Shown here piece by piece: positions 1 through 64,000 of a stretch of DNA of 64,000 nt. The DNA comes from Aureivirga sp. CE67 (lineage in GTDB: Bacteria; Bacteroidota; Bacteroidia; Flavobacteriales; Flavobacteriaceae): NCBI RefSeq assembly GCF_015767245.1, contig NZ_JADOTV010000002.1, positions 310,001-374,000 on the forward strand, given 5' to 3'. The notes beneath the pieces are model-generated. The model saw only the letters and a list, made by a program, of their open reading frames with translations, was not told the DNA's origin and made no database searches. A program made the translations under genes and the position numbers. The stretch's first letter is position 1; each line of letters starts with the position of its first letter.

Positions 1-1
1 G

Positions 2-1408
2 AAGTTAGCCGGATTTACGAAAGGTGAAGCTGATATGTTGCGTAAAGCAATGGGGAAAAAGATCTTTTCTTTACTGGAGAAGATGAAACCTCAATTTTTA
101 GAAGGTGGAAAAAATAATGGACATCCAGAAGAAGTTCTAGAAAAAGTTTGGAAAGATTGGGAAGCATTTGCTGCTTATGCCTTCAATAAATCACACTCGA
201 CTTGTTATGCATATATTGCTTATCAAACAGCTTACTTGAAAGCACATTATCCAGCAGAATATATGGCTGCAGTACTTTCAAATAATATGAATGATATCAA
301 GCAGGTTACTTTCTTTATGGAAGAATGTAAGCGAATGGGAATGGAAGTTCTTGGTCCTGATGTGAATGAATCTTACTATAAATTTGCAGTAAACGAAAAT
401 GGAGCCATTCGTTTTGGAATGGGAGCGATTAAAGGAGTTGGACAATCTGCAGTAGATGCTATTGTGAATGAAAGAAAAGAAGGAGGGCGTTATACTTCTA
501 TTTTTGATTTGGCAAAACGTGTAGATTTAAGAGCTGCAAATAAAAAAGCTTTTGATAATTTAGTTTTAGCAGGAGGTTTTGATTCTTTCGAAGGAATTCA
601 TAGAGCGCAATATTATGTGAAAGATGAAAAAGGAGTTACTTTCATTGAGAAAGCAATCAAATATGGTTCGAAATATCAGGAAAGTAAGAACTCTTCGCAG
701 GTTTCTCTTTTTGGTGAAACTTCAGAAGTGCAATTTCCAGAACCAGTTTTCCCAGAATGTGATACTTGGGGAACGATGGAACTTTTAGCAAAAGAAAAAG
801 AAGTTGTGGGAATTTATATTTCTGGACATCCATTGGATGATTTTAAATACGAAATGAGTAATTTCTGTAATACGCCTTTGTCTGCTTTTAATAATGAAAT
901 GGAGTTAATCCATAAAGATCTTGCCATTGGTGGAATCATTACAGATGTACAACATAGAGTTTCTAAAAACGGAAAAGGTTGGGCATCTTTCATTGTGGAA
1001 GATTATACGGATGCAAAAGAATTCCGTCTTTTTGGAGAAGAATATTTGAAATTCCGCCATTTCTTGGTGCAGGGTTCGTTTATTTATGCCAAAATAGCAG
1101 CAAAACCAGGTTGGAATAATGATGTTCGATTTACGTTTATCAACATTCAATTATTGCACGATATTTTAGAAGCCTTTTCTAAGAAACTAACTTTGCGATT
1201 TAGCATTGAAGAATTAACGAAAGAAACGGTTGAATGGTTACATCAATTCTTTTCGGAAAATAGAGGTTCTAAAGCAATAGATTTTATTGTCTATGATATG
1301 AAAGAACAAATGAAAGTTCAGATGCTGAGTAGGACAATGAAGATTGATATCAATCATGATGTTCTTCGGGAATTAGAAATAGAACAAATTCATTTTAAAT
1401 TGAATTAA
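2..1408 (+). CDS. dnaE: DNA polymerase III subunit alpha, C-terminal part (5' truncated by window)
   Basis: This is the catalytic subunit of the replicative DNA polymerase. Only the C-terminal part of about 468 residues is in the window. The frame is open from base 2 and reads KLAGFTKGEADMLRKAMGKK, typical of the fingers region, so the first in-frame ATG at 35 is internal and not the start. Next comes the segment with KSHSTCYAYIAYQTAYLKAH. It is followed by a helix-hairpin-helix region (GMGAIKGVGQSAVDAI) and then an OB-fold near DLAIGGIITDVQHRVSKNGK. A short C-terminal tail follows. The metal-binding PHP and palm domains lie upstream of the window. A strong hairpin terminator follows the stop. 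Identification is firm. Confidence 0.96.
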   Translation, partial: KLAGFTKGEADMLRKAMGKKIFSLLEKMKPQFLEGGKNNGHPEEVLEKVWKDWEAFAAYAFNKSHSTCYAYIAYQTAYLKAHYPAEYMAAVLSNNMNDIKQVTFFMEECKRMGMEVLGPDVNESYYKFAVNENGAIRFGMGAIKGVGQSAVDAIVNERKEGGRYTSIFDLAKRVDLRAANKKAFDNLVLAGGFDSFEGIHRAQYYVKDEKGVTFIEKAIKYGSKYQESKNSSQVSLFGETSEVQFPEPVFPECDTWGTMELLAKEKEVVGIYISGHPLDDFKYEMSNFCNTPLSAFNNEMELIHKDLAIGGIITDVQHRVSKNGKGWASFIVEDYTDAKEFRLFGEEYLKFRHFLVQGSFIYAKIAAKPGWNNDVRFTFINIQLLHDILEAFSKKLTLRFSIEELTKETVEWLHQFFSENRGSKAIDFIVYDMKEQMKVQMLSRTMKIDINHDVLRELEIEQIHFKLN

Positions 1409-1417
1409 AAAAATATA

Positions 1418-1454
1418 AAACACCTTTTGGATTTATTCTGAAAGGTGTTTTTTT
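1418..1454 (+). terminator. Rho-independent terminator of dnaE
   Basis: The arms AAACACCTTTT and AAAGGTGTTT are separated by a short AT-rich loop and followed by a T run. The hairpin starts 10 bases after the dnaE stop. Confidence 0.85.
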
Positions 1455-1473
1455 ATACATTTAAAGAAAAAAA

Positions 1474-2028
1474 ATGAAAAAGATAATTTATAGCATCTGG
1501 ATTTTTGTATTAACGATATTTCTTGTTCAAGATTATTTATATATCATTCCTTATAATCAGGATGCTTTTTTTGATATTTGGCCAAAAGACATTGTATTTT
1601 CACTAAGGTGGTTTGTATTATTTAACTTGGCTACTTTCTCAATGCTACCTTTATTGAAAAAGAAGAAAATAGGATTTTTAGCGATTGTTTTATTTTTAGG
1701 AATTATAATGAAACCAATTCTGATTAAAAAAGTTCCGAAACAAACAGCTGAAGAATTTGTTTTTGAAAAAGAGGAAGATTTATTTAAAATAATTGATGCA
1801 TATAATGCAGATCAAAATCTAGAAAAGATAAATTCTAAAATACAAAGTATCGGAATAGAACATTTTTCTGTAGAAAAAGATGTTTATGTTTTTACTATTA
1901 ATAGTTTTTCAGAGAATTCTACAGGAATAGTTTTAAACAAAAAAGAAAAACTTCCTAAAAATATTTTATCATCAAAAACTAACTTCGAATATTTGTTTGG
2001 AGATTGGTATGTATTTAGAACGACATAA
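1474..2028 (+). CDS. Hypothetical membrane protein
   Basis: I do not recognise this 184-residue protein. Three hydrophobic segments are visible at about residues 4-24, 44-62 and 67-85. The C-terminal half (about 95-184) is soluble and rich in Lys and Glu, ending in FGDWYVFRTT. The topology therefore looks like a membrane anchor plus one small soluble domain. It lies alone between two hairpin terminators (1418-1454 and 2027-2057), so it is probably a single-gene transcript. Base composition matches the neighbours, with no sign of transfer. Function is unknown. Confidence 0.75.
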   Translation: MKKIIYSIWIFVLTIFLVQDYLYIIPYNQDAFFDIWPKDIVFSLRWFVLFNLATFSMLPLLKKKKIGFLAIVLFLGIIMKPILIKKVPKQTAEEFVFEKEEDLFKIIDAYNADQNLEKINSKIQSIGIEHFSVEKDVYVFTINSFSENSTGIVLNKKEKLPKNILSSKTNFEYLFGDWYVFRTT

Positions 2029-2057
2029 AAAAAGGTATCATTACGATACCTTTTTTT
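2027..2057. terminator. Bidirectional terminator between convergent genes
   Basis: The stem AAAAAAAGGTATC / GATACCTTTTTTT has a 5-base loop and A/T runs on both sides, so it can serve the plus gene ending at 2028 and the minus gene ending at 2073. Confidence 0.85.
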
Positions 2058-2072
2058 ATGTTCTATAATTTT

Positions 2073-2384
2073 TTAATGCTCTGAAACTACTTTTAATTCT
2101 GTACGGAAAGCAACAAACTTTCCAGCGAAAAGTTTCATTCCTTCTTCACGAAGCTTTTCAGCATCTTCTTGGTAATATTTTTCAAGAGTTTCTTTACTAT
2201 CTGTAGTGTATTGTACAGAATACGTAATTCCTCCCATTTCTTCTTCAACCATTACTTGAGACATTTTAGCTTTCGCAAATTTCCCAGTTGCAAGCATATC
2301 TGGAATATGTTTTTCTTTCATCCATTTTAGCCATGCATCATGACTTTTTTCCTCAATATTGATTGTTACGTTATAAATGTACAT
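2073..2384 (-). CDS. DUF4286 family protein
   Basis: This 103-residue cytoplasmic protein begins MYIYNVTINIEEKSHDAWLK and contains KWMKEKHIPDMLATGKF. That pattern is typical of the DUF4286 family of small Bacteroidota proteins, probably with a dimeric alpha/beta-barrel (ferredoxin-like) fold. The biochemical role is unknown. It starts 10 bases after the stop of the TPR gene read in the same direction, so the two are almost certainly cotranscribed. A hairpin at 2027-2057 ends the unit. Family assignment is good; function is not known. Confidence 0.85.
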   Translation of the reverse strand: MYIYNVTINIEEKSHDAWLKWMKEKHIPDMLATGKFAKAKMSQVMVEEEMGGITYSVQYTTDSKETLEKYYQEDAEKLREEGMKLFAGKFVAFRTELKVVSEH

Positions 2385-2394
2385 TTGTTTCTAT

Positions 2395-4173
2395 TTAATT
2401 AATTGCGTCTCCGCGTAAGTTTCTAAATCGTTTTCTGGCTTCTACCAAATAAATACTAGAAGGATAATCAAAAATAATTTTCTGATAATATTCCGAAGCT
2501 TTTTCTGGGTTGTTTATTTTTTCTTCATAAAGTTTCCCTAAAGCAAAATAAGCATCATCAATCAGAATATCATTTTCTTTCAGATTAGTTACTTTCAAAT
2601 AATTTTCAGCAGCTTTTTCCAATTGATTTGTTTTCTCAAAAAGTTCTGCTTGTTTCATCAAAGCTTCATCCTCGATTGCTCTTCCTTTAAACTTTTGCAA
2701 AATTACATTTAAAGAATCAATTGCAGCATTATTTTGATTTCTATAACTCAAAAAATCTGCTTTTGCATAAAGTTCCAAACCTTTTTTCTCATCTTCATCT
2801 ACCGAATTATCAGTAATCAACATAAATAAATCTATAGCATCGTTAGAAATAAGTTGCGAAGTGGATTTTTTCAAAACATCTAATTGTGTTTTTGCCCAAT
2901 CAAAATCTCCTTTATAATAAGAAGTTTTTGCAACTTTAAATTTTGCCAATTGCGCCAAACGATGATTTTTTAGGTCGGTTTGAATTTGAGAATAATAAAT
3001 TAAACCTTGATTAAATTTATTTTCATAAACCAAAATATCTGCAAGTTTGATTTTCACATCTGCTTCTTCAAATTTTGTTAGGTTTTGGTTTAAAATTTCT
3101 TTCAAAATCTGAATTGCTTTGCTCGATTCTCCCTTTCTAAAAGCTAAATAATCTGCTTCTAAAATTTGAAAATACATCGTGTTGATATTTCTTCCAAACT
3201 GCGTATAAACATTCTCGAATTCTTGCTCTATTTCTTTATTTTCAGTTCCGTTTTTCAACTTGCTTTCCAGAATATAATATCTAGATTCGATGATTTCTTC
3301 TGGCATTTGAGAGTTTTCCAAAATATAATTATATGCTTTGATAGAACTATCGTAATCTTCGTTTTGAAAAGCATTTTCTCCCAAATTGAAGATTCTCTGA
3401 AAAGATTCTTTATTTCTTCTATAAAGTGCTTTTTCTTGAATTAAAGCTTTGCTATATTCTTTCTGTTGGATAAAAAGCCAACTCAATATTTCGTTCCAAG
3501 CATCTTTTGGGCCTTCTTGTATTTTTTTGAAAACAAGATTTTTTAAGATTTTATTATTTTCATTTTCAGAATCATCTGTAACATATCTTCCTATATATCT
3601 TAAAACAATATTGTTGTAGTTTTCTCTAATTTCGATCATTTCTAGATATGCGCTAAACATATTTTCGATTTCTCCTAATTCACCATAAATACTTGCAATT
3701 GTAGTTTTTGTACTAATATTTTCTGAGCTTTTAGAATCCATTTTTTTGAAAGTTTCTAAAGCTTGCTTCAATAAGAAATTATCTTTAAAAGCTCTTCCGA
3801 CAGGGTTTCCAAGTTTTGGATTTTTATCAACAGCTTTCAAAGCTTTTTTATAAAACTTCTCAGCTTCTTCATTTTTATACTGAAGTTGTAGATTATAACC
3901 AAGTTCTACATAAAGTTCTGCTTTTTGTGGATATTTCTTTTGATAGGCTAAAATAGTTTCCTCTGCTTTTTTGAATTTTTCCAATTGTTGGTAACAACTG
4001 ATAAGTCGTTTAAAATAATAAGTGCTATAAGGCTTCTGAGCATGAAGTTCCGCAAATAATTGCTCTGCTTTGTCATAAGCACCAGTAACAAAATAGCGAT
4101 TTGCTAACTGAACACTTTGTGCAGAAGTGAATTGGAAAGTAAAAACAAATAAGAAAACTAAGAAATATCGCAT
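2395..4173 (-). CDS. Exported tetratricopeptide repeat protein
   Basis: This is an all-helical TPR protein of about 592 residues, probably a periplasmic or envelope scaffold. I prefer the internal ATG at 4173 over the longer frame from 4200, because MRYFLVFLFVFTFQFTSAQ is then a clean signal peptide ending at SAQ. TPR-like units run through the protein, for example AYDKAEQLFAELHAQKPYS near the N-terminus and NPEKASEYYQKIIFDYPSS near the C-terminus. It is followed 10 bases later by the DUF4286 gene, a pairing I believe is conserved in Flavobacteriia. No enzymatic motif is visible. A role in protein-protein assembly is inferred from the repeats only. Confidence 0.85.
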   Translation of the reverse strand: MRYFLVFLFVFTFQFTSAQSVQLANRYFVTGAYDKAEQLFAELHAQKPYSTYYFKRLISCYQQLEKFKKAEETILAYQKKYPQKAELYVELGYNLQLQYKNEEAEKFYKKALKAVDKNPKLGNPVGRAFKDNFLLKQALETFKKMDSKSSENISTKTTIASIYGELGEIENMFSAYLEMIEIRENYNNIVLRYIGRYVTDDSENENNKILKNLVFKKIQEGPKDAWNEILSWLFIQQKEYSKALIQEKALYRRNKESFQRIFNLGENAFQNEDYDSSIKAYNYILENSQMPEEIIESRYYILESKLKNGTENKEIEQEFENVYTQFGRNINTMYFQILEADYLAFRKGESSKAIQILKEILNQNLTKFEEADVKIKLADILVYENKFNQGLIYYSQIQTDLKNHRLAQLAKFKVAKTSYYKGDFDWAKTQLDVLKKSTSQLISNDAIDLFMLITDNSVDEDEKKGLELYAKADFLSYRNQNNAAIDSLNVILQKFKGRAIEDEALMKQAELFEKTNQLEKAAENYLKVTNLKENDILIDDAYFALGKLYEEKINNPEKASEYYQKIIFDYPSSIYLVEARKRFRNLRGDAIN

Positions 4174-4240
4174 AAATATTAGGTAATTAGTAGTTATCAA
4201 AAATAAGAAATACGTGGTAAAAAATAGGTTTTCTAAAAAT

Positions 4241-4276
4241 AAAAAATCTGAAGCATCGAAATACTTCAGATTTTTA
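4241..4276 (-). terminator. Terminator downstream of the first OmpA-LysM gene
   Basis: The stem AAAAATCTGAAG / CTTCAGATTTTT has a 10-base loop. It lies 27 bases beyond the stop of the minus-strand gene at 4303. Confidence 0.8.
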
Positions 4277-4302
4277 GTAAAATATTATTTCAAAAATGAT
4301 AA

Positions 4303-6003
4303 TTATTCTTCTTCAACTCTTAGTATTTGACCTTCATTAATTCTATCATCTTCTAAATTGTTCATTTCTTTCAGTTTCTCAACTGTTGTGTTGTATTTTT
4401 TAGATAAAGAATAAAGTGTATCTCCATCTTTTACTAAAATCTCTCCTGGTTCTAAAGTAACTTCCGTAGCAACTTCTGTTGTTTCTTCAATCACTTCACC
4501 ACCATCAATATTTTCTTCAGTAGTATTTGTTACAATATCAGAATCTACTTTTGTGATTTCTACACGTCTATTCAGCTGTCTTCCACCTTGTGTTTCGTTG
4601 GAATATCTTGGACGAGTTTCTCCATATCCGTGTGTAATCAAACGCTCTGCAACCACTCCTTGTTTTACTAAATATCTTTTTACAGATTTAGCTCTACGAA
4701 TCGAAAGGAATAAATTGTGTTTTGCAGAAAGTTTATTATCTGTATGTCCATCGATATTGAATTGTGTTGCAGGGAATTGATTCATTACTTCTGCAATTTT
4801 ATCTAATACGCTAAACGAAGTTCCTTTAATTACATGGCTATTTGGCTCAAAGAAAATATCTTTTGATAAAGCATATAAAATCTGAGAAACACTCTGACTG
4901 TATTCTTTTTTCGGACATCCTCCATTTTCTGGTAAACCTGGTGCATTTGGACAAATATCTTTTTCATTACTAATTCCATCTCCATCGTCATCTGCAATAT
5001 CAGGACAACCACCATCTGCTTCAGAACCTTTTTTCAGTGGACATTTATCTAAATAATCTGGAATTCCATCATTATCACTGTCAATTGGTAAACCATTACT
5101 ATAAACTTTTACTCCCGGAGGTGTATTATTATCTTTATCAAAACGATCGATAATTCCATCTCCATCTGTATCTTTTAAAGCTTCTTCAATTCCATCTTTT
5201 AATTCCTCTTCTAACTTTTCTTCTTTATTCTTTTTGTCTTTCTCTTCTTCATCATCTGATTTTCCAGAGAATTTATCATACCAAATAGCATATTTTTTCT
5301 TACTTCCCAATTTGATATTTACACCAAGGTGCGTTACTAAAAAGATTTCTAAGTTCTTTCTATTGCTATAAGCAGCATCTAATTGATCTTCATTGTTTAG
5401 GTTTAAAGTTGGTCTAAACTCCAAATCAACTCTTCTACTCAAACGATATTTAATTCCTAAACCAGAAGTATAATAGATTGAGTTTTGATTTTTAGATTTA
5501 CCTCCAATATTCCCAAAATCTACTAATAAGTTTCCTGTAGTTTTATCGTATAATTTAGAATCATAAGATTGGTAACCAATACCTGCATAAAATGCAACAT
5601 TCCATTTTCTATTTTTACGAACATTTGGATTTAAAGAATTTAAGTTTACAATAAGATTTAATTCACCACCAAATGCTTTTCCATCATATTTTACAGGGCC
5701 TTTAAAGTCATCTGTATATAGTAAATAAAAAGGAGAAACTGAACCTACAGCTCCAGACATATTTAAATAATGTCCTTTCAGTTCGAAACCAAATGCTGGT
5801 GTAATCATTTTGTCAACATAAGCATAAAAACCATAATCAAAAGAAGATTGACCTCCACCAAAAGTGTTCAAATCTCCATACATAATAAAGTTGCTTGCTC
5901 CAGCTCCAACAGACCAAGTGTTGAATTCTTTTTTTTGTGCTTGTATTAAACTAATACAAAATAACATCAAGATTATAATGATGTTTTTACTTTTAATTAT
6001 CAT
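4303..6003 (-). CDS. OmpA family outer-membrane protein with C-terminal LysM domain
   Basis: This is an envelope protein of 566 residues. It has a signal peptide (about 1-22, ending IQAQ) and an N-terminal beta-barrel-like region with alternating aromatic residues to about 245. An acidic, lysine-rich linker follows. Calcium-binding thrombospondin type-3 repeats come next (DTDGDGIIDRFD, DSDNDGIPDYLDKCP, DDDGDGISNEKDICP). A peptidoglycan-binding OmpA domain (NIDGHTDN...RAKSVKRYL...RRVEI, about 375-480) is followed by a C-terminal LysM domain (VKDGDTLYSLSKKYNTTVEK, about 520-566). Two murein-binding modules in one protein suggest that it anchors the outer membrane to peptidoglycan. The next minus-strand gene upstream (6256-7935) is a full-length paralogue with the same architecture. 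Confidence 0.93.
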   Translation of the reverse strand: MIIKSKNIIIILMLFCISLIQAQKKEFNTWSVGAGASNFIMYGDLNTFGGGQSSFDYGFYAYVDKMITPAFGFELKGHYLNMSGAVGSVSPFYLLYTDDFKGPVKYDGKAFGGELNLIVNLNSLNPNVRKNRKWNVAFYAGIGYQSYDSKLYDKTTGNLLVDFGNIGGKSKNQNSIYYTSGLGIKYRLSRRVDLEFRPTLNLNNEDQLDAAYSNRKNLEIFLVTHLGVNIKLGSKKKYAIWYDKFSGKSDDEEEKDKKNKEEKLEEELKDGIEEALKDTDGDGIIDRFDKDNNTPPGVKVYSNGLPIDSDNDGIPDYLDKCPLKKGSEADGGCPDIADDDGDGISNEKDICPNAPGLPENGGCPKKEYSQSVSQILYALSKDIFFEPNSHVIKGTSFSVLDKIAEVMNQFPATQFNIDGHTDNKLSAKHNLFLSIRRAKSVKRYLVKQGVVAERLITHGYGETRPRYSNETQGGRQLNRRVEITKVDSDIVTNTTEENIDGGEVIEETTEVATEVTLEPGEILVKDGDTLYSLSKKYNTTVEKLKEMNNLEDDRINEGQILRVEEE

Positions 6004-6212
6004 AACAATAATTGTAAATTTTAGAATTATTAATTGTGTAAAACTAGATAGAAGAAAAAGAATTTAATAAAATAAGTATAAGCTTTCAACTTGTGTATTT
6101 AAATTGAAAATACTGTTATAATTTTGAATGAAGTAGAATGAATATAATTATTAAATGTAGGATTTCTTAAGCTTCTTCGTTTAAATTATTGTAAAAGTGG
6201 GGTAGATATAAA

Positions 6213-6245
6213 ACACCATACTTATATTTTATATAAGTATGGTGT
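6213..6245 (-). terminator. Long perfect hairpin after the second OmpA-LysM gene
   Basis: A perfect 15-bp inverted repeat (ACACCATACTTATAT / ATATAAGTATGGTGT) with a 3-base loop lies 11 bases past the stop of the minus-strand gene at 6256. It lacks a strong T run, so it may also protect the 3' end of the message. Confidence 0.7.
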
Positions 6246-6255
6246 ATAATTATTT

Positions 6256-7935
6256 TTATTTTAATCTCAATTTAGTTCCAATTACAATTTTTGTATTTGG
6301 AAGATTATTAAGTTTTTTAAGTTTAGCTACAGAAGTTCTGTATTTTTTAGCAAGAGAGAATAAAGTATCTCCGTTGATTACAGTATGGTAATCTGGAATT
6401 TCTCCATTATCATAACTATCGTTAGAATCATTAGAGTTACCAGAATTATCAGAATCAGCAACATTATCAACATCATCCGTTGGGATATTGATATTTTCGT
6501 TGATTTTCTTGATTTCTACTCTTCTGTTTTTATTTCTATTTTCAGGAGTATCATTAGGATATTTAGGTCTTGTTTCACCATACCCTTCTGCAAATAATCT
6601 TTCACTACCAACACCTTGTGTAACTAAATATTTCTTTACAGCTTTAGCTCTTCTTCTAGATAAGAAAAGATTATAGTTTTCTGCTCCTTGATTATCTGTA
6701 TGTCCTTCAATTTTGAAGTTTGTAGCAGGATATTCTTTCATCATATCTGCAATTTTATCTAGAGTTGCATAAGAATCTTTCGTTAATTCATGACTACTAG
6801 ATTTAAACGAAATTCCATTAGAGAAGTTTGCGATTTTTTCTAAAGCATTTTCACTAATTCCTTCTTCAGGACAACCATCATTTTTCTCTAGACCTTTTTC
6901 ATAAGGACAAGCATCATCAACATCAAAAATTCCATCGTTATCAGAATCTTTAAATTCTGGACAACCACCATTATCCTCTAATCCTTGTTTGAAAGGACAA
7001 GCATCTTGATAATCTGGAATACCATCATTATCTGTATCAATTGCTTCACCAGATCCATATACTCTTACTCCAGGAGGTGTGTTAGGTTCTTTATCAAAAC
7101 GATCCATAACTCCATCACCATCGGTATCCTTATATGCATCTACCATGATTTTGTTTTTCTTTTTCTTAGTACCAGATTTTTTGTATCCAGAAGAAGCAGA
7201 ATCAAACCAAACAGCATTTTTCTCTTTTCCACCAAATTTGAATACTAAACCTAAATTTGTTACTGCAAATGTTTCTAATGCTTGCTTAGTGCTAATCGCA
7301 CCATCCAAATTATCAGAAAGATTCACATTTACAGTTTGTCTTAATTCTAAATCTAAACGCTTACTCAATCTATATTTTAAACCTAAACCAACAGTACCGT
7401 AAGGAGAAAAAATGTTTGAAGAGTTTGTATCTTCACTATCTCCAAAAGCAAATTCTAATTCATCTGTTTTTAGATTATATAATTTAGAACTATATTGATG
7501 TACACCTAAACCAGCATACATAGCAGCGTTAAATTTTCTTTGTTTGTTTGTTATTCGAGGAGAAATATTACTTAAATTTAATATTACATTGAATTCCCCT
7601 CCATATGAAGTTGACTCAAATCGGAAACCATCAAGCTCATTAGTTGTGTATAAAACATCATAAGCTTCAGAAAATCCAGTAGATTCCCCTTTAAAAGTTA
7701 GGTAATTTGCCTTTAATTCGATTCCGAAAGTAGGTGTGAACATTTTATCTACGTATAGATAACCACCATAACCAAAATCTTTAAATCCTGAAGAGTCGAA
7801 AGATTTAATATCTCCGAACATTAATGTACCACTTCCTCCAAATCCTAATGACCATGAGTTGAAATCAGATTTCTGAGCAAAGGTTGAAATAGCTAAAAGG
7901 GGGGTCAATAAAAAAGCGAGTAAAATTTTCTTCAT
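6256..7935 (-). CDS. OmpA family outer-membrane protein with C-terminal LysM domain (paralogue)
   Basis: This 559-residue protein has the same order of parts as its neighbour. It has a signal peptide (about 1-20, ending TFAQ), a beta-barrel-like region, and thrombospondin type-3 repeats (DTDGDGVMDRFDKEPNTPPG, DTDNDGIPDYQDACP, DSDNDGIFDVDDACP). An OmpA peptidoglycan-binding domain (FKIEGHTDNQGAENYNLFLS...NKNRRVEIKK) follows, then a Ser/Asp/Asn-rich linker (about 485-515) and a terminal LysM (INGDTLFSLAKKYRTSVAKL). It probably tethers the outer membrane to murein. A good promoter lies just upstream at 7962-7990. The pair looks like an old tandem duplication, since the two proteins have diverged clearly in barrel and linker. 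Confidence 0.93.
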   Translation of the reverse strand: MKKILLAFLLTPLLAISTFAQKSDFNSWSLGFGGSGTLMFGDIKSFDSSGFKDFGYGGYLYVDKMFTPTFGIELKANYLTFKGESTGFSEAYDVLYTTNELDGFRFESTSYGGEFNVILNLSNISPRITNKQRKFNAAMYAGLGVHQYSSKLYNLKTDELEFAFGDSEDTNSSNIFSPYGTVGLGLKYRLSKRLDLELRQTVNVNLSDNLDGAISTKQALETFAVTNLGLVFKFGGKEKNAVWFDSASSGYKKSGTKKKKNKIMVDAYKDTDGDGVMDRFDKEPNTPPGVRVYGSGEAIDTDNDGIPDYQDACPFKQGLEDNGGCPEFKDSDNDGIFDVDDACPYEKGLEKNDGCPEEGISENALEKIANFSNGISFKSSSHELTKDSYATLDKIADMMKEYPATNFKIEGHTDNQGAENYNLFLSRRRAKAVKKYLVTQGVGSERLFAEGYGETRPKYPNDTPENRNKNRRVEIKKINENINIPTDDVDNVADSDNSGNSNDSNDSYDNGEIPDYHTVINGDTLFSLAKKYRTSVAKLKKLNNLPNTKIVIGTKLRLK

Positions 7936-7961
7936 AAAGTTTTTGTTTGATTTGAATTAGG

Positions 7962-7990
7962 CAAATATAATATTTTTTGTGACTTACAAG
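7962..7990 (-). promoter_or_regulatory. Bacteroidota-type promoter for the second OmpA-LysM gene
   Basis: On the minus strand a -33 TTG is followed 17 bases later by the -7 element TATATTTG (plus-strand CAAATATA at 7962-7969), about 30 bases before the ATG. The -33 element lies inside the last codons of the folK-dNK gene. Confidence 0.6.
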
Positions 7991-9111
7991 GAAGTTAGTT
8001 TTTTTATTATCAGACTGTAATCATCTGGATTTGAAACAAAATCCAATTCTGAAACATCAATTATGATTGTGTTTAGATCATTTCCTGCTTGCATAAAATT
8101 AGCATAACCTTTGTGTATTTTTTCCAAATATCCAGAAGCTATATTTTGCTCATAATCTCTTCCTCGTTTCTTAATGTTTTCTAGTAATCTATCCGTGTTT
8201 TGATATAAATATACATATAGGTCGGGTTTTGTGATCTCTTTATACATGATATCAAAAACTTTTCTATATAAACGATATTCTTCTTGTTGTAGTGTAATTT
8301 GAGAGAAAATAAGTGATTTAAAGATATAATAATCCGAAACTATAAAGTTTTTGAACATATCGAATTGTGCTAAATCATCAGATAACTGTTGGTATCTATC
8401 TGTTAAAAAAGTCATTTCAGTTTGAAAAGCATATCTATCTTTATCTTCGTAGAATTTTGGTAAAAAAGGATTATCTGCAAAACGTTCTAGCACTAATCTC
8501 GCATTAAAATCATCCGAAATCATTTTAGAAAGTGTTGTTTTTCCTGCTCCAATATTTCCTTCAATTGCGATATAATTATATTTATCTGCCAAAGAAACTG
8601 GTTTTTCTAACTCTAGATCTTCTAATTTTACAATCTCAGAGCTATCCGTACATGCTGCAACACATTGGTTGATTTTTTGTTTTTTAATTGGATGTAAAAA
8701 GTTTGGTTCTATCTCGGCAAGAGGAACTAAAACAAATTTTCTTTCCAACATTTTAGGATGTGGAACAATTAAATCTTTTGAAAAAATAACTTCATCGTCA
8801 AAAAACAAAACGTCAATATCTATGGTTCTATCCTCATAAGTATCAGAAATAGTATGAACTCTCCCAAGATATTTTTCTACCATTTGTGTTTTTTCCAAAA
8901 GTTCTTCTGGATTCAAAGTTGTATTTACTTTAATACAAATATTGTAGAAATCTTCACTATCAAAACCCCATGAAGCTGTTTGGTAAATAGATGAAATAGC
9001 TGCAATTGTTCCTATTTTTTGTGAAATTAAATAAATTGCTTGTTGTAAATTTTCTTGTTTATTTCCTTTATTCGACCCTAAAGAAAGGTATGTAGTTCTT
9101 ACTATTTTCAT
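7984..9111 (-). CDS. folK: Fused HPPK (folate) and deoxynucleoside kinase
   Basis: This is a two-domain enzyme of 375 residues. Residues 1-~145 are 6-hydroxymethyl-7,8-dihydropterin pyrophosphokinase, with the N-terminal YLSLGSNKGNKQENLQQAI and the family signature DRTIDIDVLFFDD (about 94-106). This domain pyrophosphorylates the pterin in folate synthesis. Residues ~175-375 are a deoxynucleoside kinase of the dCK/dGK type, with P-loop GNIGAGKT at 185-192, then the ERF motif and FQTEMTFLTDRYQQL. This domain phosphorylates salvaged deoxynucleosides. A 30-residue linker joins them. The gene stands alone on the minus strand. This fusion is, to my knowledge, found in many Flavobacteriia. It joins two otherwise separate nucleotide-related pathways. 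Confidence 0.93.
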   Translation of the reverse strand: MKIVRTTYLSLGSNKGNKQENLQQAIYLISQKIGTIAAISSIYQTASWGFDSEDFYNICIKVNTTLNPEELLEKTQMVEKYLGRVHTISDTYEDRTIDIDVLFFDDEVIFSKDLIVPHPKMLERKFVLVPLAEIEPNFLHPIKKQKINQCVAACTDSSEIVKLEDLELEKPVSLADKYNYIAIEGNIGAGKTTLSKMISDDFNARLVLERFADNPFLPKFYEDKDRYAFQTEMTFLTDRYQQLSDDLAQFDMFKNFIVSDYYIFKSLIFSQITLQQEEYRLYRKVFDIMYKEITKPDLYVYLYQNTDRLLENIKKRGRDYEQNIASGYLEKIHKGYANFMQAGNDLNTIIIDVSELDFVSNPDDYSLIIKKLTSL

Positions 9112-9353
9112 CTTTTTAAAACTTATCTTCTATTCAACTTCTATTTTAATTCACAATAACTTATGAAATTGGAATTAAAAAATCATTTAACTTTATAGTA
9201 ATTAATGCTTAAAATTTGAACTTACAAAGAAAAGAAAACTTATTGTAATAAGACATATTTATCCTCTTACTTTGTAACAATTTAATAAAGTATAAGACAG
9301 ATAAGATAACTTATAAGAAATAATTAATCTATAAATCAATAATCAATTTATAC

Positions 9354-11108
9354 ATGAAATTTTTAAGAAATTTAGTAGCTTCTATTTTAGGATTTTTTAT
9401 TGCAGGAGGAATCATCTTTGTGTTGTTTTTTGCAATAATTTTTTCTTTGGAAAATGAAGATAAAGTTGTGGTAAAATCAAATTCAGTACTAAAACTTGAT
9501 TTGTCAAATGCAATCAAAGACTATGCACCGAAAGAAGACAATCCGTTTGAAGAAATCTTAGGTTTATCAGAAGGTAAACTTTCTTTAAATGAAATTTTGA
9601 ATGCTATAGAAAATGCAAAATCAGATCCGAAAATTAAAGGAATCAATATAGAAACTTTAGGAGTAAGTGGAGGAGTTGCTCAGATTGAAGCAATTCGTGA
9701 GAAATTAATCGAATTCAAAGATTCTGGGAAATTCATCAAAGCATATTCGGATGTTTATGATCAAAAAAACTACTATTTAAGTTCTGTTGCAGATTCAATT
9801 TTTGTTAATCCTGTGGGAGGAATGGAATTTACAGGACTTTCTTCTGAAGTTCTTTTCTACAAAGATTTCGAAGATAAATACGGAATCAAAATGGAAGTAA
9901 TTCGTCATGGAAAATACAAAAGTGCTGTAGAGCCTTACATTGCAAACAAAATGAGTGATGCAAACCGTGAGCAAATTACTTCATTCTTAAAATCTATTTG
10001 GGGAGAAATGTTGGAAGATATTTCTAAAAGTAGAAAATTATCTGTAGAAGAATTAAACAATATTGCAGATAATCTTTTAGCAAGAAATCCAGAATTGGCA
10101 AAAGAAAATAAATTAATCGATGGAATAATTTATAAAGATACTTACGTAGATAATTTAAAGAAAGATGTAGGAATTGATTCTTCAAAAACTTTAAACCAAA
10201 TTTCTTTAGCTAAATATATCAAGTCTGGAAAAGGAAAAATCGTAAAAACTGCTAAAGATAAAGTTGCAGTAATTTACGCACAAGGTGAGATTATTTACGG
10301 TGAAGGAAATAAAGATAAAATAGGGCAGGAATTAATCAACAAAGCTTTAAGAAAAGCTAGAAAAGATAAAAATGTAAAAGCAATCGTTTTACGTGTAAAT
10401 TCTCCTGGAGGAAGTGCTTTAGCTTCTGATATTATGTGGAGAGAGTTAGAATTGACTAAAAAAGAAAAGCCAATCGTTGTTTCTATGGGGAATGTAGCCG
10501 CTTCAGGAGGTTATTATATTTCTTGTAACGCAGATTATATTTTCGCTGAGCCAACTACAATTACAGGATCTATCGGAGTTTTCGGTGCTGTACCAAATGT
10601 GAGTGAATTTGTAAATAAAATAGGAATCAATGCAGAACAAGTAACTACAAATAAATCTAAACCTTATAGCTTATTTGAGCCAATGTCTGAAGATTTCTAC
10701 AATGTAACAAAAGAAGGAGTTGAAATGATCTATAAAACTTTTGTAAATAGAGTTGCAGAGGGAAGAAAAATGACATTTGAGCAAGTAAATGAAATTGCAC
10801 AAGGAAGAGTTTGGTCTGGAGCAGAAGCAAAAGCAAATGGTTTGGTAGATGAATTAGGAGGATTGGAAAAAGCAATCGCTAAAGCTGCTGAATTAGGAGA
10901 AGTTTCTGATTTCAGAATTTCAAACTATCCTAGATATAAAACAGATTTAAAAGAATCGTTACAGTTAAATCCTTTTATGAATTCTAAAGAGTCTATCTTA
11001 AAAGAAGAATTAGGAGAAACAAACTATACAATTTATAAAAACATCAAAGAATTATCAAACTTGAAAGGAATTCAAGCAAGATTACCATTTATGATAGAGG
11101 TTAAATAA
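9354..11108 (+). CDS. sppA: Signal peptide peptidase SppA, long (67K) form
   Basis: SppA is a membrane-bound serine protease that degrades leftover signal peptides. The 584-residue length fits the double-domain form. An N-terminal membrane anchor (about 8-30, LVASILGFFIAGGIIFVLFF) is followed by two ClpP-like domains. The likely catalytic lysine is K187 in RHGKYKSAVEPYI. The nucleophile is about S384 in GNVAASGGYYISC, preceded by VLRVNSPGGSALASD. The chosen ATG gives a good anchor and follows an AT-rich leader. A hairpin terminator follows the stop. Identification is firm. Confidence 0.95.
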   Translation: MKFLRNLVASILGFFIAGGIIFVLFFAIIFSLENEDKVVVKSNSVLKLDLSNAIKDYAPKEDNPFEEILGLSEGKLSLNEILNAIENAKSDPKIKGINIETLGVSGGVAQIEAIREKLIEFKDSGKFIKAYSDVYDQKNYYLSSVADSIFVNPVGGMEFTGLSSEVLFYKDFEDKYGIKMEVIRHGKYKSAVEPYIANKMSDANREQITSFLKSIWGEMLEDISKSRKLSVEELNNIADNLLARNPELAKENKLIDGIIYKDTYVDNLKKDVGIDSSKTLNQISLAKYIKSGKGKIVKTAKDKVAVIYAQGEIIYGEGNKDKIGQELINKALRKARKDKNVKAIVLRVNSPGGSALASDIMWRELELTKKEKPIVVSMGNVAASGGYYISCNADYIFAEPTTITGSIGVFGAVPNVSEFVNKIGINAEQVTTNKSKPYSLFEPMSEDFYNVTKEGVEMIYKTFVNRVAEGRKMTFEQVNEIAQGRVWSGAEAKANGLVDELGGLEKAIAKAAELGEVSDFRISNYPRYKTDLKESLQLNPFMNSKESILKEELGETNYTIYKNIKELSNLKGIQARLPFMIEVK

Positions 11109-11122
11109 GAATTTTTATCAAG

Positions 11123-11169
11123 CTAGTCCTAGTGAATTGTAATGATTTTTTAGGACTAGTTTTTTTTTT
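11123..11169 (+). terminator. Terminator of sppA
   Basis: The stem CTAGTCCTA / TAGGACTAG is followed by nine or more T residues. Confidence 0.85.
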
Positions 11170-11242
11170 GAAAAAAAGTTTTGAATAAAATTATTTGAAT
11201 TTCAGGTTGTTAAAATTTATTTAAATATTTTTTTGAAAAAAG

Positions 11243-11274
11243 TTTTTGTAGAATAAAAAAAACGTATATATTTG
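11243..11274 (+). promoter_or_regulatory. Promoter of tRNA-Asn
   Basis: A -33 TTTG (11245-11248) and a -7 TATATTTG (11267-11274) are separated by 18 bases, matching the Bacteroidota consensus. The tRNA starts 23 bases downstream. Confidence 0.8.
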
Positions 11275-11296
11275 CAACCGCAAAAGAGAAGTAAAT

Positions 11297-11370
11297 TCCT
11301 CCTTAGCTCAGTTGGTTAGAGCATCTGACTGTTAATCAGAGGGTCCTTGGTTCGAGCCCAAGAGGGGGAG
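11297..11370 (+). tRNA. tRNA-Asn (GTT)
   Basis: A 74-base cloverleaf is visible. The acceptor TCCTCCT pairs with AGGGGGA, the anticodon arm is TCTGA-CTGTTAA-TCAGA with anticodon GTT, and the T arm is CTTGG-TTCGAGC-CCAAG. The discriminator is G. The 3' CCA is not encoded. Confidence 0.97.
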
Positions 11371-11380
11371 CAAAAATTAA

Positions 11381-11412
11381 AGCCATTCATTTCGAATGGC
11401 TTTTTTATTTTT
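11381..11412 (+). terminator. Terminator of tRNA-Asn
   Basis: The stem AGCCATTC / GAATGGCT has a 5-base loop and a T-rich tail, 11 bases after the tRNA. Confidence 0.85.
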
Positions 11413-11439
11413 AGAAATTACGATTTATCAAAGCAAAAA

Positions 11440-11472
11440 AGCTGTCACCATTTAGGTCGACAGCTTTTTTTT
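11440..11472 (-). terminator. Terminator of the AhpD-like gene
   Basis: The stem AGCTGTC / GACAGCT has an A run on its left side (T run on the minus strand) and T residues on its right, so it could work in both directions. It lies about 43 bases past the minus-strand stop at 11515. Confidence 0.75.
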
Positions 11473-11514
11473 AGAATATTGAAATTTGAAATAATAACTG
11501 ATAAATGGCAAAGA

Positions 11515-12066
11515 TTAATTTGCTTCAGTCACTTTTAGTTCTTCTGCTAATGGGAAATCAATTGCGAAATCCGCTAAGTTGTGAATATAATTACTAATGA
11601 TTTTATCTCCGATGATGATTACAACATCAATCATATTTGCTTCTGTATAACCAGCGTTGAAGAAAGCTTCTTTTTCTGCTTCTGAAGTTCTACCACGATT
11701 AATTGTTACAGACTTTGTAAACTTCACTAAAGCGTCTAATTTTGGATCAAACGAAGCGCTACCTGAACGTAATTCTAAAACTTGCTCATCTGTAAATCCA
11801 TTCATTTTTCCTAAAACTGTATGCGCAGATTGACAATATCTACAATTGTTTACCTGACTTACAATTAAATTAATCACTTCTCTTTCTTTTGCTCTTAGAG
11901 TTGACTTTCTGTTTTGAAGTGCTAAATAATCTCCTAAAGCTGTATCGTTTTTTGCAAAATATGCATATAAATTAGGTACAAAACCTAAAGCGTTATTTAA
12001 GTTGTCAAAAATTGCTTGATTGTTTTCTGAAACTTGATCTTTTGTTGGTACTGCAAATTTTTCCAT
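11515..12066 (-). CDS. AhpD-like carboxymuconolactone decarboxylase family protein
   Basis: This 183-residue all-helical protein carries the AhpD-type redox motif CRYC-xxx-H (C75, C78, H82) inside VNNCRYCQSAHTVLGKMNG. Proteins of this kind are alkylhydroperoxidase-like and reduce peroxides or act in related detoxification. I start it at the ATG at 12066 (MEKFAVPTK), preceded by AAAGAACAAATT on the minus strand. The frame extends to 12120, but those 18 extra residues look like leader sequence. It lies downstream of an AraC regulator in the same direction, and an SDR gene diverges from that regulator. This suggests a small stress- or metabolite-responsive cluster. The substrate is unknown. Confidence 0.87.
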   Translation of the reverse strand: MEKFAVPTKDQVSENNQAIFDNLNNALGFVPNLYAYFAKNDTALGDYLALQNRKSTLRAKEREVINLIVSQVNNCRYCQSAHTVLGKMNGFTDEQVLELRSGSASFDPKLDALVKFTKSVTINRGRTSEAEKEAFFNAGYTEANMIDVVIIIGDKIISNYIHNLADFAIDFPLAEELKVTEAN

Positions 12067-12183
12067 AATTTGTTCTTTCTTTAATTGTTTAATTACTATT
12101 ACATTGCAAAGATGCGACAAGAACCAAATGGAGAAATAGGCTAAAATTCCCTATGTGTTAGCAATTTTTCCCTTTTGAGGGTT

Positions 12184-13020
12184 TTAAGCCATCGAAAAGT
12201 ACTTTTCTTTATATTGAAGAGGAGAAATTCCTTCTTGTTTTTTAAAAAAACGACTAAAAGACTGCACATCGTTATAACCAATTTCGTAGGCAATTTCTTT
12301 AATCTGCATAGAAGTATAAGATAAAAGACGCTTTGCTTCTAAAACTCTTCTTTCTTGAATAATTTGTTGTGGTTTTTTTACGCCAGATTTTAAAAAGTAG
12401 TTTGTCAAAGTTTTTGGAGATTTATGGAGCATTTTGGCATATTCTGAAACCGAATGAATTTTCTTATAATTGCTTTCCACCAAATAATTGAATTCACGAA
12501 CAATATCTAGTTTAATATTTTCAATTTGATTCATTTTGTTTGCTTCTTTATAAAAACGCGTACAAAGAATCAAAGTTCGTTTCAGCATCATTTGAAGCAT
12601 TTCCATTTGCAATTCATCTTTAGAATACATTTCCATTTCAAACATTTTCATCAAAGTCTGAAATTTTTCCAATTCTTCTTCTGGTAAATGCATGATTGGA
12701 AGTCGAGAATTTCCATAAAAAAGAATTCCTTTACAGCCAACAGTGGAATCATGATCTACAATACAATAAAAATCACGATTGAAACGAATCATTTTTGCAT
12801 TGGAGATTTTGTCAATTGTTACTTTATGATATTCTGTAAGAAAAACAATATCATTTTTTTCGAAAACATATTTTTGATTATCAATAGAAATCTCAAAACC
12901 TTCTTCTGTAAACCAAATAAGCGTCAGAGAGCTTTCAATATTTTCTTTGATAAAATGACAATTCTTTACAGTGATATCTTCAATTCGTAAATATTCGCTT
13001 TTTTTTCCTTGAAATAACAT
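12184..13020 (-). CDS. AraC family transcriptional regulator
   Basis: This is a 278-residue one-component regulator. The N-terminal half is a cupin-like sensor region (about 1-150). The C-terminal AraC DNA-binding domain (about 175-275) has two helix-turn-helix motifs, SVSEYAKMLHKSPKTLTNYF and IKEIAYEIGYNDVQSFSRFF, and ends GISPLQYKEKYF. It is divergent from the SDR gene at 13137 (116-base gap) and upstream of the AhpD-like gene on its own strand. It is therefore the obvious candidate regulator of both. The ligand is unknown. Confidence 0.92.
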   Translation of the reverse strand: MLFQGKKSEYLRIEDITVKNCHFIKENIESSLTLIWFTEEGFEISIDNQKYVFEKNDIVFLTEYHKVTIDKISNAKMIRFNRDFYCIVDHDSTVGCKGILFYGNSRLPIMHLPEEELEKFQTLMKMFEMEMYSKDELQMEMLQMMLKRTLILCTRFYKEANKMNQIENIKLDIVREFNYLVESNYKKIHSVSEYAKMLHKSPKTLTNYFLKSGVKKPQQIIQERRVLEAKRLLSYTSMQIKEIAYEIGYNDVQSFSRFFKKQEGISPLQYKEKYFSMA

Positions 13021-13136
13021 AAAATTCTTTTTACTAAAAGTAGGGATTTCTTGTCAAATCTTACAAAAGAAGAAAAATTAAAATATTAGTTCCGATTAAT
13101 TTTTTTAACTTAAATAAGGATTAAAAATTACTAAAT

Positions 13137-13739
13137 ATGAAAATATTAATAATAGGAGGAACAGGAACTATTGGGCGAAAAGTTTCCGCACATTTTATAG
13201 CAACAGATGAGGTAATTGTAGTTGGAAGAACTACACCAAATATTTCGGTAGAAATCACGAATACGGATTCGATAAGAGAAATGTTTGAAAGAGTAGGCAA
13301 GGTGGATGCAATTATTTCAATCGTTGGTGAAGCAAAATGGAAACCTTTTGAAGATTTGTCTGAAGAAGATTTTTATGTAGGAATCAAAAGTAAATTGATG
13401 GGGCAAGTAAATATTGTCCGAATTGGAAAAGAATATTTGAATGAAAATGGTTCTTTTACTTTAACAACAGGAGTTTTAGCAGATGATCCAGTTTATATGA
13501 CAACTGCTGCTGCAATGGTAAATGGAGGAATTCATAGTTTTGTTTTAGCTGCTGCATTAGAAATGAAAAATGGACAGCGAATCAATGTTGTCTCTCCAGA
13601 TTATGTAGAAGATGCTTATGAGAAGTATAAAGATTTCTTTCCTGGACATAATTGTATTCCGATGCGAAAGGTTGTCAATGGTTATGTAAGAAGTGTCAAA
13701 GGAAAGGGGAATGGAGAAATAATAAGAATATATGAATAA
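13137..13739 (+). CDS. Atypical short-chain dehydrogenase/reductase
   Basis: This 200-residue Rossmann-fold protein has the nucleotide motif GGTGTIG at residues 7-13, followed by an NxxD/SIVGEAKW strand. It is shorter than classical SDRs. The usual YxxxK catalytic pair is not evident: the corresponding region reads YMTTAAAMVNGGIHSFVLAA. It may be an atypical SDR, with catalysis by other residues, or a binding protein. It is transcribed divergently from the AraC regulator, which probably controls it. A bidirectional hairpin follows. The substrate is unknown. Confidence 0.85.
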   Translation: MKILIIGGTGTIGRKVSAHFIATDEVIVVGRTTPNISVEITNTDSIREMFERVGKVDAIISIVGEAKWKPFEDLSEEDFYVGIKSKLMGQVNIVRIGKEYLNENGSFTLTTGVLADDPVYMTTAAAMVNGGIHSFVLAAALEMKNGQRINVVSPDYVEDAYEKYKDFFPGHNCIPMRKVVNGYVRSVKGKGNGEIIRIYE

Positions 13740-13769
13740 TAAAAAAGAGGTTTTTAGGCCTCTTTTTTT
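13740..13769. terminator. Bidirectional terminator between convergent genes
   Basis: The stem AAAAAAGAGG / CCTCTTTTTT has a loop of about 6-8 bases and lies between the plus-strand SDR gene and the minus-strand gene at 13768. Confidence 0.85.
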
Positions 13770-14238
13770 ATTTATTATTAAAATCTAAAATTTCAAATTC
13801 TTTAATCCAATGAATTTCATATGGATGTTTAAACTGTTTACGAAAAACTTCTTCATTTTCTTCTATTTGTTCTGGAGTAATTTCTTTCCAAACTTTATAA
13901 GAATTCCATTCTAAGATAAATGCAATCTGATTATCGTTATCAAGAGGTTTTACGACTCTTTTCGAAAAATAAGCGTTGTTTTTTTTTAGATAAGGAGTCC
14001 AAACAATACTATCTACTTTTAAAAAATCTTTGATGTGTTCGGGTTTTTCCAATTGATAAACTAAAACTTCAACAGCTCTAAAGTCATCTTTTTTATCAAT
14101 AGTTTTTGGAGAAGAAATAAGAGAGTTATTTAAGTCCTTAGAGTTTTTACTTAAATAACTCTCTTTTGATATTTTTGTGTAGGAATAAATTGCAAAACTG
14201 AGCAAAACTACTCCTAATAGGATTTTATAAGTTTTCAT
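13768..14238 (-). CDS. Hypothetical membrane-anchored protein
   Basis: I do not recognise this 156-residue protein. An N-terminal hydrophobic segment (about 5-20, YKILLGVVLLSFAIYSYT) is an anchor or uncleaved signal. The rest is soluble and mixed alpha/beta. The segment VEVLVYQLEKPEHIKDFLKV and a downstream VWKEIT...FKHPYEIHWIKEFEIL resemble a dimeric alpha/beta barrel (ABM-like), but that is a guess from pattern alone. It lies 63 bases after the HMA lipoprotein gene on the same strand and may be cotranscribed with it. Confidence 0.7.
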   Translation of the reverse strand: MKTYKILLGVVLLSFAIYSYTKISKESYLSKNSKDLNNSLISSPKTIDKKDDFRAVEVLVYQLEKPEHIKDFLKVDSIVWTPYLKKNNAYFSKRVVKPLDNDNQIAFILEWNSYKVWKEITPEQIEENEEVFRKQFKHPYEIHWIKEFEILDFNNK

Positions 14239-14301
14239 AAATAATTCAGTTTAATTTGCCTTAAATTAACTATTTATGAAGTAAAAACCTAATGATATTA
14301 T

Positions 14302-14691
14302 TTAGTAAGTTACTTTTTCAATTTCGTTTACTCCAGTAACTTTGTAAGTTGTACCGCCTGCGATACTATTAATTTTTTCTGTAATTTCTTTTTCAGAAAC
14401 TTGTGCAGCATCATAAGAAATTTGTCCTTTTTTATCGTCAAATTTTACTTTTGCTACTTCTACACCATTCATTTTCGAAAGTTTTGATTGAATAATCTTT
14501 GCACAACCAATTTGACAAGTCATTCCTTCGATAGAAACTTCGATGTTTTTGATCTCTGGTGTTGCTTTTTGAGCTACTTCTTTCTTCGCTTCTTGCTTTG
14601 GAGTTTCCTTAGTTTCTGCCGTATTTGAAGAACAAGAAACTTGGAAGAAAACTACTGATATTAAAATTGTTAGGGTTTTTAATAATTTCAT
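14302..14691 (-). CDS. Lipoprotein with heavy-metal-associated (HMA) domain
   Basis: This is a 129-residue exported lipoprotein. The lipobox is FFQVSC with acylated C20, followed by a Lys/Glu-rich spacer. A single HMA domain runs from about residue 50 to 115 (IEVSIEGMTCQIGC...VAKVKFDDKKGQISYD). The metal motif is GMTCQIGC, with the cysteines at 59 and 63 three residues apart instead of the usual two. Such proteins bind copper or a similar soft metal at the cell envelope. No metal transporter is next to it. The family is clear; the metal is not known. Confidence 0.88.
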   Translation of the reverse strand: MKLLKTLTILISVVFFQVSCSSNTAETKETPKQEAKKEVAQKATPEIKNIEVSIEGMTCQIGCAKIIQSKLSKMNGVEVAKVKFDDKKGQISYDAAQVSEKEITEKINSIAGGTTYKVTGVNEIEKVTY

Positions 14692-14773
14692 AATTACCGT
14701 GTTTGTTGCAAATTTAAGGACTTAATTTTTAAATACGAATAAAAAGACGACTTTTGCACTTTAAATTTGATTT

Positions 14774-15658
14774 ATGGGAGAAATAAAAAAGCGCTGGTTT
14801 TATTTAATAATGTTAGCGATTATTTGGGGGAGTTCATTTATTTTAATGAAAAGAGGATTAGAAAATTTTACTCCGATGCAAATGGGAGCTTTAAGAATAA
14901 TTTTTTCATCTGTTATTTTGATTGCTTTTGGATTTAAAAATATTTCAAGAATTACGAAAAAACAATGGTATTATGTTAGTCAAGCTGCATTTTTAGGAAC
15001 TTTTTTTCCAGTATTTTTGTTTGCTTTCTCTTTAAAAAAATTAGACGGTGGTTTAGCTTCAATATTAAATTCACTAGTACCTCTTTACACTTTAATAATA
15101 GGAGTTTTATTTTTTAAATTTATTTTTAATAAAAAACAAATAATAGGAGTTTTAGTAGGTTTAGCAGGGACTATTTTATTGATTTTGGAAGGAGCTAACT
15201 TGAACCCAGAACAGGATTTATTGTCTGTTGGTTTTATTTTATTAGCATCTTTGGGTTATGCTTTAAATGTAAATATTTTAAAAAGAAAATTAGCAGATTT
15301 AGATGCTTTTGCTTTAACAGTTGGAGTTTTTACAATTTTATTATTTCCTGCTATAGGGATGCTTTATTTTTCAGGATTTTTCAACATAACAGAATTTTCC
15401 TCTGAGCATCAAATGTCCATTTTTTATATAATAGTTTTAGCTTTTATTGGAACAGCACTTGCTAAAATTTTCTTTAACACACTTGTACAGATTTCTACAC
15501 CTATTTTCTCTACATCGGTTACTTATTTAATTCCGATTGTAGCAGTTTTATGGGGGATTTTCGATGGTGAAAAAATATCAATACTTCAAGTACTTTCTTC
15601 TGGAATAGTTTTAGGAGGAGTGTATATGGTAAACAAAAATAAAGCTGAAGTAAAATAA
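14774..15658 (+). CDS. EamA/DMT family transporter
   Basis: This 294-residue integral membrane protein has about ten predicted helices arranged as two EamA repeats, starting WFYLIMLAIIWGSSFILMKR with the typical WGSSF motif. Members export amino acids, nucleobases or other metabolites. Its stop codon lies inside a terminator hairpin. It is distinct from the two EamA paralogues at 40348-42222. The substrate cannot be told from the sequence. Confidence 0.9.
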   Translation: MGEIKKRWFYLIMLAIIWGSSFILMKRGLENFTPMQMGALRIIFSSVILIAFGFKNISRITKKQWYYVSQAAFLGTFFPVFLFAFSLKKLDGGLASILNSLVPLYTLIIGVLFFKFIFNKKQIIGVLVGLAGTILLILEGANLNPEQDLLSVGFILLASLGYALNVNILKRKLADLDAFALTVGVFTILLFPAIGMLYFSGFFNITEFSSEHQMSIFYIIVLAFIGTALAKIFFNTLVQISTPIFSTSVTYLIPIVAVLWGIFDGEKISILQVLSSGIVLGGVYMVNKNKAEVK

Positions 15659-15680
15659 TACTTCAGCTTTAAATATTTTT
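15641..15680. terminator. Terminator overlapping the EamA stop codon
   Basis: The stem AAAGCTGAAGTA / TACTTCAGCTTT has a 6-base loop that contains the stop region. It lies between convergent genes and probably serves both. Confidence 0.8.
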
Positions 15681-15693
15681 AAAATAGAATAGA

Positions 15694-17775
15694 TTATTCG
15701 AAATCTTTATCTGATAATTCTTCGTTTAATTTGATTTCAGTATACTCAAAGCTTAATTTTTGAGGACCAGAAATCATTCCCATTTTAGTTGGGATTTTTA
15801 CACCATCAAAATCTTTATAATCACTAAAAGAAATTGTTGTAGTAATTTTTTGTCCCATTGCTTCTTGAGTAGAAGATGTTTGAACTAAGAAACCAGAATT
15901 TACATCAAATAACATTTCTGCTTTTTTACCATCTTTATCAGTTACAACCATTTTGTATGCTTTACTTCCGTTGAATGGAATAATTCCATCTAAAGATAAA
16001 TCTTTACCTTCTTCAGTTAAATACATTACTGGGAACATAGATTTAGATTCTTTCTTTTGAGCCAACACATCAGGAGTCATGTCAATTTTCATTCCTTGTT
16101 GCATCATATATCCTTTCTCTCCGTTGAATACAGATTTCATTAAAGTTCCCATTCCTGGTGCTTCTAATTCCATGTATTCTTTATTTGGATATGCCATTTT
16201 TTGAGTAGCTTGAATTTCAAATGGAGCTCCTTCAGCTTTTACTTTTCCTTTTTGAGATAAAGTTTTAACAGCCATTAATTTTTCTTTACCACCAATAGCA
16301 TCCACATAGTTATTGATTACTGATTCTGCAGTAACTCCAGCAGGAACAGGCATTGTTAACTCTGGCTTTTCAGCTGGGTTAGCTTCTGTATCAAAATATT
16401 TGATTGGGTAAGGAAGTTTTTCTAATCCTGGTAAAACATCTAAAGCTTTTCCTACGATCACAATTCTTGTGTTGTCATAGTTAAAGTATTTTTGAGCAGC
16501 TTTTTGAATATCTTCTACAGTAACAGCGTTGATTTTCTGTAAGTAAGTCTCATAGAAATCTTCTGGTAAATCATTTGTGATGATGTTTAAAGCGTATCTA
16601 GCAACTGTTGAAGGTCTTTCGATAGCTAATACGAAGTTTCCAGTATAAGCAGCTTTTGCGTTGTTTAATTCTTTCTCAGAAACTTTTTCAGTTCTGATTT
16701 TTTTGATTTCTTTCATGAACTCAACAACAGCACTATCTGTTACCATGTTACGCACACTTGCAGAAGCACTAAATAAAGACTCAGCATCTCTATCTGATCC
16801 AATTCTTGAATAAGCTCCGTAAGTAAATCCGTGAGCTTCACGTAAGTTTAAGAAAAGACGAGCTTCTCCACCACCACCTAAGATTTTGTTTGCTAAAAGA
16901 ACAGCAAAATAATCTGGGTCAGATACTTTTAAGTTTACAGTATTGATAACGCTAACTTCTGATTGAGAAGCATTTGGTAAGTTGATAAAATCAATCTCTG
17001 TTTTTGCAACAGCAGGAACTTTAGGAAGCTCAGTTGTAGGAACTTCTCCTTTTTCCCAAGATTTGAAATATTTCTTGATTAATTTTTTAACTTTTTTATA
17101 CTTAACATCTCCAATTACAACAATATAAGCATTGTTTGGCTTGTAGTAAGTGTTGTATAATTTTTCAACATCTGCTAAAGTTACATTTTCTAAAGTTTTT
17201 TCAGAAGTAAACTCTCCGTATGCGTGGTTTTTTCCGTAAGAGATAGCTCTTCTTACTTTTCCAGCGATAGCAGAAGCACTTTTAGCATCTGATTTTAAAC
17301 CTTCAATGATTTGTTCTTTTTGCTTGTCAAATTCTTCCTGAGAAAATTTAGGGTGTAAAGCCTGATCAGCTAACATCGCTAAAACTTCTGGGAAATATTT
17401 TGATAAACTACTCATAGATGCACCTGAACTAGAGAAATTCACTCTTGCTCCAAGGTAATCTACTTCCTCATTGAATTTATCTTTAGAAGTTGCTTCACTT
17501 CCTGAACCTAATAAGCTAGATAATAAAGAGCTTACTCCTGCTTTATCTCCTTCAAAAAGAGGTCCGTTGTCAATAGATAATGACATTGAAACTCTTGGTA
17601 ATTTATGATTTTCTACAACTAAAACTTTTAAACCATTTTTAAGAGTAAATTCTTTTGGTTCTTCAAGTTTAATTGTTGGAGCAGGACCAGGTTTAGGTTG
17701 AACATTTCTATCCTGTGCGGTCATACTTAACGTTACGAATAATATTGTTATTATTGATAATATTCTTGTTTTCAT
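15694..17775 (-). CDS. M16 peptidase-like protein, inactive subunit with extra C-terminal domain
   Basis: This 693-residue exported protein has a signal peptide (about 1-20, SMTAQ) and two M16 (insulinase-like) domains to about residue 470. Where an active M16 protein has HxxEH, this one reads AGVSSLLSSLLGSGSEA, so the zinc site is absent. A further domain of about 215 residues (from NYVDAIGGKEKLMAV onward) resembles the LolA-like lipoprotein-sorting fold. It lies 21 bases after the catalytic M16 gene on the same strand. By analogy with heterodimeric M16 peptidases, the two probably form one complex, with this as the structural partner. It acts in the periplasm or on the outer membrane. Confidence 0.9.
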   Translation of the reverse strand: MKTRILSIITILFVTLSMTAQDRNVQPKPGPAPTIKLEEPKEFTLKNGLKVLVVENHKLPRVSMSLSIDNGPLFEGDKAGVSSLLSSLLGSGSEATSKDKFNEEVDYLGARVNFSSSGASMSSLSKYFPEVLAMLADQALHPKFSQEEFDKQKEQIIEGLKSDAKSASAIAGKVRRAISYGKNHAYGEFTSEKTLENVTLADVEKLYNTYYKPNNAYIVVIGDVKYKKVKKLIKKYFKSWEKGEVPTTELPKVPAVAKTEIDFINLPNASQSEVSVINTVNLKVSDPDYFAVLLANKILGGGGEARLFLNLREAHGFTYGAYSRIGSDRDAESLFSASASVRNMVTDSAVVEFMKEIKKIRTEKVSEKELNNAKAAYTGNFVLAIERPSTVARYALNIITNDLPEDFYETYLQKINAVTVEDIQKAAQKYFNYDNTRIVIVGKALDVLPGLEKLPYPIKYFDTEANPAEKPELTMPVPAGVTAESVINNYVDAIGGKEKLMAVKTLSQKGKVKAEGAPFEIQATQKMAYPNKEYMELEAPGMGTLMKSVFNGEKGYMMQQGMKIDMTPDVLAQKKESKSMFPVMYLTEEGKDLSLDGIIPFNGSKAYKMVVTDKDGKKAEMLFDVNSGFLVQTSSTQEAMGQKITTTISFSDYKDFDGVKIPTKMGMISGPQKLSFEYTEIKLNEELSDKDFE

Positions 17776-17796
17776 CGTTCTAATACTTTAGCTTAT

Positions 17797-19113
17797 TTAT
17801 TTTTTTTCTGTTGGAAGATATTCTAATGTTAGACGTTGGTTAGGGTTCAAATATTTCTTTGCAACCTCACGAATTTCTTCTCTTGTAATAGAGTTATAGA
17901 TATTTACTTCATTGTTAATAAGGTTGATGTCTCCGTATAACATGTAATATCTAGCTAAAGAATTAGCAATTCCTTCAATACTTGAATTTGAATTTACAAA
18001 ACGATTTTCAATTTTGTTTTTTAATTTTTCAAATTCTCTTTCAGAAATTAAATTAGTTTGTAAATCTACGATTTCTTTATCGATTTCACTCTTTAATTCA
18101 TCTAAAGTAACATCTCCTAAAGGTAATCCGTAAATGATGTATGCTCCATAATCTTCTTGACTAAAGCTAAATGCTCCAATTTGTAAAGCTTTCTTTTGCT
18201 CATCAACGATTTTCTTGTATAAACGAGAACTTTTTCCATCAGATAAAATAGTAGAAATCATGTCTAAGATATAAGCATCTTTTTCTTTCATAGAAGGAGT
18301 TCTATAAGCTTCTACTAAAGCAGGAATCTGAATGTTTGGATCATGATAAGTAGCGTGAATTTCCTCAGTGATAGGATCTTCTTTAATTACTTTTCTTGTT
18401 ACCTCTTTTCCTTTAGGAATAGGTCCAAAATAAAGTTGGATTAATTTTTTAGTTTCAGCGATATCAATATCTCCAGCAACAACTAATACTGCGTTGTTTG
18501 GTACGTAAAATTTATCGTTAAAAGCTAAAAACTCATCTAAAGTTGCAGCATCTAAGTGATCCATAGATCCGATAGTTGCCCAACGGTAAGGGTGTTTTTT
18601 AAATAAGTTTTTCTTTACCTCTGCTAAGAAGTTTCCGTAAGGAGCATTGTCTACTCTTAATCTTTTCTCTTCTTTTACAACTTCGTTTTGTGTGTCTACA
18701 CCAACTTGATTAATTACTGGGTGAAGCATTCTTTCAGACTCCATCCATAATCCTAATGCTAAATTGTTAGATGGAAAAACTTCGTAGTAATAAGTTCTAT
18801 CATCAGTAGTGTTTGCATTGTTTTTTCCTCCGTTAGAAGTTACCATCTCAAACCACTTTCCTCTTTCGATGTTTTTTGTTCCTTCAAATAAAAGATGTTC
18901 GAAAAAGTGTGCGAATCCAGTTCTTTCTGGATCTTCATCCTTCGCTCCAACGTGATACATTACTGAAGTTGTCACAACAGGAGCTGAATTGTCCTTATGT
19001 AATACAACGTGCAGACCATTGTCTAAGTCGTATTCCTCAAAATCTACTTTTTGTGCCATAGTTACATTCGCCATTAAGGTTGCGACGGCTAGACCTATAA
19101 AACTTTTTTTCAT
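17797..19113 (-). CDS. M16 family zinc metallopeptidase, catalytic subunit
   Basis: This 438-residue exported protease has a signal peptide (about 1-21, NVTMAQ) and the inverted zinc motif HFFEH at residues 69-73. A downstream glutamate in NEVVKEEKRLRVDN is the likely third ligand. It hydrolyses peptides or small proteins in the periplasm. It is first in a two-gene operon with the inactive M16 partner at 15694. A possible -7 element (TAATTTTG on the minus strand, plus 19140-19147) lies just upstream. Confidence 0.94.
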   Translation of the reverse strand: MKKSFIGLAVATLMANVTMAQKVDFEEYDLDNGLHVVLHKDNSAPVVTTSVMYHVGAKDEDPERTGFAHFFEHLLFEGTKNIERGKWFEMVTSNGGKNNANTTDDRTYYYEVFPSNNLALGLWMESERMLHPVINQVGVDTQNEVVKEEKRLRVDNAPYGNFLAEVKKNLFKKHPYRWATIGSMDHLDAATLDEFLAFNDKFYVPNNAVLVVAGDIDIAETKKLIQLYFGPIPKGKEVTRKVIKEDPITEEIHATYHDPNIQIPALVEAYRTPSMKEKDAYILDMISTILSDGKSSRLYKKIVDEQKKALQIGAFSFSQEDYGAYIIYGLPLGDVTLDELKSEIDKEIVDLQTNLISEREFEKLKNKIENRFVNSNSSIEGIANSLARYYMLYGDINLINNEVNIYNSITREEIREVAKKYLNPNQRLTLEYLPTEKK

Positions 19114-19233
19114 AATTAATTATTAGATAAAACAGTTTTCAAAATTACTTATTTAAATCTGTTAAACACTAAGTTTAGCATATTTAATTAACAGTAAAAT
19201 TGATAAATACTTTACATAAATTAGTGTTTATTT

Positions 19234-19263
19234 TCAATTCTTGTTTATACAAACAAGAATTGA
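19234..19263. repeat. Perfect 13-bp inverted repeat
   Basis: TCAATTCTTGTTT and AAACAAGAATTGA are separated by 4 bases, about 120 bases upstream of the M16 start. It could be an operator or a hairpin in a leader. There is no T run to mark it as a terminator. Confidence 0.6.
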
Positions 19264-19466
19264 TTTCTTCATCAGACTTCTGTTTTATAAAAATGTTACA
19301 GAAATGATTGATTATTTTAAGTAAAAAGTTTTTTTAGGAATTCATAGCAATTTTTACCCTAAGCAAAATTTAACCAATTAAGCATTCTCTTTTCATTATA
19401 ATTTGACTTTAAAAACCCAGCAAAGTCTTGCGCATTTTTTCCCCTACGGCTTGAAATATTTTGTCT

Positions 19467-19541
19467 AAAAAACAATCTATTTTGCCCTTCTATTTTGCCC
19501 CAAATTTTACTTTTTTTCAAAAAATAAATAGATTGTTTTTT
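19467..19541. promoter_or_regulatory. Candidate operator: 12-bp direct repeats within a 16-bp inverted repeat
   Basis: TCTATTTTGCCC occurs twice, at 19476-19487 and 19489-19500, one base apart (13-bp period). The pair overlaps the left arm of a long-range inverted repeat of 16 bases (AAAAAACAATCTATTT and AAATAGATTGTTTTTT, loop about 42 bases). AraC-type regulators often bind direct repeats, and this site lies about 300 bases upstream of three AraC-type genes. The repeats are seen; the operator role is inferred. Confidence 0.5.
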
Positions 19542-19723
19542 ATCTGATTTTTCAAATATTTCGATGCAAACTTAGAGAGAGAATTTGGATTGAAAAATTG
19601 TTTTATATACAAAAACTTAAATTTTTTATTAAAATTTATAAATTTTACAAATATTAATGTATTGATTTTTAGATGTTTATTTATGTTTTGTGATTTTGCT
19701 TAAGTTCAGTTGTGTTTTTACAT

Positions 19724-19731
19724 TATATTTG
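19724..19731 (+). promoter_or_regulatory. Possible -7 element of the regulator array
   Basis: TATATTTG lies 64 bases upstream of the first TPR/AraC gene. The nearest TTTG is 25 bases upstream (19695-19698), longer than the usual spacing, so support is weak. Confidence 0.4.
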
Positions 19732-19794
19732 TAATTGAAATTGCATGATTGAGTAAAAAACATAAATTGAAAAAAGGAAATAGGTCGATTAATA

Positions 19795-21477
19795 ATGTTG
19801 TTTAGGAAAATTTTTTTATTCATATTCTACTTTTTTTGTATGAATTCTTTTGCCCAAATTAATGTGGGAGAATTCCTCGAAAAGGAGTATAAAAATATTA
19901 GGGAAAAGTATATACAAAAATCAAAGAATGATTCCGTAAAGAAAAAATATATTGAACTGTACATTGGTAAAGGAAAGAAAGAAAATAATATGTTTCGAAT
20001 TGCAGATGGTTATCAAATGCAGTACTTATTAAGTGAAAAAAAAGCTACAAAATATTTAGATAGCATACTTGAGATAAATGGAGATTCAGAAAATAATTTT
20101 TCTTTTTATGCTCATGTCCAAAAAGGACTTCATTATTATGAAAAAAGAAACTATATAAAAGCTTTAGAGCATTATATAAAATCTGCGAAAATTGTTGAAA
20201 AAATAGATGATAAGTCTGAATTTCTAGATTTAAAATTCAAAATAGCTGTTGCTAAAATGAATCATAATTTGAAAGAGGAAGCTTCTATGGATTTTCTGGA
20301 GTTTTATACTAATTGTAAGAAAGAGAAAGATTATGATTGGTTGGAGAAAAAATCATTATCGAATCTGGCAAAGGTATTTTTAAGTTTAAAAAAAACAGAT
20401 TCTGCTAAAATTTATCAAGATGTTTGGGTGCATAAATTTTACACAAAATCAACAAATGAAGAGAAGTTTAATTCTTTGATTCGTTGGGCTGAATATTTTT
20501 ATCAAAAAGAAAATTATCAATCTTCTTTAGATTCTTTGAATAAAGCATTAAAAATGTTTCATGAAGACACTAGTTTAAAATCTAATGATGAACAAGATCT
20601 TTACTATTTACTTTATTTAAACCATGCTAAAATTTACAATAATAAAGATGTGAAGTTTTTATTAAAATCAGATTCGATTATAAGTAGTGAAGGATGGAGT
20701 ATTAATCAAAATAGTTTGAGAATTTATCCGCTTTTAGTTGATTATTATAAAAATCATGACACTGATAGAAATATTAATGAACAGATTAAGTTCACAGGAG
20801 AATTGATTAAATATGATAGTGTTATAGATGTAAATAATAAAAGTATTGTCAATCAATTAAAGAAGTTTTATTTAGATAATCATAATAGCGAAAAAGAGAA
20901 ATTAGAACAAGAAGTTTCAAAAGCTAAAAGTCAAAAGAATATTTTAGAAATTATTACAGTTTTACTTTTAGTAAGTGGTTTTGGTTTGTTTTTTAGAAAA
21001 AAGTTTAAGTTTCAAAAGAAAAAGGTTGAAAGGAAGATTGAAAAAAAGGTAATAAAGGAAGTTAAAAAAGAAAGTAAAAAAGAAACGAAACGTACAATTC
21101 GAAATCTAGAAAATGGTTTGTCTGAAAACTATGTTTTAGAAACTTTGGAGAAGTTGAATCAATTTGAAAAATCAAAAAACTTTATCAAAAAAAAATACAC
21201 ACTTCAAATTTTAGCAAAAGAGCTTGAAACTAATAGTACATATTTATCGAAAATAATCAATCAAGAAAAAGGGGAGAGTTTTTCAAATTATATAAATAAT
21301 CTAAAGATTTCATATATCACGGAAAAGTTGGAAAAAGACTCGAAGTTTAGAAATTATACGATAAAAGCTCTTGCGGAAGAAGCAGGTTTCAATACTACAC
21401 AAAGTTTTACGAAAGCCTTTGAGAAAAAACACCAGAAATCGATTTTAGATTTCATTGAAAAATTAGAAAATAGTTAA
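19795..21477 (+). CDS. Membrane-tethered TPR / AraC-type HTH regulator, array copy 1
   Basis: This 560-residue protein has a signal peptide (about 1-21, MNSFAQ). A periplasmic TPR-like helical region follows (about 85-360, e.g. YEKRNYIKALEHYIKSAKIV). A short coiled segment leads to one transmembrane helix (about 383-400, LEIITVLLLVSGFGLFF) and a very Lys-rich cytoplasmic linker. An AraC-type DNA-binding domain follows (about 465-555, LQILAKELETNSTYLSKIIN and IKALAEEAGFNTTQSFTKAF). The layout suggests a one-component sensor that binds DNA while membrane-bound. The stop overlaps the next start (TAATG), so the array is translationally coupled. The signal sensed is unknown. Confidence 0.9.
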   Translation: MLFRKIFLFIFYFFCMNSFAQINVGEFLEKEYKNIREKYIQKSKNDSVKKKYIELYIGKGKKENNMFRIADGYQMQYLLSEKKATKYLDSILEINGDSENNFSFYAHVQKGLHYYEKRNYIKALEHYIKSAKIVEKIDDKSEFLDLKFKIAVAKMNHNLKEEASMDFLEFYTNCKKEKDYDWLEKKSLSNLAKVFLSLKKTDSAKIYQDVWVHKFYTKSTNEEKFNSLIRWAEYFYQKENYQSSLDSLNKALKMFHEDTSLKSNDEQDLYYLLYLNHAKIYNNKDVKFLLKSDSIISSEGWSINQNSLRIYPLLVDYYKNHDTDRNINEQIKFTGELIKYDSVIDVNNKSIVNQLKKFYLDNHNSEKEKLEQEVSKAKSQKNILEIITVLLLVSGFGLFFRKKFKFQKKKVERKIEKKVIKEVKKESKKETKRTIRNLENGLSENYVLETLEKLNQFEKSKNFIKKKYTLQILAKELETNSTYLSKIINQEKGESFSNYINNLKISYITEKLEKDSKFRNYTIKALAEEAGFNTTQSFTKAFEKKHQKSILDFIEKLENS

Positions 21478-23126
21478 TGAGAAATATTTTAATGATAATA
21501 TCTTTCTTTTTGGGAATTAATTGTTTTGCACAGATTGATACAGAAGAATTTATAAAGAAAGAATATAGAGATATTGATGATAATTATATTATAACTGCGC
21601 TTAATGATTCAATCCGAAGAAGATATATAGATTTATATATATATAAAGCTAAGAAAGAAAAAAGCGCAATTAAAATAGCAACAGGTTATAAAATTCATTA
21701 TGAATATTATAAAAATAGATTTAAAGCTGCTCCATATTTAGATAGTATTTTAGCTGTAAAAAACAATCCATATCGCTATTACAATTATTTTGCATATGGA
21801 GAAAAAGCAATGTTATATAGGTTTAAAAATGATACAAAAAAAGCTATAGAATATTATAAAAGGGCTGAAGAAATTGCTGAAAAAATAGGTCATGTTTTTG
21901 GAGTTTATTGGGTGAAATATGAACTTGCTTCTATAAAAATGAATTATCATCAAAAGGAAGAAGTTGTACAAGATTTGATTGAAGTTTATGATTTTTGTCA
22001 AAAGAATGAAGGAGAAAAATATGAATTATTAGAAAATAATACATTAATTATATTATCACGTGTATTACTATTATTAAAGAAAAATGATCTAGCTATAAAA
22101 TATTTAGAATATTGGCAAGAAAAACATTATAATAATTCTAAAGTATTAAAGAAATATTTTTCCCTTATCAATTGGGGGATTTATCTTCATCAGAAAGAAT
22201 ATTATAAAGCGTCAACAGATTCATTAGCTAAAGGATTAAAACTTCATAATGAATATTTTAAGCTTAAATCAGATGTGCATGAAATTTATTATCATCTGTA
22301 TTTAAATGATTTAAAGTATTATGGAATAGGAAATATAAAATATTTGTTAAAATCCGACTCTCTATATACAAATACACGTGATACTTTACTTAATCGAAAT
22401 CGTTTGAGAATTTACCCTCTTCTAATTGATTATTATAGAGATGAATATATTAATGATGTTGAAAAGCAAATATTTTATGCGAATAGATTAATAAAGTTAG
22501 ACAGCACATATGATGCTAGGAATAAAGACGTTTTAGGTACTTTCAAAAAATATGATATTGAAAAAATAAAAAAACAGAAAGAAGATTTAGAAAAAGAAAT
22601 TGAAAATGTTGCTAATCAAAAGAGATTACTAGTTTTTATAATATCAATATCTCTATTAATTCTTATTTATTTTTTGTGGAAAAAAAAGCAGAAAAATCGA
22701 CTAAAGAAAGTAGTCAATAATTCTGAAGATGCTGTTATAGAAAGTGAAAATAATAAAGAGAAGTCGCTATCAAATGATGTAATTGAAGATATTTTAAGTA
22801 AACTCGATAAGTTTGAAAAATCTGAAGGCTTTATCAAGAAAAAATATACACTTCAAATCTTAGCAAAAGAGCTTGAAACAAATAGTACATATTTATCGAA
22901 AATAATCAATCAAGAAAAAGGGGAGAGTTTTTCAAATTATATAAATAATCTAAAGATTTCATATATCACGGAAAAGTTGGAAAAAGACTCGAAGTTTAGA
23001 AATTATACGATAAAAGCTCTTGCGGAAGAAGCAGGTTTCAATACTACACAAAGTTTTACGAAAGCCTTTGAGAAGAAACATCAGAAATCGATTTTAGATT
23101 TCATTGAAAAATTAGAAAATAGTTAA
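21477..23126 (+). CDS. Membrane-tethered TPR / AraC-type HTH regulator, array copy 2
   Basis: This 549-residue protein has the same architecture: signal peptide (about 1-19, NCFAQ), TPR-like sensor, transmembrane helix at about 383-400 (LVFIISISLLILIYFLW) and HTH at about 455-545. The last roughly 85 residues are identical to copy 1, while the sensor half is clearly different. It is much closer to copy 3 in the sensor (both contain NDSIRRRYIDLYIYKAKKEK). It overlaps both neighbours by one base (TAATG). The ligand and targets are unknown. Confidence 0.9.
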   Translation: MRNILMIISFFLGINCFAQIDTEEFIKKEYRDIDDNYIITALNDSIRRRYIDLYIYKAKKEKSAIKIATGYKIHYEYYKNRFKAAPYLDSILAVKNNPYRYYNYFAYGEKAMLYRFKNDTKKAIEYYKRAEEIAEKIGHVFGVYWVKYELASIKMNYHQKEEVVQDLIEVYDFCQKNEGEKYELLENNTLIILSRVLLLLKKNDLAIKYLEYWQEKHYNNSKVLKKYFSLINWGIYLHQKEYYKASTDSLAKGLKLHNEYFKLKSDVHEIYYHLYLNDLKYYGIGNIKYLLKSDSLYTNTRDTLLNRNRLRIYPLLIDYYRDEYINDVEKQIFYANRLIKLDSTYDARNKDVLGTFKKYDIEKIKKQKEDLEKEIENVANQKRLLVFIISISLLILIYFLWKKKQKNRLKKVVNNSEDAVIESENNKEKSLSNDVIEDILSKLDKFEKSEGFIKKKYTLQILAKELETNSTYLSKIINQEKGESFSNYINNLKISYITEKLEKDSKFRNYTIKALAEEAGFNTTQSFTKAFEKKHQKSILDFIEKLENS

Positions 23127-24775
23127 TGAGAAATATTTTAATGATAATATCTTTCTTTTTAGGGGTTAATTGTTTTGCGCAGATTGATATTGAGAAAATT
23201 CTTAAAAAGGGATATAAAGATATTGGAATAAATTACATAATTGCTGAACTTAATGATTCAATCCGTAGAAGATATATAGATTTATATATATACAAAGCTA
23301 AAAAAGAGAAAAATCCATACAGAATCGTAAATGGTTATAAAATTGGATATGATTATTCTAAAGATATATTTGAAGGTGCACCATATTTGGATAGTATTTT
23401 AGCTGTAAAAGATAATCCAAAACCTTATTATTTTTATTATGCTTATGCTCAAAAGGCAATGTTATGTAGATTTAAAAACGACATAAATAAAGCGATAGAT
23501 TATTATATTAAATCTCAAAATATTGCTGAAAGTTTAGGAGATACTTTAGGAGTTTATAAGGTTAAGTATGAAATTGCTACAGTAAAAATGAATTATCATC
23601 AAAAGGAAGAAGTAGTAGAAGATTTAATAGAAATTTACAATTTTTGTCAAAAAAATAGAGGAAAATTATATGAAAATCTAGAAAAAAGAACCATTGGAAT
23701 ATTAACACGTGTTTTGTTACTGTTGAAAAAAAATGATCAAGCTTATGGATACATGAAATATTGGCAAGAAAGGCATTATGCAAAAGCTAATGTATATCAA
23801 AAGTATTTTTTTCTAACAAATTGGGGTATTTATTATCATCAAAAGGAATATTATAAAGCTTCCATTGATTCATTAGCTAAAGGATTAAAAATACACAATG
23901 AATATTTTGAACATAAAGCCGATATTCATGAAATATATTATTATTTATACTTAAGTAAGTTAAAGAAAAATGGTTTAGGAAACATAAAACTCCTGTTAAA
24001 GTCTGATTCTTTATACATGAATAAATATGATACTATATTGAACCAAAATCGTTTAAAAATATATCCTCTATTAATTGATTTTTATAAACAAAAAGAAGAT
24101 ATAACAAAACAAATATTATATACGGATAGATTAATTATGTTAGATAGTATTTATGATGCTGAAAATAATGATGTTGTAAATAATATTAAAAAATATGATA
24201 TTGAAAAAATAAAAAAACAGAAAGAAGATTTAGAAAAAGAAATTGAAAAAGTTGCTAATCAAAAGATATTACTAGTTTCTATAATATCAATATCTCTATT
24301 AATTTTTATTTATTTTTTGTGGAAAAAAAAGCAGAAAAATCAACTAAAAAAAGAGATAGATAATTCTGAAGGTGTTGTTGAGGAAAGTGAAAATAATAAA
24401 GAGAAGTCTTTATCAAATGATGTAATTGAAGATATTTTAAGTAAACTGGATAAGTTTGAAAAATCTGATAGCTTTATCAAGAAAAAATACACACTTCAAA
24501 TCTTAGCAAAAGAATTAGATACGAATAGTACGTATTTGTCCAAAGTAATCAATCAGAAAAAAGGAGAGAATTTTTCAAATTATATTAATAATCTAAAGAT
24601 TTCATATATCACGGAAATATTAGAAAAAGAATCAAAGTTTAGAAATTATACGATAAAAGCTCTTGCTGAAGAAGCTGGTTTTAATACTACACAAAGTTTT
24701 ACTAAAGCTTTTGAGAAAAAGAATAAAAAAACAATAATAAATTATATAAATCAATTGGTAAATGAAAAAGACTAG
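23126..24775 (+). CDS. Membrane-tethered TPR / AraC-type HTH regulator, array copy 3
   Basis: This 549-residue protein has a signal peptide almost identical to copy 2 (NCFAQ), a TPR-like periplasmic part, a transmembrane helix near 383-400 and an AraC-type HTH near 455-540. The HTH has a few substitutions relative to copies 1 and 2 (e.g. SKVINQKKGENFSNYINN), and the last 15 residues have diverged (NKKTIINYINQLVNEKD). The 3' end overlaps a 56-codon ORF by 14 bases. It is probably expressed in one message with copies 1 and 2. Confidence 0.9.
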   Translation: MRNILMIISFFLGVNCFAQIDIEKILKKGYKDIGINYIIAELNDSIRRRYIDLYIYKAKKEKNPYRIVNGYKIGYDYSKDIFEGAPYLDSILAVKDNPKPYYFYYAYAQKAMLCRFKNDINKAIDYYIKSQNIAESLGDTLGVYKVKYEIATVKMNYHQKEEVVEDLIEIYNFCQKNRGKLYENLEKRTIGILTRVLLLLKKNDQAYGYMKYWQERHYAKANVYQKYFFLTNWGIYYHQKEYYKASIDSLAKGLKIHNEYFEHKADIHEIYYYLYLSKLKKNGLGNIKLLLKSDSLYMNKYDTILNQNRLKIYPLLIDFYKQKEDITKQILYTDRLIMLDSIYDAENNDVVNNIKKYDIEKIKKQKEDLEKEIEKVANQKILLVSIISISLLIFIYFLWKKKQKNQLKKEIDNSEGVVEESENNKEKSLSNDVIEDILSKLDKFEKSDSFIKKKYTLQILAKELDTNSTYLSKVINQKKGENFSNYINNLKISYITEILEKESKFRNYTIKALAEEAGFNTTQSFTKAFEKKNKKTIINYINQLVNEKD

Positions 24776-24932
24776 AAAAATAGAATTAAAAAATATAGAA
24801 AAAGTCAAAGAGAAAGATATTTCCGATTTTGAACATGTTAGTTTAGAGTTTGGATTTGATGTAAATCATTCAATACTGTGTATTTCTGGAAAAGATGAAA
24901 TAGATATTTCAACTAGATTAACTAATATTTAA
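24762..24932 (+). CDS. Small ORF of 56 residues, unrecognised
   Basis: ATG at 24762 lies inside the last codons of the preceding regulator gene (14-base overlap, different frame) and the ORF ends 10 bases before the peptidase ATG. The product begins MKKTRKIELKNIEKVKEKDI, very Lys/Glu-rich. It ends with a less charged part containing one Cys and several Ser/Thr (VNHSILCISGKDEIDISTRL). It fills the gap between the two genes exactly, in the pattern of a coupled operon member. A basic N-terminus before a variable tail is reminiscent of Bacteroidota natural-product precursor peptides. However, there is no GG cleavage motif and no modification enzyme nearby. Real expression is likely but not proven. 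Confidence 0.55.
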   Translation: MKKTRKIELKNIEKVKEKDISDFEHVSLEFGFDVNHSILCISGKDEIDISTRLTNI

Positions 24933-24942
24933 AGGGGATTAT

Positions 24943-27117
24943 ATGAGAACGAATTATTTACTACTGCTATTGTTAGTAATAACAATCAGTTGCTCTGAAA
25001 AAAAAGAGACAGTAATTGCGACTGCAGAATTAAGCCCAATTGAATCAATTCAAGAGTATCATGGAATTGAAATCAAAGACTCTTATGAGTTTTTAGAAAA
25101 TTCTAAAGATTCTTTAGCGAATCTATGGTATAAAGAAAATTCAGAATTAACAAAGAATGTTCTTGATAGAATTCCAAATAAAGAAAAATTATTTGATGAT
25201 AAAGAATCTCAACAAATTATCTCTAATGGATATATCTATCATTATGCATCTTTTACTAGTAAGTTAGATGTTTTTTATATCAAACTAAAAGAGGATGAAA
25301 AAATTCCGAAGTTATTTCTAAAAAAGAAAGGTTCTGAAGAAGAAAAATTAATATTTGATCCAAATTTATATAAAGAGAACTACAAAATTAATTATTTAAA
25401 AGTTTCTCCTTCTGGAGATTATGTGATTTTGAGTCTTGCTCCTTTAGGAGAAGTGATTTCAGAACTGGTAGTGTTAGATGTAAATAAAAAAGAAATTATT
25501 CCAAATATAAAATTAGAAAATACTTGGTCAACAGGTATTTATGAGTGTTCTTGGCTTCAAGATGAAACAGGATTTACATATATATACATTCCTGATATAA
25601 ATAAAGACTCCAAAAATTATATCCTTGATACAGAGTCTAGAATATGTTTTTTAGATGGTAGTTTAAAAACAATTTTTTCTAAAAAGAATAATCCCGATTT
25701 TAAAATTGAAAGCAAAAAATTTCCGACGGTTATAACAACTGGAAAGAAACATATTTTTGGAGAAGTAAACAGTGTAAGTAAATTTTCGGATACCTATTTT
25801 ACAACTATTGAAAATGCAAAGAAAGGTGGAAAAAAATGGCGTCCTTTGTTTAAAAGAACAGATTCTATAAAGAAAGTATTTACATATAATTCTAATTTTT
25901 ATTTTTTAACCTCTAAAGGAAATAATATAGATAGAATTTGTATGACTTCAATTGAAAATCCAGATTTTAAAAATCCTGAAATTTTGATTGAAGCAGATAC
26001 AGAAAATTTAATCTTAAATTCAAAATTAACAAAAGATGGAATTTATTTTGTGAAATCTAGATTTGGATTGACTTCAGAGCTTTTTGTATATGAATTTTCT
26101 ACAAGAAAAATTAGAAAAATTGAACTACCGCATCAAGCAAGTAAGATATATTTGAAAAAATTAAATAGTGATTCTTCTGATATTTGGGTTTCAATTTCAA
26201 GTTGGGTTTCAGATGCTGAAAGATATTTTTATGATTATAAAACAAACACATTTAAAAGAGATGAGATTTTTCCTACTAACGGTTTTATAGAAATAGAGAA
26301 TGCAGAAGTTAAAGAAATCGAAATAGTATCTCATGATGGTGAAAAAGTACCTTTATCTCTAATTTATAGAAAGGGAACAAAGCTAGATTCAAATAATAGA
26401 ACCATGCTATATGGTTACGGTTCATATGGTTCTTCAATCACTCCTAGAGTTAGTACTATAATTAGAGAATGGATTGATAATGGAGGAGTGTATGCAATTG
26501 CTCATGTAAGAGGTGGAGGAGAAAAAGGAGCAGATTGGCATATGGCAGGGCAAAAAAGTACAAAACCTAATACTTGGAAAGACTTTATTGCATGTGCAGA
26601 ATATTTAATAGATAATAAATATACATCTCCTGATAAGTTGGTAATAAAAGGAAGAAGTGCTGGAGGTATTTTAGTTGGAAGAGCCATAACTGAAAGACCT
26701 GATCTGTTTAAAGCAGCTGTTGTTGGAGTAGGTCTTTTAAATACTGTAAGAAGTGAATTTGGTCATAATGGTCAAAATAATATAGCTGAATTTGGAACAG
26801 TAAAAGATTCTTTAGAATTCCAGTATTTATTAGAGATGGATTCTTATCATCATATTAAACCTAAAACAGATTATCCAGCATTATTAGTTCAAGTAGGAAT
26901 GAATGATGCAAGAGTTCCGCCATGGCATTCAGGAAAATTTGTAGCTCAAATGAGAAGATTGAATCCAAATCCTAAAAATCCAGTTTTATTTTGGGTAGAA
27001 TTTGATGAAGGGCATATGGGAGCTTCAACTTCCCAAAAAGGATGGGATGATGATACAAATGAAATGGCTTTTTTACTTTGGCAAACTGGTCATCCAGATT
27101 ATCAATTAGAAAAATAA
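24943..27117 (+). CDS. Prolyl oligopeptidase family serine peptidase (S9), lipoprotein
   Basis: This 724-residue enzyme has a lipobox near residues 12-17 (VITISC). It shows the S9A layout: N-terminal part, beta-propeller and C-terminal alpha/beta hydrolase domain. The nucleophile is about S572 in KGRSAGG. The acid residue is in VQVGMNDARVPPWHSGKF, and the catalytic His is in EFDEGHMGAS. It cleaves short proline-containing peptides at the cell envelope. It follows the small ORF by 10 bases and is probably in one operon with the three regulators. The leader AAAGGGGATTAT gives an unusually good ribosome-binding site for this lineage. Confidence 0.94.
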   Translation: MRTNYLLLLLLVITISCSEKKETVIATAELSPIESIQEYHGIEIKDSYEFLENSKDSLANLWYKENSELTKNVLDRIPNKEKLFDDKESQQIISNGYIYHYASFTSKLDVFYIKLKEDEKIPKLFLKKKGSEEEKLIFDPNLYKENYKINYLKVSPSGDYVILSLAPLGEVISELVVLDVNKKEIIPNIKLENTWSTGIYECSWLQDETGFTYIYIPDINKDSKNYILDTESRICFLDGSLKTIFSKKNNPDFKIESKKFPTVITTGKKHIFGEVNSVSKFSDTYFTTIENAKKGGKKWRPLFKRTDSIKKVFTYNSNFYFLTSKGNNIDRICMTSIENPDFKNPEILIEADTENLILNSKLTKDGIYFVKSRFGLTSELFVYEFSTRKIRKIELPHQASKIYLKKLNSDSSDIWVSISSWVSDAERYFYDYKTNTFKRDEIFPTNGFIEIENAEVKEIEIVSHDGEKVPLSLIYRKGTKLDSNNRTMLYGYGSYGSSITPRVSTIIREWIDNGGVYAIAHVRGGGEKGADWHMAGQKSTKPNTWKDFIACAEYLIDNKYTSPDKLVIKGRSAGGILVGRAITERPDLFKAAVVGVGLLNTVRSEFGHNGQNNIAEFGTVKDSLEFQYLLEMDSYHHIKPKTDYPALLVQVGMNDARVPPWHSGKFVAQMRRLNPNPKNPVLFWVEFDEGHMGASTSQKGWDDDTNEMAFLLWQTGHPDYQLEK

Positions 27118-27182
27118 TTCATTAGCAAAATGTTAAATATTGTTTTTCAGCGAAATAACTATTTAAAACAACGAGGATCTGT

Positions 27183-27213
27183 TTTGTAGTTTAGATAAAA
27201 ACGCTTACATTTG
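27183..27213 (+). promoter_or_regulatory. Promoter of rplU-rpmA
   Basis: TTTG (27183-27186), a 19-base spacer and TACATTTG (27206-27213) form an exact match to the Bacteroidota consensus, 36 bases upstream of the rplU ATG. Confidence 0.85.
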
Positions 27214-27248
27214 CACTCATTTAATAAAAGTTAGTAAATTTATAAACT

Positions 27249-27563
27249 ATGTACGCAATTGTAGAGATAGCAGGGCAACAGTTTAAAGTATCGAAAGACC
27301 AAAAGGTTTTCGTTCACCGTTTGCAAGATGAGGTTGGAGCTAATGTAGCTTTCGACAAAGTATACCTTGTAGATAACAATGGACAAATCACTATTGGCGC
27401 CCCAGCTATAGACGGAGCTAAAGTAACAGCTACTGTTTTAGATCACGTAAAAGGTGATAAAGTAATCGTTTTCAAGAAAAAACGTAGAAAAGGATACAAA
27501 GTAAAGAATGGTCACAGACAATTATTTACTCAAATCCAAATTAACGGAATTGAAGGTATCTAA
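27249..27563 (+). CDS. rplU: 50S ribosomal protein L21
   Basis: This 104-residue protein begins [20 protein letters not shown] and ends with the basic [20 protein letters not shown], the L21 signature. It binds 23S rRNA in the large subunit. It is cotranscribed with rpmA, 45 bases downstream, the usual pairing in bacteria. A consensus promoter lies just upstream. Confidence 0.98.
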
Positions 27564-27608
27564 TAAACGATTGTAAAATTAAAGTCTAACTAGAAAAAAA
27601 TTTAAAAC

Positions 27609-27869
27609 ATGGCTCATAAGAAAGGTGTCGGAAGTTCTAAGAATGGTAGAGAATCAGAATCGAAACGTCTTGGAGTAAAAATCTTCGGTGGTCAAGCTGC
27701 AATCGCTGGTAACATCATCGTACGTCAAAGAGGAACGAAACACAACCCAGGAAACAATGTTTACATGGGGAAAGATCATACTTTACACGCTAAAGTTGAT
27801 GGTATCGTGAAATTCCAAAAGAGAAAAGACAACAGATCTTACGTTTCAATCGAACCGTTTGAAGCTTAA
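27609..27869 (+). CDS. rpmA: 50S ribosomal protein L27
   Basis: This 86-residue protein begins [20 protein letters not shown] and contains [20 protein letters not shown], diagnostic of L27, which reaches toward the peptidyl-transferase centre. Residues 2-5 are already mature-like, so no N-terminal propeptide of the Firmicutes type is present. A strong hairpin follows. Confidence 0.98.
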
Positions 27870-27891
27870 GAATTTGTAAGAAAAACATTAT

Positions 27892-27927
27892 AAAAAAGCT
27901 CCCTTATGAAAATAAGGGAGCTTTTTT
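27892..27927 (+). terminator. Terminator of rplU-rpmA
   Basis: The stem AAAAAAGCTCCCTTAT / ATAAGGGAGCTTTTTT has a 4-base loop and is long and near perfect. Confidence 0.92.
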
Positions 27928-27944
27928 GTTTTATAAAGTTTTCG

Positions 27945-28238
27945 TTGGAGCTTCCCTTTCCTTCGTTTCAAAAACGCAGGAAAAGGTCAGGCTTTCCGTT
28001 ACAAGTTTTCTTTTTCCAAAAAAGTTTTTCTAACAAATCCGTGGGCTTCTAAGGTCGCCTCCGTTTTGAAAGAAAAACTAATTTTTGTAAAAAAGAAAAG
28101 CTTTCCACTACAATCCTTAAGCCAGCATCTCTAGCAAGTTTTTGGCTTAGGGATTGTAGCGGCATCCTTTTGCGGAGGTACGGAGCAAAAGATATAGCGG
28201 AAAGCCCGACCCGAAATGTAATGGAGGGAAAGCCCCAA
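27945..28238. repeat. Inverted-repeat element with cloverleaf-like core (MITE/REP-like)
   Basis: This is a roughly 294-base element with no gene, less AT-rich than its surroundings. Its two ends are imperfect inverted repeats: the left end starts TTGGAGCTTCCCTTTCC and carries GGTCAGGCTTTCCGTTA, and the right end read in reverse starts TTGGGGCTTTCCCTCC and carries GGTCGGGCTTTCCGCTA. The right half can fold further. CTACAATCCTTAAGCCA (28108-28124) pairs with TGGCTTAGGGATTGTAG (28143-28159), CTTTTGC pairs with GCAAAAG, and all is closed by GCTTTCCACTA/TAGCGGAAAGC. I believe similar elements recur in Flavobacteriaceae genomes, but only one copy is in this window. Confidence 0.7.
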
Positions 28239-28253
28239 ATAATGACAATAAAA

Positions 28254-28284
28254 AAATCCCTACTTGAAAAATAGTAGGGATTTT
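28254..28284. terminator. Hairpin terminator for the PLP decarboxylase side
   Basis: The stem AAAATCCCTACT / AGTAGGGATTTT has a 7-base loop and runs of A and T on either side. It is about 110 bases past the minus-strand stop at 28396. Confidence 0.75.
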
Positions 28285-28345
28285 GTATAAAATATTTTAA
28301 AGTCTATCACATTTTATCATATAGGAGAATGTTGAATAAATAGTT

Positions 28346-28375
28346 ACACACCCCTAGCCCCTCTCAAGAGGGGAA
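28346..28375. repeat. Short palindromic intergenic repeat, copy A
   Basis: ACACACCCCTAGCCCC is followed by TCTCAAGAGGGGAA, giving the core hairpin CCCCTCT-CA-AGAGGGG. The same unit recurs inverted or degenerate at 36354, 36463, 36538 and 37873. Confidence 0.85.
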
Positions 28376-28395
28376 CTAAAATGAAATAATATTTC

Positions 28396-29643
28396 TTAAG
28401 CTTCTTGAGCAACTATTACAGTTGTAAGCTCATCGATAAATCTTTTTAAATCGTCGATTTCTACGTGATCCATCACGATAACTTTGTACCAGTTATTTTC
28501 TCCATCATGAGATTCTGGAACTAAACCATGTTTGTGAGCGATATCCGCAGGAACATGATTTGAACGAAGCGTGATGATGTTCATATAAGGATCTCTATAA
28601 TAAGAAACATTTAGTTTGTCTAATTGCTCACAGAACCAATTTGTTCTTAATAATAAAGTATTGATTTTCTCAAACCATCCGTAGTATCCGTAGCTAAATA
28701 AAATTAACCAAACCGCAATCGCATTTGCTCCAGAACGAGATCCTGAAAGTGTTAAATCCATTCCGTCTACATATTGCGCTTCTTTTGTCAATACATTTTC
28801 GATTAATCCTTTTCTACATAAAAACACACCAGTTCCGTAAGGAGCTTGTAACATTTTATGTGCATCAATTGTGATAGATGTGATATTTGGATTTTCGAAG
28901 TTAATGGTAGATTGACGGTTGCTGATTGGGTAAATAAATCCTCCAAAAGCTCCATCTATATGGATTTTGTAAAGTACTTCGTGCTTTTCTAATACTTTCG
29001 CATATAAATCTGGATTGTCTACAGAACCAAACATTGTAGTTGCCATGTTTGATACGATTAGGAAATATTTCTTTCCCTTTGCTACTTGTTCTGCAACGAT
29101 TCCGTCTAAAACTTCCTCTTCAATTTGTCTAGTTTCAAAATTTACTGGAATACTTACAGCGTCGATATTTAATAAATTTGAACCTTTTGGTACAGAATAA
29201 TGCGTATCTACAGAAGAAAGAATTACCATTTCATCATGCTTTGCATTGTGGTGATTCATGTAGTAGTTTCTGTAAACCCAAAGAGCTTGAATGTTCGCTT
29301 CTGTTCCTCCAGTTGCTATATATCCATCGTATGCATCTTCTTCACTCTTAAAAATATCAACTGCTAAAACTTTGATTACTTCACGCTCTAATTCTTGAGA
29401 ACCTTTAAAAGCACTTTCCGATTTTCCTGTAGTATGACATCCGATGTTGTTCGGGTTTGCAATATACGTACGAAGAAGTGGAGCATCTTTTAAAAATGGA
29501 GCGTTACTGAAAAATACATTTTCATCTAACTTAGAAACAGGATATCCTAAAAATTTACTGTTTTCATAATCGATCGTATCAGTTAATGCTTGATCAATTC
29601 TTTTGTTAAGTTCTTGATGTGATTGTTTTATCCAATATTTCAT
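28396..29643 (-). CDS. Pyridoxal-phosphate-dependent decarboxylase (group II)
   Basis: This 415-residue fold-type I PLP enzyme has the cofactor lysine in SITIDAHKMLQAPYGTG. The substrate/PLP region includes TGGTEANIQALWVYRN and HIDGAFGGFIYP. The family decarboxylates amino acids such as histidine, aromatic amino acids or glutamate. Which one cannot be decided here. The gene is alone on the minus strand, flanked downstream by a repeat copy and a hairpin. The start at 29643 gives a normal N-terminus (MKYWIKQSHQELNKRIDQAL). Confidence 0.88.
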   Translation of the reverse strand: MKYWIKQSHQELNKRIDQALTDTIDYENSKFLGYPVSKLDENVFFSNAPFLKDAPLLRTYIANPNNIGCHTTGKSESAFKGSQELEREVIKVLAVDIFKSEEDAYDGYIATGGTEANIQALWVYRNYYMNHHNAKHDEMVILSSVDTHYSVPKGSNLLNIDAVSIPVNFETRQIEEEVLDGIVAEQVAKGKKYFLIVSNMATTMFGSVDNPDLYAKVLEKHEVLYKIHIDGAFGGFIYPISNRQSTINFENPNITSITIDAHKMLQAPYGTGVFLCRKGLIENVLTKEAQYVDGMDLTLSGSRSGANAIAVWLILFSYGYYGWFEKINTLLLRTNWFCEQLDKLNVSYYRDPYMNIITLRSNHVPADIAHKHGLVPESHDGENNWYKVIVMDHVEIDDLKRFIDELTTVIVAQEA

Positions 29644-29742
29644 TTTATTCTAGCTTAAAATTTCTATGCAAAGATACTTCAACAAAAAAGAAGATAGTCT
29701 GTCAATTGTCATTATTTGGAGATAATTAATTAATTTCGTTTC

Positions 29743-31542
29743 ATGTTAGAAACAATTCAATTACAAGTAAAAACACTACCACAATCGCCAGGAGTTTATC
29801 AATATTTTGATAAAGATGAAAACATTATATATATAGGTAAGGCAAAAAATCTTCGCAAAAGAGTTGCTTCTTACTTCAATAAAAATCATGAAAATGGTAA
29901 AACAAGGATTTTGGTTTCAAAAATTGCCAACATAAAACACATTGTTGTAGATACAGAAACGGATGCCTTATTGCTTGAAAATAACTTGATTAAGAAGTAT
30001 AAGCCTAAGTATAATATTCTTTTAAAAGATGATAAAACCTATCCTTGGATTTGTATCAAAAAAGAACGTTTTCCAAGAGTTTTTTCTACAAGAAGAGTGA
30101 TTAAAGATGGTTCGGAATATTTTGGTCCATATCCAAATGGAAGAACAATTCATGTGTTATTGGAATTGATTAAAGATTTGTTTCCACTTCGTAGTTGTAA
30201 TTATGATTTGAGTCTAAAAAATGTCAATGCAGGAAAATATAAAGTTTGTCTGGATTATCATTTAGGAAATTGTAAAGGACCTTGCGAGAATTTTCAATTG
30301 GAAGAAGATTACAACGAATCAATAAAAGCGATTCGAAATATTTTAAAAGGAAATTTCAAACAATCTGTAGATGCTTTTTCTAAAAAAATGATGGAATTTG
30401 CAGAGAATTTGGAATTTGAAAAAGCTCAAGAAATCAAAGAAAAATTAGATTTACTGAAAAACTACCAATCGAAATCTACAGTTGTAAATGCTTCGATTAC
30501 CAATGTAGATGTGTTTTCTATTATTTCGGATGAAAGTTTTGCTTATGTAAATTATCTGAAAATTGCTAACGGAGCGATTATTCAATCACATACAACAGAA
30601 GTCAAAAAGAAACTGGAAGAAACAGATAAAGAAATTTTGGAATTGGTAATGGTAGAAATACGACAGAGATTTCATTCACAATCCAAAGAAATATTTGTTC
30701 CTTTTGAAGTGAGTTTAGGAGAAAACGTAAAGATTACAGTTCCGAAACTTGGAGATAAAAAGAAAATTGTAGAATTGTCGGAGCGAAACGCAAAGTATCA
30801 CAGGCAAGAGCAATTGAAGCAAATTAAAATTGTAGATCCAGATAGGCATGTAAAGAGAATTATGTCGCAGATGAAATTGGATCTAAGATTGAAAGAAGAA
30901 CCAAGACATATCGAGTGTTTTGATAATTCGAATATTCAAGGAACCAACCCTGTGGCGGCTTGTGTTGTTTTCAGAAATGGAAAACCGAGCAAGAAAGAAT
31001 ATCGACATTTTAATATTAAAACTGTAGAAGGTCCAGATGATTTTGCTTCAATGGAAGAAGTAGTTTTTAGAAGGTATAAGCGTTTGGTAGAAGAAAATCT
31101 CGATTTGCCACAACTGATTGTAATTGACGGAGGAAAAGGACAGCTTTCTTCAGCTTTGAAAAGTTTAGAAGTTTTAGGTTTAAGAGGAAAAATAGCAATT
31201 ATCGGAATTGCGAAACGTCTGGAAGAAATTTATTATCCTGGAGATTCGATTCCGCTTTATTTGGATAAAAAATCGGAGTCTTTAAAAATTATTCAGCAAT
31301 TAAGAAATGAGGCGCACCGTTTTGGAATTACTTTTCATAGAAAGAAACGAAGTAATGCGGCAATCAATTCGGAGTTGGAAAAAATCGAAGGAATCGGGAA
31401 GAAAACAATTGAAGATTTGCTTAGAAAACTTAAATCTACAAAGAGAGTTTCCGAAAGTTCTTTTGAAGAGTTAGAGAAAATAATAGGAAAGTCAAGGGCT
31501 ACAAGGGTTTTTGATTATTTTGAAAAAAAGAGGAAACTTTAA
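29743..31542 (+). CDS. uvrC: Excinuclease ABC subunit C
   Basis: This 599-residue nucleotide-excision-repair nuclease makes both incisions around DNA damage with UvrAB. The N-terminal GIY-YIG domain reads SPGVYQYFDKDENIIYIGKA. A UvrB-binding coiled segment lies near residue 200-235. The C-terminal RNase H-like nuclease includes IECFDNSNIQGTNPVA and VIDGGKGQLSSA. A final helix-hairpin-helix (KIEGIGKKTIEDLL) is present. Length is typical. A hairpin overlaps the stop. Confidence 0.98.
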   Translation: MLETIQLQVKTLPQSPGVYQYFDKDENIIYIGKAKNLRKRVASYFNKNHENGKTRILVSKIANIKHIVVDTETDALLLENNLIKKYKPKYNILLKDDKTYPWICIKKERFPRVFSTRRVIKDGSEYFGPYPNGRTIHVLLELIKDLFPLRSCNYDLSLKNVNAGKYKVCLDYHLGNCKGPCENFQLEEDYNESIKAIRNILKGNFKQSVDAFSKKMMEFAENLEFEKAQEIKEKLDLLKNYQSKSTVVNASITNVDVFSIISDESFAYVNYLKIANGAIIQSHTTEVKKKLEETDKEILELVMVEIRQRFHSQSKEIFVPFEVSLGENVKITVPKLGDKKKIVELSERNAKYHRQEQLKQIKIVDPDRHVKRIMSQMKLDLRLKEEPRHIECFDNSNIQGTNPVAACVVFRNGKPSKKEYRHFNIKTVEGPDDFASMEEVVFRRYKRLVEENLDLPQLIVIDGGKGQLSSALKSLEVLGLRGKIAIIGIAKRLEEIYYPGDSIPLYLDKKSESLKIIQQLRNEAHRFGITFHRKKRSNAAINSELEKIEGIGKKTIEDLLRKLKSTKRVSESSFEELEKIIGKSRATRVFDYFEKKRKL

Positions 31543-31578
31543 AATTATTCAAAGTTTCCTAGTTCTAGGATTTATTTT
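31531..31578 (+). terminator. Hairpin overlapping the uvrC stop codon
   Basis: AGGAAACTTT and AAAGTTTCCT form a 10-bp stem, followed by an AT-rich tail with a T run about 10 bases later. Confidence 0.6.
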
Positions 31579-31804
31579 TTAATATTTTTGTAAGACAATT
31601 AAAGCATAAAAATAAGTATCTTACACGAAGTGAATTTCCCCTGAAATAAAAAGAAACTTTATTTGTTGTTTAAATATTGTATTGTAGCATCATTTTTGAT
31701 TTGGCTCGTCTTTCAAAATGAAATTTCTAAAAAAATAAAGGAAATATAAATTTTGAAAGAGGTTTTATAAGTGTATTTCAAAGAAAGTTTCAAAATAAAG
31801 TAAA

Positions 31805-34012
31805 ATGAATAGACTATTAGTAGTATTATTTTGTCTAATTGTTAATTTATCTTTTTCGCAGCAAAAATTAGATACCATTAAGAAAAAAAGACCAAAAATT
31901 GGCTTGGTTTTAAGTGGGGGAGGAGCTAAAGGTTTCGCACATGTTGGTGCTCTAAAAGTAATTGAAGAGGCAGGTGTGGAGATTGATTATATTGGAGGAA
32001 CCAGTATGGGAGCTATTGTTGGTTCTTTATACGCTTCGGGATATTCTGCGAAAGAAATTGATTCTTTGATTCGAATTTTAGACTTTGATAAAATACTTCA
32101 AGATAAACTTCCTAGAAAAACGTACTCACTTTACGATAAAGAAAATACAGAAAAATATTCATTTACATTCCCTATTTCTAAAGGAAAAGTAGGACTTCCA
32201 AAAGCAATTTCTAAAGGACAGAATGTACTTAATCTTCTTACAAGATTAACGCAACATGTGGATACAATCCGAGATTTTTCAAAACTTCCAATTCCTTTTG
32301 TTTGTGTTGCAACAGATTTAGAAACAGGAGAAGAGGTGGTTTTAAGAAAAGGATTCTTGCCAGAAGCAGTAAGAGCAAGTAGTTCTTTCCCTACATTGTT
32401 GGAGCCTGTAGAATTGAATGGAAGATTATTGATTGATGGAGGAGTGGTAAATAATTTTCCTGTGAATCGTGTTCGTGAAATGGGAGCAGATATTATTATT
32501 GGAATAGATGTTCAGAATGAATTAGCAAAAAAAGATGAATTGGATTCTGCTGTGAAAATTCTAAATCAGATTGTTAGTTTTCAGATTTATGCAGAAGATC
32601 AGCAAAAAGTAGATGATGTAAATCTTTATATGCATCCTGATATTGATGATTATTCGGTCGTTTCTTTCGATAAACTTTCAGAAATAATTAATGAGGGAGA
32701 AATTACTGCCAGAAAATATATTCCACAATTGGAAGAATTGGCGAAAATTCAAGCTTCTGTAAAAAGAGAAAAGATAGATATTTACCATCCAGAACAATTT
32801 TTGGTAAAAGAAATCAATATCAATTTTACACCGCACTATACGAGGGATTATATTCTTGGAAAATTAAAAATCAAGGAACATCAAATTATCACGATGGATC
32901 ATTTGATACAAGGAATTAATAATCTTACTGCAACAAACAACTTCGATACAATTCAGTACGAAATCTTAGATAAAGACGGAGAGATTACCATTAATTTTAA
33001 TTTAAAAGAAAGTCAGATTGCTACTTATTTACAGTTAGCGGGGCATTATGATAATCTTTTTAAAACAGGAATTTTGGTGAACGTTACTTCTAAACACTTA
33101 TTGGTGGACAATGATGTGTTTTCTCTAGATGTTGTTGTTGGAGATTATTTAAGATATGATATGCATTATTTTATTGATAATGGATATAACTGGAGTTACG
33201 GTTTAAATTCTTTTTATAAAGGTTTTAAAGCAAATTTAGCATACTCAGAAAATATTGAAAATAAATCAGAAGTAAATTACCAACGATTCGAGACACAGGT
33301 TTTTTTACAAAGAAGTTTTGAAAAAATTGCAGCAATTGGAGCTGGGTTTGAACATCAAAATAACAGGATTTTTTCTGAAGTAGTCGATTTGCAAGGAAAT
33401 AGTAAGAAAAGTTTTTATGATAATTCTGATTATGTGAATTTCATTTCTTATTTTAAAATAGATTCTTATGATCATCGAAATTTTCCAAAATCTGGTTTCT
33501 TTACAGATGTGAATTTTAGATGGTATTTACTTTCTTCAGATTATGAAAAAAACTTTAATTCTTTTTCACAAATTAGAGGAAAAATAGGAACAGCTTTTAC
33601 CTTTTTTGATAAACTGACTTTTAAGCCAACAGTAGATTTAGGTTTTACAATTGGAACTAGTGATATCAAAGAATTAAACTTTCAGCTTGGAGGATATGGA
33701 GGTAATTATTTAGATAATTTTATTCCTCTCTTCGGTTATGATATCGGAGATTTGAATGATAATAGTTATTATAAAGGAGAATTAGAAGTTCGTTATGAAG
33801 TATTAAAAAAGAATTTTATTTCAGTTTATACAAACGTAGCAAAAGTAGATAATGATTTAATTGGAGATTCTCAAGCTTTTAAAGACCTAGAATTAGGTTA
33901 TGCTTTAGGATACGGATTAGAGACATTTCTTGGTCCTGTTCAAGTACATTATGCATGGTCTCCAAATACTAAAAAAAGAGAATGGTATTTTAATGTCGGT
34001 TTCTGGTTTTAG
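31805..34012 (+). CDS. Patatin-like phospholipase with POTRA and outer-membrane barrel
   Basis: This 735-residue fusion protein has a signal peptide (about 1-19, NLSFSQQ). A patatin lipase domain follows, with oxyanion SGGGAKGFAHVG, nucleophile S67 in GTSMG and D211 in DGG. A POTRA-like segment (about 330-410, VKEINI...GKLKIKEHQI) and a C-terminal BamA/ShlB-type beta-barrel (about 420-735, ending WYFNVGFWF with a terminal aromatic) come next. The layout resembles surface-exposing patatins of the PlpD type. It would place a phospholipase or acyl hydrolase at the cell surface. The gene is monocistronic, after a 262-base gap. Confidence 0.93.
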   Translation: MNRLLVVLFCLIVNLSFSQQKLDTIKKKRPKIGLVLSGGGAKGFAHVGALKVIEEAGVEIDYIGGTSMGAIVGSLYASGYSAKEIDSLIRILDFDKILQDKLPRKTYSLYDKENTEKYSFTFPISKGKVGLPKAISKGQNVLNLLTRLTQHVDTIRDFSKLPIPFVCVATDLETGEEVVLRKGFLPEAVRASSSFPTLLEPVELNGRLLIDGGVVNNFPVNRVREMGADIIIGIDVQNELAKKDELDSAVKILNQIVSFQIYAEDQQKVDDVNLYMHPDIDDYSVVSFDKLSEIINEGEITARKYIPQLEELAKIQASVKREKIDIYHPEQFLVKEININFTPHYTRDYILGKLKIKEHQIITMDHLIQGINNLTATNNFDTIQYEILDKDGEITINFNLKESQIATYLQLAGHYDNLFKTGILVNVTSKHLLVDNDVFSLDVVVGDYLRYDMHYFIDNGYNWSYGLNSFYKGFKANLAYSENIENKSEVNYQRFETQVFLQRSFEKIAAIGAGFEHQNNRIFSEVVDLQGNSKKSFYDNSDYVNFISYFKIDSYDHRNFPKSGFFTDVNFRWYLLSSDYEKNFNSFSQIRGKIGTAFTFFDKLTFKPTVDLGFTIGTSDIKELNFQLGGYGGNYLDNFIPLFGYDIGDLNDNSYYKGELEVRYEVLKKNFISVYTNVAKVDNDLIGDSQAFKDLELGYALGYGLETFLGPVQVHYAWSPNTKKREWYFNVGFWF

Positions 34013-34103
34013 TGGATGGGTAAGTTTTTGGAATTTAGTGATTTATTTCTTCAGTAGTTTTTTTGTTTAAATTAGAGCAATATAAATTTAAACATATTGC
34101 TTT

Positions 34104-34292
34104 ATGAAAAATAGATCATTTTTAATTTTATTCATTATAGGTTTTGTTGCAGTTTTAATTGGAGCTTTCAACAAAATAAACGGAAATGAAAATGCGAGTA
34201 TTCAATTACTTGTGGGAATGTTATTAAAAGTTATTTCCATATTAGGATTAATATGGAATAATTTTTCAAGGATAAAATTTTTATTTAAATAA
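34104..34292 (+). CDS. Small two-helix membrane protein
   Basis: This 62-residue protein has two hydrophobic helices (about 6-23 and 34-52) with a short polar loop containing NKINGNENAS and a basic C-terminus (RIKFLFK). I do not recognise a function. Resembling small flavobacterial membrane proteins occur near envelope genes. A hairpin at 34301 ends the transcript, supporting a real gene. Confidence 0.7.
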   Translation: MKNRSFLILFIIGFVAVLIGAFNKINGNENASIQLLVGMLLKVISILGLIWNNFSRIKFLFK

Positions 34293-34300
34293 TAAAATAT

Positions 34301-34330
34301 AGGCAATTCAATTTTGAGTTGCCTTTTTTG
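34301..34330. terminator. Terminator between convergent genes
   Basis: The stem AGGCAATTCAA / TTGAGTTGCCT (one mismatch) has a 2-base loop and a T run, 9 bases after the small membrane protein. Confidence 0.8.
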
Positions 34331-34340
34331 TTTTATGAGT

Positions 34341-36311
34341 TTATCCAACTACACGATTTAAAAACACAAATAAACGTTGTTTTAAAGCTGTATAATCCAT
34401 GATTTGTTTCAAGATAGAAGAAGTATCTACTTCTGGATTTGAAACTTGTGCAGTAAGTTGTTGAATTTTTAAATCAATTAAAATTCTACGAAGATTAAAA
34501 ATAGTATCGTTTACTAATTTTGATAATCCCATTTCTTTTGATTTTACAAAAACCTCTTTGCTATCCCAATCACTCAACATGTGTTTTTCATCATCCATAA
34601 GAAAATGTGTTACTTGCATGGCGATATTTGTATCAGGATGATTGATTAAGTTTTCAATCGAAATTCCATCACTTTGATTTGCTCTATTCATGATTTCATT
34701 ATAAATAGACTGAAAAGTTGGATTCGTAAATTCCGTTTCGTCTTCTTGTAATTGCAAAAAGATTTCTTGAAAAACTTTACTTCTGAAAATCTCCTTTTTG
34801 AAAATTTCTTTTTGTTTTGCTTCATCAAATTCAACATAATTAGAAACAAAATCTACTTCCGTATTTCCATATAAAATCAAAATACGAATTACTTCTTGCT
34901 CCAATCTCAGAAGTTGCTTTTCGATGATGGTAGTTTTCTTCTCTGTTTGCTGTTGTTTTACAACTTCAAGAGCCGGATTTCTTCTTTGTGTTCTACCTTG
35001 TTCTCTTTCTCCTTTTTGACTTAATTGCTGTAATTCACTGAAAAGAACATTTTCCGAAATTTCCATGATTCTTGCACATTCTTGCACAAAAACTTCTTGT
35101 TGAATTCTATCTGGAATTTTAGATATACTAACAACAATTTCACGAATCAGATTCGCTTTCTTTATCGGATCATTTTGCGCTTCTTCCATTAATAAAGAAA
35201 CCTTAAACCCAATAAAATCCTGCGTATTATTCTGGATGTATTCTTTTAGTTCCGCATCCGAAACTTTCTTTGAAAAACTATCTGGATCATCTCCATCAGG
35301 AAAATTTAGAACTTTTACATTCATTCCTTGTTCCAGAATCAAGTCAATTCCACGGAAAGAAGCTCGAATTCCAGCAGCATCTCCATCAAAAAGAATCGTG
35401 ATGTTATTTGTTAATCGTTTAATCAAACGAATTTGATCTGGAGTCAAAGCAGTTCCTGAAGAAGCTACCACATTTTCAATCCCCGATTGATGTAGAGAAA
35501 TTACATCCGTATAACCTTCTACCAGATAACAATTATCTTCTTTGGCAATCGTTTGTTTGGCATAATAAATTCCATAAAGAATTTTACTTTTATGGTAAAT
35601 ATCACTTTCAGGAGAGTTTACGTATTTGGCGATTTTTTTATTATTTCCAAGAATTCTTCCACCAAAACCAAGAATTCTTCCACTCATACTATGAATCGGA
35701 AAAAGCACACGACCTTTAAATCTGTCAAACTTTTTAGTTTCACGAACAATCGTTAAACCAGTTTTATCCAAATATTTTAAATCATAACCATTCTTTAATG
35801 CAGCATCTGTAAAATCACTCCATTTATCTAGATTATAACCAAGTTGGAATTTCTTAATAATATCTTCTCGAAAACCTCTTTCTTTAAAATAAGATAAGGC
35901 AATTGCTTTTCCTTCTTCTGTATTATGAAGTGTTTTTTGGAAATGTTCATTGGCAAATTCAGAAACTATATACAAACTTTCTCTTTCGTCTGCTTGTTGT
36001 TTTTGCTCTTGAGTTTGCTCCGTTTCTTCTATTTCAATCTGATATTTTCTAGCTAAATATTTTATCGCTTCTGGATACGAATAATGTTCGTGTTCCATCA
36101 AAAAAGTAACTGCAGAACCTCCTTTTCCTGAACTAAAATCCTTCCAGATTTGTTTTACAGGAGAAACCATGAATGAAGGAGATTTTTCATCCGAGAATGG
36201 ACTCAAACCTTTTAAATTGGAACCAGATTTTTTTAATTGTACAAAATCACCAATTACTTCCTCAATTCGAGTTGCTTCAAATACTTTATCAATGGTGTGC
36301 TTAGAGATCAT
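34341..36311 (-). CDS. dnaG: DNA primase lacking canonical zinc ligands
   Basis: This 656-residue enzyme synthesises RNA primers for replication. The N-terminal region matches the DnaG zinc-binding domain in sequence (KGLSPFSDEKSPSFMVSP, VKQIWKDFSSGKGGS). But the positions of the four ligands (Cys, His, Cys, Cys) are S37, S40, D58 and S61, so zinc binding by the usual site is not possible. The RNA polymerase core follows, with TOPRIM acidic motifs VEGYTDVISLHQ and ILFDGDAAGIRAS. The C-terminal helicase-binding region is long and helical (about 430-656). It lies downstream of clpP-clpX on the same strand, separated by 288 bases of repeats. Identification is firm. Confidence 0.96.
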   Translation of the reverse strand: MISKHTIDKVFEATRIEEVIGDFVQLKKSGSNLKGLSPFSDEKSPSFMVSPVKQIWKDFSSGKGGSAVTFLMEHEHYSYPEAIKYLARKYQIEIEETEQTQEQKQQADERESLYIVSEFANEHFQKTLHNTEEGKAIALSYFKERGFREDIIKKFQLGYNLDKWSDFTDAALKNGYDLKYLDKTGLTIVRETKKFDRFKGRVLFPIHSMSGRILGFGGRILGNNKKIAKYVNSPESDIYHKSKILYGIYYAKQTIAKEDNCYLVEGYTDVISLHQSGIENVVASSGTALTPDQIRLIKRLTNNITILFDGDAAGIRASFRGIDLILEQGMNVKVLNFPDGDDPDSFSKKVSDAELKEYIQNNTQDFIGFKVSLLMEEAQNDPIKKANLIREIVVSISKIPDRIQQEVFVQECARIMEISENVLFSELQQLSQKGEREQGRTQRRNPALEVVKQQQTEKKTTIIEKQLLRLEQEVIRILILYGNTEVDFVSNYVEFDEAKQKEIFKKEIFRSKVFQEIFLQLQEDETEFTNPTFQSIYNEIMNRANQSDGISIENLINHPDTNIAMQVTHFLMDDEKHMLSDWDSKEVFVKSKEMGLSKLVNDTIFNLRRILIDLKIQQLTAQVSNPEVDTSSILKQIMDYTALKQRLFVFLNRVVG

Positions 36312-36353
36312 ATTTTCTTAAAGTAGAAATTTTAAAATTAAATTGTTTTAAAT

Positions 36354-36383
36354 TTCCCCTCTTGAGAGGGGCTAGGGGTGTGT
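36354..36383. repeat. Short palindromic intergenic repeat, copy B
   Basis: TTCCCCTCTTGAGAGGGG is followed by CTAGGGGTGTGT. It is the exact reverse complement of copy A at 28346-28375. Confidence 0.85.
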
Positions 36384-36462
36384 TTTTCCCAATTTTATAA
36401 AATCAATATTAAATTTAATCTTATTATAATTAAATAGAAAGGTGTGTTAAAATTAGTTTCTA

Positions 36463-36496
36463 ACACACCCCTCATTCCCCTCTCAAAAGGGGAGGA
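36463..36496. repeat. Short palindromic intergenic repeat, copy C
   Basis: ACACACCCCTCATTCCCC is followed by TCTCAAAAGGGGAGGA, a diverged copy in the same orientation as copy A. Confidence 0.8.
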
Positions 36497-36537
36497 TTTT
36501 ATTTTAAATATGTTTTTGAAGGTTTAATTTTTTTAAG

Positions 36538-36567
36538 TTCCTCTCTTGAGAGGGGTTAGGGGTGTGT
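36538..36567. repeat. Short palindromic intergenic repeat, copy D
   Basis: TTCCTCTCTTGAGAGGGG is followed by TTAGGGGTGTGT, oriented as copy B. Confidence 0.85.
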
Positions 36568-36599
36568 AAATTCACACAAAAATTAAACTTTTAAAACAA

Positions 36600-37835
36600 T
36601 TACGAAACTGCTTTTAATTTCTTTAAAGTAGTTTTCGTTAATTTTTCTTCTGCGTAATCTTTAGTTACAACTAATTCTTTTACATCAGAACCTGGAAGTT
36701 CGAACATTGCATCTGTTAAGATAGATTCACAAAGAGAACGCAATCCTCTTGCTCCAAGTTTATATTCCAATGCTTTGTCAACAATATACTGTAAAGCTTC
36801 TTCGTCTATAGAGAATTTAATTTCATCCATTCCGAATAACTTTTCGTACTGCTTGATAATTGCATTTTTAGGCTCTGTAAGAATCGCTCTTAAAGTTTCT
36901 CCATCAAGAGGGTTCATGTAAGTCAGAACAGGAAGACGACCAATAATTTCAGGAATTAATCCAAAAGATTTAATATCTGTAGGAATTATGTATTGTAATA
37001 GATTTTCCTCGTCAACTTGATCCGTGTTTTGCGAAGCTCCATATCCAACAGCTTGCTGATTTAAACGTTTTCCGATGATTTTTTCAATTCCAGAAAAAGC
37101 TCCTCCAGCGATGAATAAAATATCTTTCGTGTTTACTTCGATAAACTTTTGATCTGGATGTTTACGACCACCTTTTGGCGGAACATTAACAACAGTTCCT
37201 TCTAATAATTTCAGTAAAGCCTGTTGTACTCCTTCTCCAGATACATCTCTTGTAATAGAAGGATTATCACTCTTACGAGCAATTTTATCTACTTCATCAA
37301 TAAATACAATTCCTTTTTCAGCTTTCTCTACATTATAATCAGCAGCTTGTAAAAGACGCGTTAAAATAGTTTCCACATCTTCTCCTACATATCCAGCTTC
37401 TGTTAAAACAGTTGCATCCACAATTGTAAAAGGAACATTTAACATTCTTGCGATTGAACGAGCAATAAGTGTTTTACCAGTACCAGTGTTTCCAACTAGC
37501 ATGATATTACTTTTCTCGATTTCTACATCATCATCTGTCTTCTCTTGTAATAATCTTTTATAGTGATTGTAAACCGCAACAGACATTACTCTTTTTGCTG
37601 CATATTGCCCAATCATATATTGATTCAAGAATGCTTTAATTTCTTTAGGTTTTTTTAAATCGATATCTGCGGTTAAAGCATCCGATTTTGCTCCGATAAC
37701 TTCTTCCAAAACAATGCTGTGTGCTTGCTCGATACATTTATCACAAATGTGCGCATTCATCCCAGCAATCAATAAATCCGTGTCAGATTTCGGACGTCCA
37801 CAAAACGAACAACCTAATACTTCTTCTTTAGACAT
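36600..37835 (-). CDS. clpX: ATP-dependent Clp protease ATP-binding subunit ClpX
   Basis: This 411-residue AAA+ unfoldase feeds substrates to ClpP. The N-terminal zinc finger has C9, C12, C31 and C34 ([10 protein letters not shown]...AHICDKC). The Walker A motif is GNTGTGKT, Walker B is [11 protein letters not shown], the pore loop is YVGE and the ClpP-binding loop lies in the IGF-like region near GASQNTD. Length is typical. It follows clpP by 106 bases on the same strand, with a repeat copy in the gap. Confidence 0.98.
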
Positions 37836-37872
37836 TATAAAAAAATTTAATAGATATTATTGTGATCTCAAA

Positions 37873-37900
37873 TTCCTCTCTTGAGAAGAGTTAGGGGTGT
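37873..37900. repeat. Short palindromic intergenic repeat, copy E
   Basis: TTCCTCTCTTGAGAAGAG is followed by TTAGGGGTGT, a degenerate copy in the clpP-clpX gap with a weakened stem. Confidence 0.75.
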
Positions 37901-37941
37901 TTTTTTGCCTAAATTTCCATCACAATAAAGTTTAATATATT

Positions 37942-38601
37942 TTAGTTACGAATTAATAACTCATCAACCATACCATACTCTTTTGCTTCTTCAGCTCTCA
38001 TCCAATAATCTCTGTCAGAGTCAAGATTTACTTTCTCTACAGTTTGACCTGAATGCTTAGCAATGATTTGATATAATTCGTCTTTTAATTTTAAAATTTC
38101 ACGAGCAGTAATTTCGATATCACTTGCTTGTCCTTGTGCTCCACCTAATGGTTGGTGAATCATAATTCTTGAATGTGGTAAAGCAGAACGTTTTCCTTTT
38201 GTTCCAGCACACATTAAAACAGCTCCCATAGAAGCAGCCATTCCTGTACAAATTGTAGCTACATCAGGTTTGATAAATTGCATTGTATCATAAATTCCTA
38301 ACCCAGCGTAAACTCCACCTCCTGGCGAGTTAATATAAATAGAAATATCTTTCGTAGAATCCATACTTTCTAAGAAAAGTAATTGCGCTTGAATGATATT
38401 TGCAACTTGATCATCAATTGCTGTTCCTAAAAATAAAATTCTATCCATCATCAAACGAGAAAAAACGTCCATTTGCGTTACATTCATTTGGCGCTCTTCC
38501 ATAATATAAGGAGTCATGCTACTAACAATTTTATCGTAGTACATACTATTGATTCCGTGGTGTTTTGTAGCAAATTTTTTAAATTCTTTTCCGTAATCCA
38601 T
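37942..38601 (-). CDS. clpP: ATP-dependent Clp protease proteolytic subunit ClpP
   Basis: This 219-residue serine protease forms the tetradecameric chamber docked to ClpX. The catalytic triad is visible as S124 ([10 protein letters not shown]), H149 ([10 protein letters not shown]) and D198 (DRDYWM). The N-terminal roughly 25 residues are longer than in many ClpP proteins and may be a propeptide. It is first in the clpP-clpX order. No trigger-factor gene lies upstream within the window; the upstream gene is on the other strand. Confidence 0.97.
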
Positions 38602-38895
38602 ATTTGGTTGTTTTAAAGTTTTTTAAAAACGTGTAAAGATACACAAATTAAGTCTTCTATGAAGAAATACGATAGTTTCCGAAATATATTACAATTTTAT
38701 GGAAAATCTTCATTTTAAATTACCATTCAATATAAATCATATTTATGCAATATTAAAATTTTCCTAATTAATATTATGCTAGTTTTTTAAGGTAGATATA
38801 TTTTATAATTTAAATTTTAAATAATTGAAAATCAATTAATTGAATTTAAAAACATATTAATTAAGATATAAATTAAATTGTAAAGAAATCTATTG

Positions 38896-40338
38896 ATGAG
38901 ACAACCAATTGAAATAATCAAACCAAATAGCTTTGAAGCAGATAATCACTGGTATCCTAAAGCTTTAAATGCAACTATTCATCCGATGGTTAATTTTTTT
39001 ATGAATTTAGATGTGGAAAGAATGGTTAATCGTTATTGTCATTTGAATCCTAGTGTCAAAAGAGAAAAATTAAAAGAAATACTCAATTATAAAACTAAAT
39101 ATTACCATTGGTGTGGAGCAGATTTAATTAATGTTACGACTAAAAATGGAACAAGAAAAATGGTTGTGATCGAAAATAATTCTTGTCCATCTGGTCAAAA
39201 ATCCATGCCACTTCAATTTGATAATCAAGAAGAAGGAGGCTATAAATCTTTAATTGAAAATGCATTTGTTCCTTTTATGAAATGTAAAAGAGGCGTGCCA
39301 AAAGTAGAAGGGAAGTTAGCTGTTTTTTATGATAAAAATCCGATGGAAGCTTCGGGTTATGCGCATGCGATTGCTAATAGATTTAATGAAGAAGTGTTTT
39401 ATATTCCTTTTTATAATGATGAAAGACATGATAAGATTCGATATGTAAATGATCAGTTCTATGTTTTTCATAAAAAGGCTTGGCATCCGATTCGAGGAGT
39501 TTTTCGCTATTTAACCAAAAAACCATGGAATAGATTACCTATTCGTTCTAAAACGAGAATTTTTAATCCAATTATTGCTTGTCTTTCTGGAGGAAGAAAT
39601 AAAACAACTGCTGCAAAGGCATATGATATGTACAATGCAGATTTAAACAAAACAGGATTGAAGATAAACACACCAGAAACGATTTGGGATGTAAACAAAG
39701 AAGAAATTCCGCTTTGGGTAAAACGTTTTGGAGGACAAGCCGTAATCAAAGTTCCTTATATGAATGCTGGACAAGGAGTTTTTCCGATTCTTTCAGAAGA
39801 GCAATTAGAAACTTTTATGGCTAAAGAATTTACCTACGATCGTTTTATTGTGCAAAGTTTGATTGGGAATTTTAATTGGGGAACTAGTAAAGAAGCGAAT
39901 AAATTATTTCATGTAGGAACGATTCCCAATGCTAGAGGAAATGCTTATGTAACAGATATCCGTTTCATGACAAGTACAACTGCAAACGGAATTCGCCCAA
40001 TTGCTATTTATGCAAGAAGAGCTAAAAAGCCATTAAAGAATGAAATTCCATCGGAGAAAGAATCTTGGGAAGTTTTAGGAACGAATCTTTCGATAAAATT
40101 AGGAGAAAATCAATGGACTTCGGATACTTCTAGATTATTACTCCCTGATAGAAGAGATTTTAATAAACTTGGTTTAGGATTAGATGATTTAATCGAAGCA
40201 TACATACAAACAACACTTTCGATGATTGCAATAGATAAAATGTGTTCGAATCTGATTTCGCCAAAAGGAGTTTTAAAGAAAAGATTGTTTAAATCTTTAA
40301 ATGATGACTCGAAATTGATAAATGAGATTTTTGAATAA
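38896..40338 (+). CDS. ATP-grasp-like enzyme of unknown function
   Basis: This protein of about 480 residues is not recognised with certainty. I start it at ATG 38896 rather than the TTG one codon before. The central and C-terminal parts look ATP-grasp-like: a lysine followed by a small-residue loop (AVIKVPYMNAGQGVFPI), a strand RFIVQSLIG and an acidic-basic strand VTDIRFMTSTTANG. The N-terminal part has VVIENNSCPSGQKSMP and IRGVFRYLTKKPWNR, and the conserved-looking NPIIACLSGGRNKTTAAKAY. The order recalls circularly permuted ATP-grasp ligases such as those of the glutathionylspermidine-synthase type. Two EamA transporters follow within 9 and 39 bases. This suggests synthesis of an amide- or peptide-like metabolite and its export. 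No signal peptide is present. Confidence 0.65.
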   Translation: MRQPIEIIKPNSFEADNHWYPKALNATIHPMVNFFMNLDVERMVNRYCHLNPSVKREKLKEILNYKTKYYHWCGADLINVTTKNGTRKMVVIENNSCPSGQKSMPLQFDNQEEGGYKSLIENAFVPFMKCKRGVPKVEGKLAVFYDKNPMEASGYAHAIANRFNEEVFYIPFYNDERHDKIRYVNDQFYVFHKKAWHPIRGVFRYLTKKPWNRLPIRSKTRIFNPIIACLSGGRNKTTAAKAYDMYNADLNKTGLKINTPETIWDVNKEEIPLWVKRFGGQAVIKVPYMNAGQGVFPILSEEQLETFMAKEFTYDRFIVQSLIGNFNWGTSKEANKLFHVGTIPNARGNAYVTDIRFMTSTTANGIRPIAIYARRAKKPLKNEIPSEKESWEVLGTNLSIKLGENQWTSDTSRLLLPDRRDFNKLGLGLDDLIEAYIQTTLSMIAIDKMCSNLISPKGVLKKRLFKSLNDDSKLINEIFE

Positions 40339-40347
40339 TTTTTGAAG

Positions 40348-41283
40348 ATGAACAAGCAATTGATAGGATATTTTTATGGTGTTTTGAGTACTTTAATTTG
40401 GTCTGTAAATTATTTAGTACCAAAAGCTGTGAATGGAAATATTTCTCCGATTGCTTTCAATACTGCAAGGTGGTTGGTTGCTTTTTTGATTTTGTTGCCA
40501 TTTAGTTTAAAGTTTTTTACCAAAGAAAATTTTATAATATTAAAACGTGATTTTTGGTTTTATACGATCGCAGGAATAACAGGGATTTCGATTCAAAATA
40601 CTTTGATTTATTTGGCAGGACAAACTTCACCTACAATAAATCTTTCTTTGATTTCGATGACTTCAGGAGTTTTTATGGTCATTATTGCGATTATATTTTT
40701 TAAAAGAAAATTACACTACAAAGAGTTTTTCGGAATACTGATTACAGTTTTTGGGGTTTTGCTTTTAATTTCTGAAGCTTCTCTAAGTAATATAATGAAT
40801 TTAAATTTCAAAATTGGTGATTTATATATGTTATTAGGAGCTATAAGTTTTGCGGTATATTCTACATTTGTGAGAAAAAAACCAGAAGGAGTATCTAATC
40901 ATTTTATGCTATTCTTTTTGATTTTTTTCGGGCTGATTTACATGTTACCCTTGACTGTTTGGGATGTGATACATAATAGCTCCAAATATAATTTTAAAGA
41001 TGAGGTTTTGTTTTCGATTTTTTATACAGGAATTTTTGCTTCGCTAATTGGTTATTATTTATGGAATAAAGCAATAGATAAAATTGGCATTGTAAAAACC
41101 GCTGCTATCTATTATTTGATTCCGGTTTTTAGTGCTTTTTTAGCAGTTATTTTTTTCGAAGAAAGACTTTATTACTATGATGTTTTAAGTTTAGTTTTAA
41201 TAGTTTTTGGAGTTTCTTTTGCTTCAAGTCTTGATTTTGCAAAAGTCAAAAAACTTCGATTTGTAAGACAGAAAAAGAAATAA
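40348..41283 (+). CDS. EamA/DMT family transporter (first of tandem pair)
   Basis: This 311-residue membrane protein has about ten helices in two EamA repeats. The start MNKQLIGYFYGVLSTLIWSVNYLVPKAVNG carries the typical entry motif. I start at ATG 40348, since the upstream TTG adds only two residues. It begins 9 bases after the ATP-grasp-like gene stop, so cotranscription is very likely. It is a close paralogue of the next gene (shared NxxRW, SLIGYYLWN and IGIVKT motifs). It probably exports a metabolite made by the upstream enzyme; this is inferred from position only. Confidence 0.9.
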   Translation: MNKQLIGYFYGVLSTLIWSVNYLVPKAVNGNISPIAFNTARWLVAFLILLPFSLKFFTKENFIILKRDFWFYTIAGITGISIQNTLIYLAGQTSPTINLSLISMTSGVFMVIIAIIFFKRKLHYKEFFGILITVFGVLLLISEASLSNIMNLNFKIGDLYMLLGAISFAVYSTFVRKKPEGVSNHFMLFFLIFFGLIYMLPLTVWDVIHNSSKYNFKDEVLFSIFYTGIFASLIGYYLWNKAIDKIGIVKTAAIYYLIPVFSAFLAVIFFEERLYYYDVLSLVLIVFGVSFASSLDFAKVKKLRFVRQKKK

Positions 41284-41322
41284 TTGTTCGGGATTGAAAT
41301 AAAACTTTAGAAATAAAAAAGA

Positions 41323-42222
41323 ATGAATAAAACAGTATTAGGATATGTTTTTGGGTTTTTAAGCACTTTTTTTTGGGCGTTAAATAGCGTGATTCCTAAA
41401 ATAGTAAATGATACGGTTTCTCCATTTCTTTTAAACACATTACGATGGAGTTTAGCATTTCTGCTTCTTCTACCTTTTAGTTTAAAATTTTTCAAAAAAG
41501 ATAACCTACTTATTTTAAAGAAACATTTTATCTTTTTTTCAATAATAGGCTTTACAGGAATCACTACAGTAAATTCTTTTTTTTATATAGCAGGAGAAAC
41601 TTCACAAGCCATTAATTTATCCTTGATTGCTATAACATCTTCCATTTTTACAGTTTTGATTGCAGTTCTTTTTTTAAAAAGGAAAATTTATTTAAAAGAA
41701 TTTGTTGGAATTATCTTGGCAATTGTTGGAGTTGTGTATTTAATTTCAAATGGTTCTATTAAGAATATTCTCGATTTAGATTTTAATAAAGGAGATATTT
41801 TAGCTTTAATAGGTTCTTTGTTTTTTGCAATTTATTCTGTTTATATTAAAAAAATACCCAAAAATATTTCCAATCATTTATTTCTGTTTTATACAATTTT
41901 AATGGGATTGGTTTATTTAATTCCTTGTGTTGTTTATGAATATTTTTCCGGTACTTGGGTTTTTAAACCAAATGAAAAAGACATTATATCTATAGTTTAT
42001 TCCGCAGTTTTTTCTTCTTTAATTGGTTATTATCTTTGGAATCGAGCAGTTATTTATATCGGAATTGTAAAGACTTCTTCTATTTATTATTTGACTCCAG
42101 TGATTGGTATTTTGGCTGCTGTTGTTCTTGTCAATGAAAAGCTACATTTTTATGATATTATAAGTATGCTCTTGATTATTTTTGGTGTTTATTTAACTTC
42201 AATTCAAAAAGAAGAAACTTAA
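41323..42222 (+). CDS. EamA/DMT family transporter (second of tandem pair)
   Basis: This 299-residue protein has the same ten-helix layout and close sequence similarity to the previous gene (MNKTVLGYVFGFLSTFFWAL, LPFSLKFFKKDN, SLIGYYLWNRA). The pair looks like a recent duplication. The two could act as a heterodimer, as some small multi-helix transporters do, or have diverged in substrate. The 3' end overlaps the convergent membrane-protein gene by 24 bases. Confidence 0.9.
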   Translation: MNKTVLGYVFGFLSTFFWALNSVIPKIVNDTVSPFLLNTLRWSLAFLLLLPFSLKFFKKDNLLILKKHFIFFSIIGFTGITTVNSFFYIAGETSQAINLSLIAITSSIFTVLIAVLFLKRKIYLKEFVGIILAIVGVVYLISNGSIKNILDLDFNKGDILALIGSLFFAIYSVYIKKIPKNISNHLFLFYTILMGLVYLIPCVVYEYFSGTWVFKPNEKDIISIVYSAVFSSLIGYYLWNRAVIYIGIVKTSSIYYLTPVIGILAAVVLVNEKLHFYDIISMLLIIFGVYLTSIQKEET

Positions 42223-42759
42223 AAATAAAATTGAAAGAATCCATAGTGGAGAAATTGCTATTAAAGTTTTTTTTACTCCAAATTGATTGAATTTTTTTAG
42301 ACCAATAAATCCAATTTTAAAACTATAAAATGAGAAAAATAAGATAATAATATTTCTTGTAATATAATTATTCCAATCAGTTGTGGAATAATCTGAGGTT
42401 TTTAAATATCCTATAATTAGATTACAGAATATTATCGGAATTAAAGAGTATATGAAAGTTGAAAAAACTTCTAAGAATTGTGCTTTTCCATTTAACTTTT
42501 GACAAATTTTAAAAACGATAAAAGAATAAGCATGATAGAATCCAAATGAAAAAAATGATGAAAAGGCAAGAAGAAATAATTGATATGAAATATTAAAACT
42601 GAATGTTGTGTAATCTTTTTCAAAATTAAGAATAGACAAAGTATAGCAATGAACGGTTGTAATTATAAAGCATAAGAACAGTCTATTTTTTTTACTTTTT
42701 TCATTGAATAAGTCTAAGTTTTTTCCGGAAGAAAAAGCTGTTAAGAGTATGTTTTTCAT
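42199..42759 (-). CDS. Yip1-like hypothetical membrane protein
   Basis: This 186-residue protein has about five hydrophobic segments. The spacing of helices and the segment EVFSTFIYSLIPIIFCNLII resemble Yip1-family proteins, which have unclear roles in bacteria. Its end overlaps the convergent EamA gene by 24 bases, so the two messages would be complementary there. Family assignment is tentative. Confidence 0.65.
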   Translation of the reverse strand: MKNILLTAFSSGKNLDLFNEKSKKNRLFLCFIITTVHCYTLSILNFEKDYTTFSFNISYQLFLLAFSSFFSFGFYHAYSFIVFKICQKLNGKAQFLEVFSTFIYSLIPIIFCNLIIGYLKTSDYSTTDWNNYITRNIIILFFSFYSFKIGFIGLKKFNQFGVKKTLIAISPLWILSILFLSFFFLN

Positions 42760-42802
42760 TCTTTTTCATGTTTTTAGTTTTTAAATGTATAAAATTTTAA
42801 AT

Positions 42803-42842
42803 AAAAAAACTCCCAAACTAAAAATAGAGTGGGAGTTTTAAA
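42803..42842 (-). terminator. Terminator of the S15-type hydrolase gene
   Basis: The stem AAAACTCCCA / TGGGAGTTTT has a 14-base loop, with A residues on the left (T on the minus strand). It is about 20 bases past the minus-strand stop. Confidence 0.8.
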
Positions 42843-42860
42843 AATATATTTTGAAAAAAA

Positions 42861-44768
42861 TTATTTTTCTAAAACAGTAAATTCAATAGTTGAATTTGTG
42901 AAAACAGAATGTGTTTGTTTTTTGAAATCTGATTCTTTTGCTTTGTAAATATTTGGTACAAAAGTTTGTGGATTCAAATCAAATAATGGGAACCAAGAGC
43001 TCTGAATTTGAATCTGAATTTTGTGTCCTTTTTTGAAAGTATGGAAAACATCTTGAAGTTTTACATCAACTTCCGTTTCTTTATTTGGTACAAAAGCTTC
43101 AGGTTTTGCAAAATCGTTTCTAAACTTTCCTCTCATGATTTCACTACGAACCATTTGATGATAATTACTCATCTTTAAATGATTTTGAACGTCCTTATGC
43201 TCTTCATGGTCTGCTGGGTAAATGTCTACAACTTTTACAATCCAATCTGCATCTGTTCCAGTAGTTGCAACTTTTAATTTTGCTAAAATATCTCCAGCTA
43301 AAGTCACATCGTCTTCTAAAACTTCCGTTTCAAAAGTAAGTACATCCGGTCTTCTTGCAGCAAAACGTTGGTCATCCGTCATGTATTTTCTTGGAGTAAA
43401 AACAGTTTTGATGTCTTCAGAATAAGGAACAGGTTTTTTAGGGTCGCTCACGAAAGAAATTTTCTCTTTAGAAGTTTTATCAGTTCCAAATTTTTGATCT
43501 GCTTGTAAATACCAAGTTTGTTTTTTTGCATTTTTTGGTGGCCAAACATCATATTCTTTCCATTCTTTTTTTCCAGTATCAAAAACATAAGCTTCAGGTA
43601 AACCACTTTCTTTTGATCCATCTCCTTTTAAGAAATGGTGGAAGAATTTACTTTCAATATTTTTTTGATAAAAAGTAGAAATAGAATCTCCGAAATATAC
43701 ATTTCCAACTAAACTTTTTCCTTTCTCTCTCGCCCAATCACCATGACTCCAAGGTCCGAAAACCATTGTGTTGTAATTGTCTTTGTTGTATTTCTCAATG
43801 TTTTTATAAGTTTCAAGTGGTCCGTATAAATCTTCCGCATCAAACCAACCACCAACAACCATCGTTGCAACGCTCGGCTTTACATTTTTTAGATGCTGAA
43901 TTAAACCTCTTTTCTGCCAAAATTCATCATAATTAGGATGTTCTGTGATTTGTTTCCAGAAATAATCATTTTTATAATTTTCATCCAATTTCGATAATGG
44001 AGTATTATCTAAGAAATACTGATATTGATCTTTTGTTCCGAAATCTAAAAATTTATACCAAGCAGTATCTGTTGGCTGATCTTTTGGAGTTCCGAATAGG
44101 CTATTTACCTTATAATAACTTAAAGTATAAGCTCCGTTATGATGGAAATCATCAAACCAAAAATCTCCAATACAAGCTTGAGGAGAAGCAGCTTTTAATG
44201 CAGGATGTGCATCTACTACAGACATTGTTGCATAATGCCCAGGATAAGAAATTCCCCAAGTTCCAACTTTTCCATTATTGTTTTCTACATTATTTACTAA
44301 CCAATCAATAGTATCGTAAGTATCTGTAGTTTCATCAATTTCTTTTTCTTTTTTGTTTGGGATTACAGCACGCATATTGTCATATACATCTTCGCTCATC
44401 CATCTTCCACGAACATCTTGATATACTACAATATATCCTTCTTTCATCATCGTTTCACTTGGCCCGATTTGTTTTCTAAACTTATCTTCACCATAAGGAC
44501 GACAACTATAAGGAGTACGTTGCATTACGATTGGATACTTTTGACTTTTATCTTTTGGAGAATAAATAGTTGTGAAAAGTTTTTTTCCATCACGCATTTC
44601 AATTTCAACTTCTTTTTTGTCGTAATTTTCTTTTACATAATTATTTTCTTTCTTCTCCTTCTTTTTTTCTTCTTTTTTGGTTTCATTTTTTGAAGTTGTC
44701 GATTCATTACAACTTGTGAAAACCAATCCGATAGAAAATAAAATGGCCGTTATCGTGTTAAATTTCAT
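42861..44768 (-). CDS. CocE/NonD family hydrolase (S15-type), lipoprotein
   Basis: This 635-residue enzyme has a lipoprotein signal (about 1-20, LVFTSC) and a long Lys/Glu-rich spacer. An alpha/beta hydrolase follows, with nucleophile in GTWGISYPGHYATMS and histidine region FGPWSHGDWAREKG. The C-terminal half is a jelly-roll X-Pro dipeptidyl-peptidase domain (FETEVLEDDVTLAGDILAKL). Members act as acyl hydrolases or X-Pro dipeptidases. The substrate is unknown. The protein would be anchored to the envelope. Confidence 0.92.
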   Translation of the reverse strand: MKFNTITAILFSIGLVFTSCNESTTSKNETKKEEKKKEKKENNYVKENYDKKEVEIEMRDGKKLFTTIYSPKDKSQKYPIVMQRTPYSCRPYGEDKFRKQIGPSETMMKEGYIVVYQDVRGRWMSEDVYDNMRAVIPNKKEKEIDETTDTYDTIDWLVNNVENNNGKVGTWGISYPGHYATMSVVDAHPALKAASPQACIGDFWFDDFHHNGAYTLSYYKVNSLFGTPKDQPTDTAWYKFLDFGTKDQYQYFLDNTPLSKLDENYKNDYFWKQITEHPNYDEFWQKRGLIQHLKNVKPSVATMVVGGWFDAEDLYGPLETYKNIEKYNKDNYNTMVFGPWSHGDWAREKGKSLVGNVYFGDSISTFYQKNIESKFFHHFLKGDGSKESGLPEAYVFDTGKKEWKEYDVWPPKNAKKQTWYLQADQKFGTDKTSKEKISFVSDPKKPVPYSEDIKTVFTPRKYMTDDQRFAARRPDVLTFETEVLEDDVTLAGDILAKLKVATTGTDADWIVKVVDIYPADHEEHKDVQNHLKMSNYHQMVRSEIMRGKFRNDFAKPEAFVPNKETEVDVKLQDVFHTFKKGHKIQIQIQSSWFPLFDLNPQTFVPNIYKAKESDFKKQTHSVFTNSTIEFTVLEK

Positions 44769-44925
44769 TTTGATATTATGGGATTATTTTAAGATTGTAA
44801 AGCTACAAAATATAAAATATTCTTATTTCAGGTTAAAAAATCCTTATTAATCCAAATTTTTTTTTTGTAGAAAAAAATAATATTGTAACTTATAACTAAT
44901 TTATTTTTAAATAGTTAGGTTGATT

Positions 44926-45927
44926 ATGGAGAATAAACAATATATACTGAAAGAACGCCCATATGGTGATGTTACAAATGATACTTTTCATATGAGAAGA
45001 GTGAGTATGCCGAGCTTGAGAGAGGGAGAAGTGATGGTGAAAACAAAATATATTTCTGTTGATCCATATATGCGTGGAAAAATGAACGAGCAGAAAACAT
45101 ATACAGAGCCTTATGTTGTAGGAAAAGCAATTTATGGGGCTGTTGTTGGAGAAGTTGTAAAATCTAAAGATAAATCCTATCAACCTGGTGATTTTGTTCA
45201 TGGAATTATGCCATGGCAAGAGTATTGTTCTATTCATACGGAAGATGTAACAAGAGTAAATGTTCCAAAAGAAGATTTACCAATGGCTTTAAGTGTTCTT
45301 GGAATGACAGGGCTTACAGCTTATTTTGGTATGATGAAAATTGGAAAACCAAGAGAAGGGGAAACAGTAGTGATTTCTGGAGCTGCCGGAGCAGTAGGAA
45401 CTGTTGCAGGACAAATAGCAAAGTTGCATGGATGTAGAGTGATTGGGATTTCAAGTTCAGAAATCAAAAATCATTATTTAGAAAATGATTTAGGGTTCGA
45501 TGATACCATCAATTATTTAACAACAGATGATTTAGATTATGAATTAAGTAGAAAATGTCCTGATGGAATCGATATTTACTTTGATAATGTTGGAGGTAAG
45601 ATTTCAGATACTATTATGGAGCAGATGAATTTCTTTAGTAGAGTAATTGTTTGTGGTCAGATTTCTACTTATAACTCAAAAGAGAAAAATATTGGATTAA
45701 GAATCCAGCCAATGATTTTAACGCGAAGCATGCTAATGCAAGGATTTATAGTTTCTAATTATCATGATGAGTTTCCGAAAGCACAAAATGAATTAGCAAA
45801 ATGGATTTCTGAAGGTAAAATTAAAAATAGAGAAACAATCATAAATGGTTTTGAAAATCTACCAAGAGCATTTATGGGATTATTCCGAGGAGCAAATATT
45901 GGAAAACAATTAGTGAAAGTGTATTAA
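44926..45927 (+). CDS. NADP-dependent MDR-family oxidoreductase (zinc-free)
   Basis: This medium-chain dehydrogenase/reductase has 333 residues. I use ATG 44926, two codons inside a frame that also has TTG at 44920. The dinucleotide-binding loop is ISGAAGAVGTVAGQIAKLHG. The entry region (MENKQYILKERPYG, VDPYMRGKMNEQKTY) matches the leukotriene B4 12-hydroxydehydrogenase / CurA-like group, which reduces alpha,beta-unsaturated carbonyls with NADPH. No zinc ligands are seen. The gene is monocistronic and followed by a strong hairpin. Confidence 0.93.
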   Translation: MENKQYILKERPYGDVTNDTFHMRRVSMPSLREGEVMVKTKYISVDPYMRGKMNEQKTYTEPYVVGKAIYGAVVGEVVKSKDKSYQPGDFVHGIMPWQEYCSIHTEDVTRVNVPKEDLPMALSVLGMTGLTAYFGMMKIGKPREGETVVISGAAGAVGTVAGQIAKLHGCRVIGISSSEIKNHYLENDLGFDDTINYLTTDDLDYELSRKCPDGIDIYFDNVGGKISDTIMEQMNFFSRVIVCGQISTYNSKEKNIGLRIQPMILTRSMLMQGFIVSNYHDEFPKAQNELAKWISEGKIKNRETIINGFENLPRAFMGLFRGANIGKQLVKVY

Positions 45928-45945
45928 AACAAGATGTGTATAAAT

Positions 45946-45980
45946 AAAAAAGCCTTAATCAATTTGATTAAGGCTTTTTT
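45946..45980. terminator. Bidirectional terminator between MDR gene and tRNA-Phe
   Basis: The stem AAAAAAGCCTTAATC / GATTAAGGCTTTTTT has a 5-base loop and serves the plus gene and the minus-strand tRNA. Confidence 0.9.
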
Positions 45981-45981
45981 G

Positions 45982-46054
45982 TGGTACCTCCAGGAATCGA
46001 ACCAGGGACACATGGATTTTCAGTCCATTGCTCTACCAACTGAGCTAAGGTACC
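45982..46054 (-). tRNA. tRNA-Phe (GAA)
   Basis: A 73-base cloverleaf lies on the minus strand: acceptor GGTACCT/AGGTACC, anticodon arm ATGGA-CTGAAAA-TCCAT with anticodon GAA, discriminator A. The T stem reads CCTGG and CCTGG around TTCGATT, which leaves a U-U mismatch at its middle pair. CCA is not encoded. Confidence 0.95.
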
Positions 46055-46075
46055 ATTGCTTGTTCTTAGCGGTTG

Positions 46076-46107
46076 CAAATATATGACATTTTTTTTTACA
46101 ATTCAAA
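46076..46107 (-). promoter_or_regulatory. Promoter of tRNA-Phe
   Basis: On the minus strand TTTG (plus 46104-46107), a 20-base spacer and TATATTTG (plus 46076-46083) match the lineage consensus, 21 bases before the tRNA. Confidence 0.8.
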
Positions 46108-46130
46108 GTAAAATCTAAAAAAACTCTTTG

Positions 46131-46138
46131 TATTTTTG
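46131..46138 (+). promoter_or_regulatory. Possible -7 element for coaX operon
   Basis: TATTTTTG lies 21 bases upstream of the coaX ATG. No TTTG at the right distance, so support is partial. Confidence 0.4.
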
Positions 46139-46159
46139 CAATCTTTATGATTTAGACCA

Positions 46160-46885
46160 ATGAATTTAATTATTGATGTAGGAAATACCAGGATTAAAGT
46201 AGCTGTTTTTGAGGAGGATACTTTAGTTAGTTTATTGAAAATAGATCCGGAAATGATTTTTCAAGTTTTAGAAAAAAAAATTGAAAAATATAATTTACAA
46301 CATGCAATTCTTTCTTCAGTTGGTGAAAAATCGGATGAAATAGCAAATTTTTTAGAAGGTAAAGTCGCTACCGTTTTTTTAGACCAACAAACAAAAGTTC
46401 CTTTTATCAATAAATACGAAACTCCAAAAACTTTAGGTGTAGACCGTATAGCATTAGCTTCTGCTGGTGTTAGTCAGTTTCCAGAACAAAATGTTTTGGT
46501 GATTGATGCTGGGACTTGTATTACATTTGATTTTGTAAATAAAGAAAAAGAATATTTAGGAGGAGCAATATCATTAGGATTGATGATGCGATATAAGGCT
46601 TTGCATAATTTTACGGCAAAATTACCGTTATTAACTCCTGAAATACCTGATAGCTATATTGGAAAGACAAGTGTAGAATCCATGAATTCGGGTGTGGTAA
46701 ATGGAATAATTGCTGAAATAGAAGGAATAATAAGCAAATATCAACGTGATTTTAATAACTTAACAATAGTTTTAACAGGTGGAGATGCTAAATTCTTGGC
46801 TAAACAATTAAAAAAAGGCATATTTGCAAATCCAAATTTTTTATTAGAAGGATTAAACGATATTTTGAAATATAATTTAAAGTAA
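46160..46885 (+). CDS. coaX: Type III pantothenate kinase
   Basis: This 241-residue enzyme phosphorylates pantothenate, the first step of coenzyme A synthesis. The phosphate-1 motif is LIIDVGNTRIK at the N-terminus. TPKTLGVDRIALASAG (substrate site) and VLVIDAGTCITFDFV (phosphate-2) follow, with LTGGDAKFLA near the C-terminus. Its stop overlaps the next start (TAATG), leading into a block of envelope genes, an arrangement I recall as common in Flavobacteriia. Confidence 0.96.
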   Translation: MNLIIDVGNTRIKVAVFEEDTLVSLLKIDPEMIFQVLEKKIEKYNLQHAILSSVGEKSDEIANFLEGKVATVFLDQQTKVPFINKYETPKTLGVDRIALASAGVSQFPEQNVLVIDAGTCITFDFVNKEKEYLGGAISLGLMMRYKALHNFTAKLPLLTPEIPDSYIGKTSVESMNSGVVNGIIAEIEGIISKYQRDFNNLTIVLTGGDAKFLAKQLKKGIFANPNFLLEGLNDILKYNLK

Positions 46886-48168
46886 TGATAAAACGAATTT
46901 TAGTATTAATTACTATTCTTTTTTCTTTAAAGGGGGTAGCACAAAAAAACAGTAGTTCACCATATTCTTATTTTGGAATTGGACAAGGGCAATCTTCAGC
47001 TACTGTGGAGCAACTTAGTATGGGGGGCGTAGGAGTATCTTATGGAGATGCTTATCACGTGAATTTGATTAACCCTGCTTTAGCTTCAAAATTAAGATTA
47101 ACAACATATACGGTAGGATTAAATACAAGAGCATTAAATGTAGAATCTGAGTCTGGAGGAAAGCAAAAAGCTAGATCTACTTCTTTTTCATATTTAGCAA
47201 TGGGAATTCCTGTAGGTGAAAAGGGAGGATTTGTTTTCGGATTGGATCCAAGAACTACTGTTGGTTATGATCTTACGAGTATTATGAGAGATGGAGATGA
47301 TATTTCTGAAATCAATTACTTTAAGGGTGAAGGAGGAACAAATAGAGTTTTTGCAAATTTTGGATATGAAGTTTTTAAAGGTTTAAGTTTAGGAGTTGAA
47401 GGTTCTTATATTTTTGGTAAAATCGAAAATGATGTAATCAAACAAGTAAACGGAGTTCAGTATGCTACTAAATATGGAACGAGTTATAACGTAAAAGGGA
47501 CTTCATTGAAATTAGGAGGATTTTATCAATATAATTTAAAAAATAAAATGCAATTGAATTTTGGTGCAACAACTACGTTTGAATCAAAATTGAATACAAA
47601 TGGAAATGAGCAGTTCTATTCTTTATTATACATTGATGGTGTAGAATATCCTAATGAGTTTTTATTTGACAGAACTATTGAAGGAAGTTACACAACACCT
47701 ATGAGAAATGATTTCGGATTTGGAATTGGAATTGAAAATAAGTGGTTCGTAGGAGTTGATTATTCTATGAGAAGTGCTTTAGATTTATCAGGAGATGCTT
47801 TCCCTGCGCAAAATATTCAATATAAAGATTATTCAAAAATTGCTGTTGGAGGTTTTTATTTACCAAAACAAAATTCAATATCTAGCTATTGGCAAAGAGT
47901 TATTTATAGAGTTGGATTTAAATATGAAAAGCCAGGATTTGCAGTTCGCCCGACAGGAAGTTTATCAGATTTTACAGAAATTGATGATTTTGGCATATCT
48001 TTTGGTTTAGGTCTACCACTAGGTAAGAAGCTGAGTAATTTAAACTTAGGTTTTGAGTTTGGAAGAAGAGGAGATAATAAAGATGGATTAATACAAGAAA
48101 ACTATTTTAATTTTAGAGTTGGATTATCTTTAAATGATAAATGGTTCAATAAACATAAAATCGATTAA
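46885..48168 (+). CDS. Putative outer-membrane beta-barrel protein
   Basis: This 427-residue protein has a signal peptide (about 1-20, KGVAQ). It is rich in alternating hydrophobic and aromatic strands with Gly and Asn turns (SPYSYFGIGQGQ near the mature N-terminus, then GVGVSYGDAYHVNLINPA). The pattern resembles FadL/OMPP1-like channels of Bacteroidota. It overlaps coaX by one base and precedes a TPR gene by 26 bases. The substrate or function is unknown. Confidence 0.85.
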   Translation: MIKRILVLITILFSLKGVAQKNSSSPYSYFGIGQGQSSATVEQLSMGGVGVSYGDAYHVNLINPALASKLRLTTYTVGLNTRALNVESESGGKQKARSTSFSYLAMGIPVGEKGGFVFGLDPRTTVGYDLTSIMRDGDDISEINYFKGEGGTNRVFANFGYEVFKGLSLGVEGSYIFGKIENDVIKQVNGVQYATKYGTSYNVKGTSLKLGGFYQYNLKNKMQLNFGATTTFESKLNTNGNEQFYSLLYIDGVEYPNEFLFDRTIEGSYTTPMRNDFGFGIGIENKWFVGVDYSMRSALDLSGDAFPAQNIQYKDYSKIAVGGFYLPKQNSISSYWQRVIYRVGFKYEKPGFAVRPTGSLSDFTEIDDFGISFGLGLPLGKKLSNLNLGFEFGRRGDNKDGLIQENYFNFRVGLSLNDKWFNKHKID

Positions 48169-48194
48169 TACAAAATAAAACAGAAAATTTAACA

Positions 48195-49553
48195 ATGATG
48201 AAAAGAATCACTTACATAGCACTTTGTTTATTTTTGATGGTTGGAGCAACTTACAAAGCTAATGCACAAGACGCATCAGAATGTAACGTTAAGTATAATT
48301 TGTTTAGAGGAGATTATAAAGCAAAAAAATATGACTTAGCTTATGATAACTGGTTATATTGTTTAGATAATTGTCCTAAATTAACTAAGAATATTTATAT
48401 CAACGGAGAGAAAATAGCAAAACACAGATATAACAATGCTTCAGAAGCAGACAAGCCTGCTGCTTTAGCTCTTGTAAAAAGAGTATATGAGCAAAGAATC
48501 GAAAACTACCCTTCAGATTTAGGTAAAGTTTATGGTTCTTATGCAACTTTTATGAATGAAGCTGGAGCTCCTAAGTCAGAAGTTTTTGAATTATTACAAA
48601 AAGCTTTTGATGCAGATAAAACTAGAATGGGAGGGAAAAATATCTATATGTTCTTCGATATGATCTTAAACAAGAACAAAGATACTAACGTTCAGAAAGT
48701 GTTTGATACATATGATGACGTAAGTGAAGGAATTGAAGAGCAAAAAGAAGACTATATCAAGAAAATTTCTGCTTTAGAGGCTAAAAAAGAATCTGGTCAA
48801 ACTTTAACAGCAAGAGAGAAAAAGAACTTATCAACTTATGAGAAAAATTTATCGAATAATGCTTTAATTGAAGCAGGATTAGATAAAAAAATCGCTGAAA
48901 TTTCTACTTGTGAAAGATTAATTCCTCTTTATAGAGAAAATTTTGAAGCAAATAAAGCGAATACAACTTGGTTGAAGAGAGCTATTGATAGAATGGATAA
49001 TAAAGATTGTACTGAAGATCCATTATATGTTGAATTAGTAGAAGCTTATGTTGCTTTAGAGCCATCTAAAACTATTTACTTAGCTAAGATTTTATTGAAA
49101 AATGGAAAAATCAATGAAGCAATTGAGAACTATATCAAAGCTGCTGATTTAGAAACGGATAAATTTAAGAAAGCTAAGATTTACTTACGTCTTGCAATTG
49201 AGATGAGTAAAAAAGGAAGAAAATCTGAAGCTAGAAAATATGCTAGATTAGCGATCCAAAATAATCCAAAATCAGGAGATGCTTACTTCTTAATTGGAAG
49301 TATGTATGCTTCAAGTGCTAACTCTTGTGGATCAGATGAGTTCGAAAAGAGAATGGTTTATGTTGCTGCTTTAAATAAAATGCAACAGGCTAAAAATGTA
49401 GATCCAAGTATCGCTGCAAAAGCAAACAGATATATCAAAGCTTACAAAAAACAAATTCCTACAAAGAAATCTGTTTTCGTGAGAGGAATTGAGGCAGGAT
49501 CACCATTTAAAATTAACTGTTGGATTGGAGAAACTGTTAGTGTTCCTAAATAA
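48195..49553 (+). CDS. Exported tetratricopeptide repeat protein
   Basis: This 452-residue protein has a signal peptide (about 1-25, KANAQ). Helical TPR-like repeats run throughout, most clearly near the C-terminus (NEAIENYIKAADLETDKFKK and SEARKYARLAIQNNPKSGDA). An acidic coiled-coil segment lies near residues 180-215. It has about seven Cys residues in the mature part, unusual for the set and possibly disulfide-forming. It overlaps lptC by one base (TAATG). The role is probably an envelope scaffold. Confidence 0.88.
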   Translation: MMKRITYIALCLFLMVGATYKANAQDASECNVKYNLFRGDYKAKKYDLAYDNWLYCLDNCPKLTKNIYINGEKIAKHRYNNASEADKPAALALVKRVYEQRIENYPSDLGKVYGSYATFMNEAGAPKSEVFELLQKAFDADKTRMGGKNIYMFFDMILNKNKDTNVQKVFDTYDDVSEGIEEQKEDYIKKISALEAKKESGQTLTAREKKNLSTYEKNLSNNALIEAGLDKKIAEISTCERLIPLYRENFEANKANTTWLKRAIDRMDNKDCTEDPLYVELVEAYVALEPSKTIYLAKILLKNGKINEAIENYIKAADLETDKFKKAKIYLRLAIEMSKKGRKSEARKYARLAIQNNPKSGDAYFLIGSMYASSANSCGSDEFEKRMVYVAALNKMQQAKNVDPSIAAKANRYIKAYKKQIPTKKSVFVRGIEAGSPFKINCWIGETVSVPK

Positions 49554-50122
49554 TGAAACAATCTATAGTAGATAAATATATAAAAGGCATTGGTATCACA
49601 TTCGTGATATCAATGCTTTTTTCATGTGGTAACTCTAATAAAGAATTGAATGACTTTTTAGCTAATAAAAATTTACCAATTCGTGTTGGAGAAAATATAC
49701 ATGATATACATCAAGATTCTGGTTTTGTAAATTATAAAATGGAAACTCCATTATTGTATGATTATGAAAACAGAAAAGAACATCCTTATTATGAATTTCC
49801 GAAAGGAATCACCATTACTAGTTATAGGAAAGGTGGAGATTCTACCAAAATAACAGGGAATTATGCGATTTCTTTTCAAAAGACAGGAGTTGCCGAAATT
49901 AGAGGAAATGTTGTTGTGAATAATTATAAAGAAAATTCAATTCTAAAAACATCTCAATTGTATTGGGATCAAAAAGAAGATTTGTTTTATTCGGATAAAA
50001 AATTTGTTCTTTATAGAGATAAAGATACTATTATTGCAACAGGATTTGAATCTAAAGGAGATTTATCAAAATTAGAAACAAGAAATAATACAGGAAGTTT
50101 TAACTTAAATAATAAAGAATAG
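49553..50122 (+). CDS. lptC: LPS export protein LptC
   Basis: This 189-residue protein has an N-terminal signal or anchor with a lipobox-like FSCG near residue 25. A beta-jellyroll LptC domain follows, with paired strands such as FVNYKMETPLLYDYENRKEH and LKTSQLYWDQKEDLFYSDKK. In this lineage LptC links the inner-membrane LptBFG pump to the periplasmic bridge for lipopolysaccharide. It sits inside the coaX-TPR-lptC-CNNM order. Identification is by pattern and context. Confidence 0.87.
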   Translation: MKQSIVDKYIKGIGITFVISMLFSCGNSNKELNDFLANKNLPIRVGENIHDIHQDSGFVNYKMETPLLYDYENRKEHPYYEFPKGITITSYRKGGDSTKITGNYAISFQKTGVAEIRGNVVVNNYKENSILKTSQLYWDQKEDLFYSDKKFVLYRDKDTIIATGFESKGDLSKLETRNNTGSFNLNNKE

Positions 50123-50126
50123 AGAA

Positions 50127-50321
50127 ATGGAAAAATTTCAAAAAATAATGCAGTGGGGTTATTTAATAATAGCTTTGATTTTAATTATTGAATCTGTGTT
50201 GAAATTTATGGATGGAGAGACGAACAAAGGTATCCTAGGATTAATTTTTGCAGGTTTAGCAATATTTATGTATTTTTTCAAAAGAAAATTTCGAAAACGC
50301 ACGAAATTCAATAATAAATAA
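50127..50321 (+). CDS. Small two-helix membrane protein
   Basis: This 64-residue protein has helices at about 6-28 and 36-52 and a strongly basic tail (KRKFRKRTKF). It begins 4 bases after lptC and ends 18 bases before the CNNM gene, so it is part of the operon. No function is recognised. Confidence 0.75.
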   Translation: MEKFQKIMQWGYLIIALILIIESVLKFMDGETNKGILGLIFAGLAIFMYFFKRKFRKRTKFNNK

Positions 50322-50339
50322 TAGAGTTTAAAATTAAAT

Positions 50340-51587
50340 ATGGAAGTAGAAATAATTGTTATACTTGTAACAATTTTATTATCAGCTTTTTTCTCAGGAA
50401 TGGAAATAGCATTTGTATCTGCGAATAGATTACAAATCGAGCTGGAAAAGAAAAACAACGGAATTTTAGCAACAGTTCTTACGAGACTAACTAAGAAATC
50501 TTCAAAGTTTATTACTACAATGTTGGTTGGTAATAATATTTCTTTGGTTATTTATAGTTACTTTATGGGGGAAGTTTTGACAAACCTTTTAGGTATTGGA
50601 GATATACTTTTTCAAACACTTATTTCTACACTTGTTATATTAATTACTGCAGAATTTTTACCAAAAGCAATTTTTAGAATTTATGCAAACGAAGTTCTAA
50701 AACTATTTGCGGTTCCTGCTTATATGTTCTTTGTCGTATTCCACTATATTTCGGAATTTATGACTTGGATTTCTGATTTTTGTTTAAGAGTATTTTTTAA
50801 TGCAAAAGAAGATGAACAAAAAACAGAATTTAGTAAAGAAGAATTAGGAAACTATATTACCCAACAACTTGAAAAAACATCTGATAAAGACGATGTGGAT
50901 TCAGAAATACAAATATTTCAAAATGCTTTAGAATTTCATAATGTGAAAGCGAGAGAAATCATGATTCCAAGAACAGAAATTGTTGCTCTAGAAGTTTCTG
51001 ATGATGTGGAAGAATTAAAGAAAATATTTGTAGAAACCGGATATTCTAAAATTATCATTTATAAAGAATCGTTAGATAGTATTATAGGTTATGTTCATGC
51101 TTTTGAAATGTTTAAACAACCTGAAACGATCAAATCTGTTTTACTACCAATAGAAATGGTACCAGAAACAATGATGATTAATGATATTTTGAATATTCTT
51201 ACCAAAAAGAAAAAAAGTATTGCTGTTGTTTTAGATGAATACGGAGGTACTTCTGGAATTATAACTGTAGAAGATATTGTAGAAGAACTTTTCGGAGAAA
51301 TTGAAGATGAACACGATACGGTGGAACTTTTAGACAAACAAATCACTGAAAATGAGTTTGATTTTTCAGCAAGATTAGAGGTAGATTATATAAATGAAAC
51401 CTATGATTTGAAGATTCCAAAAGAAAATGCTTATGAAACTTTAGGTGGATTTATAGTTTATAATACAGAAAATATACCTGAAAAAGGAGAAATATTAAAA
51501 ATAGGGGACTATGAATTTACAATTCTTGAAGTATCTGCAACAAAAATAGAAGAACTTCATTTAAAGATTGTTAATAATTCAAAATAA
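50340..51587 (+). CDS. CNNM/CBS-domain transporter (hemolysin C/CorC family)
   Basis: This 415-residue protein has three or four N-terminal membrane segments (CNNM domain, about 1-185, AFFSGMEIAFVSANRLQIEL). Two CBS domains follow (about 200-325, with MIPRTEIVALEVSDD and VVLDEYGGTSGIITVEDI). A C-terminal transporter-associated (CorC) domain (about 345-410) ends it. Such proteins act in magnesium or other divalent cation efflux. In Flavobacteriia the gliding protein GldE has this architecture too, but the operon context here favours the general family. Confidence 0.92.
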   Translation: MEVEIIVILVTILLSAFFSGMEIAFVSANRLQIELEKKNNGILATVLTRLTKKSSKFITTMLVGNNISLVIYSYFMGEVLTNLLGIGDILFQTLISTLVILITAEFLPKAIFRIYANEVLKLFAVPAYMFFVVFHYISEFMTWISDFCLRVFFNAKEDEQKTEFSKEELGNYITQQLEKTSDKDDVDSEIQIFQNALEFHNVKAREIMIPRTEIVALEVSDDVEELKKIFVETGYSKIIIYKESLDSIIGYVHAFEMFKQPETIKSVLLPIEMVPETMMINDILNILTKKKKSIAVVLDEYGGTSGIITVEDIVEELFGEIEDEHDTVELLDKQITENEFDFSARLEVDYINETYDLKIPKENAYETLGGFIVYNTENIPEKGEILKIGDYEFTILEVSATKIEELHLKIVNNSK

Positions 51588-51700
51588 TTTTTTCATTTCC
51601 TATAAAGTACAAAAGAAATTAAGAGAATTATAATAAAATCACTTTTATTTTTAAATACTAAATTGTACTTTCGCACTTCGAATATAAAAGAAAATAACTA

Positions 51701-53794
51701 ATGGCAATTTTATCAAAAATTAGAGAAAAAACGAGTATCTTAATTCTTATTGTAGGATTAGCACTACTTGCATTTGTTGTAAATCCAAAAGATATTTACG
51801 ATTTTTTCACTTCTAAAAAAGGAAACTCTGTTGGATCAATTGACGGAGAGACTATTTCAAGAACTGAAATGGGACAAGCTGTAGAGGCTTATAAAGCAGG
51901 AAGACAAGGTGTTTCTCAAACACAAGCTGTGGATGCAGTATGGAATAGTTTAGTAAGTGAAAAGATTTATGCTAAGCAATTAAAAGAAGCTGGAATCGTA
52001 ATCGGTGAAAACGATGTATGGAAAGCTATTGTTAATATGCCAGCAGTTCAACAAAGTCCATTATTTAAAAACGAAGCAGGTTTATTCAACGAAGAAAAAC
52101 TTAAAGAATATATTGCTAATTTACAATCTGATGCAAAAAACGGAAACTCTGCAGGATGGTACAATTGGTTAAACACTGAAAGAAACGTGAAGCAAAGTTT
52201 AGAAAGAACTGAGTACAATAACTTAGTGAAATCTATCATCGGAGCTTCAATTGAAGAAGGAAAAAGAAAATACTACTTCGAAAATACTAAAATGAATGCT
52301 GATTATGTTTACGTTCCTTATTCTTCTATTAAAGATGAAGAAGTTTCAGTAACAGATGCAGATATTCAAGCTTATATTTCTGCGCACGCAGCACAATATC
52401 AAGTTGGAAATGGAAGAGATATCGAATATGTGAAATTTGATATTAAGCCATCAGCTGAAGATATTAAGAACATCAACGCGAAAGTAGCAGGATTCATTAA
52501 TGAATTAAAAGAAACTAAAGATTCAGATATTTCTTTATTTGTAAACGAAACTTCTGATATCAACTATAACGATAACTTACTTTACAAAAGTCAAGTACCA
52601 AGTGCAGTAGCTGATACAATTTTTAACTTACCCTTAAATGGTGTTTACGGACCATATGATGATGCTGGATATTCTAAAATCAGTAAAGTTGTAGCTATCG
52701 AAGATGTACCTGAAGTAAAGTCTAGTCACATTTTAATTGCTTACGAAGGAGCGCAAAGAGCAAACCCAGATGTAACAAGAACTAAAGAAGAAGCTGAAAA
52801 AGAAGCTCAAAAAGTATTAGCTGAAGCTAAGAAAAGAGATGCTGACTTTGCTGCTTTAGCAATGAAATATTCTGATGGACCTTCTGCTAATAAAGGTGGA
52901 GATTTAGGATGGAATAAAGACGGAGTAATGGTTCCTGCATTTAATGATTTCACTTTTGATGAGAAAAACAAAGTTGGAACTATCGATTTAGTAGAAACTC
53001 CTTTTGGATTCCACGTAATCAAAATCGATGATAGAAAAGCTGAAAAAGCTATCAAATTAGCTACAATTGCTTTAACAATTGAGCCATCTGAAGAAACTGA
53101 AAACAAAATTTTCGAAGATGCTGAGTTATTTGCTTCAAAAGTTTCTGAAAACGGAAATTTTGATGAAATCGCAAAAGAAAAAGGATTCAAAGTAAATCCA
53201 GCTGACGGATTAGATATTATCAATGATAACGTTCCAGGATTAGGATCTCAAAGATTAATCGTAAACTGGGCATTCAACGAAGATACTAACATTGGAGCAA
53301 CAAACCGTTTTGATGTTGAAAAAGGATATGTTGTTGTAAAATTATCTGGAATTACAGAGAAAGGTTTAGCAAAAGCTTCTAGTGTTGCTTCTGAAGTTAG
53401 ACCAATCGTAATGAAAGAAAAGAAAGCTGAGTTATTAAAAGCTAAAATGAACGGAGCTACTTTAGAAGAAATCGCTTCTTCAAATGGAGTTACTGTAAAG
53501 AAAGTAGCAGCAGTTACTTGTGCTAGCCCAGCTATTTCTGGAGTAGGAACTGAGCCAGCTGTAGTTGGAGCAATGTCTACTGCAAAATTAGACCAAGTAT
53601 TTTCTAATGTTGTTGGAGAAAAAGGAGTATTTGCTTTCAAGGTTACTAAAAGAGAAGAGCCTGCTGATATCAAAAATTACACTTCTTACACAGATCAAGA
53701 AACTAAGAAATTACAAGCAAGAACAGGACAAATTTTCAATGCTCTTAAAGAAACTTCTAACGTAGAAGATAACAGAGAAGCATTATACAAATAA
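51701..53794 (+). CDS. Membrane-anchored peptidylprolyl isomerase (PpiD/SurA-like)
   Basis: This 697-residue periplasmic folding factor has an N-terminal membrane anchor (about 11-28, SILILIVGLALLAFVV). A SurA/PpiD-type chaperone region follows. One clear parvulin domain lies at about 340-450 (SSHILIAYEGAQ, KYSDGPSANKGGDLGW, VETPFGFHVIKI). A second degenerate parvulin-like section and a helical C-terminus complete the protein. It assists outer-membrane protein folding. It is last in the envelope block, 113 bases after the CNNM gene; TACTTTCG at 51666-51673 may be its own -7 element. Confidence 0.93.
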   Translation: MAILSKIREKTSILILIVGLALLAFVVNPKDIYDFFTSKKGNSVGSIDGETISRTEMGQAVEAYKAGRQGVSQTQAVDAVWNSLVSEKIYAKQLKEAGIVIGENDVWKAIVNMPAVQQSPLFKNEAGLFNEEKLKEYIANLQSDAKNGNSAGWYNWLNTERNVKQSLERTEYNNLVKSIIGASIEEGKRKYYFENTKMNADYVYVPYSSIKDEEVSVTDADIQAYISAHAAQYQVGNGRDIEYVKFDIKPSAEDIKNINAKVAGFINELKETKDSDISLFVNETSDINYNDNLLYKSQVPSAVADTIFNLPLNGVYGPYDDAGYSKISKVVAIEDVPEVKSSHILIAYEGAQRANPDVTRTKEEAEKEAQKVLAEAKKRDADFAALAMKYSDGPSANKGGDLGWNKDGVMVPAFNDFTFDEKNKVGTIDLVETPFGFHVIKIDDRKAEKAIKLATIALTIEPSEETENKIFEDAELFASKVSENGNFDEIAKEKGFKVNPADGLDIINDNVPGLGSQRLIVNWAFNEDTNIGATNRFDVEKGYVVVKLSGITEKGLAKASSVASEVRPIVMKEKKAELLKAKMNGATLEEIASSNGVTVKKVAAVTCASPAISGVGTEPAVVGAMSTAKLDQVFSNVVGEKGVFAFKVTKREEPADIKNYTSYTDQETKKLQARTGQIFNALKETSNVEDNREALYK

Positions 53795-53817
53795 AAAATA
53801 TAAAAGTTATTTCTTTG

Positions 53818-53847
53818 AAAAGCGAGTCGTTTAGACTCGCTTTTTTT
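53818..53847 (+). terminator. Terminator of the peptidylprolyl isomerase gene
   Basis: The stem AAAGCGAGTC / GACTCGCTTT has a 5-base loop and a T run. Confidence 0.9.
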
Positions 53848-53888
53848 ATGCCTTATATCTAAATGCTTTTCTATTAGTTAGAAAGAAG

Positions 53889-53896
53889 TATCTTTG
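53889..53896 (+). promoter_or_regulatory. Possible -7 element for the mevalonate-pathway operon
   Basis: TATCTTTG matches TAnnTTTG and lies 21 bases upstream of ATG 53918. The -33 region is poor. Confidence 0.45.
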
Positions 53897-53917
53897 CGTT
53901 TTAAATTAAATAGAAAA

Positions 53918-55195
53918 ATGACGAAGACGATTTCTGGATTTTCGAAACTTTCGAAAGAAGAAAAAATTGAATGGTTATCAAGTACTTTTTTCCTTGATAA
54001 AGAACAAGGAATTAATACATTGAAACAATATTGGAATCCGAATACTGAATTACAAGATTTACATGACGATTTTATAGAAAATACGATTTCTAATTTTTAT
54101 TTACCATTCGGAATTGCTCCAAATTTTATTATCAATGGAAAAGAATATGTAGTACCAATGGCAGTGGAAGAAAGTTCTGTGGTAGCAGCAGCTTCTTTGG
54201 TTGCAAAGTTTTGGTCAAAAAGAGGAGGATTTAAAGCAGAAGTAATTTCTACGACAAAAGTTGGTCAAGTTCATTTTCTATTTAAAGGAGAAAAAACAGA
54301 AATAGAAAATTATTTTAATGCTAAAAAAGAAGAATTATTAGCTTCTACAGATTCTATCACGAAAAACATGCGTAAGCGTGGTGGAGGAATTTTAGATATT
54401 GAATTAGTTGATAAAACAGATAAATTAGAAAACTACTATCAGATTCATGTGACTTTTGAAACGAAAGATAGTATGGGAGCTAATTTTATCAATTCTTGTT
54501 TGGAAACAATCGCTGGAGAATTTAGAAATGATGCTATTCAGATTGTGATGAGTATTCTTTCTAATTATGTTCCAGAATGTGTGGTTAGAGGAGAAGTTAG
54601 TTGTCATGTAAATGATATTGATAAAAAAACAGGATTGGAATTTGCTGAAAAATTCAATCAAGCAGTACAAATTGCAAAAGTAGAACCTTATCGTGCTGTA
54701 ACGCATAATAAAGGAATCATGAATGGAATTGATGCTGTAGTTTTAGCAACAGGAAATGATTTCCGTGCAATTGAAGCTGGAGCACATGCTTATGCTGCAA
54801 AAGATGGTTCTTACAGTAGTTTGACAGATTGTGAAGTAAAAGATGGAATTTTCCGTTTTTGGATTGAAATTCCTTTAGCTGTTGGAACTGTTGGAGGTTT
54901 AACTTCTTTACATCCTTTAGCAAAACTTTCTTTAGAAATGCTTGAAAATCCTTCTGCAGAAGAATTGATGAAGATTATTGCAGTAACTGGTTTAGCACAA
55001 AATTTTGCTGCTCTAAGAGCTTTGACAACTACTGGAATTCAACATGGACACATGAAAATGCACTTGACAAATATCTTAAAACAATTAGGTGCTACAGAAG
55101 ATCAGAAGAACGAAATTGAAACGTATTTTAAAGACAAAACAGTTTCGCATAGTGCAGTAGTGGAGAAATTTAATTCAATGCAAAAATTGGTTTAA
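53918..55195 (+). CDS. Hydroxymethylglutaryl-CoA reductase
   Basis: This enzyme of 425 residues interconverts HMG-CoA and mevalonate in isoprenoid synthesis. I start at ATG 53918 (MTKTISGFSKLS). The frame opens earlier at a TTG that belongs to the promoter. Its length and soluble form fit class II. Visible motifs are the catalytic glutamate in MAVEESSVVAAAS, the nucleotide region GIMNGIDAVVLATGNDFR, VGTVGGLTSLHPLAKL and the catalytic histidine in IQHGHMKMHL. The stop overlaps the start of the kinase gene (TAATG). Confidence 0.95.
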   Translation: MTKTISGFSKLSKEEKIEWLSSTFFLDKEQGINTLKQYWNPNTELQDLHDDFIENTISNFYLPFGIAPNFIINGKEYVVPMAVEESSVVAAASLVAKFWSKRGGFKAEVISTTKVGQVHFLFKGEKTEIENYFNAKKEELLASTDSITKNMRKRGGGILDIELVDKTDKLENYYQIHVTFETKDSMGANFINSCLETIAGEFRNDAIQIVMSILSNYVPECVVRGEVSCHVNDIDKKTGLEFAEKFNQAVQIAKVEPYRAVTHNKGIMNGIDAVVLATGNDFRAIEAGAHAYAAKDGSYSSLTDCEVKDGIFRFWIEIPLAVGTVGGLTSLHPLAKLSLEMLENPSAEELMKIIAVTGLAQNFAALRALTTTGIQHGHMKMHLTNILKQLGATEDQKNEIETYFKDKTVSHSAVVEKFNSMQKLV

Positions 55196-56124
55196 TGAAT
55201 CGTTTTTATAGCAACGGAAAATTATTAATTACTGGAGAATATTTGGTTTTAGATGGAGCAAAAGCTTTGGCTGTTCCAACAAAATTTGGTCAGGATTTAA
55301 TTGTTGAACCATTACAAGAACCTGTTTTAATTTGGGAAAGTTATACAGTTGAAGGAAATGAATGGTTTTCTGCAGAATTTGATTTACCAAAAATTAGATT
55401 AAAAACAGCAACTTTTTTTTCAGATACGGAAGGAAAAGGAGAGATGATTGCAGAAACGCTTCAAGGATTTTTGAAAGTTTGTAAAGAATTAAATCCAGAG
55501 TTTTTGACGGAAGCAAATGGTTTTTTAGTAAAAACAAATTTGACTTTTCCACAAGATTGGGGATTAGGATCTTCTTCGACTTTATTAAATAATCTTGCAG
55601 AATGGGCAAAAGTGAATCCTTTTGAATTATTGGAAAAATCTTTCTCAGGAAGTGGTTATGATTTAGCTTGTGCAAAACATAATCAGCCGATTTTGTTTCA
55701 AAAAAATGGAATAAATCCGATTGTAGAAGAAGTTGATTTTAAACCAGAATTTTCAGAGGAATTATTTTTTGTTTACTTAAATCAAAAGCAAAATAGTCGT
55801 TCTGGAATCAAAAGATACAGAGAATTCAAAGGAAATATTTCTGCTTATGTTCAAGAAATTGATGTTTTGACAAAAGAACTTTTAGAAACGAATTCTATAA
55901 AAGATTTTGAAAAAATAATCAAAGAACATGAAGCGATTATTTCTAGAATTATTGATAATCGACCAATTCAAGATATTGTTTTCAAAGATTATTTTGGACA
56001 AGTGAAAAGTCTTGGAGCTTGGGGAGGCGATTTTGTTTTAGCAACCGGAAATGAAAATTCGAAAAAGTATTTTACTGAAAAAGGTTTTTCGGTGATTTTA
56101 CCTTATAAAGAAATGGTTTTATGA
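55195..56124 (+). CDS. GHMP kinase (GYDIA-type, mevalonate-pathway related)
   Basis: This 309-residue GHMP-fold kinase has the substrate entry KLLITGEYLVLDGAKALAVP and the ATP motif DWGLGSSSTLLNNLAEWA. The family tag GSGYDLACA (GYDIA in most relatives) lies near residue 155. It is coupled to HMG-CoA reductase by a one-base overlap and overlaps the next gene by four bases. A role in mevalonate phosphorylation is therefore the natural inference. Which step it catalyses (mevalonate or a phosphomevalonate) is not settled by sequence. Confidence 0.92.
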   Translation: MNRFYSNGKLLITGEYLVLDGAKALAVPTKFGQDLIVEPLQEPVLIWESYTVEGNEWFSAEFDLPKIRLKTATFFSDTEGKGEMIAETLQGFLKVCKELNPEFLTEANGFLVKTNLTFPQDWGLGSSSTLLNNLAEWAKVNPFELLEKSFSGSGYDLACAKHNQPILFQKNGINPIVEEVDFKPEFSEELFFVYLNQKQNSRSGIKRYREFKGNISAYVQEIDVLTKELLETNSIKDFEKIIKEHEAIISRIIDNRPIQDIVFKDYFGQVKSLGAWGGDFVLATGNENSKKYFTEKGFSVILPYKEMVL

Positions 56125-57329
56125 AAAAAGTAATTGTAATTGGAGGTGGTGCAGCTGGATTTTTTTCTGCGATAAATATCAAAGAGAATAATCCGGAAAT
56201 GGAAGTTATTATTTTAGAAAAAGCCAAAAATGTATTACAGAAAGTCAGAATTTCTGGGGGAGGAAGATGTAACGTAACGCATGCTTGCTTCATTCCAAAA
56301 GATTTGACGAAGTTTTATCCTAGAGGGAATAAAGAACTTTTAGGACCATTTCATACTTTTATGACTGGTGATACCATGGAATGGTTTGAAACTCGTGGTG
56401 TTCCTTTGAAAATTGAGGAAGATAATCGAGTTTTTCCAACTTCAAATGATTCGGAAAGTATAGCAAGTTGCTTACTGGAAGAAGCTGATAAATTAGGAGT
56501 TTCTGTGAGAACAAGTATGGGAGTTCAGAAAATTAAAAAAGAAGAATCTGGTTGGAAGATTTTTACTAAAGAAGAAGTTTTCGAATCGGATTATTTGGTC
56601 GTAACTCCAGGAAGTAGTAAACCTATTTGGCAGCTTTTAGAACATTTAGGACATACTATTATTCCTACAGTTCCATCGTTGTTTACATTTAATATAAAAG
56701 ATTCTAGAATTAAGAATTTACCAGGAATTTCTGTACCAAAAGCAACAGTTTCTGTTGTAGGTGAGAAATTAACTGCTTCAGGACCTTTGTTGATTACACA
56801 TTGGGGAATGAGCGGTCCGGGAATTTTAAAACTTTCTTCTTTTGGAGCTCGAATTTTAGCTGAGAAAAAATATGAATACAAGATAAAAGTAAATTGGCTT
56901 TCGAAATCTTTTTCTGAAATAGAAGAATTATTGGAAGAATTTAAAAATACAAATCCGAGAAAACTAGTTTGCCAACGATCTCCATTTATGGAAATTTCAA
57001 AAAGACTTTGGGAGCAATTTGTAGTTGCTTCGAAAATTAATGATACTTCAAAATGGGCAGATCTTTCTAGAAAGCAATTTCAAAAATTGTTGGAAGAAGT
57101 AGGTTCTGGAATTTATACAGTACAAGGAAAAAGTACTTTTAAAGATGAATTTGTTACTGCAGGTGGAGTGGATTTAAAAGAAATAAATTTCAAAAAATTT
57201 GAAAGTAAAATTCATCCAACATTATTTTTGGCAGGAGAAATTTTAAATATTGATGCTGTAACAGGAGGATTCAATTTTCAGAATGCTTGGACAGGAGGAT
57301 ATATTATCGGACAAAATTTAGGGAAATAA
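56121..57329 (+). CDS. FAD-dependent oxidoreductase (BaiN/HI0933-like)
   Basis: This 402-residue flavoprotein has the N-terminal dinucleotide motif VIGGGAAGFFSAI, then LEKAKNVLQKVRISGGGRCN, typical of the HI0933/BaiN family. The C-terminal FAD motif is AGEILNIDAVTGGFNFQNAW. Physiological substrates are uncertain. It overlaps the kinase gene by four bases (ATGA), so it belongs to the HMGR operon by structure, although its chemical link to isoprenoids is not known. Confidence 0.93.
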   Translation: MKKVIVIGGGAAGFFSAINIKENNPEMEVIILEKAKNVLQKVRISGGGRCNVTHACFIPKDLTKFYPRGNKELLGPFHTFMTGDTMEWFETRGVPLKIEEDNRVFPTSNDSESIASCLLEEADKLGVSVRTSMGVQKIKKEESGWKIFTKEEVFESDYLVVTPGSSKPIWQLLEHLGHTIIPTVPSLFTFNIKDSRIKNLPGISVPKATVSVVGEKLTASGPLLITHWGMSGPGILKLSSFGARILAEKKYEYKIKVNWLSKSFSEIEELLEEFKNTNPRKLVCQRSPFMEISKRLWEQFVVASKINDTSKWADLSRKQFQKLLEEVGSGIYTVQGKSTFKDEFVTAGGVDLKEINFKKFESKIHPTLFLAGEILNIDAVTGGFNFQNAWTGGYIIGQNLGK

Positions 57330-57938
57330 AAAAAAGAGAACTTTTGACTTAGTCCTCTTTTTCCATAGAATTATAATCTTAAAAGATAAAAATTAAATAG
57401 CCTAAATGTTGATAAAACAAGTTGTACTTTTTTTAATTAGTACAACTTGTTTTTTTTTGAGAGATGTTTTTTAAATTTGAAAAAAATCTCTCGTATAATA
57501 GATGTTTAATAGAGTTTTATTCTTGATAACAATTCAAATGTAAGTCAACTTCTATTCAAAAAAAAAACAACTAGGTTGAATATCATAAAAAATAGGGTGA
57601 TTTTTATAAAAATCAATTGTTACTGAAGGTTGTAAGATGTTGAAAAATAAGGGTTTTATTGTTTTTTTATATTTTTACGTTTTAAAAAGTTATTTAAAAG
57701 AGGAATAATAAATAAAATTGGGTTTATCTTTAAAAAGTTGAAAATAATTATATTTTACCTATAAAAATCTTTCAATTTTTTTGATTAATAATTTGCTTTT
57801 TGAAATAAAAATACTTTATTGGAACACGAAGATTTTTGACAAAAATCTTACAAAGCAAATGGAACTACACTAAAATATTTAATGAAGAATAAATTTATTT
57901 ACATATTAAAGAAGTCTGAGAAAATCAATGTGAAAACA
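57330..57938. other. Intergenic region upstream of the fourth TPR/AraC gene
   Basis: These roughly 610 AT-rich bases hold two hairpins: a weak one just after the flavoprotein stop (AAAAAGAG/CTCTTTTT, about 57332-57363) and a strong one at 57416-57458. No gene or clear consensus promoter was found in the rest. Confidence 0.6.
57416..57458 (+). terminator. Strong terminator after the mevalonate operon
   Basis: The stem AACAAGTTGTACT / AGTACAACTTGTT is perfect, with a 10-base loop and a T run of about eight. Confidence 0.85.
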
Positions 57939-59756
57939 ATGAAGCAACTTTCGTATTTGTTTTTACTTTTTTGGAGCTTTTCTTTTTATGGTCAAAAAAT
58001 AGATGAGAATATTTTAGTCAATCAAAGTTTTTCGAGAATTCAAAAACATATAGATGCACAACAGATATATGAAAATGGAGTTCCAGTTGGAAGAAATGAT
58101 TCTTTATATACATATTATTTAAATGTGTATTTGAAAAAAGCGAAGATTACGAAGAATCATGAGGAAATGCTTTTGACTTATTTAAAGCTGAGTACTATTT
58201 CGAAAGAAGAAGCTATTTTAAAAAATTATAATGATAGTATCAATGCTGTTTTTAGTCAAGTGCAGCCGTCAAAAAGAATCATGTATGCCTATTCTTTCCG
58301 AGCACAAGATTTATTGAATAGTCAAAATCATTATGAATTAGCAATTGAAGATTATAGTAAAACAGTTTATCTGGCAAAACAACTTGGGGATGAGGATCAG
58401 ATTTATCTTACAAAGCTGTATATAGCGAATTTACACCAAGAAGTAGGTGAGTATAAAAAAGCAATGGATATTATTGAGGAAGTTTTGGCTGCACATAAAG
58501 AAAAAAACTTCTCTTGGATGGAAATTTATTATCCAGAATTAGCTGCTACTTTTATCCATAATAATAAATTAGATTCTGCAAAGATTTTTATTGAAAAAGG
58601 AATTAAAGAAGGAGGAGTTCAGAAAATTCAATATATGGATTTGGTGATGTACTCTGGGGTTTATCACTTTTTGAATGGAAATTATGACCAAAGTATTGAT
58701 AGTTTACAAAAAGTAAAGTCGAATTACCAACATAAAGCTTATCTACAACAAGATAAATTACTTTCTATTGATTTATATCCTGATTATTATATAGGGAAAT
58801 CAATTTATAAAAAGACTGGAAATGTTGAAGCTGCAATTCCATATTTTAAGAATGTAGATAGTATCATGCAATCGTATAAGGATGCAGATTATACTGTGAT
58901 GGATACTTATGATCATTTGGTTGGATATTATAAATCTAAAGGAGATTCGAAAAATCAATTGAAATATTTAGAGCATCAAATAGAATTAGATAGCTATTTG
59001 GATAAAAAATATCGTACAGTTGTAAATAATATCAATAGAAAATATAATATTGAAGAAGTAAAAAAAGAAAAAGATGCTCTTATTGATGATTTAAAAGAGG
59101 ATAATTCGAGTTTCTTTAATTTAATAGTTGGTCTTCTTATTCTTGCAAGTTCTCTTGGTATTATGATTTATATTCAAGTGAAAAGAAGTAAAGAAAGTCA
59201 ATCACTTCTTGACTTGAAAGATGAAAAGCTTAATGAGTATAAAAACATAAATGAAATACAGAAAGTTGCTTTAGAAAAGGAAAAAGAAGTTGCAAAGAAG
59301 CTGAAAATCCAGAAAATGATTGAAGCTAAAAAGAGAGAAAAAGAAGAAGCGAAGAAAGAAGATAAGAAGGATTTTGAAATTTCAGAGAAATTGGTTGAAG
59401 AGATTTTGGAAAAATTAGAGAAGTTTGAAGCTTCTAAAAAGTTTATCAATAAAAAATATACATTGAGTTCTTTAGCAAAAGAATTAAATACGAATAGCTC
59501 CTATTTATCGAAGATTATAAATGCTGAAAAGAAATTAAATTTCTCTACGTATATTAATCGATTAAGAATCGAATATGCAATCCAAAAACTGGAAGAAGAC
59601 AAGGTATTCCGTTCGTTTACTATTAAAGCAATTGCGGAAGAAGTCGGATTTAAAACAGCACAATCTTTTTCAGCTACTTTTTTCAAATATAAAGGTGTTT
59701 ATCCTTCTGCTTTTATAAAAACTATTGAGCAAGAAAAGACAGAAATAGATTCTTAG
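57939..59756 (+). CDS. Membrane-tethered TPR / AraC-type HTH regulator (fourth copy, SusC-adjacent)
   Basis: The protein has about 605 residues from ATG 57939, which gives a clean signal peptide (MKQLSYLFLLFWSFSFYGQ). A longer frame from 57882 adds 19 polar residues. Periplasmic TPR-like helices fill about 70-370. One transmembrane helix lies at about 391-414 (FFNLIVGLLILASSLGIMIY), followed by a long charged coiled coil of Lys and Glu. An AraC-type HTH lies near 505-600 (LSSLAKELNTNSSYLSKIIN, IKAIAEEVGFKTAQSFSATF). It is homologous to the triplet at 19795-24775 but clearly diverged. Being next to the SusC/SusD genes, it may control them; this is inferred. Confidence 0.9.
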   Translation: MKQLSYLFLLFWSFSFYGQKIDENILVNQSFSRIQKHIDAQQIYENGVPVGRNDSLYTYYLNVYLKKAKITKNHEEMLLTYLKLSTISKEEAILKNYNDSINAVFSQVQPSKRIMYAYSFRAQDLLNSQNHYELAIEDYSKTVYLAKQLGDEDQIYLTKLYIANLHQEVGEYKKAMDIIEEVLAAHKEKNFSWMEIYYPELAATFIHNNKLDSAKIFIEKGIKEGGVQKIQYMDLVMYSGVYHFLNGNYDQSIDSLQKVKSNYQHKAYLQQDKLLSIDLYPDYYIGKSIYKKTGNVEAAIPYFKNVDSIMQSYKDADYTVMDTYDHLVGYYKSKGDSKNQLKYLEHQIELDSYLDKKYRTVVNNINRKYNIEEVKKEKDALIDDLKEDNSSFFNLIVGLLILASSLGIMIYIQVKRSKESQSLLDLKDEKLNEYKNINEIQKVALEKEKEVAKKLKIQKMIEAKKREKEEAKKEDKKDFEISEKLVEEILEKLEKFEASKKFINKKYTLSSLAKELNTNSSYLSKIINAEKKLNFSTYINRLRIEYAIQKLEEDKVFRSFTIKAIAEEVGFKTAQSFSATFFKYKGVYPSAFIKTIEQEKTEIDS

Positions 59757-59807
59757 AGTTAACCTTTTTTTTTCAAATTATTTACTTTTTCTCTCTAAAA
59801 TTCCGCT

Positions 59808-59851
59808 GATTTTTAGCTAAATTTTCCTTCAATTTTGCTTAAAAAAATCAT
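59808..59851. promoter_or_regulatory. Candidate operator with repeated AATTTT(C/G)C
   Basis: AATTTTCC and AATTTTGC occur 11 bases apart, joined by TTC, flanked by GATTTTTAGC and GCTTAAAAAAATC, which are partly complementary. The wording resembles the TTTTGCCC-TTC-TATTTTGCCC site at 19476-19500 upstream of the other regulator copies. The regulatory role is inferred. Confidence 0.4.
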
Positions 59852-60155
59852 AAAGTTTCTCAAAATCTTCCATTTGATCGTTTTTTTCTTGTGAAAATCT
59901 TTCAAAAACGGCTTTCAAAAACCATCTTTTCATCAATTTTAAGTGAATTTTAATAAAAAAATTAAGATATTTTTTAGTTCGAAAAAACTGAGTATTCGTT
60001 AATATATCTTGTAATATATTTAATATACTATAATTGAATACATAATAGATTTACTTGTTATTTTTAAAAAATTATATAGAATTAACATTTCTATTTAACA
60101 TAAAAAATAAAAAAGAAAAAATAAATTAACATTAGTATTGTTTTTATATCATTCT

Positions 60156-60180
60156 TAAAGCCTTTGTGGTTGTGGCTTTA
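60156..60180 (+). terminator. Hairpin in the susC leader (terminator or attenuator)
   Basis: The arms TAAAGCC and GGCTTTA are 11 bases apart and followed by a T-rich stretch. The hairpin could end the upstream message or attenuate susC. Confidence 0.45.
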
Positions 60181-60318
60181 TTTTATTATTATGCTAAAAA
60201 ATAAGGATTTTGTCAAAGTAAGTTGTTTTAACATTTAAATAACATAAGTGTTAAATAATTTGCTTATCAAAGTAACAAATCCCATTTTTGGGCAGATTAA
60301 TTTATAAAACATGATAGA

Positions 60319-63300
60319 ATGAAAAAAAGAACTAATCTTTTATTAATGCTGTTCTTTGCATTAATAACTCAAATTGGTTTTGCTCAACAGATCACCGTAA
60401 CAGGTACTGTATCTGATGATGCTGGTCCTCTTCCAGGGGTAAGTATCGTTATTGAGGGAACAGCTACTGGAACAGACACTGACTTTGATGGTCTTTACAC
60501 TATTCAAGCAGAAAAAGGTCAAACTTTAGTGTTTAGTTTCGTAGGATTACAAACAGTTAAGAAACTTGTTGGAGATGCTACAACAATTGATGTTGTAATG
60601 ACAAACGACAACGTTTTAGAAGAAGTTGTAGTATTAGGTTATTCAGATAAGAGTAGAGAGACTCTTTCGTCTGCTGTAACAAGTGTAACTACAAAAGAAT
60701 TAGAGGAAGTTGCTCAAACTAACAACGTAGCGAATGCCTTACAAGGTAAAGCTTCTGGGGTAACAGTAACTGCTCAAAACGGTAAGCCAGGTCAAACTGC
60801 TTTCGTACGTGTACGTGGTACAGGATCTATTAATGGAGGTCAAGAACCATTATATATTGTTGATGGAGTTGCAATCAGTGAGTCTGATTTGAACTTAATT
60901 AACAGTAGTGATATTGAGTCTATGTCTGTATTAAAAGATGCTGCAACTGCTGCTATCTACGGAGCTAGAGGATCTAACGGGGTTGTTGTAATTACTACTA
61001 AAGGAGGTAAAAAAGACAGAGATGCTAAGTTTACTTTAAACTCTCAAATTGGATATTCTGAAAGAATTGATGATGGATGGGATTTAATGAATGCTGAGCA
61101 AAAATTAGATTACGAAAAAGAATTAGGTATTGGTGTTGGAGCTTCAGCTTCTGATGAAGAAAGAGCTGCATTAATCAAGAATGACCACGATTGGAGAGAA
61201 ACTTTATTAAAGAAAGGTTTCACAAGATCAAACGCTCTTTCTGTAACAGGAGGATCTGAAAAAACTACTTACTTCGTTTCTTTAAAGAATGAAGAAGATA
61301 CTGGAATCATCGATGGATTAGATGGATATAAAAGAACAACTGGACGTGTTAACTTTACATTTGACGCTAGAGATTGGTTAACTATTGGAGCTAAAACTGG
61401 AGCTTCTTACACTATTTCTCAAGAGCCAAGAGATAGAAACAATGCTCAAAATCCATTTAGAGCGATGTATACTTACAACCCATACGAAACAAAGTATGAG
61501 TTAGATGCTGATGGTAACGTAAAGTTAGATGACAACGGAAATCCTGTTTATAACTATACACACGCTGGATTCTCAATTTCTGAGGCAATCGTTAATAATC
61601 CAGAGACTGATAAATTCTTAAGAATTTTCAATACAATGAATGCAGATGTAAGATTCAATGAGAATGTTTCTTACAGTACTAAAGTAGGTTTAAACTACAG
61701 AAGATATAAAGGAGAGTACTTCGTTAAGCCAGGGTCTATCTTAGATGGTTATGTTGGTGATGCTAACGCTCCAGGATCTAAAAGAGATAGTGGATCTGAT
61801 AGATTTACTTTCAACTACCAAAATATCTTAAAGTATAAGAATACTTTTAATGAAAAGCATAACTTTGGAGCTTTAGTTTTATCTGAATATATTACTACAG
61901 TACATGAAGGATATTCTTTAAGAAGTAAAGGATTCCCTACAGATAAGTTCGATGAGCAAGTTAATGCTTCTGACCCAACAGGTGCTTCTACTACGAAATT
62001 TGAGGAGACTACTTTCTCAATTGCTGCTTCTGTAGATTATGATTATGATCAAAAATATATCGCAACTGCTTCTTTCAGACGTGATGGATCATCTAAGTTT
62101 GGTGCTAACAACCGTTACGGTAACTTCTGGTCAGCTTCTGCTGCATGGAACATTGCTAACGAAGATTTCTTAAAAGATGTTGAATTCTTAAGTGCATTAA
62201 AATTAAGAGCTTCTTACGGTACCTTAGGAAATGATAGAATTGGAAACTACGGATTCTTAGGATTATATTCTTTCGGAGCTTATAACGGATCTTCAGCTTC
62301 TTTCCCAAGTAGAACTGAAAACCCAGATTTAAAATGGGAGTCTAAAGCTATTACTGATATAGGATTAGAGTATGGATTCTTAGGAGGAAGAGTACGAGGA
62401 GTATTTGATTATTATAAGTCAGTAACATCTGATTTATTATCAAACAAAATTTTAGCTTTCGAAACTGGAGCACCAGGATTATCAGTAGTTCAAAACAATG
62501 GAGAAATCCAAACTGAAGGATTTGAAATCGAATTAAGTGGAGATATCATCAGAAATTCTGATTTAAAATGGACTGTAGGTGGTAACATCGCATTCTCTAA
62601 AACTAAAGTAAATAGCTTAGTTGGAGGAGATGACCAAATCATCGGTGGTGGAAACATCATTTTAAGAGAAGGTGAAGAAGTAAATACTCATTATTTAGTA
62701 AGATATGCAGGAGTAAATTCTGAAACTGGATTAGCTCAATACTATGATAAAGAAGGAAACATTACAGATCAATATTCTGCTGATGATGCAGTAGCATTAA
62801 GTGGAAAATCTGTAAACCCTGATTTTGATGGATCTTTCTTTACAAGAGCTGAGTACAAAGGATTCGAATTATCTGCTAACTTCTACTTCAAGTTCGGAAA
62901 CTACATTTACAACAATGTAAAAGCTGACTTAGAGAGTGATGGATCAAATGCATTTGATAACCAAAGTGTTTCTGCATTCAACTACTGGAAAAACCCAGGA
63001 GATACAGGAGTATTACCAGCACCACAACAATTAAGTGGAATTCGTTCTGATGTTGCTTCTGATCGTTTCTTACAAGATGGTTCTTATATCCGTTTAAGAA
63101 GTTTAAAATTAGGATATACTGTACCTAGAGAATTAGTTGAGAAAATCAAACTTTCTGATGTAAAGTTATACGTTCAAGGTCAAAATTTATGGACTTGGAC
63201 AAAAGAGTATGAAGGAGATCCAGAAATTGGAGTTGGATCAGGTGAAGCTACAGGAGAAGTAGCAGGATCTAGATCTTTATACTCATACCCAACTACTAAA

Positions 63301-63333
63301 ACTTATTTAGTAGGATTAGATATTTCTTTCTAA
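60319..63333 (+). CDS. SusC/RagA family TonB-linked outer-membrane protein
   Basis: This 1004-residue outer-membrane importer has a signal peptide (about 1-23, QIGFAQ). A carboxypeptidase-regulatory-like domain (about 25-105, VTGTVSDDAGPLPGVSIVIE) is followed by a plug domain with the SusC signature SVLKDAATAAIYGARGSNGV. A 22-strand-type TonB barrel ends in an aromatic residue (VGLDISF). It pairs with the SusD lipoprotein gene, 20 bases downstream, to bind and import oligosaccharides or peptides. The substrate is not predictable without the rest of the locus, which lies outside the window. Confidence 0.96.
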   Translation: MKKRTNLLLMLFFALITQIGFAQQITVTGTVSDDAGPLPGVSIVIEGTATGTDTDFDGLYTIQAEKGQTLVFSFVGLQTVKKLVGDATTIDVVMTNDNVLEEVVVLGYSDKSRETLSSAVTSVTTKELEEVAQTNNVANALQGKASGVTVTAQNGKPGQTAFVRVRGTGSINGGQEPLYIVDGVAISESDLNLINSSDIESMSVLKDAATAAIYGARGSNGVVVITTKGGKKDRDAKFTLNSQIGYSERIDDGWDLMNAEQKLDYEKELGIGVGASASDEERAALIKNDHDWRETLLKKGFTRSNALSVTGGSEKTTYFVSLKNEEDTGIIDGLDGYKRTTGRVNFTFDARDWLTIGAKTGASYTISQEPRDRNNAQNPFRAMYTYNPYETKYELDADGNVKLDDNGNPVYNYTHAGFSISEAIVNNPETDKFLRIFNTMNADVRFNENVSYSTKVGLNYRRYKGEYFVKPGSILDGYVGDANAPGSKRDSGSDRFTFNYQNILKYKNTFNEKHNFGALVLSEYITTVHEGYSLRSKGFPTDKFDEQVNASDPTGASTTKFEETTFSIAASVDYDYDQKYIATASFRRDGSSKFGANNRYGNFWSASAAWNIANEDFLKDVEFLSALKLRASYGTLGNDRIGNYGFLGLYSFGAYNGSSASFPSRTENPDLKWESKAITDIGLEYGFLGGRVRGVFDYYKSVTSDLLSNKILAFETGAPGLSVVQNNGEIQTEGFEIELSGDIIRNSDLKWTVGGNIAFSKTKVNSLVGGDDQIIGGGNIILREGEEVNTHYLVRYAGVNSETGLAQYYDKEGNITDQYSADDAVALSGKSVNPDFDGSFFTRAEYKGFELSANFYFKFGNYIYNNVKADLESDGSNAFDNQSVSAFNYWKNPGDTGVLPAPQQLSGIRSDVASDRFLQDGSYIRLRSLKLGYTVPRELVEKIKLSDVKLYVQGQNLWTWTKEYEGDPEIGVGSGEATGEVAGSRSLYSYPTTKTYLVGLDISF

Positions 63334-63353
63334 TAACTTAAAAGCGAAAAACA

Positions 63354-64000
63354 ATGAAATTAAATAAAATATTAATTGGAGCATTAGTTGCCATGATGAC
63401 ATTATCTTCATGTGACGATGCTTTAGATAAAAGTCCATACGATTCAATTGATGATAAAACTGCATTTGAGACAGTATCTGATTTTGAAAACGCAACAAGA
63501 GGACTTTACAACGGATTTATCGGAAATGATGCAGATGCTGGAACTGAGTACTTCGGAGGTGGAATGTTCATTTCTCCAGATGTAGCTTCTGATAACTTAA
63601 TTGTTAACCAATCAGGAAGACAAACTAGAAAAACTTTATTTGACTGGAATCATGATGCAGCTGTTAGTGGATTTGGATTATACACAAATGCTTATATCGT
63701 AATCAACAGAGCAAACAAGATTCTTGAAAATATCGAAAATTTAAGTGATGGTGATTTTAAAAACAAAACTAAAGCACAAGCTTTAGCAGCAAGAGGAATT
63801 GCTCACTTTGATTTAGCAAGAACTTATGCTAAGATTCCAGTACAGAGTGCTGATGCTAACGCTTCTTTAGGTGTTGTTTATTCTGAAACTTCAGATCCTT
63901 TCGCATTACCAACAAGAGAGACTGTAGCAGAGAACTATGCTCACATTATTTCTGATTTAGAAGAGGCTAAATCTTTAGCAAGTACTGAAGTAAGCAGCTT
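63354..64000 (+). CDS. SusD/RagB family nutrient-binding outer-membrane lipoprotein (3' truncated by window)
   Basis: The start is ATG 63354; the frame stays open to the window end, giving 215 codons. The lipoprotein signal MKLNKILIGALVAMMTLSSC is followed by DDALDKSPYDSIDDKTAF, the usual SusD N-terminus. TPR-like helices follow (NRANKILENIENL, ALAARGIAHFDLARTYAKIP). It forms the lid of the SusC channel. It is in one operon with susC. Confidence 0.95.
   Translation, partial: MKLNKILIGALVAMMTLSSCDDALDKSPYDSIDDKTAFETVSDFENATRGLYNGFIGNDADAGTEYFGGGMFISPDVASDNLIVNQSGRQTRKTLFDWNHDAAVSGFGLYTNAYIVINRANKILENIENLSDGDFKNKTKAQALAARGIAHFDLARTYAKIPVQSADANASLGVVYSETSDPFALPTRETVAENYAHIISDLEEAKSLASTEVSS

Follow-up and report, generated by a model that had tools for sequence, protein, structure and literature searches.

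Single-pass membrane transcription factors with a periplasmic sensor are familiar from the ToxR/TcpP type. Quorum sensing by receptor and peptide, as in RRNPP systems, has been described in Gram-positives: its receptors are intracellular TPR proteins of 250-500 aa, encoded adjacent to a propeptide that is usually Sec-secreted (PMC10075063). In Streptococcus salivarius, ComR, ScuR and SarF are paralogous TPR sensors with a conserved DNA-binding domain, altered stretches of the sensor and overlapping regulons (PMC6703854). Class I lanthipeptide clusters of Bacteroidetes encode LxLxKx5L...GG leaders and C39 proteases, and a split LanB is known from them; their regulators are mentioned there in general terms (PMC7268733). 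TPR proteins have been noted in RiPP loci before, with an unclear role (PMC8939145; PMC10352776). In the open-access literature we found no description of TPR-AraC regulators, nothing that links such membrane regulators with GG peptides and prolyl oligopeptidases (POPs), and nothing on homogenisation of their HTH domains.

Architecture of the triplet and its island

The window, the 64,000-nucleotide stretch of Aureivirga sp. CE67 DNA analysed here, carries three consecutive regulator genes on the forward strand: R1 (19795-21477, 560 aa), R2 (21477-23126, 549 aa) and R3 (23126-24775, 549 aa). At the R1/R2 and R2/R3 junctions the genes overlap by one base, the A of TAATG. An earlier note on this DNA had described a TAATG-joined triplet with signal peptide, TPR sensor, one transmembrane (TM) helix and AraC-type HTH, and the ORFs, Pfam searches and hydropathy analysis bore this out. 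The N-terminal hydrophobic segment ends in FAQ in all three proteins, and hydropathy places a single TM helix with a basic C-flank at about residue 382-402 of each. Pfam recognizes the TPR region weakly, through sub-threshold matches. The C-terminal HTH_18 domain scores 38.0 bits in R1, 36.9 in R2 and 32.4 in R3; with the curated cut-off at 33.6 bits, R1 and R2 fall within AraC/XylS and R3 lies just below. In the AlphaFold model of R2 (mean pLDDT 87), TPR helices reach to about residue 322, a single helix with the TM segment inside it spans residues 328-414, and a linker modelled at low confidence (414-429) connects this helix to the HTH. The sensor is predicted to be periplasmic, and we infer the corresponding topology in vivo. 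The same note had seen no kinase or sigma/anti-sigma partner; indeed, Pfam found no kinase, receiver, sigma or anti-sigma domain in R1-R3, and none is apparent among the neighbouring ORFs. By this architecture, R1-R3 would be one-component single-pass membrane regulators.

The triplet, a small ORF and a POP gene form an accessory island of about 7.8 kb (19301-27095), delimited by blastn and local alignment against a sister species (G001). There the island is absent and the M16 peptidase gene adjoins rplU, the break points being some 215 bp apart. The backbone DNA of the window is 87-90% identical to that of the sister species, and G+C is 0.252 in the island against about 0.30 in its flanks. 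The POP (24943-27117, forward strand) is an S9A prolyl oligopeptidase (Pfam S9, 4.5e-47; S9_N, 9.6e-24) with a lipoprotein-type signal, ITISC, and a GRSAGG motif. In another genus, a TPR-AraC pair lies near rplU as in the window (L072:5018-14606), which marks a possible insertion hot spot.

Upstream of R1, a perfect 17-bp inverted repeat (19461-19542) encloses two tandem copies of the 12-mer TCTATTTTGCCC. Its RNA fold has a z-score of -4.1, and it is a possible operator or terminator. We rejected the hairpin as a genome-wide repeat, a full-length second copy being absent from the genome. An Rfam search of the region found nothing.

Mosaic homogenisation in tandem regulator genes

Synonymous divergence (NG86) was compared between the sensor and HTH parts of the three genes. 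The R1/R2 comparison gives a dS of 0.067 for the HTH and 1.53 for the TPR part, which excludes uniform divergence along the genes. The near-identity reported earlier for bases 21225-21476 and 22874-23125 amounts to 3 differences in 252 bases, and the C-termini of R1 and R2 are identical as claimed, over 98 residues rather than about 85. The homogenised tract (tract 1, forward strand) occupies 21232-21511 in the R1 copy, where it comprises the HTH, the stop codon and the R2 start, and 22881-23160 in the R2 copy, where it comprises the end of R2 and the start of R3; the 280-bp copies differ by 2 mismatches. Since the tract passes the R1 stop codon and extends about 35 nt into R2, to 21511, it is in register with the tandem unit. 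The longest silent-site run between R1 and R2 counts 13 sites (21240-21417), compared with a maximum of 12 in 10,000 shuffles (p about 1e-4).

A second tract links R2 and R3. Here dS is 0.83 in the HTH, 0.88 in the TPR part and 0.04 in the coiled coil and TM segment (codons 371-410), and the longest silent run counts 16 sites (22547-22802), compared with a shuffle maximum of 15 (10,000 shuffles, p about 1e-4). Tract 2 covers the coiled coil, TM helix and linker (22547-22802 in R2, 24190-24445 in R3, forward strand). Between R1 and R3, dS is 0.83 in the HTH and 2.1 in the TPR part, and no silent-site run exceeds the maximum of 10,000 shuffles. The homogenisation pattern in R1-R3 is not due to chance. 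Tract 1 shows the same distance from R3 as the rest of R2 does, and R1 was therefore probably the recipient of this conversion. A single unequal crossover creating R2 was rejected, as it predicts an equal age of both halves, which is not seen; the R2/R3 sensor dS of 0.88, far above the tract values of 0.04-0.07, requires later conversion.

One could suppose that no recombination took place and that purifying selection simply acts more strongly on the HTH than on the sensors, in line with the conservation of HTH domains across all members. This is very improbable: silent sites are homogenised too (dS 0.07 in the HTH against about 1.5 in the sensors, 13 sites in a row), and the R1/R3 HTH dS is 0.83 despite equal constraint. 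The silent sites thus indicate recent homogenisation beyond protein-level constraint alone, and they rule out purifying selection as the sole cause of HTH identity unless the tract has an overlapping function at the DNA or RNA level. Gene conversion of the HTH between R1 and R2, one of two explanations originally offered, is supported by both dS and silent runs.

Mosaic homogenisation recurs in other arrays. Within the same family, 72 of 301 genomes gave TPR-AraC matches at E <= 1e-20, with seven consecutive genes in G078, five plus one nearby in G103 and two in G197. Among array pairs with sensor identities of 25-35%, mean HTH identity was 0.87 against 0.53-0.54 for other pairs, and synonymous-codon identity was 0.69 against 0.46-0.50 (rank tests on non-independent pairs, p about 1e-10 and 1e-9). 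We also built quick trees of sensors and of HTH domains, the latter short and mostly weakly resolved. In these, R2 groups with R3 by sensor and R1 with R2 by HTH; the G103 array occupies three places in the sensor tree, while its five genes form one supported clade in the HTH tree; and G078 gene 2 falls outside its own array by sensor and inside it by HTH. As sensor and HTH trees conflict alike in the two longer arrays, domain-wise concerted evolution recurs across genera. L054:4537-16715 holds seven same-strand TPR-AraC genes in a row with no GG peptides nearby, and L057:6564-8205 encodes two relatives of about 200 aa that match the HTH end and are too short for a TPR sensor. A search of named genomes for related loci returned only one short Neisseria match, which was discarded.

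Where the recognition helices are expected (NSTYLSK[IV]INQ and NTTQSFTKAFEK), R1-R3 carry identical residues save for one I/V exchange, and because these predicted residues match in all three copies, a common DNA target is plausible. Conversion and selection for one target had initially been set against each other, a false dichotomy because the two can act jointly. Homogenisation might also be neutral, without selection for a common target: tandem repeats would recombine frequently, and the outcome would be retained best where the copies already resemble each other most. Such a process would account for tract 2, whose coiled coil, TM helix and linker hold no DNA-binding part, and for the reach of tract 1 beyond the stop codon, into the signal peptide of the next gene. 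We nevertheless think it unlikely, given that the HTH is repeatedly the conserved part in arrays whose sensors are only 25-35% identical. That two other arrays are homogenised in the same way speaks for a functional reason or a recurring mechanism. In our preferred reading, R1-R3 would share an operator because gene conversion along the tandem array keeps their HTH ends alike.

Candidate ligands and the peptide neighbourhood of relatives

Among solved structures, the top six matches of R2 all belong to phage phi3T Rap, determined together with its pheromone. The matches also include NprR and a Rap in complex with its peptide, and eukaryotic peptide-binding TPRs follow closely; rmsd values are high. 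By sequence profile, RapF is matched over residues 73-309 (E 2.8e-9), although some generic TPR proteins score better. Together, the matches of the modelled fold and of the profile favour peptide binding by R2.

Seven other genera have, on one strand, a TPR-AraC gene, then an ORF of 40-58 aa with a GG leader and finally one or two POPs. Within the sampled loci, 34 of 85 TPR-AraC genes and 0 of 305 other genes are followed within 200 bp by a same-strand GG-leader ORF, a contrast of nominal significance since the peptide model was partly built from the same loci and the regulators were partly picked for their clusters. Three of the seven peptides have the core GPI[DR]RDK in common, all seven cores contain proline, and the relatives' peptides match NF038153 below threshold. 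Some cassettes also encode C39-peptidase exporters (G146, G111 and G227; in G146 Pfam also confirms HlyD) or a split LanB (G124). LanB, LanC and C39 neighbours occur near relatives' TPR-AraC genes, and some relatives, for example L073 and L103, have a LanA precursor near LanB/LanC. Oligopeptidases of the M3 family (thimet-type) lie near other pairs of TPR-AraC gene and GG peptide in L067, L072 and L077. These small secreted-type peptides, with peptide-cutting enzymes nearby, suggest an unrecognised peptide-sensing system. In G181 there are 120 GG-leader matches at E <= 0.1, many of them away from TPR-AraC genes; in the examined DNA around the G078 and G197 arrays, there is no GG peptide.

The window shares part of this arrangement. 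Its triplet is followed by a same-strand POP that falls with the regulator-linked POPs (95/94 support; one member is without a detected regulator) and separately from a clade of 11 unlinked POPs, and no leader-model match lies between regulator and POP. The position of the relatives' peptide gene, as seen for small ORFs in L079 and L103-L108, is taken by a candidate 56-aa ORF (24762-24932, forward strand) that overlaps the end of R3. This ORF has neither GG nor proline and reaches 10.8 bits with TIGR04149 (cut-off 25); we rejected it as a conserved peptide family for want of convincing homologues. None of the other small ORFs of the island is peptide-like. The GG-leader profile, which failed to detect credible leaders of G111 and G146 as well, had no match in this genome or in that of the sister species. 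As for a class I lanthipeptide cluster, the window contains no LanA precursor, and no LanB or LanC is apparent among its ORFs. In the trees, R1-R3 cluster with regulators of their own genus, one of them beside SusC, and apart from the peptide cassettes. With a non-canonical ORF, no GG-leader match and a descent apart from the cassettes, the source of the ligand may differ here: it may come from elsewhere in the genome or from other cells, or there may be no pheromone at all. On another contig of the same genome (L132:6268-12604), a C39 exporter and an HlyD-like gene accompany two near-identical double-glycine, Cys-rich bacteriocin-like peptides of a type unlike the GG leaders.

A fourth TPR-AraC gene of the window, W4 (57882-59756), lies directly upstream of a gene for a SusC-like TonB receptor (60319-63333), an order retained in the sister species (L059). 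This conserved placement, together with the absence of a canonical peptide from this genome in the profile search and the frequent control of adjacent genes by one-component regulators, would suit proteins that sense envelope stress, a nutrient or the cargo of a TonB/SusC importer. The GG-leader peptides may then be targets rather than signals, and the POPs likewise. We consider such a role for the regulators rather unlikely, since many genera have the peptide immediately downstream, two unrelated families of oligopeptidases occur nearby and the fold is Rap-like.

The earlier note had overlooked the POP, the island boundaries, tract 2 and the peptides and oligopeptidases encoded around the family's genes, which bear most on function. 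In the peptide-sensing model that we prefer, the periplasmic TPR superhelix of R1-R3 would bind a ligand, most likely a short peptide, and one TM helix with a long coiled coil would relay the signal to the cytoplasmic AraC HTH. The three proteins would read different or overlapping peptides, all acting on the same operator, and the downstream POP lipoprotein might act outside the inner membrane, either maturing the peptide or degrading it. Taken as a whole, this RRNPP-like scheme of periplasmic peptide sensing, inverted and membrane-bound, with several sensors acting on one DNA target, comes close to an even call without quite reaching it. Only tentatively, and with some doubt, would we extend it to the bacterial family, in which TPR-AraC proteins would be widespread periplasmic receptors of peptide pheromones, commonly accompanied by a GG-leader peptide and often by an oligopeptidase, and in which arrays would vary the sensors while conversion keeps one DNA-binding end, directing many signals to one operator.

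Comparison with known systems

A membrane-bound Gram-negative counterpart of RRNPP systems, if real and linked to lanthipeptide-like genes, would account for the activation of such clusters and would offer modular sensors that share an output; the arrays also provide a natural experiment in receptor diversification without loss of target. R1-R3 resemble Rap, NprR, PlcR and Rgg in their TPR sensor, in the peptide gene adjacent to their relatives, in the DNA-binding domain that several RRNPP members carry and in the best fold match of R2, which is Rap. They differ in their length of 549-560 aa, in the signal peptide and TM helix with a TPR region predicted to be periplasmic, in the C-terminal AraC-type HTH behind the TM helix and in the GG leaders and C39 exporters of the relatives' peptides. 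As RRNPP receptors are intracellular and 250-500 aa long, R1-R3 fall outside this group, though the logic may be alike. The description of Bacteroidetes class I lanthipeptides fits the peptides beside TPR-AraC genes in other genera, whereas the window itself is without such a precursor. With AraC/XylS proteins, R1-R3 share the C-terminal two-HTH domain and differ in its fusion, through TM helix and coiled coil, to a periplasmic TPR sensor. Regulators of the ToxR/TcpP type, in contrast, have an N-terminal HTH, another sensor fold and a co-component partner. By analogy, the nearest functional counterpart of R1-R3 is the ComR/ScuR/SarF trio, whose members are cytoplasmic Rgg-type proteins rather than membrane-bound ones.
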